From assembly GCF_020085105.1 (NCBI RefSeq), contig NC_058048.1, forward strand, positions 7,684,862 to 7,748,861: a DNA stretch of 64,000 nt, written 5' to 3'. The stretch's first letter is position 1; every line of letters starts with the position of its first letter. This stretch comes from Siniperca chuatsi (lineage: Eukaryota; Chordata; Actinopteri; Centrarchiformes; Sinipercidae). Below the pieces are notes generated by a model. It ran no database searches. It was not told the DNA's origin and was given only the letters and a program-made list of their open reading frames with translations. Below, in pieces: positions 1 to 64,000 of the stretch. The translations under genes and the position numbers were made by a program.

Positions 1-871
1 TATGTCATATCTTACACACTGTAGCATCTGGTTCACGTCAACCTCCGAGTTGTAATTCCCGAGTCAGAGATACAGAGAATTTCTGACAGCTATCTCCCAC
101 TTGGTGCCAAAAACTACAGAAGTGTCAAATAACCTGTGGCAATGTGGATGCAAAGCCACCATCTCTGACAGTTACAGAGCAGATAAATATCTCATATTAA
201 CACTCAGTTCATTCAGCTAATGAAAAATAAGCTATATATTGTTAGAATCTGACTTTACTTGTTAAACTTGCATTCATTGTTTTTTTAAAACAGTAAACAC
301 AACACACGCAATATTTTCATCTTAAGCTGGTAAAAGTGTTAGCAAACAGTTGGTTGTTTACTCATCCAGCAGACACGAGTAACATTAGCATTCATCTGGA
401 CTCATGTTTCTGGCCACATGACGGATATAAGTCCAGTATTTACTCTCCTTTTAGCTCTGTTTTGGTTCCTCGTGAGGTTAAAATCTAGCTTGTTAGCTGC
501 TAAATGCTCCACTATGTTCACCAGCTGGTTGCTAACGTTGTCTGCTGTTTGGCGCTGGGTAGGTTGTGTATCATGGATTCATCTGAGGTTTTTAGCTATC
601 AACAGCTGCCTGCTGAAGCTGAAAACAAGGTTAAAGAATAATGTTACAGCTACTACTGCTCCTAGCATAATACACCCTAACCTCCAACCAAACTGTCGAC
701 AGTCGAGTTGCATTGTGGGTAATGTAGATGGGAAACATTTAAGACAACATTTAAGCTAGACCTCCATTTATCTGGTACGACTACAAGGCTATGTCTACTG
801 ATATTGCGTGAATTCAGAATTAACCACCAAAATCCAGTTCACTATAAAGGGATTCTCCATGTACTGAACTT

Positions 872-1092
872 GGGGGCGACTGTGGCTTGGTCCACCAATC
901 GGAAGGTCAGCGGTTCGATCCCAGCTACCCCCAGACCACATGTTGAAGTGTCCTTGGGCAAGACACTGAACCCCAAATTGCTCATGAGGGCTGTGCCTTC
1001 GGTGTGTGAATGTGTGTGAATGATTAGTTACTTTGATGAGCAGTTCTGCCATCAGAATGTGAAGAAAGACTAGAAAGGCGCTATATAAGTGA
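872..1092 (+). mobile_element. tRNA-derived SINE
   Basis: The head is GGGGGCGACTGTGGCTTGG, followed by an intact RNA polymerase III B box GGTTCGATCCC at 912-922. The body reads tccttgggcaagacactgaa, and the tail has a ...ggcgctatataagt end. This is a repeat seen widely in percomorph fish genomes. The A box is somewhat degenerate. Confidence 0.8.
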
Positions 1093-2751
1093 TTTGAGAC
1101 ACAACATTGGCTGTATATGGAAGCACAGCTGTTAGTTCTACCCAGGGGCAGAGGGGCTAACTGTTTACGCTTAAAATACTATACTGGTGCAACTCTTACT
1201 CTTTCAGTCACTCTAAGCAAAACTAAGACTGGCCTAACTCTATAGTTTAGTTTACTATACGGTATGTTTGTGAACAGGTGAATCCAGTCACAGCCAGATG
1301 ATGTCTTGTTCATTTAAATTCTGAGTTTGATCCTCAGTCATAAAGGCAGTGAAATCAGTAAAGAGAATCAACCAGTGCTTTGAGAAAATCCAGAAAGCGG
1401 CAACACTGCAGGCGATATATAATTCATATCAGATAATAAATGAGCGTATCCGAGTGTGTTATGAAGCAAAGGGAAGCTGCTGTGTGTGTCTGTGTTTGTT
1501 AATCCAGAGAGACAGAACGTGAGGAGGAAGGGGAAGTATTAGCCAAGAGGAGAGCTATTTGTTATTTTTACTCTTCAAGAAGTGTTATATGTCATTTTAT
1601 GATTCACTGATTCTTCATGTGACTGCTGGCTGAACTCCACACAAAACATAATACATCATATGAATGGTTTTAGATCATACAGTGTATCTCAGACATTGTG
1701 GCATAAAAACTACTCTGCATCCCATGATAACTCTTAATGATGGTTGTAGGATATGATTGGCCCCATGCAAACAGATAGCAGCGTAAACAAAGTCTGACAC
1801 ACACACTCTGTCTTCTCCCATTTCTCAATGTGGTTATCTATCCGTCTTCAATTTCGTCTTTCACCCTTCACCCAACTGCCTTGTGCTTTCATATCACCGA
1901 AGTCAGATTCGTTAGAAATTCAGTTTTATTCTGAGTAAAAACACAAAAATTGGCCTGTGCTTGCAAATTCAAAATTGCTTACCAGATTCTCTTTCTTTCT
2001 TTTCCCTCTACAGCTCTAATGTCTCTTTGTCCCACCCCTCGCATGCTCCATCCATGCGTGCCATCAGAGCCTACTTCATCATGTTGAAGCACCAAGGTTG
2101 AAAGCTAATTAACGAGGCTCATACTTAATTCAACCACCTGTTTTTAGTAAATTTTAGGGCTAACAGTATGTATGACAATAATTCATACACACATTAGAAA
2201 ATAGAGTCATATGAATGTACTGTATGTTATATGAGGATGCATTTTCTATGGCAAAATGCATCATCCCCTTTCCTCACCACTCCCTCCTAATCACCCATTT
2301 CTCCCCTCCTATCTCATCTCGTCCCTCTTCCCTCCTGCAGGGTCAAGCACACGAGGGGTTGTTTGGACAGATAGAATGAGCTGTGTGTGCGCTTCTTTTG
2401 ATAGATGCGAAACAAGAACCAGACATTTCTACAGAGCATATTGAGCAACTTGGCTCGCATTTGGTACGACTGGCCTTTATTCCTCTCGCACATCTCTTCC
2501 TCTTCTTTCTTGCCTCTTTATCTCTAAGGTCCATCCCTCCAGTAAAAACACTTGTATTTATCTATATTTAGTTTTCTGTTACTATTTTGTCCTCTTAATT
2601 TCATTTATGATCTTTTATAATCACTCTCCCTCCTTAGTAAGATATGCCACTGGACTACTGACTACAGTAAATAGACTGGTTTGAGAGCTAAAGTCCACTC
2701 AACCTTTTTTCACGGTATAACCTTTCAGACAGCTAGTGCATTCTGACTTAC

Positions 2752-2754
<3 letters not shown>

Positions 2755-2792
<38 letters not shown>
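2755..2792. repeat. (GT)19 microsatellite
   Basis: Uninterrupted dinucleotide run. Confidence 0.95.
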
Positions 2793-2794
<2 letters not shown>

Positions 2795-3283
2795 AGAGAG
2801 AAAGAAAAGAAAGGGAAAATCACACTCCCCCACTGTTTCAAAATGATGTGTGCCTCCTCTAAATGCATTTAGATAGTAGAGGAAATTGCTTTTTCTCAAA
2901 GCAAGCCTATTTTCTGTGACCGCACATTGGGTAAAATTGTTTTGTAAGAATGTGCATATGTAGGTTATATTTTAATTTCCTGGTGTACATCAAGATTTGG
3001 ATTTAAGTCCTGTCCCCGTTTCCTGTTTTTCACTAGTGTTTTTGAACAGGTTTTTACTGGTTCATTCTTGTTTTGTTGTTCCTTGATTTCTTGTTGTTTT
3101 CCATAACCACTGAAGCTTCAGCTTCAGCAAATGGTATACAGATATTTACCTTAACATTTCAACAACACATGTCATCCAGCACATGCATGTACAGCAACAT
3201 GCTGGTACTGTACCACATATCATATTTATATATTATCATTTTAACATCACTGAAGAGCTGAATATTGCCGCCTTAAATGCACA

Positions 3284-3495
3284 GATTTTGCAAAATTGAA
3301 ACTAAGTTTTGAAGGCTGTTCTCATGACAAATTTGAAACTCTGAAAATGAGTTAGAGAAACACTGTAAAAATAGTGCGGCAGTTGTGAAGAAGGAAAACT
3401 TAAATACAAAATAATGTTTGCAGAGATTTGAATTTTTTTTCAGCCTATCAAAACATAATGCAATCCTTCAAAACTTAGTTTTAATCTTGCAAAAC
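3284..3495. repeat. inverted-repeat element
   Basis: The arms at 3284-3316 (centred on ttgaaactaagttttgaagg) and 3463-3495 (ccttcaaaacttagttttaa) are complementary over about 30 bases with few mismatches. The 146-base spacer is AT-rich. It is probably a fold-back MITE. Confidence 0.6.
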
Positions 3496-5415
3496 TTTTT
3501 TTTATTAGATTCCAAGCTTCAACCTTTCAAAGCATTTTTTTTCAGTTTTCGAGATATGGCATGATATTCATCTCATACAGCGACAGAACGCACAGCAAAC
3601 AGCAATGAATAATCGTGCTCCATCACGAGTGAGCAATACAAACAATAGTAAACAATAGCATGGCTAGCTAGTTTGCCGACTTCAATCAAGTGTTTCCCCA
3701 GAATTTATAGTAACTGGAGGAGGTAAAGGAGATATGACGCCATTGGCAGGCGACCAAATGAAACACGCCATTACTTTGAATAAAATTACAGATTTTTCTG
3801 GGTTTGAACATTGACATAATTCACCAAAATATATAATATAGTTCTAGTCATTTTTAGACATTTTAATGCAGAAATGTCTCTGACAGAGACCTTCATTTTT
3901 CCCTTATGGGTGTCTACCCAACTTTGATACAGTCTAAACAGTTAGAAGAACATAAGCCGAGAGAGAGCTGCTCACTACCCCATAGATGATTTACTCTCTC
4001 TCATCTGTATATCTTCTGGTGTCAAACAAGAGCACACTCAGTATAGAGTGACTTCAAAATGAACCTGGCTGAATCCTATGAAAATCACTTCTGTTAATAA
4101 TGCATGAGGAGGGGAAATTTGATGTTGCAATGTAATGTAAACGTGTAAAATATACATGATAAAACACTATTATAATCGTGGCAATAGTAGCACAGACAAA
4201 TGACAGCCCATGTTCGTGTATGCACCCATGCATATAAAGCTACATCTCCAGCCCTTTAACCTTACACACACACACACCATCTGCTGGATGAGCTGACACA
4301 GGCTGAAGGTGTACAGTTTGTTGTGACTGACAGTAGAGTGGTGCTGCATTGTCCTTGCTGATGGCCTAGAGAGTGTCCCAGTGATTCGAAAGAGGTTGGA
4401 AGGCCAGCATATGCTGGAGCAGACTGTACTGTGAAATTCAATCATTTATTCCTGCTACATGTTATATTATCTGTTACATATTCAACATATTTATATACTG
4501 CACTGTATACACTGATCCTAAGCAATACAATGTTTTCAGTATGTTTACAGTGCCATTTAATTCAAGTGATGCTTCTTTTGTTCTCATATTTAACAAACAT
4601 TTGGAAATGAATATGCATAATGTGTGTGTGGACTGTATACTGGCAGATTGAGTGTTGCCTGAGTAATCTACGTGGACTTTCACCTTCATCTCAGAGTTCA
4701 GGTCAACCCCACACAAATCTCATTAATAGTTCTCCCAGTTCTTCCTGACATTCAGCTTTTTCCTGTTGAAGAGGCAGCTGACTCATCTGTCCATCTGTCT
4801 GCCTATCCAATCTTACTTCCAGTGGCCTAAACGGCAAGAATTATTGATGGCGCTTTGGCTTATAGCTACATCCAAAGTCAGATGACTAACTGCTGATGCC
4901 GACAGACTAACTGTGAAATTACAGCGAGAGAACGTGACAGCTACTGTCCATATGATTTGAAATTTTCAGGAGAAAACATTTCGTTCAGGAAACAAACACA
5001 AGTTTCAGACGCTTCATTTCCTGCATTCTGGTGAATTTTTATTTGTGCTTTTTATGTATCAATTTCAAAGTCCTCTCTGCTACTCAAAACACGAATGTAA
5101 AGGAAATAAAGAGTCAATAAGAGTAAAGCACAGTTGCATAAATTAAAACATCAGATCATAGACATGGGCAAAATGTTTGGTCTGTCAAAATGAACCATTT
5201 GGTATATTTGGAAGAAGTAAAAACCCATTGATAAACTCGGAAATAGCAAATGACCGCAGAGACCACTATGGTGGATGAGTGAACAATATATTTATTTGTA
5301 TACACATACACACTCGCGCGCACAGAGTGGACAGGTCTTCTGCTTACATCCTCAGAGAACTGTCAATTTGTGTACCTGGGTATCACGGAGTAGCTATCAC
5401 ATGATGACTTTAAAA

Positions 5416-5926
5416 CATAGACTGTATATAAAGATGGACGGCACATCTCCACTTCCTCCCACTGTACAATGAAGCCAAAATATCCCAGATACAGGAGCTG
5501 CCATCTTGCGCTGGTGACATCATTTGGAGCCAGAGTCTGCGCAGTAGTGATCGGGGTTTGAGCCGCGGTATAGAGGTCCCGCCCATACACCCGGCAGACT
5601 CAATCACGAGCCGGCTTCAGCTGTCAATCATGACGTGAAACCCCCTTTTTATTGCATCAAATAACTAATTAGAACCAAACTTATCAGAAAAATTAACACT
5701 TGAACATACATCAGCGTGATAAGAACTACTTAAATTGACAGAAACCATCTCTGGGAAAAATGTATTTGACGTGTACTTTAATTTTTTAGTTTGGCTCATG
5801 TCCCAGTCACTAACAGGGGGCGGGGTTTATGACCTATACTGCTGCCAGCCACCAGGGGGCGATTAAGATGTTTTGGCTTCACTTTTGGGATGCTGTCATG
5901 TCAGCCATCTTTATATACAGTCTATG
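5416..5926. mobile_element. 511-bp MITE with perfect 22-bp terminal inverted repeats
   Basis: The left end at 5416-5437 (CATAGACTGTATATAAAGATGG) is the exact reverse complement of the right end at 5905-5926. There is no coding capacity. The interior contains GC-rich promoter-like stretches at 5530-5590 and 5810-5860. No clear target-site duplication was seen. Confidence 0.85.
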
Positions 5927-6607
5927 CTGTAAACACAGTACGATCAAATAACAACAGTACACACATTAGCCAACAACAACTTACCATATCCACCTCTGGA
6001 GAAGTGTGGGGTATCATGAATTGAGCAATTCCACTCTGTGTCCTCTGCCCTAGCGCTGCTCCGACATCCCACTGACAGGACTGACTCACTCGTGGTCCTG
6101 CTGCCAGTCAGACCTGTATCTGGACTGCTTCTTTTTTTTCATGAGTGTACTTGAGCTGGAGGCATTCACCGTCTTTTTTTAAAAAACTGAACGTCCGAGT
6201 CTCTGTAACCAGGGCAACGATGATGCTGAGTGACAAACATCTGTCATTCTAGGTGTCATTTTCTTCCACAAATTCTTATTTAATACTTCTCCGCTATATC
6301 TTGTGAAACTCTTTTGATTTTATTATTTCTCATTCCAAGCGTGTGAAAGCATAGTGTATGAATTAGAGTAGGGTGTGCACAAAAACACAGCACAAATCGC
6401 ATCTCTTGTTGATTCAGTGAGGGACAGTGCATTTTATTTTTCAATACGTGACGATCCTGTATTATACGGGATGGGTGGAAACCCTAGGTGACACATCAGA
6501 CATCACTGCTCTGAATTTGATGCATTTTGGTTCTGTGCTCTGATGTTAAAAACCTCACCCTGAAGGACCCAGGTTTAAAAATACCGGAATTACCCTTTAA
6601 GTAAAGG

Positions 6608-6630
6608 CTTTCTTTCTTTCTTTCTTTCTC
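6608..6630. repeat. (TTTC)n microsatellite
   Basis: Five to six tetranucleotide units. Confidence 0.85.
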
Positions 6631-9600
6631 CCCTTGTTTCCTGTCAGCTCTCTACTGTGTCCTATCTAATGAAGCCAACAAATGCCACACAAAAAACCTT
6701 ACCCTGATTGGTCTGATGCAAGGTTGTAACTAAAAAGTCCAGTGGTGAGGGATTACCCTTCAGGATTTTGTCTCTTTGTTCTTTCTCTGGTTTGTAATGT
6801 ATTAAACTGCACTGTGTGAGTAACGTCACGAGAGCAACTTTCTTGGCACGGTCCGTAGCACCAGCTTCCAAGATATTTTTGCCCGTGCCACATCCCTCAG
6901 CTTACCCTAAACAAAGTGGCAGGGGCTCGAGATGCTGTTAAAGTGACGGATTGGAGTTTTAAAGCCTCTGTAATGATCTCTATGGTGAGGATTATATAAG
7001 GAGAGTGTGTCATGTAGATAGATGGTGGATCTCTCTGGTTTGTGTATGTGTGGAGGAGGATAAATTCAAAGGGGACAGGAATGAGTGCATGCACGTGTAG
7101 TTGTGTACAGATATATATGTCTGTGTGCACACTTGTATATGTGTGCTTGTCAGTGTAAGTCACCCTGCCGCTGTCTCTCTGAAAGCACTTAGCAGACAAA
7201 GTCCAGCAGCCCTGCAAAGAGCTTCAGTCTAATGTCCACTGTCCCTCTGTTCCTGGGCATTAAGGAAACACTGGGGCCTCATTTATAAAACATGCTCTCT
7301 GACTTTATCCTGGATTTCATCGTGCAATCATTTCAATAACTGAGATGGCAAAAAAATAAGATATCAAGATTAATTATTGCAGACATGCAGTACTGTACCT
7401 TGGGTAAGGCTGGAATTTGTTTTTAGCTTGTGATAGGTGACTAAATTTAAAAGAAAACATAGCAAAACAAGATTACAGCATGTGAGCTCTTTGGAAATAC
7501 TGCTTTTGTAGTACAAAGGCACTGCAAAAGTCTAAAAAAAAGGAGCCTTTTCTTAATTTGGCAATCATAGCTGTAATTTAAGTTAGCTCTGTGCTTTAAA
7601 TCGCTGTCACATTAAGAAGTTTTTTAATTAAATCATAACCTTGGGATGGGTTTAGATTTAAGCATGAACTGGAACATTTTATCAATGAGGCGTATTGTGT
7701 ATAGCCCACAACAGGGGAGAGATGGTATGATGTAAGCCTCCCTCTCAGAGATGGTCAGTAATTCATTGACACAGTTTTTAAAATGGAGTAGTTCAAGGAC
7801 ATAATCAGGATTACACAGAAACCACTTTTTTTCAGTTATATCCATAGTTTTAAATCAGTATAATGTAAATTCTCTAGTAAAGGTCAGACAAGGCTCATAA
7901 ATCACAGGAATTTATTCATATTCACAACTTAAACAGTATGTGCTTTAAGTGCCTGCTGGAGACATTTAGAGGCAGGCTGCTTTAAAGGGCATGTCAGGTT
8001 GAATATGCCATATTTGTGCAATGCATCACAACCTGCCATTTGAAGCCTATATAACACCATGAAGGTCACATAAGATGATTTAATAAGATAAGCAAGCAAA
8101 ATGCCTGCTTTCATATGGAATCTAAATGTTGTGATACATCTAATTCCATATACAAATTAAAAATTCAAACCAATAAACATGAATGAAAATATCAAATATT
8201 ACAGTCACGAGGCTTCCATGTGACAACAGAAGGTACAACATCTCTGGTGGTTTATACACTGTTTAAAAAGTGTCATGGGTCCTGGCACGCTGTTCTGTTT
8301 ACATTTAGGTTCCTGCTCCATGATAAACACAAACTTCCTTTCGTTTATTCTTTGGCCTCCAAAAATTTTTTGCTATCACATCTTTGGTAACAAAATATAA
8401 CTGTCTCACATGTTCTCCTGTGCATGACATAAGTCAAAGTCCAAGCTGTCACATATACACACACAGTTGTTGCTAGTTAGCTTACAGCTAACGTCTTTCC
8501 AGTCGGTCTGAACAAACCTTTAGGCTGAGGCACTTCCAGCTTTTCATTCTTTTTAGTAGCCTACATGGAAATAATTTGCTGCATTATCCTGCTAATCCTG
8601 ATCAGAGGTCTAATTAGCCTGAATAACTGAAAACGCCTCAAAGGTGAACCAGCTCACAGACTAAAACCTAATTCTGTGGCCATCTGCTAATTTTGTCCAA
8701 TAGGCAACTGCAACTGTCACTGAATGCTAGCGCTGAATGAATTATCAGGCAACATAAGCAGCAGTTATCTTCTGAGAAAAGTTATTATAGATAACATGGA
8801 GGGCAGACAATTGCTCGTGTAAGGGTGAAAAATAGTTAGTATTCATCAAATTAGCATTAAATTAGGATTTAATTATCCTAAATAATGGAGTTAAGCTGAG
8901 GCATCCATGTTAGTTTACTTTTCGGACTATTAATTAATGTTTAGTCTGATATATCGTAGCTTAGTACAAATACAAGATGAGGCATGAGTATTTAGCCTAT
9001 CAAGTTGTTATGGCTAATGTGTTAGCAAACACCTGCATTCCTACACATGTGGCAACAACAACGTGGGGAGTCCGCTTTTTGGTCACCTGTTGAATGTAAG
9101 TACAATATTTACTTGAGTACTAAGCTAATACTGGTTTAGTTTGTCAACTCCTGAGAATAAATGTCTGCTTTTGCATGCTAACTTTGCCGTGGTTGCTAAC
9201 AGGCTATCTTCTCATAGACTGTTTAGCTTATTTGAGCTCATTTGTTGGCAGTAGCCGTCCAAAGTGGTTTTGTTTTAAGAGTGCAACTAATGATAGAGCT
9301 AAAGCGGTTATTGGTTCTTAGTATCGCCCCAACACACCACAAAGTCATTTAATTCAATGTTAACATTGACAACAAAAAAATATGTTAGCTCAGCTGTGTT
9401 TGCTGCTGTTCTTTTTTGTACAGCAAACCACTAGCTAGCTGAGAGATGCCCAGTTCACAGACTTTGAAGCCTCAGCTAACATCATGAATCACTGTTGGTG
9501 AGTAACTAGTAATGATCTTTATTTATAAAGCACCTTTCAAAAACTCTTCCAAACTCTTCCTATCAGAAGTGTTACTTCAGAAGGCTTTTCTTCCTTTAAC

Positions 9601-9873
9601 AACACAAAATATTTATAAGAAGAGATACTGTAACATTTCCAACAGTAATACTGTATGTATATGGTACTGTTTACTATTAGCTGTGTGACGTGTGAGGTTT
9701 ATGTCAGTTTCACCCTTAGTATGTGATGTGTGTGATCTCACGTAATAGCTATATGTTGTATAAATTGCGTGTGTGAGTATGAAGTGACAGGGACTGTGGC
9801 TCAGTGGGGCTTGAGGAGCTAGTCAGACATCGCCTGGACACCGTGTCATGCCACTGAGGGCCTGCCAACTGAC

Positions 9874-9878
<5 letters not shown>

Positions 9879-9907
<29 letters not shown>
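9879..9907. repeat. (GT)n microsatellite
   Basis: About 14 units. Confidence 0.95.
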
Positions 9908-9910
<3 letters not shown>

Positions 9911-9984
9911 AGAGAGAGTATGAACCCTTCATGTGAGGTTCCACGATGCTCCTGCCAATCCTCTATTTTGTGCTTGTGTGTGTA

Positions 9985-10290
9985 TGTGTGTGTTTCATGT
10001 TCTTATATTCCTGTCGGGACTTAAACATGAATGCACACCTGCACACTGAATGCACACTGCCCACAAAAATTGAGGTCCCCATGGGGAGAGACTGCTTTTT
10101 GAGGGTTAGGACTTAGTTTTAGGGTACTGGTTACAATTAGGTTAAGTTTATGGTTAGGGTAAGGGTTAAGGTTAGGCATTTAGTTGTGATGGTTAAGGTT
10201 AGGGTAAGGTGCTAGGGAAAGCATCATGTCAATGACTGTCCCCCACAGAGATAGTGAAACAAACATGTGTGTGTGTGTGTGCACGTGCTG
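9985..10290. repeat. fish repeat with degenerate telomere-like core
   Basis: 'ttcctgtcgggacttaaac' is followed by variants of GGTTAG and GGTTAAG at 10100-10216 and ends in a short (GT)n run. The core is degenerate and forms no uniform TTAGGG array. Confidence 0.55.
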
Positions 10291-10439
10291 GTAATGCCTG
10301 TGTTTTTGTGCTGGCGGTCAAGGAGGGCGCCTGGGAGGACTGGTGTTTGATTGGCGCGTGCTGCCGCGATCTGCTCCTTCCTCTTAGCGTACGCATCACT
10401 TCCTCTCACCCTGCCCAGAGCTACTGCCTTGCCGTCTCA

Positions 10440-11560
10440 CAATCACTCTGACACGATTTCATCTCTTCTCCTTATTTTTTCTTTGTCTTTGTCTTTGTCT
10501 TCTTGTGACTTACTGTCCTTCTTACTTTGTCTTTTCGATGTCTTACTATTCAGTCTTTGTTTAAGTGCCTCCTGCATCTCTGCTCCCATTTCACTCTTTA
10601 TTTTCTTTTTACTTTTTCCACTTAGCCTTGTTTTTCTATCTTTCTTTCCATTTTAGTTCCACTATCATAGTGCTCCTTTCCCCCCTAGTCTTTGTCCATT
10701 TGTCTCTCTCTGCTCTCACTCTTAACTCTCAAAAGGCCACTTTTGTTTTAACAACTTGACAGCCAGTTCATCATCGTCAATGAAGCATTTCTTCGCCTCT
10801 TGCTCCCTGTTTCTCTCCCCTTCAACCCCTTGAATTTCTCCCTCTCCCTCCCTAACCTCTTTCTCTTTCCATATCTGCTCTGTATTAAAACCTAAAGCAA
10901 CCCCCTTCCTCCTCCTCCCTCTTTTCTTCACCCTCTTCCTCTCCTCCTCCTCAGCTGCTCTCCCTGAAGACAGAGCAGATGCAGCCAGGCAGAACAGCCA
11001 GCATGTTCCCATGTTCTCTTACTCCAGCTCTACGGCTGCAGCAGCCCTCTTAAACCTCTCAATTTCTCTCTCTGTCACCCCCTTTTTCACACTCATACCT
11101 CATTTTCCTCAGCACACATGTTTTTTTGCATCCTCATTGTCTTTCTTACTTTTTAATTTCTCTTGTCTTCTAAATTTCCATCATCTTCTCTCTCCTTTTC
11201 CTTCCTTCCGTCCTTGCACTGGTCTTCTCCTCTGCCTCGTTTCTCTTGCCTCCAGGCTTTATCCTTGGTCTTTGCATGTCCTCTATCCCCTTTCCCTGCT
11301 AAACATTGCTCGAGACCATTCCTGTTTCTTTCTTCCTCAAGCCCTCTTCTCTAACCTCATTTCCCCCTGTGTTTCTACCATTAACAATATGGCTTCTCGG
11401 CTTCCACCCTCTTTCTCCCCGTCTTTGCTTCCTTTCTGCTCAGCATCGAACCAACTCCACCAATCCTCCTCTTTGCTCTACTCAGTTTTTATTTACTCCT
11501 TGATTCTCATCATCTCCTCTTCCTCCTCTTTTCTTGTGCAGTTTTTATCAGTGTCAAAAT
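10440..11560. repeat. 1.1-kb pyrimidine-rich tract
   Basis: The plus strand is dominated by C and T (tctttgtctttgtctttgtc, many tcctcctcc and ctctctc runs) with few purine runs. Open frames here translate to Ser/Leu/Phe/Pro-rich low-complexity strings and are not genes. Confidence 0.8.
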
Positions 11561-11704
11561 TGGGTTCATGATTATGCTAATGACTTCCTTGCCTCTTTAC
11601 TTTGCCCACAGCCCTGTCGCATCATGTACAGCAGCATTTTGAGGGGCAGTGGCTGAGTAAAAAATCTCGTGGTGTGTATCTGCATAGCCAAGTGGTTTAA
11701 GATC

Positions 11705-11895
11705 TTGTCAGTTTGCTGAGTAAAAATGTAAAAGATGTGGTTATAGTTATATATTTTATATTTATGATTCTTGACCTGCAGTGCTTGCTTTATCTTTCTT
11801 TATATTTCTGTTTATTGCTTTGCACCAAAATACCAAAACAACTTCATTGTATGTGTAAATCTACTTGGCAATAAAGCTGATTCTGATTCTGATCC
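11705..11895 (+). repeat. retroposon-like 3' tail
   Basis: It contains ttgctttgcaccaaaatacc and ttggcaataaagctgattct and ends in a short (gattct)n run. This resembles the 3' end of a fish non-LTR element; no coding part is nearby. Confidence 0.45.
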
Positions 11896-12183
11896 CCTCT
11901 CATTGTTCTGTCTGTCGAGACACTGGTTTGAGCTCAGAATTGGCTGGTGTGCATAGATTACCTCATCCACAAATTCATTTTAGTCAAAAATGTTGTTGTT
12001 ACAAATGCTTTTGTGATGAGTTCTAACAGGTACAAAACGCTGACCACATAATCAAACACAAATATAGCTGCGTTCAATGCGCTCTACAGTAATTAAGTGA
12101 TATGTGGAACCAATTAAGAAACAGCCACAGATAGTTTCAGACAAACACACAAACCAGTTATAACTGCTGAGTAAATCACCTAC

Positions 12184-12613
12184 TTAAAGTCCCCCTCCAC
12201 TTTAAATCGTGGTTCGCTTATAGTTTTTTCACATGGATGTTTGAGCTTCTCTGTGCAGAGTTTGACATTAGAAGGTTGTTTTCACATTCAACTGGGAAAG
12301 GGGAAAGTTTCTTTGTGCTCACCTTAAATCTCAGCTTAACGTGTGTTCGCAACAGCTTAATTTGTGACATCACAGCTAGTTTGGTGTGATGTGAAAACTT
12401 CAGTGCACATACACTTGAAATGGACTTTACAGTGAAGCTGGATACATCTTGTGTCCAGCAGTTCAACTTTTTAAATGAACCATACAGTATATTCATGGAT
12501 TTTTGATTTTTCAATGAGGAAGAAGACGTACATGTACCTTTAAAAATCTTTTTACTAGGTAATCGAACGTTGTATTTTTATACGTGTTTAAAAAGTCTGG
12601 AGTTGATCTTTAA
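12184..12613. repeat. possible MITE with imperfect terminal inverted repeats
   Basis: TTAAAGTCCCCCTCCA at 12184-12199 and TGGAGTTGATCTTTAA at 12598-12613 pair at about 12 of 16 positions. There is no coding capacity. Confidence 0.4.
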
Positions 12614-13351
12614 TAATAAAGAACAACTGACAAATGACAAAACATTTTGCTCCAAGGTCTACACTAATTACTAGCATTCAACCGCATCTCATGGTTTTCA
12701 TCAGCGGGTGGAGTTTGCTCAGTTGTCATGACAGTTTATGCTCAACTGACAACATTTTCATTCACACACAACTCAGTCACTGATGGAAAGGAACACTGAT
12801 AGTGAAGACAAATATTTCATTACATAATTATTGTCAAGCAACAACAGCAGCAACTGCTTCATGAATTAACTTGTTAACCCTCAACAGAAGCTTGTTAAGA
12901 CATAATAAAAAAATATACTTATGCAACAGTACTGTAGATCTGACTACAATCCTATACAGGTTAAGAGTTCACAGTGATTATCCACACATGGTGAGATTTT
13001 AGCATTCACGCTGCTCTAAGCTTATAGAAATTCTCAAGAAAGTAAATCAAGAAGTCTTTGTGTGGATGAGGTGCAGACCCCCTGAACCATGAACTAAGGT
13101 CCTGCTTCTATTATCATGAGGCTGTGTTGATGAATGAGGAGGCTGCATGCAGAGGCACACAGGGTGATTTAACCGCTGCCTGGTGTATCGATCCCTATGG
13201 GACAAAGGCGGTTTTTGGTAGGTAAGGATGATGAGTAATGATGGTGATGATGAAGGCTGCTGCAGTAATGATAATGCTATAGATGATGCAGCCAGGGTGA
13301 TCGATGGCTTCGATAATGATTTTGTGAGGAGAAATTATTCCTTTGTCCTTC

Positions 13352-13353
<2 letters not shown>

Positions 13354-13382
<29 letters not shown>
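13354..13382. repeat. (GT)n microsatellite
   Basis: About 14 units, flanked by degenerate (GAT)n-rich sequence at 13220-13320 and 13435-13462. Confidence 0.95.
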
Positions 13383-13384
<2 letters not shown>

Positions 13385-13838
13385 TTGCATGTCATGAAAA
13401 GTGAAGGTGCTGGAAATGTTAAAGGATAAGAGGGCAATGATGATGAGGAGGATGATGATGGTAAATATGAATCCTGTGTGTGTGTATGTGTATGTGTGTT
13501 TCAGGAAGTGACGCTGAGCAGCGAGCCATCTGTCGGCAGATTAATCCTGGCTGTGCTTAGAGATATTACCGGCTGGCTTATCACCGTGGCAACAAGCCTT
13601 CAATCCCAGTCCAGCGCTGCCACCATGTGACCTTGCTGAGGAAGGTGGGTGGGGGTTGGACACACACATGCACGTGGGCACACACACATACACACAACAT
13701 GCACACACCAAAACACACAGAGGTTTGATAATATGATGCATACATGCATATAAAGTATTTTGTTAGCACACACACACTGCATGCACATAAACTGTTTATT
13801 CAATGAGAGGGTTTAAGAGAAAATATGACTGTGCACTC

Positions 13839-13843
<5 letters not shown>

Positions 13844-13875
<32 letters not shown>
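13844..13875. repeat. (CA)16 microsatellite
   Basis: Uninterrupted run. Confidence 0.95.
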
Positions 13876-13876
<1 letters not shown>

Positions 13877-16800
13877 TTCCTCTCCTCTCATCAGTGCCAT
13901 GGTCTAAAGGTTTTAATCCTGCTGAAAGGTTTCAGTGTCACCTATTGAGTTCAGAAATGTCATTATGCCAACCAGCTGGGCTGCACGCAGCGTTCTGCAA
14001 ATATTGTTTTCAGGCGACTATATATAGACCTGTAACAATATGAATTGCAGCCACCTTTGTTCGGTTTCCATCACACCACAGAATGCTTTTTTAGTTCCTA
14101 AATCCCATCACTCCCACATGCCCAAAAATCCACCCGCTCACGTTTTCTATACACACACATCACATTGTACAGGAACCAACACACGCACACATATTGCATG
14201 AACACGCGCTTACAGGTCATAAATCAGCAGGCACGAGGCCAGTTCAGGCTTGATGTAACATTCAAGGTTTTATTCAGTCTTTACATACAGTACACCAGTC
14301 AGAAATATACAGTGAACCTTCAACGAAGGTCCGTCAGCTACACAGAGTGTGTTTGAGTGTTTGTTTCATCGTTCCTGTTTTTAGTCCATGCTTTTATATC
14401 CATACAGATGTCACAGTAGAAGCTATGCTCAAGAATGACAAGTTTCTAGGGTCTACGATATTTAACTGTTTTCCCTTTCTGATCCCTTAAATATTGATTA
14501 CCACTATAGATGCCAAATATTGGCTAAACTTGACATTGCTCCCCCACTCCCCTGACACGTCACCGTTCAGGTTTCATCCCTCTCACTGTAACATCAGCTT
14601 CTCACACACTTTACAGACACACGTCTTGACATAAAGGTGACCTGGTGTCTGACCATGAGGGGATGGTCTTGGAGCAGAAGTGGAAAGGTGAGAGGTGAAC
14701 CACAGGTATGCTCTTCCTCTGCCCCACTTGTTCATGATGCCCCTGTTTCCAATTAAAACTCTCTAAATCAACAATCGGGTCATAATCTCACATCCACAAC
14801 CTCGCTGCCAGTAGGTGGTTGCAGTGGTGGTGAGAGAGACATACATGGGGGCTATTTGGTAAAATCTGGATGGTGGTTTAAATTCCCCTCTGCCTAGATC
14901 TGCCACTCAGTGTAATTAGATGAAGTAATCACGATTGATATCATGACAGATTAGTGAGAGGCTGAGAGGTCCTTCTCTGAACCCTGAAATGGTTATAATC
15001 CAGCCCGCAGGACAGCAGCACCAGTACCAGACAGGGCTGTGGGGGGAAGAGGGAGCATTTTATTTCAGAATGAAATGAAAATTGAAGCTGAACATCTGGA
15101 TAAAAGGAGCTTTATAACATACATTTTTTTCATTCAATTAAAAAGTATAAACCTTTTCATTTGAAAAAAGATGTCTAATTTTCAATTTAAATGCAATAAT
15201 GATCACCTAATTGAATACATATGAATGTGGTTAATCCTGGCCCATGAGTGCACATTGTACTCTTTCTAAGAAGTAATGTGCCAAGTCAAGTTTGAAATCT
15301 CTTTCGTTTTTAAATTTATGGCTTTTCAGTTTGTAATAAGTAAGAAGCCCTTGAATGTATAGAGGGGACTTGCTCAAGGGCCACCGATCAGATCTTCTGA
15401 TTGGCTACATAATGTGGTTACTAAATTAATCTAAGGTCCTTTTGGCAGCATTATAAAGAGTAATGTAGTTAATGAATGAAACAGCTCAATTATATGCTGC
15501 AGTCCTGAGGAATAAAATGTGTTTGCTACTGTTCTGCAGTACAAAGATAGTGGAGAGTTTCATGAAAATGATATCATTACCTGCTGTAGGCTTTTGTGGA
15601 CATGCCCGTTTGTTAGTAACAGTCAAGAGTAACAGCTTGATTTTTAAGGAGACCTGCATCGCTATGACCTGTGGTATGTGGGGCAGTATTGTGCTAAAGA
15701 CAAGGGAATGTATCTGAATTAATGTTTTTGGTAAAGAGTCCAACCTCAATAGCACCAACAGGTAAATAATCAGGCTTGAAGACAATTTTCTAGGGTGGGC
15801 TTTACAGTACAAGGTAAGATGACATGTTGTAATACCATTTCTATAAAAGCGTTCTTGTGAGTTAACGTAGAAATAGCATTTTTACTAGAAAAGATTGGTG
15901 TAAAAGATCAGCATGGTTTCCTTTCCTGAGTCTGCTTTCATGTACTGTACCCCAGTAAGTTGTCCATAAGGAGTTTCACTGAGGATTTAACCATATTTAA
16001 CACATAAAGAGGCTGTAAATTGCAGGTTAATTACATGTTGTGCTGGGGACTAAACCCTGGAATGTTCTGGCGTCTGACATCTCATAGTGCCAGTCTTTAG
16101 CCTGTATGCTTATATTCCTGTGTACCCTGTGTTTACAGTAGATCATTTGACTGATTGGCTTTTAAATCAAAACATCTTCTACAACAGATTATAAAGGTAT
16201 ATATCATGTGCAAATTTCTTAGTAAGTAGAAGATTTACTGTATGCAGTGGTTTTCAGAATATTTTGGGAGTTGAAACTGAGACTGATAAACTGTAATAGG
16301 AAGTTTTAACATCACTGAGTTGGTATTGTCTTGCCTGGCTCTGTAACGTCTGAAGAACTGGATTATTAATATACACACACTTGGCATCAAGACATAATAG
16401 CTTTGCTCCATAGTTTGGACTAAAAAAAGTCTTTCTTTAAAGATTTTGTTGAAGAAAACATAGACTCATGCTTATTCTAGCCATTACACATGCAGTTAAA
16501 AAATTACTGAAATTTTGCATATCACTTTGGCAAGGGAGGAAATATAATGTATTTTTTCTGCTAGTCTTATATTTCAACATTCTACCCTTGATTTTACACA
16601 TTGAAAAAAAACAACTTTTGTTCCTTTACATAGAAAAAAACATCTTTCTTTTTTTGATATGTCACTGCACGAAAAGAGCAACAGACAACAAAATGAATCC
16701 ACAAGTCAAAAAGATAAGCAAATGAGAAAAAAGAAGTTGCATAATTCATTTCACATTGACAAATAGAAAAGAAGACTGTGGAGAGTAGTGGACTGTTGGA

Positions 16801-19289
16801 AGAACTGGGGCCTGCCTTTACTTGGTGGTGTACCCACTGACTGTATAATTGTAGGAGTCGTGAGTCACTAATAACTACTGGATAAATGTAAACCGAAGAA
16901 AACCAGGACACATTTATGGCCCTGTACGTCCTCTACGTCTATGTGTTTCTGACCTGAAGGAAACCAGACATAACAACAGAATCCATAACAATTGAACTCA
17001 AGCTGCTGTTCTCACATTCAGATTTGCTTGTTTTTCCTAGAATGAACGTAATGTATGTTCAGCATGTTTGCATCTACTGTTCACTAAAAATAGGCCTCAC
17101 ACAAGCATTGACCTGTGCTCTGCGGAGATTAGATCAGGGCTGTACTACACAGTGACTGTCCAGCAGGAGCTGCGTATAGTACAGGACATTGGCTTGGCCT
17201 TTAAGCTTAAGGTCAGCGTTTAAGCCTTCACTAGAAGCAGTCTCAGTAACTGAGGGAAGCCATAACTCAACCTCTATTATTAGGCATTCTGGCGTGCCCT
17301 CTCACTGTATTTGTCCTTCTGCATACAGTAGACTGCACCGATCCCACTGAGCCTCATGGAGAGAGGAGTCTAAATCTGGGGATAATGACCAGTAAGAGTT
17401 ACTGTCGTGTCATGTCAAGGTATTTCCAGAGCAGCTACAATGGTATTTGATGACAAATATTTTTCTCCTTAAAAAAACTAAAAAGCTGCTCCTAAAATGA
17501 GGACAGTGTAATTGCAATTGGGTGTATTTCATTTTGCTTTGTTTTTGGTTAAGAAAATGTAAAGTAATATTCTTTCTCTACCTGGGGATCACATCTGGGG
17601 TTTTATATGGTGCTGACGCAACACATTTTCCTTTTAATTACCCTCAGCATAATGACCTAGGAGTTGTTCAAAGGCATTGTGGGACATCACCAATCAAAGT
17701 ACAAGCAGATAAGGCAAGTTGAAGGAAAGTAGATACAACAAAAAATTAAATTACAGAGCTTTTTACAAAGAGATTTTCTTCACATTTTCAACAATTAGCG
17801 CTGCAATCTAGTGGTAAAAGTTTAATAGGGAACAAAAAATATATACTGTAGCTGCAATTTAGTATAACATGTCTGCCATGTGGCTAATGTGTTCATGCAA
17901 AGTGTCATACAAACGCTGTGTGAGAGCAGATTTAGTGCATGGGTGGCCCCTGTAAGAATCAAACCCCCAAATGTGGCAGTGCTAAGCAACTGCAGTGTTG
18001 AGCTACATAAGGCCATTCAGTTTGCCGTGGTAGGTAAGATTCTTAATCAGCACACCTAAATGCCATGGCTAAAGCACAGACCACTGACCTGCTACAGGAT
18101 GTTGAGACTGGGTTTAAGATGCATTTGTGGATTTTTCCTCAGTTAGCTGATAACCAACAATGTCACTGTACTTAAACACTCCAATGTCTTGGTCTCTGCA
18201 ACAGGATCAGTGAACATGAAGTGATTTAAACAGACAAAATTTGAGTTTGGCATGAACTGCTTTGTGCTTATGTCTGCTTGTCCCAGTCACCCAAGCCTCC
18301 TCCACATAGGAGGGTGACACCATGCTGGTCCAATGTGTTTCTGTGTGTGTGTTCATGTCAGTTAAATAATTAAATTCTCTTTTAAAGTATACCACATCTA
18401 GTCCACTGAACTGTCCCTAGGTCTGGTTTCACAGGCCTGCAGTGTGATAGCTCCCTGTTTTAAATTATGCACTTGTGTATGTGTGAGTGTGTTCAAAGAC
18501 ACAGCCTTAATCCCAACATGAGTTCCTTCAGTCTGCCACTCTCCCACTCGGCTGCATTAATCAAGGTGCAACGCTCTCTGTCGTCTTTATCTTTTTTTTT
18601 CATGTCATTCTTTTCTCTTACAAGGCATGCATGTTGAAATCCAGTCAGGAACGAAATGCAAAATGAAAACCACTGAGATTCAAAAACACAACTGTCCCTA
18701 GAGAGTTACTACTCATGATTAATCATTCAAGAAACATTGTGTCATGTAAACATGCCTTTTTCAAATGGCTCAGAGGCCTTAATTGCATGAAGCTGTGCAG
18801 CTAATTTTGGAGAAAACCAGGGCTCTCTGTAGAAAACACAGAAAGATGTTATGTTTAACTGCATTGTTCTACATTTTGAATGCAGTTAAGATACCATTGC
18901 AATGAAGATTTCCTAAACAGTAGCAAATAAAAAATCAGCTGCACAGCCTCAGTGCTTTTCAAAACAAACCTCACAAACTTGTCCCTTCCCACCCCATACA
19001 TGCCATTAATCAGTTCCATCAGTGAGAAATGCTTTAAACTAAACGAAAATGAAAAAAAGACAGACAGTTTATACAACAACAACATGATGTCCCAACCAAC
19101 CCGTCCGCAAAGTTAAATAAAACTATTTGGATATATTCTAAATGGATAAATAATATTACCGTGATATACTCTATGTAACTTTTCAACAATAATTAAATAT
19201 CTCAAGGATGGCACCATCGCTTTCTCAAAAAAAAAAATCATAACTCATGGTGATATATTTTATAAAATTTGTTTAAAGTTGTAATAAAG

Positions 19290-20461
19290 TGATCTGTTCC
19301 CCTCCTCTACAAGCTCCCATTCCCTTTCTCTCTTCTCCTCTCTTTCTGTCTCTCAGCACACTGGAATGCTGGAAGGAGGGAAGTTTAGTTTGTGCTCTAG
19401 GAGAGACTGACATTTACATGGTGTTTGTCCATTTGTTCATTAGTTCCTCTCCAAAGTTTATGCAGGAGAGTAGCGAGAGTCATTACTGTCATCCGAAGCC
19501 CCTGGGGTCTATATAGCTGCCAACCGCGGAGCCGAGAGAGCGAGAGATAGGGGAGAGGAAGGAAAAAAAGCGTTTATGGTACTCGCTGTGTTTGTGTTAA
19601 AATCATCTTTTGCCAAGAGACAAAACATAAACAGCATCAGTCTTTTTCTCTTGGTTTTGTCTTGTGACGATGTTCCAACAGAGGCGAGGCTGACACTGAT
19701 CAGAGGCAGCTCTTTCTCTCTTGGCTTCGGTCTACCTTGAGTCTCCTACTCGGGTACATCATATGTTTTCCCATAGTTTGATGTCTCCCACCTACTTTCT
19801 CTCAAAAACTCAACTTCGTTCTCTAGAGTTCGTCATGGCTATGACAGTTCTTCCGTTCCTGTTTTAATGACTTTGCTGCTCATCCTCCCTGTCCCATCCC
19901 GTATCCTGTCCTCCCTTCTTCATTGAAGCTGACACAGTCCAGAAGAAAAGCACCATGGGATGCATCAAACACCGCCGTCATCTTGCAATATCCCCAAAGA
20001 ATACAAAACAGCCTCTCATCTGTTCTCCTCTCCCTTCCCCTCTTCTTCTCATCTCTAGTCCTTCCCTCTCCGGCTCCTTGAGGATTTAATTCCTCACTTT
20101 AAAAGAAATGAGGGGTAGGGGAGAAGGTAATTAGGTAAAAAAAAAGACAAAAGTATATAAAATGGCAGTTGGAATATCCCCCCATGAGACTAAAATGTGT
20201 TCATCATGTTCATTTGCAGAACATAACTTTTTGTCCTCTTTTATCCTCTCTCTATGCTTTTAAATTGTCTTCTCTCTACTCTTGACTCTCAAAGTCATAG
20301 AGCTTGAGGTTTGGTCTTTTTTACATTCTGTTTCATTCCATCATCACAGAGGAGGGGTCATCTTGTTTGACCTCCACACCATCTTCATTAAATTAAAATG
20401 ATAATTAATTAATTCTCTCTCTTGCACATTCATTCCACTCCTCTTTTTCTTCTCTTCATCA
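19290..20461 (-). other. probable 3' UTR and flank of the connexin gene
   Basis: About 1.2 kb directly 3' of the connexin stop codon. It is CT-rich on the plus strand and has no coding potential. An ATTAAA-type poly(A) signal reads on the minus strand at 20085-20090, about 370 bases past the stop; a longer 3' UTR cannot be excluded. The end of the transcript cannot be fixed from sequence alone. Confidence 0.4.
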
Positions 20462-21311
20462 TCAGACGTAGGCTGATTCGCTGGACTGTGTGCGTCCCAG
20501 GTTGGGCGGCTGGGACAGATGAGCCATGTCCTTCTTCCTGATCTCACAGATAGACTTCCTGCGGGCCTGGACGCCCCTGATGGCGGCCTTGATCTTGCGC
20601 CAGCCCAGATGGTTGAGCTCGGCCAGGTTGAGCACTACGCAGATGCCGCTCACTGCAAACATGAACACCAGGAAAACCGTTTTTTCCGTGGGGCGGGACA
20701 CGTAGCACTCCACCTCCTTTAGACATGGGTAGCGGTCACACTCGAAAATCCCAGGCACACTAAAGCCGTAAAGGAAGTATTGGCCCGCCAAGAAGCCAAT
20801 CTCCAGTGCGTTTCTGAACACCACCTGAATGATGTAAAAGCGGGAGATCCCTTCTTGCCGGCGAACCTTGGAGCTCTTCCCATGGGTGAGGCCCCGCGGG
20901 GCGTTGGGAATCTCCTTCACCTCCAGGCAGTCGGGTTCTTCCTTCCCTCCTCCGCCATCACCGCCATGTTGAACTAGAATTCCATTAATGTTGCGGAGCT
21001 TTCGTGCCCCTTCCCTTCCCCCGTAGTCCCTCTCCATTATGGGGTAGAGAAAGGAGTAGCGCCGGTCTTTCTGCTTGGCCGACTGGTGGACGGAGTAGGT
21101 GATGAAGCAGAGGCTGGGCGTGCACACCAGTATGATCTGGAAGACCCAGTAGCGGATGTGGGAAATGGGGAAGGCCTTGTCGTAGCAGGCCTGGTTGCAG
21201 CCCGGCTGCAGAGTGTTACAGATGAACATGGTCTGCTCGTCCTCGTACACTGTCTCCCCCACAATTGCCACGATCAGGATACGGAAGATCACCACTACTG
21301 TTAGCAGGATC
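20462..21311 (-). CDS. gjd2-like: Cx36/Cx35-family delta connexin, coding exon 2 (residues 24-306)
   Basis: This exon encodes most of a gap-junction channel subunit; six subunits form a hemichannel, and this family builds neuronal electrical synapses. The exon follows an acceptor reading ...cctctag on the minus strand (ag at 21312-21313). Its first base completes Arg24, and the frame runs to TGA at 20462-20464. Transmembrane segments lie at about residues 20-40, 76-98, 187-208 and 232-255. Extracellular loop 1 has C55, C62 and C66 (CX6CX3C); loop 2 has C215, C220 and C226 (CX4CX5C). The cytoplasmic loop has RRYS with Ser110, and the C-tail has RRKS with Ser277; both match kinase sites known in perch Cx35. 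The last residues, SAYV, are the ZO-1 PDZ ligand. The total of 306 residues is normal for fish Cx35. The cytoplasmic loop (SFLYP after RRY, then a Gly-rich run) and the tail diverge from mammalian Cx36, so this may be the gjd1 (Cx34) ohnolog rather than gjd2. Confidence 0.95.
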
Positions 21312-22572
21312 CTAGAGGAGAAAGAGAGAGATAACTGGGGTTAATAGTCAGAGACGCACAGTGATTTACTGTGTCAGGAAAGATGAGATGTCCTGAGATA
21401 TTCTTCCCAGCAGAGGTTCTACAGATGTGCTGAGTATAAGAGGACAGTGCGAGAAAGCAGAAAAGATGAATAGCAGAGATAATAGAGCCCAAAAAGGATG
21501 ATAAAGCCTAAAGTCGGGGAATGGAGAGCCAGAGAGTCCAAAATGGAGGAAGCTTTTGTAGCTTACTACAATGGACAGAACAATAGTTTGCAGACATTTA
21601 TGAGATAGAGGTCAATGGTACAAATACTTCCATGTGTCATATTAGCAACCAAGCTAACTTGCTAACTGACAGCTAACGCTAGTCAACTGACAGTTAGCGA
21701 GCTAGCTGGCTCGGGGAGCATTTCCCCCTCTTCAATCACTGTTAATTTAATGAAATTATATACAATTCTGAGAGCAAAATGCCACCAGGGAGTAAAAATT
21801 ACAGTACAGAGAAAATAGAGAGCAGCTCAGAGAGCTGTTTTGACTGACTAGTGTTAGCATGTTTCTGACTTGCTAGCAAGTTAGCTGTTCGCATGTTTCA
21901 CATAGACGTACAGATGAATATCACTGTACCACTTACCACAGATATGAGCGGTCCTTAATAATAAGTATCTGCAACATTACAAATATATCATAGTAAAACG
22001 TATATCCATCCATCAACTATTTTCATGAGATGCATATAACCTTTCAAACAAATGACAAAAGAGAAAGGTAAAATACTGTATGGAGGAACTGGACTGTAGG
22101 CAAGAGTAACAAAGAAGTTAAAGGGAATTGCACATCAACACTTGCCTTAAAAACTGTACATAAAAGGGCAGGAGAATTAAGAAGTAAATACAGGAGAAAT
22201 CTGATAAAGGATACAAAGTATGAATTTAAAAAAAGTCAGAATCAAGGTTGAGAGGAGTGATTTGAAATTGAAATTGAAATCAGAGCCGGGAGCTTCAGGA
22301 AGGACTTTAAACTCCATAATCAGAAAAGAGAAGTGAGAGAGAAGGCACAGAGGCAGAGAAAAGAGAAAAAATCTGTACTAATGATGGACAAGGACATTGT
22401 TTCTCTGTTAAGTCACTCTTCCACCTGATAAGAACCAGAGAAGAATAGTTCTCTAAATCTCATTTAACAGCCAAAGTAAACACTCCAGGAGAAGAACAGT
22501 TATGAGTGGAGCCTTGATGTGTCGTCAGTGTTAATAACTCACAGCCTGTTTGTTATCTGTGGTTCAAGACGT

Positions 22573-22576
<4 letters not shown>

Positions 22577-22602
<26 letters not shown>
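22577..22602. repeat. (GT)13 microsatellite
   Basis: Uninterrupted run in the connexin intron. Confidence 0.95.
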
Positions 22603-22603
<1 letters not shown>

Positions 22604-24017
22604 TTTGTGAGGGTGTTTACAGGTAAAAAAGACATGAGATGACACATCTTGTCTAATTTTGGTGTCTTCTGCATCATTAGGGTCAGTTACCATGGCAACC
22701 TCAGATTAGACTCACTTAAATTGGACCTGTGATTAGTTTCTACACACATCCAAACACACGCGCAATCATACAGAGTAATCTCTCCGTTGTTGACTTTGTT
22801 ATAAACAATACAGGTACTGTCTCTGCTTTCACTGCCCTAGCAACAGGTGAGACTGAGGTGAACCTTCTTTGCAGATTAGGTGCTATTTCTGTGTTGGTGT
22901 GGTGAGACAGAGATTATTGTTGATGAAATGGGGTTCACTTCAATTCACTCTGTGTGCGTGCGTGTGTGCATGTTAATGTGTGTCTATCTAAGCATATGCT
23001 TAGATGTGCTGACCTGGCACATCTGTACACTTAGTGTGTCTCTGTGCTTCATGATGTTAGACACACACAGCTGATGGACTACAGGTTTCTATTCCTCCTC
23101 CCTGTTCTGTTTCCTTTTTTGCAGACATCTCTCTCTTTGTTCTTTTCTTACTTTATTCATCCCTCATTTATTTTTCAGATCTAAGACCAAGCAAGCACTT
23201 TAGATAGCAGGCTTTTTGTAGTCTGTGCAAGTGCTGTTGGTTGTCTCACACTGTAATCTGTGACTAAACAAACTCTGGAACAAGGCTGCAGACTGCAGAC
23301 AGGCCTGGACGTTGCTGTTAATCTGTTGATTGATTGCTGACTTGTAGGTTAGTCCCACAGATATGATGGAGTTCAAACCGAGTTCTGCATATTGTAAGAT
23401 CAACTCTCACTATTCACCACCATTTATGATAATGATAATCCCATAAAAAACAGTATGACAAAGCGCTGTCATTACTTCATATGAAGCCAGAGTACACACC
23501 ATTACAGAGCCCATCAAAACCTGACCTCATTACATTTATCATGGATTTATGGATTTTTTGTGCATACAAGTCAATAGATGGTGACATATAAAAATGGCTA
23601 TGGAGACATTGCTGATGGGAAGTACAGCATGCTGAAGGAAGAGCAATTAATTCCTGTGCATAAAACAGAGCATTCAAATTTAAAGAGACAAAGCTTCACA
23701 ACAAACATACTGTAAGCATCTTTCAGACTTTACACGGCTCAAGTGTGAATAAAGGCAGTGACATTGCCAGTATGCAATTTTTGCGTGTATGACGTTGTTC
23801 TGTATGAAGTGAAAACAAAACACAAGAGACTAGGAGGTGACACTTTAAATGCTGCCCCTTGAGCACAGAAAACATTTCAAAGGGGTAGATTGACTCTAAA
23901 GTGAGATTTCTGCAAGCTGCACCAGCCACATTACTACCCTAATGCAGTAAACAAAACACCTTGTTCATTATACATAATTTACTACATTTCGTAATCTCAT
24001 GTGCCAGATGCCAAATA

Positions 24018-24240
24018 TTAGATTAGATTAGATTCAACTTTATTGTCATTACACATGCACAAGTACAACGCAATGAAATGCAGTTTAGGTCTAACCAGAA
24101 GTGCAATAAGCAAGTGCAGGATATAAAGTGTAGAGCAGTATAATGAAAATATTTACAAGTGATACAATAGACATTATATACAGATGGCAGGAAAACACTG
24201 CATAAATGCAAAAACTGGAGAGACACTGAGCCTTGCGATG
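24018..24240. repeat. dispersed fish repeat (tttattgtcattacacatg type)
   Basis: A short (gatta)n run is followed by gattcaactttattgtcatt, acacatgcacaagtacaacg, a caatgaaatgcag motif and an AT-rich tail. This is a sequence recalled as widespread in percomorph genomes. Confidence 0.55.
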
Positions 24241-26369
24241 TACACACGCCGCCATCTTCACTAGAGCATTGCAGCTGTAATGATAATTGTCCAGTCATGT
24301 TTGAACAGTGAACCTTTGTATTAAATGCAGTATGTGTAAAAGACAGAATGCCATTACTTTAAAAGATAAGTCCAACATTGTCACAGATTCCATGTCTGAC
24401 AGGGAATGTAGTTGCTGGCAACATTGCCACATAAGGGCAGATACATCACTGAATCTTGAGGGCACACACATACACATTCACACTCACGTATCTGTTATCG
24501 AGTTATGTTCCCTTTTGCAAAGAAATCATTGTAAAGCATTGTACATTGCAGCATTGGCTTATTTCATAGTTTGATTGTGTTTTTTTATTATGTAAATGGC
24601 TGGATAAAGATTGTAATGGACAACACAGAGTTTGATAGTAAAATATGATTTAGCAATCTAAAAACTCCCAACATCAGTTTTAGTCTCAGTCCCTCATGCT
24701 TCTTGCAAGACTGATTTACACAGGGACATTTCTCATCCCCTTTCACTGACAGCAGTAGACAGCTTTCCATTTAAAATCCCACCACAACCTCACCCATTTC
24801 AACTGCAACTCTCCTTCAAGATAAGTCTGGATTTATTAGATAAAATCAACAAGAGACAGTAGCTGTCACTTGAATTTACCTCAAGCCAGTCCACTGTATT
24901 TCATAGAACGAGTACTATTTGTGTACAATCAGAATAGATTTATCAAATCAAACTCAATTAGAAAATCTGTTTATCTGGACGCTATTGTGGCTGGACACTA
25001 GATCCAGGGGGAGGCCCGTGCCACTGCACCTTAGATGTTGGCAGATAATCATTAGATGGCATTTGGCTGTCTGACGGGAAATCTACCAATCGCACAGTGG
25101 CATTACCAGTGTTGTGTGGCGCAGATGTGGAGTCGAAGGGCAGAGTTAATCCTTTCCAGAGTCTGACGGCGTGCGGTTCACATGTACCTCTCATCAAAAT
25201 GACAGGTCATCAGCGATGACCTCCAAAATGAAAAATAAAAAGACTTATTGCCAATCTGCCTACCTGTGATCATCTGGCATGTGGAGGGGGAGAGAAGCAG
25301 GGAGAGAGAAAAAAATAATGCTAAAAAAATGAAATGCTTTTACCCTTGTAGTGACTCCATTAAGAAGCTTAGTGAGCAGAGAATTCACAATACAAGAGTG
25401 AGAGAGTATTGCATTAAATGTGCACATGTGGCACACATATCCATGCAACAAAACACCATCCAGACAGTGAGTAGAGACTGTTCAAAACGAACTGAGTGCT
25501 GCCAGAAGATGTCAAATTGCTGTTCAAGATTAATTAGTTCCAGACGGATAAAAAGATTATAAAGTCACCAAAAAACCCAGTGTGGCTCGGACATCTTCTC
25601 CTTAAATTAAAAGAGAAACCTGCCAGTGCTGGGAGTGCGAGAGATAGAGGGGGATAGTAAGGAAAACCAGCAATGGAGGAAAATCTCATCATAGAGAATG
25701 AATTATATAATAGCTTCCACACGCAAACCCACTGCTGTAATCTGTGGCTTGGCCAAGGGAGGATTCTTGCATTAGTTTTTTTTTTTTTGTTAATGCCATC
25801 GAATAGGTTTAGATTAGCGTACGCCATACAGCAACCCCCACCTGTTTTTTCTCTCCTCTTGAGAGCATCATTCTTTCTTTTTTCTTTCTTTCATTATCAC
25901 TCCCAGGGCTCCTGCTGTGACCTTTATCTCTCTCTGTGATTCCCCCCCCCGTCAAGAATAATCTCTAGATTATGTTTGTAGTTTTCTATGAAGAGCCTCC
26001 TTTCTCTGTGATCAGTTAGAGGAGGCATTTTCCCACTAAAACAGAAAATACTGTACCAAAACTCATCGAATGCACTCTCTAATTGGCTCTGCACACTCAT
26101 ACTGTGGAAAAGCTGCACATTCACTTCGTTGTGCAGAATTATTAACACTACTTTGCATCAAAGTCAAGCAAAAATGCCCCCAAAAAAAAAAATGCTGGTT
26201 GCAGCTTCTCAAATGTGTGATTCATTGTTCATTCATTCATTGTTAATTGAATACTTTGGGGTTTTGGACTGTTGGTTAGACAAAACAAGCAATTTGAAAA
26301 CGTCTACTTGGGCTCTCAGATTTTTGATGGGACTCTTTTACTATTTTATTTATGACTGTATTAAACGTT

Positions 26370-26430
26370 TCATCGATTAAAAAACAAATTAAATTAACCA
26401 ATAATGAAGATAATCATCAATTCAGCCCTA
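26370..26430. repeat. fragment of the TAGGGCTG-family MITE
   Basis: Only one terminus remains: catcgattaa, then aatcatcaattcagcccta. Confidence 0.4.
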
Positions 26431-26989
26431 TGTTGTAGACATATGCTTCAAACATGGCAGACATATTAGCACATATCTCAACACACACACAGCCTCTGTT
26501 CCTGGCAGACAGTGTTTGTTGTTCCCTTTGAGTAATATGTTGCCTGTGTTACCAAACAGGCGGTGGTGATTATGCAAAAATATTATGCCAATACAACTCC
26601 AAAACGTCTCTTCTCCTCCAGCAAATGTGTGTCCCCAACCCGCCGTCTTTCTCTTTTTCGCCTCCTCGTTATCAGACGTGGAGATCTTGAACTCTCATGA
26701 CGGACGTACAGTTAATTGTCAAAAATAAAATGTGTACAGTAATGGGAAAAATAATCATAGTTTCTGCATCTGATGGGAGAAATCTACTTCCATCTGCCCC
26801 CTCAATATGCATGCACACACATGCACACAAAATGCCTTATTCAACTTCCAAAGAAATTGAAATGCCATTCACAGTGCAGCTCCCTTTAGGTTTAATTTGA
26901 GTCTCTTTTAATGAAACCTTCAACACTGTTTACATGGCAACTGGAGAGGATGAGCTGCATAAATATAGAAGTAGAGGTGAGGTTAGAGT

Positions 26990-27025
26990 TGTGTGTAGCT
27001 CAGTAGGTAGAGCAGGAGTTGAATT
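26990..27025 (+). repeat. 5' fragment of a tRNA-derived SINE
   Basis: tgtgtagctcagtaggtagagcaggag carries a polymerase III A-box-like sequence. No B box or cloverleaf follows, so it is not a tRNA gene. Confidence 0.4.
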
Positions 27026-28690
27026 TTAGGGGGTTAGTGAGGCAAAGCATATGAAAAATGCACGCACTTATGAGGCACTTTGGAGTATCGTGTCCACTGA
27101 AAAGTACACAGTCTTCATTGAGATGTGGACGAAGGAGATAACAGAAGAAGAAAATAAACCAGGAGAAGAAAGCAAAAATGTGAGAGGATAATGAGGAAGA
27201 CAAGGCAAAGGACTGGAAATAACTGGGATCGATAAGGAGTGTAAGGTTTTTGAGAGATTGGAAGATGTGGCGGGGGAGATAAAAAGAAGAGGGAAGAATT
27301 AGAGAAGGGTTGAGGAAGAGCGGCCGTGGTTCCTTTAGACAGAAACCTGATACAGCCCCCCCTTGTCCTTTTCCTCCCATCTCTCCTCCCTCCCTCTCAC
27401 CCTTCAATCTCCCCTCCACTCAACTTCTCTCTGCTAGTTACCACGGCAACAGGCAAGGGGCAGAAAACGAAGGGAGATGAAGAGAGAGCGACGTGTGCTG
27501 ATGAGAAGCTAAGTCAACTAAAGAACAGCATGTTTCTGCTGAGGAGGGGAGCAGATTTGTTGCACCAGTTAGAGCGTGGCTTAGGTGCCTCAAAGAGCTT
27601 GATGCTAGTTTATTTTACACAAAAGCCTGAAGAAGAGTTCACTGAAAAAACAAATTATGCCAGTAAGGCAAACCAAATCATGCTACTGTGTAGAAGCTGC
27701 TTAGAAGATAATTCAGTGAGGGAAACGAGAATATTATTGGCACCCTTTTAGAGTAAAGAAACTCAGCCTCTACTGTTGTTCAGAAGCCATCAAGAAGAAA
27801 AGATGGTGATCTAAATGGATAACAGAAACCATTTTAAAATATGGATACAGAGTTGCAAAATTGAATTTCTGGTTCTAACAAAATTGCTAAAATTTGTGGG
27901 GGGTTTTCAGTTTATGGAATGGAATCGTGAAAAGAGCAGCTCTTGGCTCTGTCTCTGCAGGATTAGGAGTCTGTTAGCTGCTCTGGACTGTGGTTTTAAG
28001 TCCAATGTTATGGCTGACCTGCTAATCTTTTTTTCAGAGCCTCACCTTTATCCTCCATCAATACCTGTTCCCTCACTGTTTAGCTCTGCCTTTTCTCTGC
28101 ACCGCTCCCTTCCCCCGTTCTACGCTTCCATACCTGCTGCAGCTTTGTTTCTACTATAACCTAAGTATAACCTGTATCTCTCTTTATTTTACCCCTCAGT
28201 TCCTGTCTCTGAAATATTCACCATTCAGCCTCCCATCTTGTGTTTCACAACCTCTGATTTGTATGCCGCTTGCTCAGCCCGATAATCAGACTGAATTGCC
28301 ATTTCACTTCAAGTCAGAGGTCTGGGACCAGGCTAGCATCTCACTGTGGTTACACACCAAATGCAATTTCATGAATTTCATGACCTCTTTTCAGAGGTCA
28401 GCACATCTAACCCTGTGAGCACAGCACGATGAGATTGTGATGGCAATGTGAGGAAGACGTGCTATGTAAAAAGTTGCAGCAAATTCTAATGTTATGCAAT
28501 TAAGCAGGATGGGCAGTTACTTTCGGGCAAAAATATCTCTCTCTCAAACTGACTTTAATTATTTGACCCATCACTAGAGGGAAAGAGGAAATTGACAGAG
28601 ACTGTTGGTCTTCCAGGTGAGTAATATTACTTGAAGTAGCCTATAATCTTTTAGCTCCTGACTTTGGTTATACTAGTATCAAATCACATC

Positions 28691-28744
28691 CTCATAACTG
28701 TAAACACCTAGCTAGTTAGCTAGCTAGTTGTTTACAGTTATGAG
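28691..28744. repeat. 54-bp near-perfect palindrome with paired forkhead-like motifs
   Basis: CTCATAACTGTAAACA at 28691-28706 is exactly inverted at 28729-28744. An inner CTAGCTAG pair continues the stem. Each arm holds a GTAAACA/TGTTTAC forkhead-type core. Confidence 0.75.
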
Positions 28745-29950
28745 TAGAACATAATAAATAAAATAAAAATTAAATCATGATGTATATACAACCTATGTTT
28801 ACATTTTCCAAGCTTGTGGTTGCGCAAAGGCAGAAGCAGCATGTTACACTGTTACTCTGCAAAACCTCTTTAACTGGAATTCTGCTTCTCAGGGCTGCAG
28901 ATAGGCGAACGTGCACAGGGGTCGCTCAGATACATTCATGTGTGTGTTTCTTTTCTTTCTATGTAATAAGTTTGCATTTGTTTTCCTGTCCCTGATCCAG
29001 ACAGTTGAATCAACTTGCTTGACGCGCAGGTCCGCACAACGCATAGTTGAGATTTGAGAGGTGGATGCATCGGCTACGGTTACCCATAACACCCTTCTCT
29101 TTGTAGGTTTGCAGAGAGGTTTCTTCAGAGCAGCATAATTCCAGCTTTAGGGAGGAGATTCAGGTGGGTGGTTTTACACATGACTTGTCTTCTGTCTCTA
29201 ACCTTAGGCAACAAAACCTTTAGTTGTGGTGTAGATTTAGTTAGCTAAACCTAACTAAACCTTAACTCGTTTTTGTCACAAGCAGTACCTTCATACATCA
29301 GTATATAGTGACAAACAATGTCATTCAGCCGACACAGGGGCCAGATTAGAAAACGCTCATATGGGCCATTTTGGATAGCACTGACAAATGGACCTTTTTG
29401 TCATTTAAGTATGTTAAATTCTTATAAAATACCCAAATACCAACAATGACTTGGCAGTATGAGGCACCACACAATGTGCAGCAATGTTTTGCCATCAGTG
29501 TTAGCAGTGATTTGGGAAAGCCCCTCCCCAGTCAATCCATCTCTGTGTTTACTCCAACCTTTATCCTGCCTCTCTTCTCCTTATTTCTTTTTTCCCTCTT
29601 AATGTTTTGACTTTATGTCTTTCTTGTATGTCAAATACAACCTACCAGCAGCTCTGACAAATCTAATCCTGTCACATCAAATATGGACAGACACTTGTCA
29701 CACTCTCTCTCTCTTAGTCTGTGTATTCCTTTGCCAAGGTTTATCAATAGCCCATAGTTCACAGCGGGTCACCTGGCACCAAGCTGTATCCAACCTCACA
29801 CGGGAGCCCTCAGAGAGAGAGGCAGAGGCACACACACACACACACACATACACACACACCCAGAAGGGATGTTCCGGTGGCAGAAGGAGTGAGGGGGCTG
29901 CACTCTCTCCTACTGGCCACCCACTAAAGATACACACAAATACATGCACT

Positions 29951-29951
<1 letters not shown>

Positions 29952-30026
<75 letters not shown>
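29952..30026. repeat. long (CA)n microsatellite
   Basis: About 37 uninterrupted CA units, the longest simple repeat in the window, in the connexin intron. A shorter CA tract lies at 29829-29860. Confidence 0.95.
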
Positions 30027-30032
<6 letters not shown>

Positions 30033-30477
30033 TCGACACTCACTATCACACTCAAATTTTATGACCATACACAGTGTGTGCTTTTATTGCATACACAGAA
30101 ACAGAGAATGAATTCTCTAAGGACACCTCTCTATGCACGTGTGCACACATGCATTTTAATCTTCCAGCTGTTGCAGGGCGTCACAAAGCCGATTGTGTTT
30201 GACATTGCCGGGTGTTAGTTCCATCCTCTCAGGAGAAGATGAAGATGAATTTTTATCATACCAACCAGTAAAAATAGTTTTACCATTGTTTAGCCTGGGA
30301 GCCTTTGATCTCCTAGCAGGTGGCTTCAGAGGCTCTCAGGATTAGTTTGGTTCAGTTCAGGTAAATCAGTGACAGTATGTACCAATGTATTCAATGAGCA
30401 GTATATAAAAAAGCACCATAAAACAAATAATCCCAGGAGAACACATTTTTCACATGTACAGTATATGCAGTGGTGTA

Positions 30478-31020
30478 AGTCATTTTACTCCAGTACTGTT
30501 CAATTTTGAGGTACTTGCACTTTACTTGAGTATTTCCATTTTATGCTACTTAATAATTCTACTCCATAATTTCACAGGGAAATTCTGTACTTTCTACTCC
30601 ACTACATTTTTTTGACAACTTTGCTCACAGGATACTTTTCAGATGAAAATTTTGCATTAAAAACATATGATAAGCTTAGATAAATGTCTAGTTTGCGTTC
30701 CTTGCTTCAGATGTCTATTAGTTGTTTGCAGACCCCATAGAGTTATCTCGTGACCCTTTGGAAGGGGCCTGACACCGAGGTTGGGAAACAATGGACTCAA
30801 CTTCAACTGTATATAAAGCAGTTAAATTAGCTCCACATCGACCAACTATAACAGTAATATCAAACTTGTGCATTGATGCAACAGTATTAATAATCTAATA
30901 ATGTAATAATGTAATAATATGTCAGTCACAGGGGCCAATTTTCTGAACAAACTAGTACTTTACGTAAACTGATAACTGATAATACCTCTGTGACTTAAGT
31001 AGGATTTTAAATGCAGGACT
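30478..31020. mobile_element. second, right-truncated copy of the same hAT-like MITE
   Basis: It begins CAGTGGTGTAAG and shares the body with the element at 32457 (tccagtactgt, ggtacttgcactttactt, tccactacattt, tatataaagcagttaaatta, aggattttaaatgcaggact). It stops at the 'gcaggact' point without the terminal CCACCACTG. It has the same orientation as the complete copy about 2 kb away. Confidence 0.75.
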
Positions 31021-31347
31021 GGGAAGAAAGGGAAATGATCTTTTAGCATTATTATTTTATTATTTTCCTTACAAAGATAATGTTGTGTTACAATACTGAA
31101 TATAAGTACACACAAGTACAGATATACAGCCATCTATTCATCTTCTCTGTGCACTGTATTATAGAGTAAGTACTGTATATTTCTGCTGCAATGATAAGGT
31201 GGTTGGTGACAGTATTTATTATGGAATAGTCTCTGTGTGTAATCCTGGGTCTGTAAGCTGCTGAAATGGAAATCTAATAATAGCATATTCTAATACTGTT
31301 CACTTATCTACCCATGCCTCTGTCCCTCTCTCTCTCACACACAAACC

Positions 31348-31349
<2 letters not shown>

Positions 31350-31393
<44 letters not shown>
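31350..31393. repeat. (CA)22 microsatellite
   Basis: Uninterrupted run preceded by a short (TC)n tract, in the connexin intron. Confidence 0.95.
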
Positions 31394-31398
<5 letters not shown>

Positions 31399-32456
31399 GT
31401 ATTTGTGTTGATGAATGTGAACTGACTAGCTGGCTCTGGAGATAAACTGATGAAGATCCTAGTCCTACAGAGGCAGACAATAATTCAAATTTAACACAGT
31501 ATCTCACACACGCATGTGCACATGAACACACACATGCAAACGTTCAGTTGTGTATTTTGTGTAGTTTTACTAATCAGTCAAATGAGATGATGTATGACCA
31601 TTACATTTTTCCCCATCAGTCTGACTAATGACCATAAAAGGATATTTTTTTATATGCAGTTTTTAAACACTAATAACGAACAGATTGATCACGAGAGAGG
31701 TTATGGGTATTCCATTTTCCTCTCAGTGCGCTGGTACATCTGCACTGTACACAACGGTCTCCATGACAATAATAACCATGACAGTTACCTTGGCAACAGA
31801 TTAGGTGATCAAGTAAGACTAAAATAGGAGCTCAGACATTAAAAATAGACTTTCTAAAATCTACTGTGAGCAATCATTCAGAACAGATGAATGGCAGGAA
31901 TGAAAAGAAGTGACATGAGTGGTCACCATGGCAACAGACCAACCGTGTGGAGCATTAGCTTTTGGGTAGGTTGTAAGGGTTGTGATGGAGGGGTGAGGCA
32001 TGAGCAGGCGATAGAGCAGCAGGAGAGAGGAAGAGAGCAAATGCGTGGGTGGGAAAGGAGGAAGGGGGGTCAGTGGAGGGAAATACAGAAAGCGAGGGAG
32101 AGTGTGAGAGGGAAATGATGGGCGTAATCCGGATTAAAACGGTGGGTTTTGGACAATCCCGAGTTAGGGCTGTCTCGTCCATGCCAACTCTCCACCCACC
32201 GCGGCTCTCCTGTGCCAAGCCCCAACTCAAATCAGCGGCTCTGGCACATGCAGGGAGCCTCCATGACACACAAGCAGACAGCACATGGCCGTGTAGGGAA
32301 CATCCCAAACGCACTCAATCGACAAAAAATACTCTCATACCTATTTTTATATTCTGATCTACCATAGTGGTTCCAATGGCAATCACTAAGAAATACGAAT
32401 GACTGAAAAAGACACGGTTTACATTTTGCATTAACACGTCTCATTTCCAGAATGGG

Positions 32457-33032
32457 CAGTGGTAGAATGTAATTAAGTACATCTACTCCAGTACTGTACA
32501 TAAGTACAACTCTAAGGTACTCGTACTCTACTCCACTACATTTATTTGACAACATTAGTTCTAGTTACTTTGCAGATTCTGATTATTAATACAAAATAAA
32601 AATCAACTAATAAATTATGATATATTACTATGGATTAAGCTACCCAGCAGTATATAAAGTAGTTGAAATTAGCCCCACCTTTACCAGCTGCAACATTAGT
32701 GATGCTTACATGGCTTATATGGTCTTACACATTAAAGCATCACTAACTGTAATCCATTGATATTATATATTATAATATATATATATTATAATATTATGTA
32801 TTATTCTGAAATGGGCCATTCTGCATAACGAGTACTTTTATATTATAATTTATATACTTTATTATATTATTATATAATAATAAATAGATTATATATATTT
32901 TGATGCTTATACTTATGTACTTTTACCTAAGTAAGATTATGAATGCAGGACTTTTACTTGTAACAGAGTATTTTTACACTGTTGTATTGCTACTTTTACT
33001 TTAGTAAGATCAGAGTACTTCTTCCACCACTG
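32457..33032. mobile_element. full-length hAT-like MITE (about 576 bp)
   Basis: The ends are CAGTGGTAGAA (left) and TTCCACCACTG (right). They are flanked by 8-base near-duplicates, agaatggg at 32449-32456 and agagtggg at 33033-33040 (7 of 8 identical), as expected for hAT insertion. The body is AT-rich with many runs related to 'aagtac/gtactt', including an internal TA-rich palindromic stretch at 32757-32800. Confidence 0.8.
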
Positions 33033-33458
33033 AGAGTGGGTATCAGTATGATTTATATATGATTTAGTTGGATTAAATTTACACAATGAAATCTTCATGT
33101 CTTGCTTTTATGTTTACAACTTTTAAAACTGGCAGTACATCTCATTTTCATTCATTTCTGCCTTCTTTGTTTTTGTTGCATAATCATGCAACTATTGAAA
33201 AGGTGTTCTGCTTTGGGATTAGTAGAATATTCTAGTTGTGTCTGTGGTGGATGATTGGATCTTCAGTGGTGGTCTTCTGAGGTGCATTTACATTTAATGT
33301 GTTTTTACTGATCTGATTAGATACATGTATGATGAAATGTGATTTGTATGTACACTGAAGTTGCAAAAAGTGTCCCAACCCATGAATTTAAGAGTACACC
33401 AGCTACCACTCCTGATCTGACCTGCTGTAGCTATTTTAAAGTCAGTCTCATGACACAG

Positions 33459-34103
33459 AGTAGCTGTTCTGGGGCTTTTGACCATGTCACACGATCTTCC
33501 TGAGCAGATGAGTTGCCCAGCTGTCATGAAATTTTACTGTAAATGTTCAAATTTCCATTTTTTTCTGAGCACCTTAAAGTAAGCCTATGTAACTTTCATT
33601 GAATTCGACTGTGGCCATTATAGAATAATGGTAAATGCTTCAAAACAGTGTAACAGTAGGACAAGTAGAGAAATGTCAGCTAACATTAGCTAATCATAAG
33701 CTAATGGTCATACCAGACCAAGTAAAGCTGTCTCAGCAAAATCCCTGAGTGTGCTGAATGGAGCAAGGGAGAGTTTTATTGCTTATAGATTACACTTTTT
33801 AAGAGGAAGGATTTTTTTATTTCTTCTTTCAAAAGTTACATAGTTTCACTTGTTGGCTTAAAAGTTGAGATTGAAATTCCATTCTTGATCTTGGAAACAG
33901 CATTTGGCAACAATCTCACCACAAGGTCTACTCAGTAACTGTGCTAACATCTACAACTTTGTATCTCAACTTTTAAGCCATCATGGAAGAGAAGTCCTTA
34001 AAGTGCATAAAAATTTTTTGAACATCTACATTTCAGTGACAACTGGTCAACTCCATTTGTTGAGGAAATATATGATATGATCAAAAGCTCCAGAACAGCT
34101 ACT
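33459..34103. repeat. fold-back repeat with nested inserts
   Basis: The outer arms are inverted: GAGTAGCTGTTCTGGGGCTTTTGA near 33459-33481 pairs with TCAAAAGCTCCAGAACAGCTAC near 34081-34103, with mismatches. Inside lies a perfect 17-base inverted pair, GGCTTAAAAGTTGAGAT at 33855-33871 and its reverse complement at 33963-33979. A separate MITE lies at 33586-33842. Confidence 0.7.
33586..33842. mobile_element. 257-bp MITE nested in the fold-back repeat
   Basis: The terminal inverted repeats are TATGTAACTTT (33586-33596) and AAAGTTACATA (33832-33842), an exact 11-base match. There is no coding capacity. Its position inside the larger inverted structure suggests it inserted later. Confidence 0.65.
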
Positions 34104-34246
34104 CAGTTGACCTTGTGGTGCGATTGTTTGTTAAACCAATTTGAGTTCATGTTTTGCGCAGACCAAACATTTCACTGTCTGACAAATTCAGCATGTGTAT
34201 GCTTTATCCTGACTTTAAGAGTTCTATCACAAATTGACTACTGCAA

Positions 34247-34273
34247 ATATATATATATATATATATATATATA
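34247..34273. repeat. (AT)n microsatellite
   Basis: About 13 AT units in the connexin intron. Confidence 0.9.
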
Positions 34274-34514
34274 GGTTTTCTTTTAAATTATAATTCCCTA
34301 CACTTAACTAGCTTGTTTGAATTCCATACATTGTATCAAGTCAATGAAACCCTGACTTCCTACGTAGTATTTGCCACTTAAAGTTTGAAGCCAAGAGCTT
34401 GGCTAAGAGCGCAGAGTGAATGTAGCATATTGCTGAGAGTCAAACGCACTCCCTGCAGCTTGACTTCACTGCTTAACTGAAGAATCTGTGAATGGGATCA
34501 TGTGTGTGGAGTGC

Positions 34515-34537
34515 GTGTGTGTGTGTGTGTGTGTGTG
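34515..34537. repeat. (GT)n microsatellite
   Basis: About 11 units. Confidence 0.9.
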
Positions 34538-35484
34538 GTGAGGTGTGAATGCATTGTCACACTCTATCTGGTTGCTCATATGCAAAGACGAGGACTGTGG
34601 CAGTTTTGGCAGTATGTGTGAAAAAGCGTGTCTATGTGTATGTTGCCGCCCCTGAGTAATGAGTAAATATACTGAGCACGCTGCAAGTTTGCTTACGCAC
34701 ATGTCTGTATATTTGGATGACTTGTTGGTTATGAGTGTGAGTGTACGTGTGTGTGAGTGGGCAGTGAATCAGATGTCTCCTTATAGTATGTTGGTCCTGG
34801 CAGAGATGTGTTTTAGCAAGGTGTTAGGTGTTGTTTTATTCATGTTGAGTCAATCACACTGTGCAGAAGCTGATACTGCCTCACAACACACACGCAAAAA
34901 ACATGCTCAAAGAGATGCATGTAATGCAGTCTAAGTGACTCTTACTCTCTCAGCTTGTTCATTAGAGACCCCAGTAAAGTGTGAAGATGCAGCCAGTGAT
35001 GGGAGTTGGGGCAGGTGGCGAGAGTAAATCAATGGCAGAACAGCGTCCTTTTGATCTTCAAAAAGCGAGATAGGGTGAGACAAAGCGAGGAGGCAGAGTA
35101 GAAAAGAGGGAGATGCATGGAGATGTGTAGAGAAGCAAATTTATCAGAACATCAGCACACGAACATAATGATCAATTAAACAAAACGAGAATGTCAGCTT
35201 TATGATCCTACACAGAAACGCTGTTAGTCATGTGTAATAAAAGCAGATTTTATAAATAAGACAATAACCTCACAGCCACGAGCTTACACAAATAGACCCA
35301 ACTGAGAAAGCTTCAAAAGCAGCAGCCTTACTTTGTACCAAACAAAGATCAAAGTTAGGCTATTTGTTTTAATTGTATCCCTCATATTTTATGTAGTGTT
35401 GTTGTATCTGACTGCATAAGAGATTCAGCTACGTATTTTATACCAGTGAGCACAGCCAGTTCAGCTGAGCTGACATTTCTTTAA

Positions 35485-35835
35485 CATTACATTTATTTAG
35501 CTGATGCTTTTATCCAAAGTGACTTACAATAATTGCAAAATTGCAAGAATCATGCAAGTACATCAACTTCATGAAAAAAAAAACTCCTTGAAGTGCTACA
35601 TTTAGAAACAATAAGTGAGTTTTTTATATATTTTATGGCCCAAGGTGCAGTCTGAACAGATGAGTTTTCAGTCTGCGACAGAAGATGTGTAGAGTTTCTG
35701 CTGTCCTGATGTCAATGGGGAACTTGTTCCAACATTGTGGAGCCAGGACCGCAAATAGTCGGGATTTTGTTGAGCGGTAGCTGGACTCCCCTCATAGTGA
35801 GGGAGTAGCAAGCCAATTGGCAGTTCCATTAAACC
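35485..35835. repeat. dispersed fish repeat (tttagctgatgcttttatcc type)
   Basis: It starts acatttatttagctgatgct, ttatccaaagtgacttacaa, and continues with gatgagttttcagtctgcga and gggattttgttgagcggtag blocks typical of a common fish repeat. Confidence 0.55.
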
Positions 35836-35942
35836 ACAGTGTTTTGTTAACATATCTGCTTAATGTTAAGATGATTCAAAGATGTATATAAACACTACTG
35901 TAAGTTTAGTTAAGGTACAAATTACATTTTGGTTTACATTAA

Positions 35943-36290
35943 CTTAAAGGGGCACTCGACCTATTTTACACCTGATGTTGAAAACAGTTGTATAAGGTCT
36001 TCTGTGGCACTGGGAGGATCATTCCAAAGTTTGGGCTCCAGGCTTAAAGTTTATAACGGAAAGCCTTATATTTACTATTATTGTTTATGGGTACCCTTTA
36101 GGTCCCCTTGCCTCAGAGTAATTTTAGTTCATACCTGCCATTGCTTTAGAATGACAGTTGTGACTGTAACAGTAATGGGGGGTAAAGTCAAAATGTCTAA
36201 TATGAAAACCAAGAGTGAAGTTGGGTATTTTACTGTCCGTGTCATGTTGGTATTGATCAAAGAAGATTTATCCAAAGAGAAACTGTAATA
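35943..36290. repeat. probable partial MITE related to the one at 52436
   Basis: It starts cttaaaggggcactcgacct followed by attttacacctgatg, like the start of the 52436 element. No matching right end was found, so the boundary is approximate. Confidence 0.4.
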
Positions 36291-37432
36291 GGACAGAGTG
36301 ACTACACTACCCCATTAAGAATTCATGGTTACACTGCTTGATATTAAATCACCTGCCTTATTAGGCCTTATGAGGACTAACAACTTTCTAATAAAGCTGG
36401 CATCTAATATTTTTTTTATAACTAATACTTCATTAACATCTCCATATATGCACTGGTATGACGTAACACCCAACAACCAGCATATTTACTCCGACTAGTT
36501 TGCCTACTTTACATACTGCTCTTGTCAACAAGGTATGAAAATCATCTCGCTGAGATGTAAAACTTGCCTGAGATAAATAATTCATCACATCACTGTTATA
36601 ATCACATCACTGTGGTAATGCAGATGAGAACAGCGACTGCTTTTCATGTTGGTGTGTTCAAGTATGGATTTTCTGACAACATACTGTAGATCTTGGCAGG
36701 CGATTTTCAATCCTTGGATGTCAGATCTGACCACGGGTCCTTAAATGCACCAGCAGGGAAGAGTTTTCAAACTGGATCCTGTTTTCAAACTCAACTTCCA
36801 CTTCACAAAAGCATCTCTTTTACTGAAAAGTAAAGCCAACAGAATGATCAGAATGATGGATTGACAATTCATCACTGTGATCCAAAAAAGGTTCAAGCAT
36901 AGTGCAAGTTGATTTTCACTACGCTATACCCAAAATAACTAAAGCTAAAGGCTGCCTGGAAGGTTAACAACAGTTGTCAGTTTAAAAAGCTATGGACTAA
37001 CAAGCACTAATAGAATAGTACCACTTGAGTAAAATGAAGGCTCACAGTCATTTCAATCATAATTTCATTTTTTATAGCAGACATTCCAAGGTTTCTCAGT
37101 TAATGTTCCAATCCTATATTAATGTTTTAAAATTAAAACGTATTTCATAAATGAACATATGACTAAATGACTGGTTCAGGTAGGTATTTTTGCAGGGTTG
37201 GTCTCCTGTGTTTGTGTGTGTGAGGTGATGTCCGGGTTAAACTAACCCTCCAGTATCATTCTAACACTGACCTGCTCTGTCCTCCAGCGAGGTGCTAACG
37301 CTAAACCTATAAGCCTTACTGAGTCACCCTGACAAGAGACAGTTTTTCCCTGAGGCCCTGCAAGGTGAAATCTGTCTCAACTCTGACCCCTTCTCCTGCT
37401 CTAATCTCTCTGTCTTTATCCATCCATCATCC

Positions 37433-37457
37433 CTCTCTCTCTCTCTCTCTCTCTCTT
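37433..37457. repeat. (CT)n microsatellite
   Basis: About 12 units. Confidence 0.9.
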
Positions 37458-40400
37458 CTCTATGACCACCACCATTTTAATGTATTCTGGTTAAGTCTCA
37501 CTTGAGTTTCTTCACCTGCCAGTGTGTACCATGATACACCTTACTATGCACTACATAGATGTTAAAATTTATGTAAAATTGGCGCTAACACACTGCTTCA
37601 GGATGAAATGCAGGTTTATCTTCTAACATAATGTCTGATGAACACTCACTCACACACTTGCAATAGGAACTTAATCGATTAATCCATCAGTATGTAGACA
37701 CCATGTCAACCCTGATCTTAGCATATGTGGACTGTGAGGAGCAAGAGAGGGAGAATGAGCAGCTAAGAACCAGAGAGTGGATTGGGGGGGTATGAGGTGT
37801 AAGCAAAAGAAATGAGAACACAAGCTGCATAATTATGTGCAGTTGCTCCCTCTTTCTCCCACAGCTACAACTCTGCATCTCCAGCAGTCCCTATGGAGGC
37901 TAGTTGTAGCACTCCAGTCATGAAAGGCTGTGAGCAGCTACAGAGCAGCTCTCTCCTGCTCCTGGGGCTCATTTCCAGGATGTTTCTATCTCTAGTAGCA
38001 CAGCTAGAGCAGATCAATCCCATCAGTACTGACATGAACGCTAATGCACACTTCAGGAGCATCTTCAAAAACAAACTTATCTTTGGCATTATGTTTATTT
38101 TGCCAGATGCTGTTCATAGGTTTTATCAGCAGGTGGATGCTGTACATTTGTTGTAAAAGTCTGAGATGCAGCAGGAATTACATTTATCTACCTCCCACCA
38201 GGGATTCATAATCTCCCTATGGCACATGTGAGGTCATTTTGATAACCAGTTTCTTATGGCAGCACGTAGAATGCGCTGATTTTACAGCAGACAGCATCCC
38301 GGGGGTCATTACATATGGGTGGAGGAAGTGTGAAAGCAGAGACAGGGAGGGACGGAGTCAATAGATGTCGGAGGCATCGCTCGGCCTTCTGTAAGCATTT
38401 GCTAGATAAACCTCATCCTGTACAAACAAAATCATCTATCACCTCCGTGGAGGTTGTGAGCGCTCCACAGGGATTTGTTAAGTAAAAGTATGATGATCTA
38501 TAGGTCACGTGACGACAGAGCTGTAACCTGTCAACAAACACAAGCACGCTGAGTCGCATGTAAACACTGCTCACTAATAAATATTGGATTTGGCTTGGTG
38601 TAGGAATTGTACTGTGCTGAAAGAGTGCACGTGGCATACACACACATGCTTTCCTAGATTGATAAGCTGATGGCTCATTTGACTCAGGGGAGCCATGCTG
38701 AGGAGCCATGCTGAGCTAGCTGGCCTATTTCAAGAATGAGGTGTAGAGCTTCTACAGGAACACACCCACACACACACACTCTTGATCACCTCCTGTAAAG
38801 TGCACATGTGCAGAGGCATGCTGAGATACAAGCAAACTGTCAACCACCTCTTCTACTTCTTCATCCAACAATCATGGGCACTTTATGCAGCGACTGGCCA
38901 GGTGTGAACAGCTGTGAAAATACGGAGCTTGACTTCCATCCCATTTCGTGTATACGACGGAGTGCAACACCACAAATGTTTTTGAGGAGAGAATGTTCGA
39001 AAGTGTGCTCTGTTATCCTCCTTTGTACAATTCAGAGGGGAGAGACTAAAAATTCATACAAAAGATTTGGAATAATTGGAGAGAAATTGGCTTTACGCCC
39101 CAATTTCAAATGTGGCCACTCGGAACAGGTACAAACACTTGCTGCTTTTAGATGTGGTCGGACAAAACATTGTTCAACCTTTAGCCTGGTTCAACTGAAG
39201 CGTACTGAGGCCTTTATAGTTCCAGATTGGCCCAAAAATCAGATAATACATTTTTTGGAAAATACGGTGGAAAAGAAAGGGACGTATTATATTCAGTATT
39301 CTTTTTGAATAGAGTCTCCTACAGCGTTTCATTATGGGTTGTTTGTAGCCTTAATGTTGCTAAGCTAACAAGTTTCCGCAAGTCTGTTAATAAATTCCCG
39401 ACGAGTAAAAAAAAAAAGAGTCGAAATCGCCTCTCGACGTCTTTACTGCAGTAACAGACAGGGAACAAAATGATCTGTCAAGCAGCCAAACATCACCGGT
39501 GTCCCAGAATGTCATGATGAGGAGTTCAAAAAGACATTTCTGACCGCTCCAAGAGCCTGACAGGAGAGTGTGTGAGTGATAGAAAAGCAACACAAATGTG
39601 GGATTTATTTTCTGCTTTAATGGAATTATTTCATGTTTCACTTTTAGAAGAAAAAAGGCTTTAAGGATGAGTACTATCTTATCCTTGAACAAATAGTATT
39701 GTGGGGTAACTTTCCCAACAGGACAAGTCTGAAAGTGTATTCAATCTTCAAATTTTCCAAATGCCAGTTTTCGATCTTATAATCAGTCATTTTATATCCG
39801 GGCCAATACAAAATTTAAGGAGTGAGAGTTATCCAGTTTATGGCTCTCATTCAGTACTACTTTGTAAGTAGTAACACTGATTGTGAAGAGTCACCTTAAC
39901 TTTTATCTGTTCGAGGTGTTTAACCATGGTTCTCTTGTCGATAAACGTATTTTAAGAATAAATAGTTGGTCTGCTAATTGCTATCATTGTTTATTTACAC
40001 GGACAAAAAAAGTCAATGAGGTGCTTACAGCTTTAATCACTCACTTAACATTCCAGTCGCTGCAAATCAGGAGTCAGTTTGTATTGCAAATGGACATGCC
40101 TAAACTGTTTATTAACTGCCCTGTCTTCTATCAAACCCCACTTCCTATTCCATTATTGGAGATCAATATTAGGATGGTGGGAGGAAGTCCCACTCTGACC
40201 AATGGCAGCTCACAAATGGGACTGTGGCCTATGGGAGCGGGACCACAGAGACAGCAGCGATGTGTTGACAGTAGTTAGGTAGACAGTGCTTCATCACGGT
40301 TTCTCCTCAGAGGCTGTGTGTACCAACAGGTGCTGGGGTCCCACAGTCCATCAGATGGTCCTGGGGAAGTCGATTTACACCTGCCCCTCTGCCCGTAATG

Positions 40401-41439
40401 GCAGGAATTAATCACAGGTAGCAGGTGAATACACAAACACACACTCACAGACAGGACTGAAACCCGTCCACGCACATGTGATATGTACACAGAAGCTCAC
40501 GTTTTACACACAGTCTAAGTATTTATGCACACACATACACACACACATACAAACCCTGACCGTAGAAGGGAATCTCTAGAGCTGTTTGTAATCTTACACA
40601 AACAAGTGTTATATTCCCCCTAATGTGTGTGTGACTCATGTATGACGAATCGACTCAGGCCTGCAGTCTGTTGTCATAGTGGGCCCATGAGAACACACGC
40701 AGGCATCGCCTCAGGGACGGCAACCCGCCCAACGCTTTCTCCGGAAGGACGGCACCTGCGCTGACCAATGAGACACATGAAATCGCAGCGGAGGGACCAA
40801 TAGGTTTTAGGACTGAGGGAGTATTAGTGTGCATTTATAAAAATTCATGTCAGCACTGATGTCCCAGATTAGATGGCTTTGAGCTGTAGAAAAGCCAGAT
40901 GCAGGGAAGGCACTTTACTGTGGGAACGTACAGGCTGACACACAGAAACTAAAGCTAAAAATGATTGACTGACTCTTCATATTATCAGTAATAGCACTAA
41001 GTGAAGTGATTAGGAGTGCTTCTGATTAACTAAATTTAAGAGATAAATAAATACCATGAATGACATCCTCCCTCTGTTTATCCATTATTCAAACTAGACA
41101 AGTTGATGAAATGTCATATGTATGTCCTTCTGTTAGTGGATGAAACAAGCAGCAATACCCCTTTAGATTTCCATTAAACAGATCAGTGCATACCTTGAGA
41201 TGTGTGTTACCATGGAAACCACAAAAATAATTATCTTAGTAAGTAGTTAGTAAGCCTTTCATGAGGAAAGGATAGCCTATACGCAGTTGGCCAACTGGAC
41301 AGTCAGTCAATATGTCAGTGAAATCAGTTTACAGCTGTGGAAAGGAGATTGAATGCCAAAAGAGGTCCACTTGCAACACATTTTTAATGATTGCTATATG
41401 ATTTTTGTGCATTGACTTCAATAAGACAACAGGACTAAG

Positions 41440-41995
41440 AGTCTACAGCTGTGCTAGCAGCTCTGTTGGCTGTAGGCACACCAGTGGTTTGAGCTGAATG
41501 CTAATGTCAGCAAGCTAGCATGCTCACAATGACAATTCTAACATGCTGATGTTTACCATGTTCACTATTGCAGTTTAACTTGTTTACATGTTAATATTTG
41601 CTAATTAGCACTAACCACAAAATAGCTGAGGCTTACAGTCATGATTTGTTCAGGTATTTGGTCCCAAACCAAAGTATTGAACAAATCAGATGTTAAGTTA
41701 AGGGATCACCAAAGTTATTATAATTCATCCTAAGGGGGACATGAATGTCTGCTTCAAATTTCATGACAATCCATCCAATAGTTGTTGAGACATTTCCCTT
41801 AAAACCACAAATGTCAACCTCATGGCGACACTAGAGGAAAAGTCAGGGGAACACCAAAGTCAGCATGATTCATCCTCTGGGGATCATGAATGTTTGTACC
41901 AAATTTCATGGCAATCCAAGTAACAGTTGTTAAGATATTTCAGTCTGGACCAAAGTGGTGGACCAAGCGACCGACATTGCCATCCCTAAAAATAC
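41440..41995. mobile_element. dispersed fish repeat, copy 1 (connexin intron)
   Basis: It contains two internally similar units (caccaaagttattataattc..., and caccaaagtcagcatgattc...), each followed by 'aaatttcatg(a/g)caatcca' and 'agttgtt(g/a)aga'. A second copy in inverse orientation lies at 48770-49000. It is non-coding; the class is not certain. Confidence 0.6.
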
Positions 41996-44154
41996 AATTA
42001 AAATTTAACCTAGAATTTTTCTGAACTCTGAATTAACTGAGTCATGTATTTGAAAATTTGTGAATTTGCCATTGTTGTATTAACTTTCAGTGTCATTCAG
42101 CTGCTAATGCAATCGCTACATCCTTCAGCATGTCAACCTAAGCCACTCGACAGCGAGTATCCACCCTGCTGAAGTATCCTTGAGCAAACCACTGAATAGC
42201 TTCCTATTAGCTGAAGAGATACTGTTGATGTAATTCTGATCTCTGAACTTCCTATACACATAAATATTCTTAAACAAATGCACAACCTCAGTTTTTTTTT
42301 TTTTTCAAAAAGATACCGTATACAATTCTATAGCTTACAGACCTTTGGAAACATTTCAAAACCTGTAATTCAATGGTGTGCATTATAAAATCTGAGGTAT
42401 TGCTGTATAGTAAGTGCTTCTGGAAATGGAAACCAAATGTATGGGGCTAAACAAATGCAAGTGAAACTGTACTGGACTGCTGGAAAACCTGCATGTAAAT
42501 TTGGATATTTTGAAAAGGTTTTGGCCGGCTCCTCCCGTCATCTGAACATGTCAACTGTCTGGACAACAGATATAATCTGCGTAAAGATGATCTGAGGCTT
42601 TTTGCTGCCAGGTGTCCTGGTTGCCCTGCTTAGGTCGTGACATGCAGCACCATCTCGTGACGAGACAGTCCTCTTGGCTTCCTACCAACGCCCCGCAGAC
42701 TGAGGCCATGTGTCTGCTCGCTTGTCTGTGAATAACTGCTCCTTGCTGCCTTCGTCTTTTTACTCGTTCTCCGTCATCTGCTTCCTGTCTCTCACATCTC
42801 GCACTCTGACTGTCGGTTCTGCTCGTCTCTTCTCTACTTTGCAACCAAACTCTAGCTTTTTTTCCGTTGATTGCCTCAGTGGATTTCCTTTTTCTTTGCT
42901 GCTTTTCCTCCTTAACGACCCTCTCTTCTGTGTCTTCTCTTTCTCGCTCTCGCTGAGACCCCGCAGCCAGGATGACTAGTCCAGTTGATGAGCGACACTG
43001 CCGCTTCCAGTGTCTCATGAATGGGAAGCAAATGCTGACCAATCATTCATCATAACACCAAAGGAAACAACTCTAACTAACCACTCAACCGACAGACTGC
43101 TCTCAGAACAAGACTTGAAATCACTTAAGTTTCATAACTCGACACGCCAAAATTCACACTCAGAGCTTTGTCAGCAGAGGACGACTCATCTTCTGCCAAA
43201 AAAGAATATTTCTCCACATCATTTACTTCATAAACTGGCTGACATTTATTCACTCAATAATTCAAGAGTACCACTAGCCAGAGTGAGTCAGTAGCTTCAG
43301 GGGATTGGTTTAAACTGCTAATTCAGACAGTCTCTAATGAAGCCATGCTGAACCTGTGGTTTTCAAAGATGTCCCAAGAAAACCCCTAACTCAGGAATAT
43401 GTCCTTACCATGATGTGCCTCTGTGGCTAAAACGCTCATCAATAATTGCTCATTCTGCGGCTGACAAGAATGAGTTATTCAAACTAAAATACAAGACATC
43501 TCGGCATGTAGAATGATGCATTAATCATAACTGCCGTGACCTTGGGCTAGTTTTTTTAGGTTGTGACATGACTTCATATTTGACAGAGAAAGAAAGAGAA
43601 AAATAAGCAGGAAGGGAGGGGGGAGGAAATTGTGGGAACCCTCAAATGAGGCACGCTTGTGTAACGTGATGGCTTCTGAAGCAGACTTGACATTAAAGCG
43701 GGAGGAAAACATATGGAGAATGAAGACATCAGCACAGAGAGGTATAGTGGAAAACTGAATGAAGGCATTGTGGACTTTTAAGGTGAGATGTCTTCACACT
43801 GCTCTGGATCCTCTGATATCCAAAGCCTCCGTGTGTCCATCCTCGTTGCCTAACCCTCCCATCATGTCACTCCGAGGGATTAAAGAAGCTAAAGCCTCTC
43901 CCTGCCTTCAGCCACACTGGACCAGGAATCACTGACTGAAAGCAGGGAAGGATTCATATTCTGCATGCACGTTACATATGCATTGGTATACTTGCATTTT
44001 AAATACCGTATATATGCACAGATATACAGTAGAACCACGCGCTGGTAAAGACACATGCACACGTGATAGAAGTGAGCAAGAACTCCCAAACTTCCCCACG
44101 TCAAAGCATCATTCTGAAGACCACAATCCCACACCTCACTCTGACAAGAACTCA

Positions 44155-45470
<1,316 letters not shown>

Positions 45471-45544
45471 TTTGTCTTCCATCTGTTTTTATCATCTTCT
45501 GTGTACACTGATACCTACTGTAACAAGGATGATCTTGGTGTTTA

Positions 45545-45566
45545 TACACACACACACACACACACA
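45545..45566. repeat. (CA)11 microsatellite
   Basis: Uninterrupted run upstream of the connexin gene. Confidence 0.9.
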
Positions 45567-45707
45567 ACCAGACAGAGACATGAGAGGCAGTGCCATGCAG
45601 AGGCTATGCAGAGAATGAGTGTGTGTTTATGTGTGTGTAAGATGGAAATGGAATTAGCGACTGACATCAAGAGTTAGAGTCATTTGCTTGAAGGATGCGC
45701 TCTCTTA

Positions 45708-45711
<4 letters not shown>

Positions 45712-45748
<37 letters not shown>
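45712..45748. repeat. (CT)18 microsatellite
   Basis: Uninterrupted run followed by a short CA tract. Confidence 0.95.
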
Positions 45749-45752
<4 letters not shown>

Positions 45753-45837
45753 ACACACACACAGTAGTCATGAAAGACCTTTTCTTTTAAAGAAAATGAT
45801 GACCATTACACTAAATTACATCACATCACTGAGGGAA

Positions 45838-46275
45838 AGATTATTTTCATTATCAATTAATCTATTATGTTTTGATTATTTAATGAATTAAAAGTGTATA
45901 AAATGTCAGACAATAGTGAAAAATGCCCCTCAGAGCCCATGTTGGGCAGGGCCGTACAGCTACCACCGAGGACGCTGAGGTCATTCTTCAGGATTTTTTT
46001 TAGGAATGTGGGGGTTTCAAACAACATAGGGAGGTATATACAATCTACAATTACAGACAAATTATTCATGGTGAAAGTATGATTAAGTCCAAATTCTTTC
46101 ATTTGACTGTTTTAGGCCAAAAACCCATTGACCCCATTGTCAGTCTTCCGTTAATGTGTTTTGTCTAAACCCCTACGATATTTAGCTTACAGTGATATTA
46201 AAAACAGGAAATCAGCAAATACTCACATTGACGGAGCTGGAACCAACAAACGTTTAACATTTAGCATGATAGCTG
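45838..46275. mobile_element. decayed and possibly interrupted MITE of the TAGGGCTG family
   Basis: The left part (attattttcattatcaatta through tgtcagacaatagtgaaaaa) and the right part (gatattaaaaacaggaaatc, then gagctggaaccaacaaacg) match the family body in order. The middle, about 45943-46170, does not, so it is an insertion or replaced segment. Confidence 0.5.
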
Positions 46276-46925
46276 ACTTGAAGCAGGTATAATCAATATT
46301 TCTTTATATTATGAATGGAAAATTATCACCTGACTCTGCAGTTCCTCTGGTTCACTCTCACGGTGTCGTTTTCGGCCACAGCAGGCAGCTGTTTTCAGAG
46401 AAAAACTGACTGTACACTACCTGCTTAGCACTAAGTGGCACGCAGACAAAGTTAGCATCCAGTCAGGTATTTCCCTCAGGAGTTGGTGGAGACCAAAAGG
46501 CTAGCAAAGAGAGCTAATATTGGACTAATGTTACATTTACGCAATGTCGACAGATGGGGAAGAACAGGAGAATCACCCCTTATTCTGAATTCCAAGGTAG
46601 TTATCCCTAGTGCAATGCTTGTAGTCACACCAGATAAATTAACTACTTTTGTTGTGATGTGTATTTGTAGCAGTTCGTTACCAAGTGAAACTAGATACAA
46701 ACAGTGTATAGCTCCTATGAAATTAGCCGAATCGATTGTAATAGTGTTAATACTGGATTATATTTGTATGTAAATGCCAGCAGTGGAATTACAAGCAGGA
46801 GGCCCACATGAATGTTTTTCCCCACTCAGCTGTTCACTGTTTTTTCCCTGCTCACAAGTATCTAAAATTTATATAAATTAAGTGTTTAATAATCATTTCA
46901 GCACTATTTTCATGTTTGAATGTAT

Positions 46926-48238
46926 TAAAAATTAAAAAAAAAAAAATCACAAAATCACATGTACATAAGTATTCGCAGCCTTTGCCATGACACTCAAAAT
47001 TGAGCTCAGGTGCATCTTGTTTCCACTGATCATCCTTGAGATGTTTCTACAACTTTATTGGAGTCGACCTGTGGTAAATTCAGTTGATTAGACACGATTT
47101 GGAAAGGCACACACCTGTCTATATAAGGTCCCACAGTTAACAGTGCATGTCGGAGCACAAACCAAGCCATGAAGTCCAAGGACTTTTCTGAAGACCTCCG
47201 AGACAGGATTGTATCGAGGCACAGATCTGGGGAAGGGTACAGAAACATTTCTGCAGCATTGAAGGTCCCAATGAGCACAGTGGCCTCCATCATCCGTAAA
47301 TGGAAGAAGTTTGGAACCACCAGGACTCTTCCTAGAGCTGGCCACCCGGCCAAACTAAGCGATCGGGGGGAGAAGGGCCTTAGTCAGGGAGGTGACCAAG
47401 AACCCGATGGTCACTCTGACAGAGCTCCAGCTCTCTCTTTGGAGAGAGGAGAACCTTCCAGAAGAACAACCATCTCTGCAACACTCCACCTATCAGGCCT
47501 GTATGGTAGAGGGGCCAGACGGAAGCCACTCCTCAGTAAAAGGCACATGACAGCCCACCTGGAGTTTGCCAAAAGGCACCTGAAGGACTCTCAGACTATG
47601 AGAAACAATTCTTGTCGGGATGTTTTTTCAGCGGCAGGAACTGGGAGACTAGTCAGGATAGAGGGAAGGATGAATGCAGCAATGTACAGAGACATCCTTG
47701 ATGAGAACCTGCTTCAGAGCGCTCTGGACTTCAGAGTGGGGCGACGGTTCATCTTCCAACAGGACAACGACCCTAAGCACACAGCCAAGATAACAAAGGA
47801 GTGGCTACGGGACAACTCTGTGACCGTCCTTGAGTGGCCCAGACTTGAACCCGATTTGAACATCTCTGGAGAGATCTGAAAATGACTGTGCACCAACACT
47901 CCCCATCCAACCTGATGGAGATTGAAGTCCTGCAAAGAAGAATGGGAGAAACTGCCCACAAATAGGTGTGCCAAGCTCGTAGCATCATACTCCAAAAGAC
48001 TTAAGGCTGGAATTGGTGCCAAGGTGCTTCAAAGTATTGAGCAGAGGTTGTGAATACTTATGTACTTTGTTCATATTTTTTTTATTAATAAATTAGCAAA
48101 AACTTTAAACTTCATGTTGTCATTATGAAGTATTGTTTGTAGATTTGAGGAAACTAATGAATTTAATCCATTTTTGGAATAAGGCTATGACATAATGTGG
48201 AAAAGTAAAGCCTGTGACTACTTTACACATGCACTGCA
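46926..48238 (+). mobile_element. decayed Tc1/mariner-type DNA transposon, 5'-truncated
   Basis: A Tc1-like element with a broken transposase. The 3' end keeps the typical terminal region (an AT-rich stretch, then a block ending in tttacacatgcactgcag). The left end begins abruptly at about 46926 inside the A-rich sequence where the internal edge of the left terminal repeat should be, so the left inverted repeat is missing. Confidence 0.85.
47169..48045 (+). pseudogene. Tc1-like transposase pseudogene
   Basis: A frame from MKSKDFSEDLRDRIVSRHRS reads into the paired helix-turn-helix DNA-binding domain (IRKWKKFGTTRTLPRAGHPA) and later QQDNDPKHTAK, which carries the second catalytic Asp. The segment that should hold the first catalytic Asp (the WSDE region) is deleted: KDSQTMRNNS jumps directly to a sequence equivalent to the GCFSAAGTG block. 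A further frameshift lies near 47400-47450, and the PDLNPIE block that carries the last acidic residue is disrupted. It cannot make an active enzyme. Confidence 0.85.
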
Positions 48239-48239
48239 G

Positions 48240-50400
48240 CTTGCAGCACAAACCTCAGTGTGTCCACGTGCCTCTACCTGTACTCCACTAGAGTATCTGT
48301 GAGCCCGACACAGTGAAGAGGTGAGACAGGCCGGGGGACACTGGGCTGCCGTCACTTTGCAGCAAATGAGCCTGGGATCACATGACTCCTATTCACTCAT
48401 ACCCCCCCCCCAATGCAGTGCAGCTGAGTGTTTGCGGCTTCCTGTCGCTCCCCAGGCAGGAGTAAATAATCTATGCTTAAGGGTGTAATGAGTGACTGTG
48501 TGCGCGCGCACACGTAATCTGTCCCACTCCATGCCAAGACAATCTGGCAGCACTGTGTCTCACACATGACCAAAGTAAGGCAAAAGGAAAAATAAACACA
48601 GCTGCAATCTGCCTCCATCTGGCATGAGCGCACAAGAAAACAATAAGATATTTCTCTAACCTCCTAATATCCTTGTAAGGCGATTATTTCTGTATTATTC
48701 CTGAATGTTCTTACAGAACTAACATTTTTAGCCACACTAGCATCATGGCACCAGTTTAGTACAGACTGAAATTTCTCAACTGTTGGATGCATTGCCATTA
48801 AATTTTCTACAGTAATTGTCCCAAGAGGATAACCCCTACTGACTTTGGTGGTCCCCTGCCATTTACTCTAGCGCCACCATGAGGTTGACATTTGTGGTTT
48901 TGGGTAAAACTTTGCAACTCTTATGGATTGTCATGAAACTTGGTACAAACATTTACTGTCCCCCTGACTTTTCATTTGGCGCCATCATCAAGTCAAAATT
49001 TTAACTAATTAATCTGGAAACTAATGACACTGCCATCAGCCTCACCTACAGCATAGACAGTCGTGTACTATAGTGTATTCTGAGCTAAATCCTTTAAGTA
49101 GAAAAGTAATGGATGGGCTTCCTTGGGTACAAACTGAGGCTTTGTGAGTCTGCGGGTTAATTCATCAGCAGGTAGTTGGCATGAAAACGTTGATAAGCCG
49201 CTAAAATGGGAGGTGGTCCAGGGTCCACTACTCACTTTGTCTTGCAAGGGGGGGAGGGAGAGCAACTGATTCAGACAACTAGGTGGGTGGGGGGCTTCTG
49301 CCTACTCTGAAGGTAAAAGATTACATTTTCACACTGATTAACGGATAAGAAGCTTTGGCGTAGCTCCAGGCCCCATGGGAGGGAATGTGTGTGCATGTGT
49401 GCGTGCACGTCCTTGTTCACACCAGCAGGACACTGAAGGCAATTATGGTTTTAAGCCAGCGGGTTGGAATCAATTATCACATGCCAACTTCCTCAAGCCC
49501 ATCTGTCTGGAGGTTTTTTCATGTAAGATTAAAATAAAAAAAAATAAAAAAATCATTAATCTACTTCAATGTAACTCCATTTAATCAGGTAATCTAATTA
49601 TGGGGATTAAAAAAATGCATGTATTTTTCATTTCAGTTGCCTTTTCTCTTAACTTTTTAAAATCACTGTCTAATACTTTTTGCTGTATGTTAACCTGGGT
49701 GTCATGGCATCTAAAGCAGATACACAGAAACTCAATAGATAAGAGAAAACCTGAATGAAGGTTGCAACTCCTGTAGTTCTTCCCTTGAGGAATACTGATG
49801 AAATTTCTTGACAACACTGAACATCTTATGAAACATTACTTACTGGTGTGATATTGATGCAAACCCTTAAAAGTTTCACCAAGAAATTTAGGATATATTA
49901 CAAAGTCTACACATTTGAAATTGCAGTAATCTTGAGAAATATCAGGCTCACCAATAGCGGACACAAACCTGACCAATATCTCCGCAGTAGATAGTAACAC
50001 TTCATGTGACCGACCCCATTAACCAAGGCTGCAAGTCTTCACTCATGTACGAGCAGAGTAGTGACACACTGACACTTGACCTCAGCAGACCCAGGAAACC
50101 TCATCCTGATAGGAGTCATATTACATAACACACACTGAAACAACATTATCTGAATAGAAGTGTGAAAAGTGATATCAAACTTGCAAGACACACAAACACA
50201 CAGCAGTACAGGAAATAAACCACACTGAAACCCAACACTTTTCACTGATTTGACATATGCACTTGTAATCTTCTCAAAGGGTCAAACAACAGCCCTCAAC
50301 AGTCATTAAGTTGTATATACACAGCTACGTTATGGTGCGTTTGTGGCTTTAAATGCTGCCCAGCCTCTGGTGTTCAGCTCCTGTGGTCTGTGGCTCGGCA
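48240..50400. other. intergenic region 3' of nop53
   Basis: It holds the dispersed repeat at 48770-49000 and otherwise nothing recognisable. The nop53 3' UTR must lie just left of 50401, but no clear AATAAA on the minus strand was found in the first 180 bases. Confidence 0.5.
48770..49000. mobile_element. dispersed fish repeat, copy 2, inverted relative to 41440
   Basis: It shares ctgactttggtggtcccctg, ccatgaggttgacatttgtg and ggattgtcatgaaacttgg with the reverse complement of copy 1. Confidence 0.6.
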
Positions 50401-53400
50401 CTAAGTGATCTCTCTAAAAGCCCTCTTCTCCACATACTTCAGCTTGTGTCTCCTCTTGAACCTAAGAGACGGGGGAAGGGTGGTAGCAGAGAGGCAGAAA
50501 CGCACATTTTAAAATCAATATACACCTCATGAATGTGTACATCACTGTGAGCCTTTGATGAGATGTTACATAAGAGTGAGGCAGAAGTCCTTACTTGGCT
50601 CTTTCTCTTGGTTCAATCAGGTTCCTCTTCTGCAGACTCTTGAAGCGGTCCTTGAGGACGCTGCCCTCTGGCTGCAGAGTCACAGCATTACACGAGGTGA
50701 GACAAATTCATGAGACAAATGTCGCTCTGCTTTGACTCAATGCGCAATTCCCACCCAAATTTTAAAATCCCATTCACACCATAAAGGCTGATTTAAAGTA
50801 TTATTCAGAGACATAATGGCAGGAGATAAGAGAGAAGAGCCGGGAATTTGCCACCGGCAATTAGATCCTATGAAACTGTAATGATCCCTGTGGGGAAAAG
50901 TGGGTCGTCGCAGTATTAGAGAATAGGATAAAGCTTAGAATAAGACAATGCTGAGTGCTGAAGATAATACACCAACTAAATGAACCAAAACTCATTACAG
51001 ATAAAGACTCTGTGTCCTCACTGGCAAAGGTCAAAGTGGATGAGCAAGCAAACATTGTAACAGTTGGTGAAGTACCTTGAGTCGTCGCAGGGAGCCGGCC
51101 AGCTCGTCACTCAACTGAACCTCCAGGTCCTGAGCCTGAAACCTGCAAATAAGGACCGAAAGGTTTACAACATAAAATAGGTCCATCCACATACTGCCCC
51201 CTGCTGAAGTAACCACAGGTAAGGATAAACATGAATACATTACACATTTGTCTCCATAACTTAAGGTGACAAAAGGACAGTGAAAATGTAAGGGCTTAGT
51301 GGCAATAAGCATGTATGTCCACGTCGACACATTTCTTAAGTAAATCACTAGAAACATTTGGGGTTACTCCAATTAGTCAAATTCATTTTGCTAAATAAAG
51401 GATGCTGAGAGAAAAACTGGTACTAGGGAAAACATCATTTGTGATGCTGAAATGGCACTGGAGAGCCAACAAAGAAGTTGACTACTGCCAACAGAAAACT
51501 GATCTGCAATCTGTACAACTTGTATACGGTCTCATCATTCTTTGCCTCATTAAAAATAACATTGTTGCCACTGAACATACTACGAGAACTTATGGGGGAT
51601 GTTACTCTGTCACTTAGCATCTGACGGTCTATAACGAGTCCAACTAAACCAGAACCTACAGGGGTTTAAAAACGCAGCTGCGTGCTAAACTGGACCTGGT
51701 TTGTTTAACTGTCTGGCCTCCGTCAGTCTAAAACTTCTGCTTTTCGCATTAAGGCTAAATGTCAAATCATCACAAATTGACATGTGGACCCACTGACATT
51801 GACTCGCACAAATATTTAAAAAATATAAATTTAAAAATAACATTACCATTTAATCAAACTATGGTGAGATGAGTTTTTATCCCAAATTCTGTCTCATATT
51901 CCCAGCAGCAGAAATCAACAGACTTAAATATTTGTGTTTATATTACATCCTAGATCACTGTCCGTGCCTTCACCTCCTCTTGCCTTGATTCTTGCTGGAA
52001 TACACTGGCTCCCTGTTGAGTTCAGTTCAAGATTCTAGTTACTTTTAAAGCCCTTTGTGGTATACGCATTTTGGATGCATATAATATTGTACTCACACTT
52101 GCTGCTGCTCTTATAAAACAACATATTCTGACACACTAAAGACCAGAGTAATGTAGACCGTCTTCTCTTAAATCACACCTGCAGGAGGTTGAAGTTAAAC
52201 CTCAGGTATGATGACCTCTAGTGGCATTTAAGTGGTCTCTACAGGACACAGCAATGGGCTTAAGAGACCATGAGATTTTTTATTCCACACAACATAGGTT
52301 TAAACCTGTACTAAACCTTAAACTGCAGCTAAGCTAATGACAGAGCAACAGCCCCATAGAAGCTGGGTTTTGTAACCCCAGCGGATAAAGATAACCCTGG
52401 GAATAAAAACATGCATGTCACATGGGTTTTACAGCGTTAAAAGGGCACTCCACCAGTTTTACACACAAAGATCAGTTTACTCGTCACAAGAAAAATACCA
52501 CTCAGCCTGTGAGTAGTAGTAGTAGTATATTACTAGTACATGTGAATAATATTTTACTTGGCTCTAAAGGGAGCTTTACAAAGTCTGAGGAATCTCATCA
52601 GGCTTATCTCGGATTGGGCTTCAGACAAAAGAAAGCCTGCCTTACAAACTGACGGTGTGGAGTTTGAAAGAAGTGGACATTAACAAAGAGACGCTATTGT
52701 GTTGCATTACGGGAAACATAGAATCCAGTGTTTTTGAAGCTCGAGCATAGCTCGGCCTCTGCCCTATACGTTTTGACCATTTCTTAGACCTGTCTATTGT
52801 GAGTCCCCCAAATTTATCAGTGTGCAAATCACCGAAGTAGCCCTTTAACATGTGGAAGCAGGTGGGAGGGGAGTGCTAGGCGTGTACTTGAGTTTGCCGA
52901 GGCGTCTGGGTTGAGCTTTCTGGGCCTCCTGGTTGGCCTTGCGTTGTTTCTGTTTGGCCTTGGTTTTCTGGTCCTGCTGTTTGATGGAGGCCTTTATGGA
53001 GCGAAGCTGGAAGAGCTGCTGATGCTGGCCAATCTGCCGTCTGCTGGCCAGCCGCCGCTGCTCCTGGGATGGAAAGAGGAAGAAAGAGAGGACTGTTAGA
53101 TGGCCAGTGGAGCAACGGCACTACGGCACTCGCCATTACAACTGACACTTTCGTTTACTAGTTTGGCGATCCATCTAAAAATGAAAAGCACCGTGTTCTT
53201 TGCTACAAGAGGTTATCAAACATTTTGCTCTTTAAGAATCACATACAAAACAAGCTCGGCAATTCCAAACTTGTCTCTGAAAAGTTTAAAAGTGCCTTAA
53301 AGTAGGGCTGTAACCAGCGATTATTTTCATTAATCTGCTGATTTTCTTTATCTATGAAATGTTAAAAAAACAAATATGGCCATCATGAGTTTCCAGAGCC

Positions 53401-56400
53401 CAAGGTGTGTCTTCAAATGTCTTGTTCTATCCAACCTACATCCCAGATATTTAATTTACTGTCACATATGACAAAAGTAAAAAAACATGTCACATCCAAG
53501 AAGCTAGAACCAGTAAATGTTGAGCATTTTTGCTTTAATGACTGAAAGAAAAACGGAAAATATTAATTATCAAAATTGTTTCTTTTCTTTCGATCGACTA
53601 ATCAATTAAACAACTAATTGTTTCAGATCTCCGTTAAAGTCCTTCTCTTCAAGTTCCAACTTTCAGCTTTAGGAGTCGTAAACATCTTGTGCTCCTGATA
53701 TCAAATCTGATGAATTAAAAAAAAAAAAAAGGTAATTAATTAATTAACCTGATCAATAAATCTTGCAGTGCTCAGTTTCAAGAGTCACTTTATCAAAACG
53801 CTTCATTACATTCTTAGAGATTTTCTAGAGGAGTGGAATGATTTCTATCAATAGAAACTCAACCTGTACCTGTATTCACAGCTGACATTAACATTGAAAC
53901 AGTCCAAACTTGTCTATGAATGTGTAGGATTACTTATATAGTAGAAATCACTTTACTGGAATGTTTCTGAAGTGAAAGTCTTTAAAAATTAGTCAAGTAT
54001 GAATTCTGTATGTACCTTAATTTTTTCTGCCCTCTCTCTCTTCCTCTGTCTCTCCGTTTTCTTCTCTGCCAGTGAGATGGCTCCCACTGCCACGTCCTCC
54101 TCTTCTCCCTCTTCCCCATTAGGAGCCGCTTCTTCTTCGTTCTCCTCTTCTACCAGGCCTTCCACCTGCTCTCTGAAGACCGTCTCCTGCAGAACACACG
54201 TTGGATAAAATCAAAGATCCAAATTTCCACAACATTAAGAATAAACCAAAGACGATGGACGAGCTGGAATAATCATCTGTACCTCTGTTGCTGTGTCTTC
54301 TCTGTTGACAGCCAGCTGTCTCTCTATTTTGTCTGCCTCCTTTTGTTTCTTGACCTCCACCTCATGGGCCTCCTGCAGCAAGGCCTGGGTTCACAGAGAG
54401 AGGGAGGAGAGGAGAGAGATCAGTCAGTCGATGCTGGTCATTACAACAAGATAAACAATGAACAACATGTTATTGTTTTGGAAATTAAATGAATTAACAT
54501 AAATAACTTTTTAATCAAAACATAAATGAACTGCTTTTGTACTGGATAAACCCAACAGCAAATCACAACAAACGCAAGACCTCTAAAAAAAAAAGGTCAT
54601 ACGAAGGTTGTACGAGCTTTAGTATCACTTGTTAACGAGTAACGGTCCACTGTTTAAAATGACTGTACATTTAAAATGCTGATGCCTAGCCAGTAGTAAG
54701 TCTGTAGGTTGTAGAGCCGCGACTCACCTGATGGGAGAAGAAGTCTGGGTTGTAGGATCCTCCAGGAGCGATCACCTCCACAGCAGGAAGCACAGACGGC
54801 TTCTCATTTAACTTCTCTGGACGCTGACAAAACAGTGATGCAGCCACATTGATCAAACTCAAACCGCCACACATAACATAAAACATTAGTCCCCTGCTGG
54901 CGGCTCATTAGAGGAAATCAAACTGTAGAGGGATGTTTACTTTAACCAGTCACTTAAATCTCTCACAATAACCGACATTTATTCTCACCTTGACACGCTT
55001 CTTGCCCGTCTGCTGAAGGTACCAGGGGTCAGCTGCATCTTTGTCTACATTAAAAAGAAAAATTGGTTTCAAATATGAGCATTTACGTGTGCTAAAGACA
55101 GCTGATCGGAATTTGGCGGCAAACATTAGCGCAAAAGTCCACATTTTCAAAATAATGTAGCTGCAAATCTATGATCAGTTCAGATTCCTGTACGTTGTTC
55201 AATTTTTAGTTCGTACAGCTGCCAGAAAGATTGGGTTTAAAAAGGATGAGTGTGACTATCGTAACACATTTCTCTTTTGGATCCCCCTGATCACCATCAG
55301 CTGGCAGACACAAGAGTCTTGGTTTAGCTGAAGAACTCTTTAAAATATTCATCCACTTGCATCGTGCCCACATCTCAAGCTCTGATCGCGTTTGCCTGCG
55401 GAGCAAACATGATACTGTACACTTATCCCAACTGTATGACAAATGCAGCTTAGGTTTAGCCTCTAACTCCCACATGGAAGGACCCACGGTCCAAGAGATG
55501 CACATTTTAGGTTATTATGTTCTTATCAAATTCTTATGAATGATTAACAACCTGTTTATTACCAACATCCCTATTTTGGACATTTGGATCTTAACATAAA
55601 CTCTATACATTTATTTCTACATGTGTATCCTCAGATCCCAGATGACCATTCACACAACGGTAGTCTGAGCTCCGTGTTGCTCTTCACATTCCCATGAAGG
55701 AAATACTGGGAGCGCAAGGATGGGATCATCACTGGACGGACGGACAGACAGAGACAGACAGACAGAGCACTCAAACTCAACTCACACTCTTGTCCCCACA
55801 TGTCATAGTAGTCTCTGTCTGGGTTGTTGTTGGCCTCTGTCACTGCCTTCTTGGCCGTCCTGTCGAGCGGCCGTCTGTTCAGCAGCTGTTTCTGCCTCCG
55901 TGGCACCACGCCTTTGGCTGCCAGCTGCTCTGCCTTCTGGGCAATGCGACGGAGTTTCTTGGCATTAGGTTGCTGATAGGCCAGCACACTGCAAAAGCAA
56001 AAGCAGCAACTAGCACACTAAATGTTTCGGCCTGTTTGATTTGACACTGTCTACTTCATGATGCATGTTTGCATAATCCTCAGATCGCAGGACACCATTT
56101 ACACAACAGTCTCCCGAGCTCCTGTGTGTTGTCTTCACATTCCCATGAAAGAAATACTGGGAGCGCAAGAATGAGATCATCACCGGACACACTCAAAACA
56201 TTTAAATAAAACAAATACAAGGCTGATTTTTCAATATATTTTAAAAATACTCAGATTTAACAGACACATATATGAGGTTGCTCCAAAAATAACATGATCC
56301 TTTACTAACAGACTTAAGGAACCTCTTCCTCTAGTCAGGTCAGAGGTCAGATACAATGTAACACCATGAAAACAGTCGGCCAGTCCCCTTGCCCACAGAC

Positions 56401-59120
56401 ATTTCATGATTCTCATTTCTCTGATTGGTGGTGGTGTACTTACTATGCCCCCGTTACTAGGGTTGCCAACCATCCTGTAAATTACAGAATTGTCCCATAG
56501 TCGGAAACTAAAAGACATGTTCCGTATTGAACTGATACGGGACGCGCTTTTGTTCTGAATTTTTGTGAATCAATTCAGTGCAAGTCTATGGGAGAGAAAT
56601 ATTAAGACAGGGTGATTTGTATGAGAAACCCTCCTGCTCTGTTATCCCTCAGCCTGACTGCCATGTTGTTCCACTACCCAAACAGAGAAGCGTTGTTTTG
56701 TTGACAATCATCCATGCCAAGTTTCCCTTAAGACCCTCTTGATTTATAAAACATCTAAAATAAGCAAGTTCACTATGTGAGTGCCTTTGTACATCAACAG
56801 TAGATGAAAATGTAGGATTCATGAATGACGTTTGGTGAGTAAGCAGAAAACACTGCTCTTACCGTTTACAAATCACCACTAATTAATGTCCTCTCGCATC
56901 CCACACTGCATCATCATAGGTCGGTTTCTCATACAGACCACCCTCCGCCCAGCCCCGCCGACGTTACGTATTTCCATTTCAGAAAGCTGGGAACCCTACC
57001 TGTTACTCCAATACATTCAGCACAGAAATTAATGACTGACATATCCGGTTATGGCTGTTATTAAGCTATATGCACTTAGCGTACAGTGACTTAAAAAACA
57101 GAAAAAACTCTGGGTTGGTTCACATGATAAATTGTGTTAAATGACAATACCACAAAATTCATAATGAGTCATTAAAGATGTTACATCATATATATCATGG
57201 AAAGCATAATGTCCACTGTTTTTGTAACTAGAGACTTCAGTTACCAGTCGCTTTACCATACCACTGTTCCCACATACTGAACTACTGAGCTGCCTGATTC
57301 ACACATACTGTAGCCTACTTAAGAACTGAATCCAACCCAGAAAATAACATTTGAGAAGGAAACTGGCCTCTGTTTCTCCTGACATTGTCTTTACAATTAA
57401 GGATGCTGAATCTAGCCATAGAAGAGGAGTAAACGGCAAAAGGGCCGTGATGGATACTGACTCTTTAGGTGGTGGAACGAGGGAGTCATGCTGCAGGATC
57501 AGGTCTATCCTCAGAGGACGTGACGCCTTCCCTTTCCTCTTCTTCTTCTCCTCGACAGGCTCTGCTATTTCACAGAGACATACACGTTATTTAGATTCAG
57601 CATCAGGCAGACACTTACATACATATGTATTTATAGAAGGATGTCAGAAAACAACTATCAAACTGGATAGTTGCTCATTTGTATTTAATTTACATATGTG
57701 CAACTCAATTTCTACTAATTGTAATATGTGTAATTACATATTTACCCTTCTGTTCAGCTTTCTTAGGTTGTCCAACATCCAAAAAGAACAAACTGTCATC
57801 TGACTTCTCAGACAGCAGACCCCTGAAATACATAAAGATCACATCACGTCACATTTTAGACTTACAGCTGAAGAAGCCGCTTTTTCCAACGTTTTGTTTA
57901 CAACTATCAATTATTTTCATGATCAATTAATCTGTTGAGTATTTTTTTTCCCAAGTAACTGATTAACCATGTACCATTTAAAATGTCAGGCAATAATAAA
58001 AATAAATAAAGCCATAAAGTTCCAAGAGACCAAGGTGACATCTTCAAATAGCTTGTTTTGTCCGGCCAATAGTCCAAAACCCCGAGATATTCAATTTACA
58101 AATGATACAAAAGACAGAAAAGCGGTAAATCCCCATATTCCGGATCTGCAACCAGCAAAAGGTTTTAAGTTTTGCTTGATAAAAAAGGTTTGAACGGTCA
58201 ATCGGTGATCAAAATTATTGTCCATTAATTCTATTAGTCAACTAATTGAATAATCATTTCAGCAGTTGTACTCAGGGTGCAAAATGTACTTTTTTGTCCA
58301 CCGGCCAAACGGTTAGTGAATGTTCAAATCTTTCCATCCACTCAATAAGTCACCATTGTTTTTTTTTGGCTGGTGAGTGAAGCATATCTACCAGCTACTT
58401 GGATATTTTACCAGCTGCTAATTTTGTGCCCTGCTTATATTACTCTCATGGACTTAGACACGGATTGCAGAATTTTGGGAATTCTAGTGAATCGACACAA
58501 GCACTGTAGCCTGATGAGTCTTTTACAGACACGCAAACGGTGCATAACACACTGGCCCTCAGCTTCAGCACTAGCTGACTGACTTGTTGTTTAGCAAAGC
58601 AACTTGAACTCCCTGATTTTGTGACTGGATTCTGTCTCCATGACCATCATCGAGAAGAACGACATTTTAGATAATAAAAACAAAATGTCAAACCACACAG
58701 GACTGGCCAAGCTGTTATAAAAAAGATACAGACAACGTTTTGAATACCCCTGATACGTGGGGGAGGCGACGACAGACAACGGGACATAAACCTGCAAAAC
58801 TTCAACAAAAAATCCTGCATCACAGGAAACCTTATGGTAGACACTTTTATGAGTTTTATTTTAACGTTAACTTAACTCTTTGTCCTCCCCACATGGACAA
58901 CTAACTAAACTTACCCTGTGGTCCTCTCCTGGTGTCTCACGTCTTCTAAAAACGCATCTACATCATTTATGTCGCTGTGTTTGTTCCAGTTCTTTTTCTT
59001 ATTCTTGTTCACACGTTTTCTCCGACTACTGACCACGTCTGAAGAGTCTGAAGACGACTTAAAATTTAGAAAACCTGGCTGTGAAGCCACCACGCGTTTC
59101 AACCTCCTGGCCGCCGCCAT
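50401..59120 (-). CDS. nop53: NOP53 ribosome biogenesis factor (GLTSCR2 homologue), 12 coding exons
   Basis: This is a nucleolar factor for 60S subunit assembly that recruits the exosome helicase MTR4 and helps integrate the 5S RNP. Exons in transcript order: 59120-58915, 57822-57746, 57564-57462, 55988-55786, 55044-54989, 54823-54728, 54384-54283, 54186-54016, 53063-52888, 51142-51076, 50671-50595, 50461-50401 (TAG). All junctions are GT-AG and all phases agree. The total is 1395 bases and 464 residues, against 478 in human. Diagnostic parts: the [18 protein letters not shown] block; LFFLD at residues 80-84, the arch-interacting motif that binds MTR4; RPLRIDLIL; a YNPDF block; an acidic run at about 289-312; a long basic coiled-coil at about 250-397; and the ending EKRAFREIT. 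The start codon sits in a CAACATGGCGGC context, which is YY1-like. The exon 4 donor was set by phase: only GAGT/gtgagt keeps the frame open. Confidence 0.97.
51990..52270 (+). pseudogene. LINE reverse-transcriptase remnant in nop53 intron 9
   Basis: Short frames read HWLPVEF and, after a one-base shift, [13 protein letters not shown], a C-terminal ORF2 block common to fish L2/Rex-type non-LTR elements. The frame is broken immediately on both sides. It lies antisense to nop53. Confidence 0.6.
52436..52849. mobile_element. MITE in nop53 intron 9
   Basis: The ends GTTAAAAGGGCACT (52436-52449) and AGTAGCCCTTTAAC (52836-52849) are imperfect inverted repeats. The body has no coding capacity. A related left end (ttaaaggggcactc) occurs at about 35943 in the connexin intron. 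Confidence 0.65.
53303..53628. mobile_element. MITE of the TAGGGCTG family, in nop53 intron 8
   Basis: It starts TAGGGCTGTAACCAGCGATT and ends near CAACTAATTGTTTCAG, with subterminal runs of the kind 'cgattaatc'. The ends are imperfect inverted repeats. Related copies lie at 45838-46275, 57901-58270 and 62620-62849, with a fragment at 26370-26430. Confidence 0.7.
55627..55737 (-). ncRNA. C/D-box snoRNA candidate, copy A, in nop53 intron 4
   Basis: This is a diverged second copy of the snoRNA in intron 3. The terminal stem GTCC/GGAT, C box GTGATGA (55732-55726), D box CTGA (55634-55631) and the CTCCCAGTATTTCCTTCATGGG block are all kept, over about 111 nt. The bases just upstream of the D box differ from the other copy, so the two may guide different targets or one may be decaying. 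It lies about 580 nt from the next acceptor, which is less favourable for processing than its sibling. Confidence 0.6.
56076..56188 (-). ncRNA. C/D-box snoRNA candidate, copy B, in nop53 intron 3
   Basis: The minus strand shows a terminal GTCC/GGAT stem (56188-56185 with 56079-56076), a C box GTGATGA at 56183-56177 and a D box CTGA at 56083-56080. The total is about 113 nt. Inside is a conserved block GCTCCCAGTATTTC then TTCATGGGAATGTGAAGA, and an ACAACA/TGTTGT internal stem. It ends about 88 nt before the exon 4 acceptor, a typical spacing for intronic C/D snoRNAs. Mammalian NOP53/GLTSCR2 hosts SNORD23, so this is probably its homologue, but identity to SNORD23 was not checked by alignment. 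Confidence 0.7.
57901..58270. mobile_element. MITE of the TAGGGCTG family, in nop53 intron 1
   Basis: It shares 'attattttcatgatcaatta', 'aaaatgtcaggcaataat', 'ccaaggtgacatcttcaaat', 'agatattcaatttac' and a closing 'caactaattgaataatcatt' with the other copies. The first few terminal bases have decayed. Confidence 0.65.
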
Positions 59121-59160
59121 GTTGGAGGACTGAAGAGAAACACGTTCCTTCTTCTTTTGT
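59113..59160 (-). promoter_or_regulatory. nop53 start region with YY1-like motif
   Basis: GCCGCCATGTTG at 59113-59124 (plus strand) is a YY1-type element overlapping the initiator ATG of nop53. This arrangement is common at TATA-less housekeeping promoters with very short 5' UTRs. Transcription probably starts within a few tens of bases upstream. No TATA box was seen. Confidence 0.5.
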
Positions 59161-59683
59161 GCTGGAGCGCTGGAGTGAAGGTGGTGGCGCCGCCTGCAGG
59201 ACGGACAGTGTAAATGCTATAAAAGATGTCTCCTTGGAAATAAAAGTTTTAACTTGTTTTGTTTTTAATTGTATCGTATTTTATAAGGCTATGATAATAA
59301 TTTTATTTACATCAAAGTGAGTATATTAACATAGTTTTGCGTGATACACTGAACAATGAAGAGTATTGTTATGTTGGTTTTAAATTATATATATTTTTTA
59401 CATTCATTACACAATAAATCAAATGAAAACTGTGAATATAGTATTAAAAGTCTGAAAGACTAAATGCCACTCACTTTTTATTCTCTCTCCAATACTGAGA
59501 GTGCTTTAGTTGCCTTTTTCCTTTCCAGGTAAAATACATGTAATAAAACACTAATAATAATCACCTAAAACTAACAAAACTGTCAATAATCAAGACTGAG
59601 AAAAACTTGTTGCACGACATTGCACGTGAGTGCGGTCACGCAAGTGTTTATCATGTTCGTGCATGTATGTAATATGTCCCAAA
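59140..59683. other. divergent intergenic region between nop53 and H3.3
   Basis: About 550 bases separate the nop53 start from the probable H3.3 exon 1. It is mostly AT-rich. A CACGTG E-box lies near 59624-59629 on the H3.3 side. No gene. Confidence 0.5.
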
Positions 59684-59828
59684 TGCATCATGGGAAACGT
59701 GTCTCCTGTTGCTTTCCTATGTTCTTTTTCCTTTTTTTGCTTCCTTCGTTTTATTGCGAGAACAACGCTTTAGAGACTCAAGAATAAATTCCCATTTTAA
59801 GCTGCAATCTTTCACTAAGTTTTCAAAG
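59684..59828 (+). promoter_or_regulatory. candidate H3.3 promoter and noncoding exon 1
   Basis: TGCATCATGGGAA at 59684-59696 is close to the reverse complement of the ZNF143/SBS motif. It is followed by a pyrimidine-rich stretch (about 59701-59755) suited to a TOP-like start and then a very strong donor, CAAAG/gtaagt, at 59828/59829. Vertebrate H3.3 genes have a noncoding first exon, and this is the best donor upstream of the H3.3 ATG. The start site is not fixed. Confidence 0.5.
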
Positions 59829-60370
59829 GTAAGTATCACCATTTCAATAAAACTCTAATCTATCATTTAATGTTGTGTTAGTTATCGGGTGGACGTGTTT
59901 TTTCGTTTATTTTCGATGAAAAAGAAAACGCAGAGCAGTCGAGCTATTATCTGCCTGCTCGGGGAGTCGGGGACCTAAAAGGCATTTGTGATCTGGTCGA
60001 ATTTGACTCGGAAATGCGCCTAAAGTGAGGGGTCATCTGACAAAATATTGTTCATCAATTGATCCCCTGACATGTCTAGTGTCATTTTCAAAAAGTATAT
60101 TCCACTTTCATGCCGTGGTTTTTATATTCTTCCGTCGTTTTTATGATCACCCTCATCGTTTGCTACAACGATTTTTCCTTCCCGTTTACATTCTTCTAGC
60201 CAGCAGCCAGCCATCATCTTTAGGTGTGCTAGTTTGCGGAGTCAGGGCAGCCGGTGTGGGCGGGGTCGCCTGGTTTCCTTCAAAATAGCTCATTCTGAAT
60301 AAAAAATCAAGGCTTGTACGCAACCGGGGAGCACACTGTGAAGAATCGAACAAACCCACGTTCAATGCGC

Positions 60371-60505
60371 AAGGGGCGGGGTTTGTCGGGCAATCATCTT
60401 GCTGTGATTGGTCGAAAGGTTCACAACATCCCGCCTCACAGGCTTGTAAACAGAATGTGATTGGTTCACACGATAAAGAGCTCTACTATGATTCGATGCC
60501 TTCGC
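60371..60505 (+). promoter_or_regulatory. GC-box and double CCAAT promoter candidate inside the H3.3 5' region
   Basis: This region holds GGGGCGGGG at 60373-60381 and two reverse CCAAT boxes, GATTGGT, at 60406-60412 and 60459-60465, spaced 53 bases apart. A CCGCCTC element lies near 60431, and an AT-rich CGATAAAG follows near 60473-60480. This is the layout of an NF-Y/Sp1-driven proximal promoter and would place a start near 60500, about 290 bases before the H3.3 ATG. It could be an alternative H3.3 promoter or an intronic enhancer. Confidence 0.45.
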
Positions 60506-60777
60506 TGTCGGTTTTTACTACAGCCATTGCATAAACTGCCTGGGATATAATTTGAAAAACCTGAGGTTCCTGATGCCGATTTATATTTTTGTATAACTCA
60601 CTCTAACTGAACAGTCTGTCTTATTGATGTAAAGTTCAAAATTAAATAAAATACAACTGGAAAAGTACATTTTTATCCTTCATATCCTGTACACTTAAGC
60701 GCTTCCGTTGCACATGTGCCTAAACATGCTCTGTAGTTACTTTACCAAAGCAAAGTTTATCATGTCCCCCCAGGTGA

Positions 60778-61806
<1,029 letters not shown>

Positions 61807-62575
61807 AATGTTCTCTGATTTGTTCACCACTCTTTCTATCCCTTTCCTGCCTCTATACTTAGTAGTTTGGTTTGAGGTTCTATATATATCATATGATTGT
61901 GATAACCGTAAAATGTGTGATCATGTCTTCTTTGGTGCTACTAGTAGCAGAGTTTTCTTCGAGATATCTTCATGTATGTTTGAAACTTTGTATCACTTTG
62001 AATTACACTCCTCACTTCTAACTAGCTAGCTCAAAGGAATGCCTTATCTCTATGAAAAAAAGGTGTTTTTGCAAGCCAAGAATAGTGTGATATGAATTGA
62101 GCATAGGAAATAGCATTAAGGTTGAGACATTTTCATCTACAGACGGACCTATGCATTGATATAATGGGTCTTCAAATTTCTTTTCCTTTAAAAAAAATAG
62201 AAATTTGTTGTAAAAGTAGTGATTTTTCTTTTTTTTTTACAATAATGGTGTATTTCTACTGTTACTGTTTAATGTATCAAAATAGAAAAGTCTGATTCTG
62301 GTTGTCAATTAGAAACGTCATTGTGCTATGATGACACTGCATTTTTGGCAGATTACAAGCGGCATATATGTAGCAGACCTATGTTGATCATATTTTGATT
62401 TTCAGCCACGTTCTTATGTCCAGGTAATGTTTTGACTTTTTGTTCCTCTCTCAGGTTGATAAGGTAACCTAATTTTTTTTTCTACTGTGTCTTTGATTTA
62501 TGTTTTCAGTCATTTTTGAACGCAAAATATTTGTACTCACATACAAACATAATAAACAGATTCTTGTGGTTAAAT
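61807..62575 (+). terminator. H3.3 3' UTR with poly(A) signal
   Basis: AATAAA at 62551-62556 is followed by a GT-rich element (ttcttgtggtt, then gttgtgagtg), a good cleavage and polyadenylation context. It gives a 3' UTR of roughly 770 bases. A second AATAAA lies at 62994-62999. Confidence 0.6.
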
Positions 62576-62619
62576 ACGTTGTGAGTGAATATCTACACTC
62601 AAATACTGTTCAGATGTGA

Positions 62620-62849
62620 GCTGAAACAGTTAGTTGATGGACAGAAAATTAATCTGCAACTACTTTTATAATTATTGTCCTTTGTTGAGCAAATGTGTAA
62701 AACATTCCCTAATCCCAATTTCTCAGTTATGAGGATTTTCTGTCTGCTGTGACTGAATTTCTTTGAGTTTTGAGCAGTTTGAAGTCACCGTGGACTTTAG
62801 GAAATTGTGATGGACATTTTTCACAAAAGAATAATAGTTTCAGCCCTAA
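62620..62849. mobile_element. short MITE of the TAGGGCTG family, 3' of H3.3
   Basis: It begins gctgaaacagttagttgatg and ends tagtttcagccctaa, matching the terminal repeat TAGGGCTG in reverse. The interior is shortened compared with the copy at 53303. Confidence 0.6.
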
Positions 62850-63498
62850 TTCACATTCTTATGCATACATTTAGTACATTTCTGTTCTTATGCATCCTTT
62901 AGATAAATGCTGTATCCTTACCAAAAAAGAAAAGTTTCAATTGCGTAATGCAGCTGTGGTAACAATGAGTATTTGGGGTGATTCTGATATTTAAATAAAA
63001 TCCAGGGGCATACTTTCCCTGAAACCCTTTTTATTGTAAATTAAATCCAAAACAACTTTTGTAGACAAAATTACTAATAAAAAATTAGGTCTCTAAAAAT
63101 TCACAAGACATAATGGTCACCAAACACTCCGCTTTGAACATACATCGCTCCCCTGTGGTTTTCTGATGCTTTTTTTTTTACGTCACTTCTAAACATACAT
63201 TCAGCAGTTGTCAGATAATTGTTATGCATTACAGCGCTTTCAAACCAACTAAAAGTACGACTAACTTCAATGCCTAATGTCACACTTTCGGGTTGACCCA
63301 AATGGACAATTACATTCATATTGAATCTAGAAAAACACTAAACACTCCAAACAGCAGCAGCACATCTGTATTTCCCGTTAACTGGTCAAAATTTAAAGCA
63401 CCGACTTGTTCGATAAATATTAATAAAACTAAATACTCCGTGCTGACAAGTATGTGTCAAACTCATAAAAGTCACCACACAAATGTTGTGAACACTGT

Positions 63499-63627
63499 TG
63501 CATTGTGGGGCAGATGATTGACGCGGCGGCCATTTTCCCGCTGGACGCTGCTTCCCATTGTGGATACGAAGAAGAAAATAGAGACAAGCGAAACATTTCT
63601 CACGACTTGTACTCACTTTTCCCCTAG
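63499..63627 (+). promoter_or_regulatory. promoter and first exon of a further gene at the window edge
   Basis: TGCATTGTGGGG (63499-63510) resembles a ZNF143/THAP11 site. GGCCATTTT (63528-63536) is a YY1 core within a GC-rich patch. An AG/gtaagc donor follows at 63627/63628. The segment has no long open frame, so it is probably a 5' UTR exon of a plus-strand gene continuing past 64000. CpG content stays higher downstream, to about 63.9 kb, as expected near an active promoter. The gene cannot be named. Confidence 0.5.
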
Positions 63628-64000
63628 GTAAGCCTCTCAAAATATGTCACTGTGTTTGTGAATGAACTTTGTATTTTTTAGTAGATTTTTTTTTTAATTT
63701 GTAGGCACCTTTAACAGTGAAAAACCTCTAATTTTGTCGTGTGAGAAAATAACAAACACGGCTGTCGAAACGACGGTGAAATGCAGTCTTTACTGCAGCC
63801 GTTCAGATGAGGGGAAATTCTGTTTCAAATTATGCGCCGGTTCAGCTCGGTTCTACGCAGCCGTTAGGGACCGTTCAGCTCTCCTATGCGTATCTATGAG
63901 TTCCTTGAAATGTCTTCTGTGTTGTTCTCTCATTTCCCGATACGCTGGAACAGCGATTATTTGTAAAATTGAAGTTGTTTATGTGCTACTCCTTTGCTCT

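What the first reader, a model, noticed from the sequence alone, without database searches (positions are those of the whole stretch)
55627..56188. Duplicated C/D snoRNA in two neighbouring nop53 introns, with different guide regions
Two copies of 111 and 113 nt keep the C box, D box, terminal GTCC/GGAT stem and a central CTCCCAGTATTTC block. The roughly ten bases upstream of the D box have diverged (CATCTGGGAT against GTCCTGCGAT). Mammalian NOP53 hosts one snoRNA, SNORD23. A tandem intronic duplication followed by guide divergence would be a small case of a new modification guide arising. The copy in intron 3 has ideal spacing to its acceptor; the copy in intron 4 does not.
Basis: partly seen in the sequence, partly recalled or inferred. 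Interest (0 to 1): 0.7.

Follow-up and report, generated by a model that had tools for sequence, protein, structure and literature searches.

The report
Duplicated snoRNA, likely U6 methylation guide
Two copies of a small nucleolar RNA whose mammalian counterpart has no listed target sit in neighbouring introns of a fish gene, and both keep a stretch complementary to the splicing RNA U6, so they likely guide a U6 methylation for which a 2021 review lists no guide.

Summary
Two box C/D snoRNAs (111 and 113 nt, minus strand) lie in introns 4 and 3 of nop53 in a fish, by protein match Siniperca chuatsi. The closest Rfam family is SNORD23, far below its cut-off. The genome search found two copies. 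ORFs from other fishes that read through the introns show the same pair around the same exon in six contigs, so the duplication is old and both copies are kept.

The stronger signal is the block after the C box. CAUCCUUGCGC (copy A) and CAUUCUUGCGC (copy B) pair with U6 65-75; the RF00603 consensus keeps 9 of these pairs. The only listed 2'-O-methyl in that stretch is Am70. If CUCC is box D', the fifth nucleotide upstream faces A70. I found no listed guide for U6 Am70 and no listed target for SNORD23. I propose that SNORD23 guides U6 Am70 and that both copies do so.

Against: box D' is poor, and an array of variant U6 genes in this fish mismatches the element. Copy B's 5.8S match is private to Siniperca. 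No expression or methylation data.

The parts
55627..55737 (-). Copy A, box C/D snoRNA of 111 nt in nop53 intron 4
   Evidence: copy A read in frame inside a NOP53 model of Caranx
56076..56188 (-). Copy B, box C/D snoRNA of 113 nt in nop53 intron 3
   Evidence: orthologues in ORFs
55726..55732 (-). Copy A box C, GUGAUGA
56177..56183 (-). Copy B box C, GUGAUGA
55712..55722 (-). Copy A U6-antisense element CAUCCUUGCGC (11 Watson-Crick bp with U6 65-75)
56163..56173 (-). Copy B U6-antisense element CAUUCUUGCGC (same pairing with one G.U; one further pair to U6 A76)
55709..55712 (-). Copy A proposed box D' CUCC (2 of 4 letters of CUGA); shares its first C with the element
   Evidence: inference
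56160..56163 (-). Copy B proposed box D' CUCC
   Evidence: inference
55681..55687 (-). Copy A box C' GUGAAGA (6 of 7 letters of RUGAUGA)
56132..56138 (-). Copy B box C' GUGAAGA
55631..55634 (-). Copy A box D CUGA
56080..56083 (-). Copy B box D CUGA
55635..55644 (-). Copy A D guide CAUCUGGGAU
   Evidence: no match of 9 bp or more covering it in the panel
56084..56095 (-). Copy B D guide GUGUCCUGCGAU, 12 bp (one G.U) with 5.8S 72-83
   Evidence: not conserved
55786..55988 (-). nop53 exon 4, between the two snoRNA introns

Best explanation
Both copies have the form of intron-encoded box C/D snoRNAs homologous to SNORD23, and they likely guide fibrillarin to methylate the 2'-hydroxyl of A70 in the internal stem-loop of U6 snRNA. 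Shown by sequence: the C/D architecture, the shared host gene, the U6-antisense element after the C box in both copies and in the mammalian SNORD23 consensus, its compatibility in other fishes, and the target letters in two canonical U6 genes of the same genome. Inferred: each RNA is released from its intron and assembled with fibrillarin; the ten nucleotides before a degenerate box D' (CUCC) pair with U6 66-75; the fifth nucleotide upstream of D' selects A70. On this reading the duplication gives two sources of one U6 guide, while the half before box D is freer to change. U6 as the partner is the firmest inference; the exact nucleotide rests on a weak box D'.
For: U6 pairing: copy A 11 Watson-Crick bp with U6 65-75, copy B 12 bp with one G.U, RF00603 consensus 9 bp. 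Nulls for the C-to-C' segment: 0 of 3000 and 3 of 3000 shuffles as long; by energy 0, 4 and 1 of 5000 shuffles as low for A, B and the consensus. Of three perfect U6-antisense 11-mers on both strands of the 64 kb, one is in this slot. The block is the part outside the boxes best shared by A, B and the consensus. Two U6 genes of the same genome carry GCGCAAGGATG. In 19 other-fish copies, 121 of 209 element positions must pair with U6, 1 cannot, 87 are undetermined. A70 is the only listed 2'-O-methyl in U6 65-75, and a 2021 table names no guide for it (passages of PMC7960923). SNORD23 is listed without target in PMC3349704 and PMC8881200, and without predicted rRNA target in PMC12931454.
Against: Box D' CUCC matches CUGA at 2 of 4 letters, and in the mammalian consensus the same register gives CCCC, 1 of 4. 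The consensus has 9 bp and a mismatch next to D'. It pairs as well with U6atac (9 bp, -17.3 against -16.2 kcal/mol). Energies are not specific: the consensus D side reaches -21.7 with 5.8S through a bulged duplex. Copy B has a longer match (13 bp, one G.U) to U5 that covers its D box. With the whole snoRNA shuffled, 3 of 1000 (A) and 5 of 1000 (B) do as well. In this fish 36 of 48 U6-family matches form an array on C10; in the four loci that I read the array genes have CTGCGAAAGGATG (one CTGCGAAAAGGATG), A in place of C68, which mismatches the element. The other-fish ORFs were found by similarity to these peptides. SNORD23 assignment is far below Rfam's cut-off. Vertebrate 28S was not scanned. 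No RNA data.
Confidence: 0.55

Rival explanations
1. The element is conserved for another reason: the RNA acts on a target that I did not scan (28S of vertebrates, mRNA) or in processing, and the U6 match is coincidence.
For: Vertebrate 28S and mRNAs were not scanned; 3 of 1000 shuffles of the whole copy A match U6 as long; chance matches of similar length to U5 and 18S are present; box D' is poor.
Against: The match lies in the guide slot, is shared with mammals, keeps pairing in copy B by a G.U, and covers a methylated nucleotide without a listed guide. Yeast 25S gives no match of 10 bp for the element.
Confidence: 0.25
2. The partner is the minor-spliceosome RNA U6atac, whose stem-loop shares CAAGGAUG, or both U6 and U6atac.
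For: CCAUCCUUG pairs 9 bp with U6atac 40-48 in copy A and in the mammalian consensus, where the energy is slightly better than with U6.
Against: Both fish copies pair better with U6 (-21.8 against -17.6; -20.0 against -12.1 kcal/mol). PMC13109388 speaks of the lack of 2'-O-methylations in U6atac (passages).
Confidence: 0.08
3. One reading: copy B has become a new guide through its D element, with 5.8S rRNA as target.
For: 12 bp with one G.U to 5.8S 72-83, abutting the D box; 4 of 20000 random draws and 10 of 5000 shuffles of the guide do as well against 5.8S alone.
Against: D+5 points to C76, not to the known Gm75 (SNORD96A). None of 7 informative copy B orthologues can form the 12 bp. 12 of 1000 shuffles of the whole copy B match 5.8S as long, and the guess was tested against several RNAs.
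Confidence: 0.1
4. Copy A is not processed because of its position in the intron, so only copy B makes snoRNA and the pair is a gene plus a silent copy.
For: 586 nt from D box to the exon against 91 nt in copy B.
Against: Copy A orthologues in ten other-fish ORFs keep the element compatible with U6, with one position that cannot pair. Siniperca copy A keeps all boxes and the stem.
Confidence: 0.15

Closest known systems
SNORD23 (HBII-115), RF00603, in mammalian NOP53/GLTSCR2
   Same: Same host gene (mouse host listed as GLTSCR2 in PMC5333149), C/D form, block CCAUCCUUGC after the C box, CUGAGG at the end.
   Different: 22.6 and 19.7 bits against a cut-off of 64, the copy B match covering only 60 nt; two copies instead of the one listed in mammals; middle part unlike; longer U6 pairing.
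U6 guides SNORD7, SNORD8/9, SNORD67, SNORD94, SNORD10
   Same: C/D snoRNAs that guide 2'-O-methylation of U6 (table in PMC7960923).
   Different: Their sites are A47, A53, C60, C62 and C77; none is listed for A70. I compared no sequences of theirs.
Multi-copy C/D snoRNA genes outside placental mammals (SNORD87: four genes in zebrafish and Xenopus, one in human)
   Same: Extra copies of a vertebrate C/D snoRNA in fish are a described trend (PMC3349704, passages).
   Different: The passages that I saw say nothing of SNORD23 copies or of U6.
SNORD96A, 5.8S Gm75
   Same: Copy B's D guide pairs with the same 5.8S stretch; SNORD96A is predicted for Gm75 (PMC7812721).
   Different: Register one nucleotide off, not conserved; SNORD96A letters are recalled, not from a call.

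Membership tests
Box C/D snoRNA | Box C (RUGAUGA), box D (CUGA) and a terminal stem | tested here: met
   GUGAUGA, CUGA, GUCC/GGAU in both copies
Box C/D snoRNA | Internal C' and D' boxes | tested here: inconclusive
   C' GUGAAGA good in both; D' CUCC has 2 of 4 letters
Box C/D snoRNA | Intronic location in a host gene | tested here: met
   nop53 introns 3 and 4
Box C/D snoRNA | Stable RNA bound by fibrillarin, NOP56, NOP58, SNU13 | not testable with these tools
   no expression or binding data
SNORD23 (RF00603) | Rfam gathering score of 64 bits | tested here: not met
   22.6 and 19.7 bits; snoZ266 elsewhere scores 22.0, so these scores alone are near chance. I therefore call them homologues by host gene and block, not Rfam members
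SNORD23 (RF00603) | Host gene NOP53 and block CCAUCCUUGC after box C | tested here: met
   copy B has one change in the block
U6 2'-O-methylation guide | About 10 bp or more of antisense next to D or D' | tested here: met
   10 bp before the proposed D' in both fish copies; 9 bp in the mammalian consensus
U6 2'-O-methylation guide | Fifth nucleotide upstream of D/D' faces a methylated nucleotide | tested here: inconclusive
   A70 if D' is CUCC; D' itself is weak
U6 2'-O-methylation guide | Methylation lost without the snoRNA | not testable with these tools
   bench test
5.8S guide (SNORD96-like) | D+5 on a known 2'-O-methyl, pairing conserved | tested here: not met
   D+5 is C76, known site Gm75; 0 of 7 informative copy B orthologues can form the 12 bp

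The most novel reading that the evidence does not exclude
SNORD23, listed without a target, is the missing vertebrate guide for U6 Am70. In percomorph fishes the gene was duplicated into the two introns flanking one nop53 exon. Both copies kept the U6 guide at D', the D side was freed, and in the mandarin-fish lineage a single substitution in copy B completed a new guide to 5.8S C76: an old snRNA guide caught acquiring an rRNA target.
Probability: 0.1. Interest if true: 0.8.

Novelty: new member of a known kind. Interest (0 to 1): 0.58.

Why it matters
U6 is the catalytic RNA of the spliceosome. Its 2'-O-methyl groups depend on LARP7, a protein linked to Alazami syndrome (reference titles). 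Of eight sites, Gm54, Cm63 and Am70 have no guide in a 2021 table, while SNORD23 has been listed without a target. One conserved element would join the two orphans and makes both questions testable with one knock-out. The fish pair adds a natural duplication in which the U6 element is kept and the other half varies. If true, changes in SNORD23 level, such as those reported in joint ageing, would bear on splicing and not on ribosomes.

Tried and rejected
Helix-34 acetylation guide (snR4-like): considered after passages of PMC5464676. For copy A, copy B and the consensus, no duplex of 10 bp or more (at most one G.U) fell in the h34 region of 18S among the matches printed; dropped.

5.8S guide: looked strong in Siniperca alone and fell when other fishes were read.

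Scans of viral contigs (15 stretches) and genome contigs (90 stretches) for the C box plus element gave viral and bacterial contigs; I computed no null for them, did not examine them one by one and used none.

rRNA of this fish: 28S strings gave nothing in viral contigs or in the own assembly; 5.8S is there once, degenerate. Vertebrate 28S therefore stayed unscanned; yeast 25S stood in.

Free folding of the whole RNAs gave no significant stability (z -1.50 and +0.59). The architecture was obtained with boxes and guides held unpaired and shows compatibility only.

Full report
WHAT IS THERE. On the minus strand lies nop53: Pfam Nop53 PF07767 at E 9.2e-64, NOP53 in solved structures at 1.9e-70, and 100% rounded identity to NOP53 of Siniperca chuatsi (P0001). 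Exon 4 is 55988-55786. Intron 3 carries copy B (56076-56188, 113 nt) and intron 4 carries copy A (55627-55737, 111 nt). Both have box C GUGAUGA, box D CUGA, a GUCC/GGAU stem, a box C' GUGAAGA and a 6-bp hairpin before C' (boxes and guides held unpaired). They share 96 of 117 alignment columns. Copy B's D box is 91 nt from the exon, copy A's 586 nt. A DNA search of the own genome (718.8 Mb) with copy A gives two matches, itself and copy B at 84%.

WHICH FAMILY. At the gathering thresholds nothing in the window is reported. In a relaxed scan of 54000-58500, six matches are listed: SNORD23 (RF00603) is first (copy A, 22.6 bits) and third (copy B, 19.7 bits, covering 60 nt), against a cut-off of 64; snoZ266 scores 22.0 elsewhere, so these scores alone mean little. 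I rest the homology on host gene, architecture and the block after box C. In the alignment of A, B and the RF00603 consensus the run GUGAUGA-nnn-CAU-n-CUUGC-n-C-n-CC is shared.

WHAT THE BLOCK PAIRS WITH. With U6 the block forms 11 Watson-Crick bp in copy A (65-75), 12 bp with one G.U in copy B (65-76) and 9 bp in the consensus (67-75). Nulls: segment from C to C', 0 of 3000 (A) and 3 of 3000 (B); whole snoRNA, 3 of 1000 and 5 of 1000; energies of 17-mers, 0, 4 and 1 of 5000. Three perfect U6-antisense 11-mers occur on both strands of the 64 kb, one of them here. Other matches exist: copy B to U5 over 13 bp with one G.U, covering its own D box; A and B to 18S 1112-1122 over 11 bp with one G.U, in the D'-C' hairpin.

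U6 IN THIS FISH. Forty-eight U6-family matches were scored. Those on C12 and C13 have the highest scores and the letters GCGCAAGGATG. Thirty-six form an array on C10; in the four loci that I read, the array genes show CTGCGAAAGGATG, once CTGCGAAAAGGATG, so C68 is A and the element would have a mismatch there. Whether the array is expressed is unknown. This counts against a simple story in this species.

WHY A70. The only one of the eight listed U6 2'-O-methyl sites within 65-75 is A70 (lists in passages of PMC8599867, and PMC7960923). If D' is CUCC, the fifth base upstream is the U facing A70 in both copies; the last C of the 11-mer then belongs to D', leaving ten pairs. In the mammalian consensus the same register makes D' CCCC. 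A 2021 table gives no guide for Gm54, Cm63 and Am70. SNORD23 is without target in PMC3349704 and PMC8881200, and without predicted rRNA target in PMC12931454. Am70 is reported in human neurons (PMC12724518) and falls on LARP7 depletion (PMC13109388); passages only in all cases.

PRIOR ART, WITH LIMITS. The library holds 17 papers naming SNORD23. I read passages of five; twelve I know from the listing. A search for U6 snRNA, A70, snoRNA, methylation and SNORD23 listed 11 papers with at least four terms and none with all five. Am70 with U6 snRNA gave 12 papers; I read passages of three of them. Jorjani 2016, Gumienny 2017, Kehr 2014, Song 2025 and Huttenhofer 2001 are not held, nor did I see the supplement of PMC13109388. 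An earlier proposal cannot be excluded.

OTHER FISHES. A NOP53 model of Caranx melampygus (P0069) contains [24 protein letters not shown], copy A read in frame. Two searches with a chimeric peptide query gave P0121-P0132. In P0122, P0125 and P0128 the C box UGAUGA is printed WW, so UGA was read as W; this is inferred from the letters. By exon 4, P0130 fits Sparus (67 of 67) and P0131 Acanthopagrus (66 of 68). Six ORFs (P0121, P0122, P0123, P0124, P0125, P0128) hold B, exon 4 and A in this order; P0126 holds B and exon 4; P0069, P0129, P0130 and P0131 hold exon 4 and A; P0132 holds exon-3 letters and B; P0127 I could not place. In frame 2, copy B reads DL in 5 of 5 and copy A reads DP in 5 of 7 (DS in P0122, DH in P0124), by position and not by species, so the duplication precedes these lineages.

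CODON-CONSTRAINED TEST. For 19 copies outside Siniperca (10 A, 8 B, 1 unplaced), 121 of 209 element positions must pair with U6, 87 are undetermined and 1 cannot pair (copy A of P0128, opposite C66). The ORFs were found through similarity to these peptides, which inflates conservation; the four read in frame 1 are weakly constrained.

THE D GUIDES. Of 7 informative copy B orthologues, 5 allow GUCCUGGGAU before CUGA (P0123, P0124, P0125, P0126, P0128) and 2 do not (P0121, P0122). Of 7 informative copy A orthologues, 3 allow CAUCUGGGAU (P0122, P0128, P0129) and 4 have one forced change each (P0121, P0125, P0130, P0131). Siniperca copy B adds a G-to-C change not seen in those five. It completes the 12-bp match to 5.8S 72-83: 10 of 5000 shuffles and 4 of 20000 random draws do as well against 5.8S alone, 12 of 1000 for the whole snoRNA. 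D+5 points to C76, one off Gm75, and 0 of 7 orthologues can form it. I regard it as probably chance.

MECHANISM. Shown: two RNAs of C/D form encoded in two nop53 introns, both with antisense to canonical U6. Inferred: release from introns, assembly with fibrillarin, opening of the U6 stem-loop, pairing with U6 66-75, methylation of A70. That LARP7 links U6 to C/D snoRNPs is from literature passages. Copy A's distance from the exon may lower its yield; its retention in other fishes argues against a dead copy.

VERDICT. Observation confirmed. The duplication is old, and multi-copy C/D snoRNAs in fish are a known trend. The interesting part is the likely match of an orphan snoRNA to an orphan U6 modification, at 0.55.

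Noticed in passing
G000:C10:29997580-30041008 (L110-L113): Tandem array of 36 U6-family matches about 1.1 kb apart. Those read carry A in place of C68 and an altered 5' part. Possibly a variant U6 set or an array of pseudogenes.
   Followed up: partly
window 54000-58500: Rfam's SNORD23 model scores these fish homologues at 22.6 and 19.7 bits against a cut-off of 64, so fish SNORD23 would be missed by Rfam-based annotation.
   Followed up: partly
P0121-P0132 and P0069: Predicted proteins in public databases that are snoRNA and intron sequence read as protein, several with UGA read as W.
   Followed up: yes
window 56609-56635 and 56918-56944: Inverted repeat of 27 nt, 85% complementary, 282 nt apart, in nop53 intron 3.
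   Followed up: no
window 61413-61613 +: ORF with a histone H3-like stretch; the name is recalled.
   Followed up: no
L114: The assembly holds one degenerate 5.8S match and no exact 28S string, so its rDNA seems not to be assembled.
   Followed up: partly
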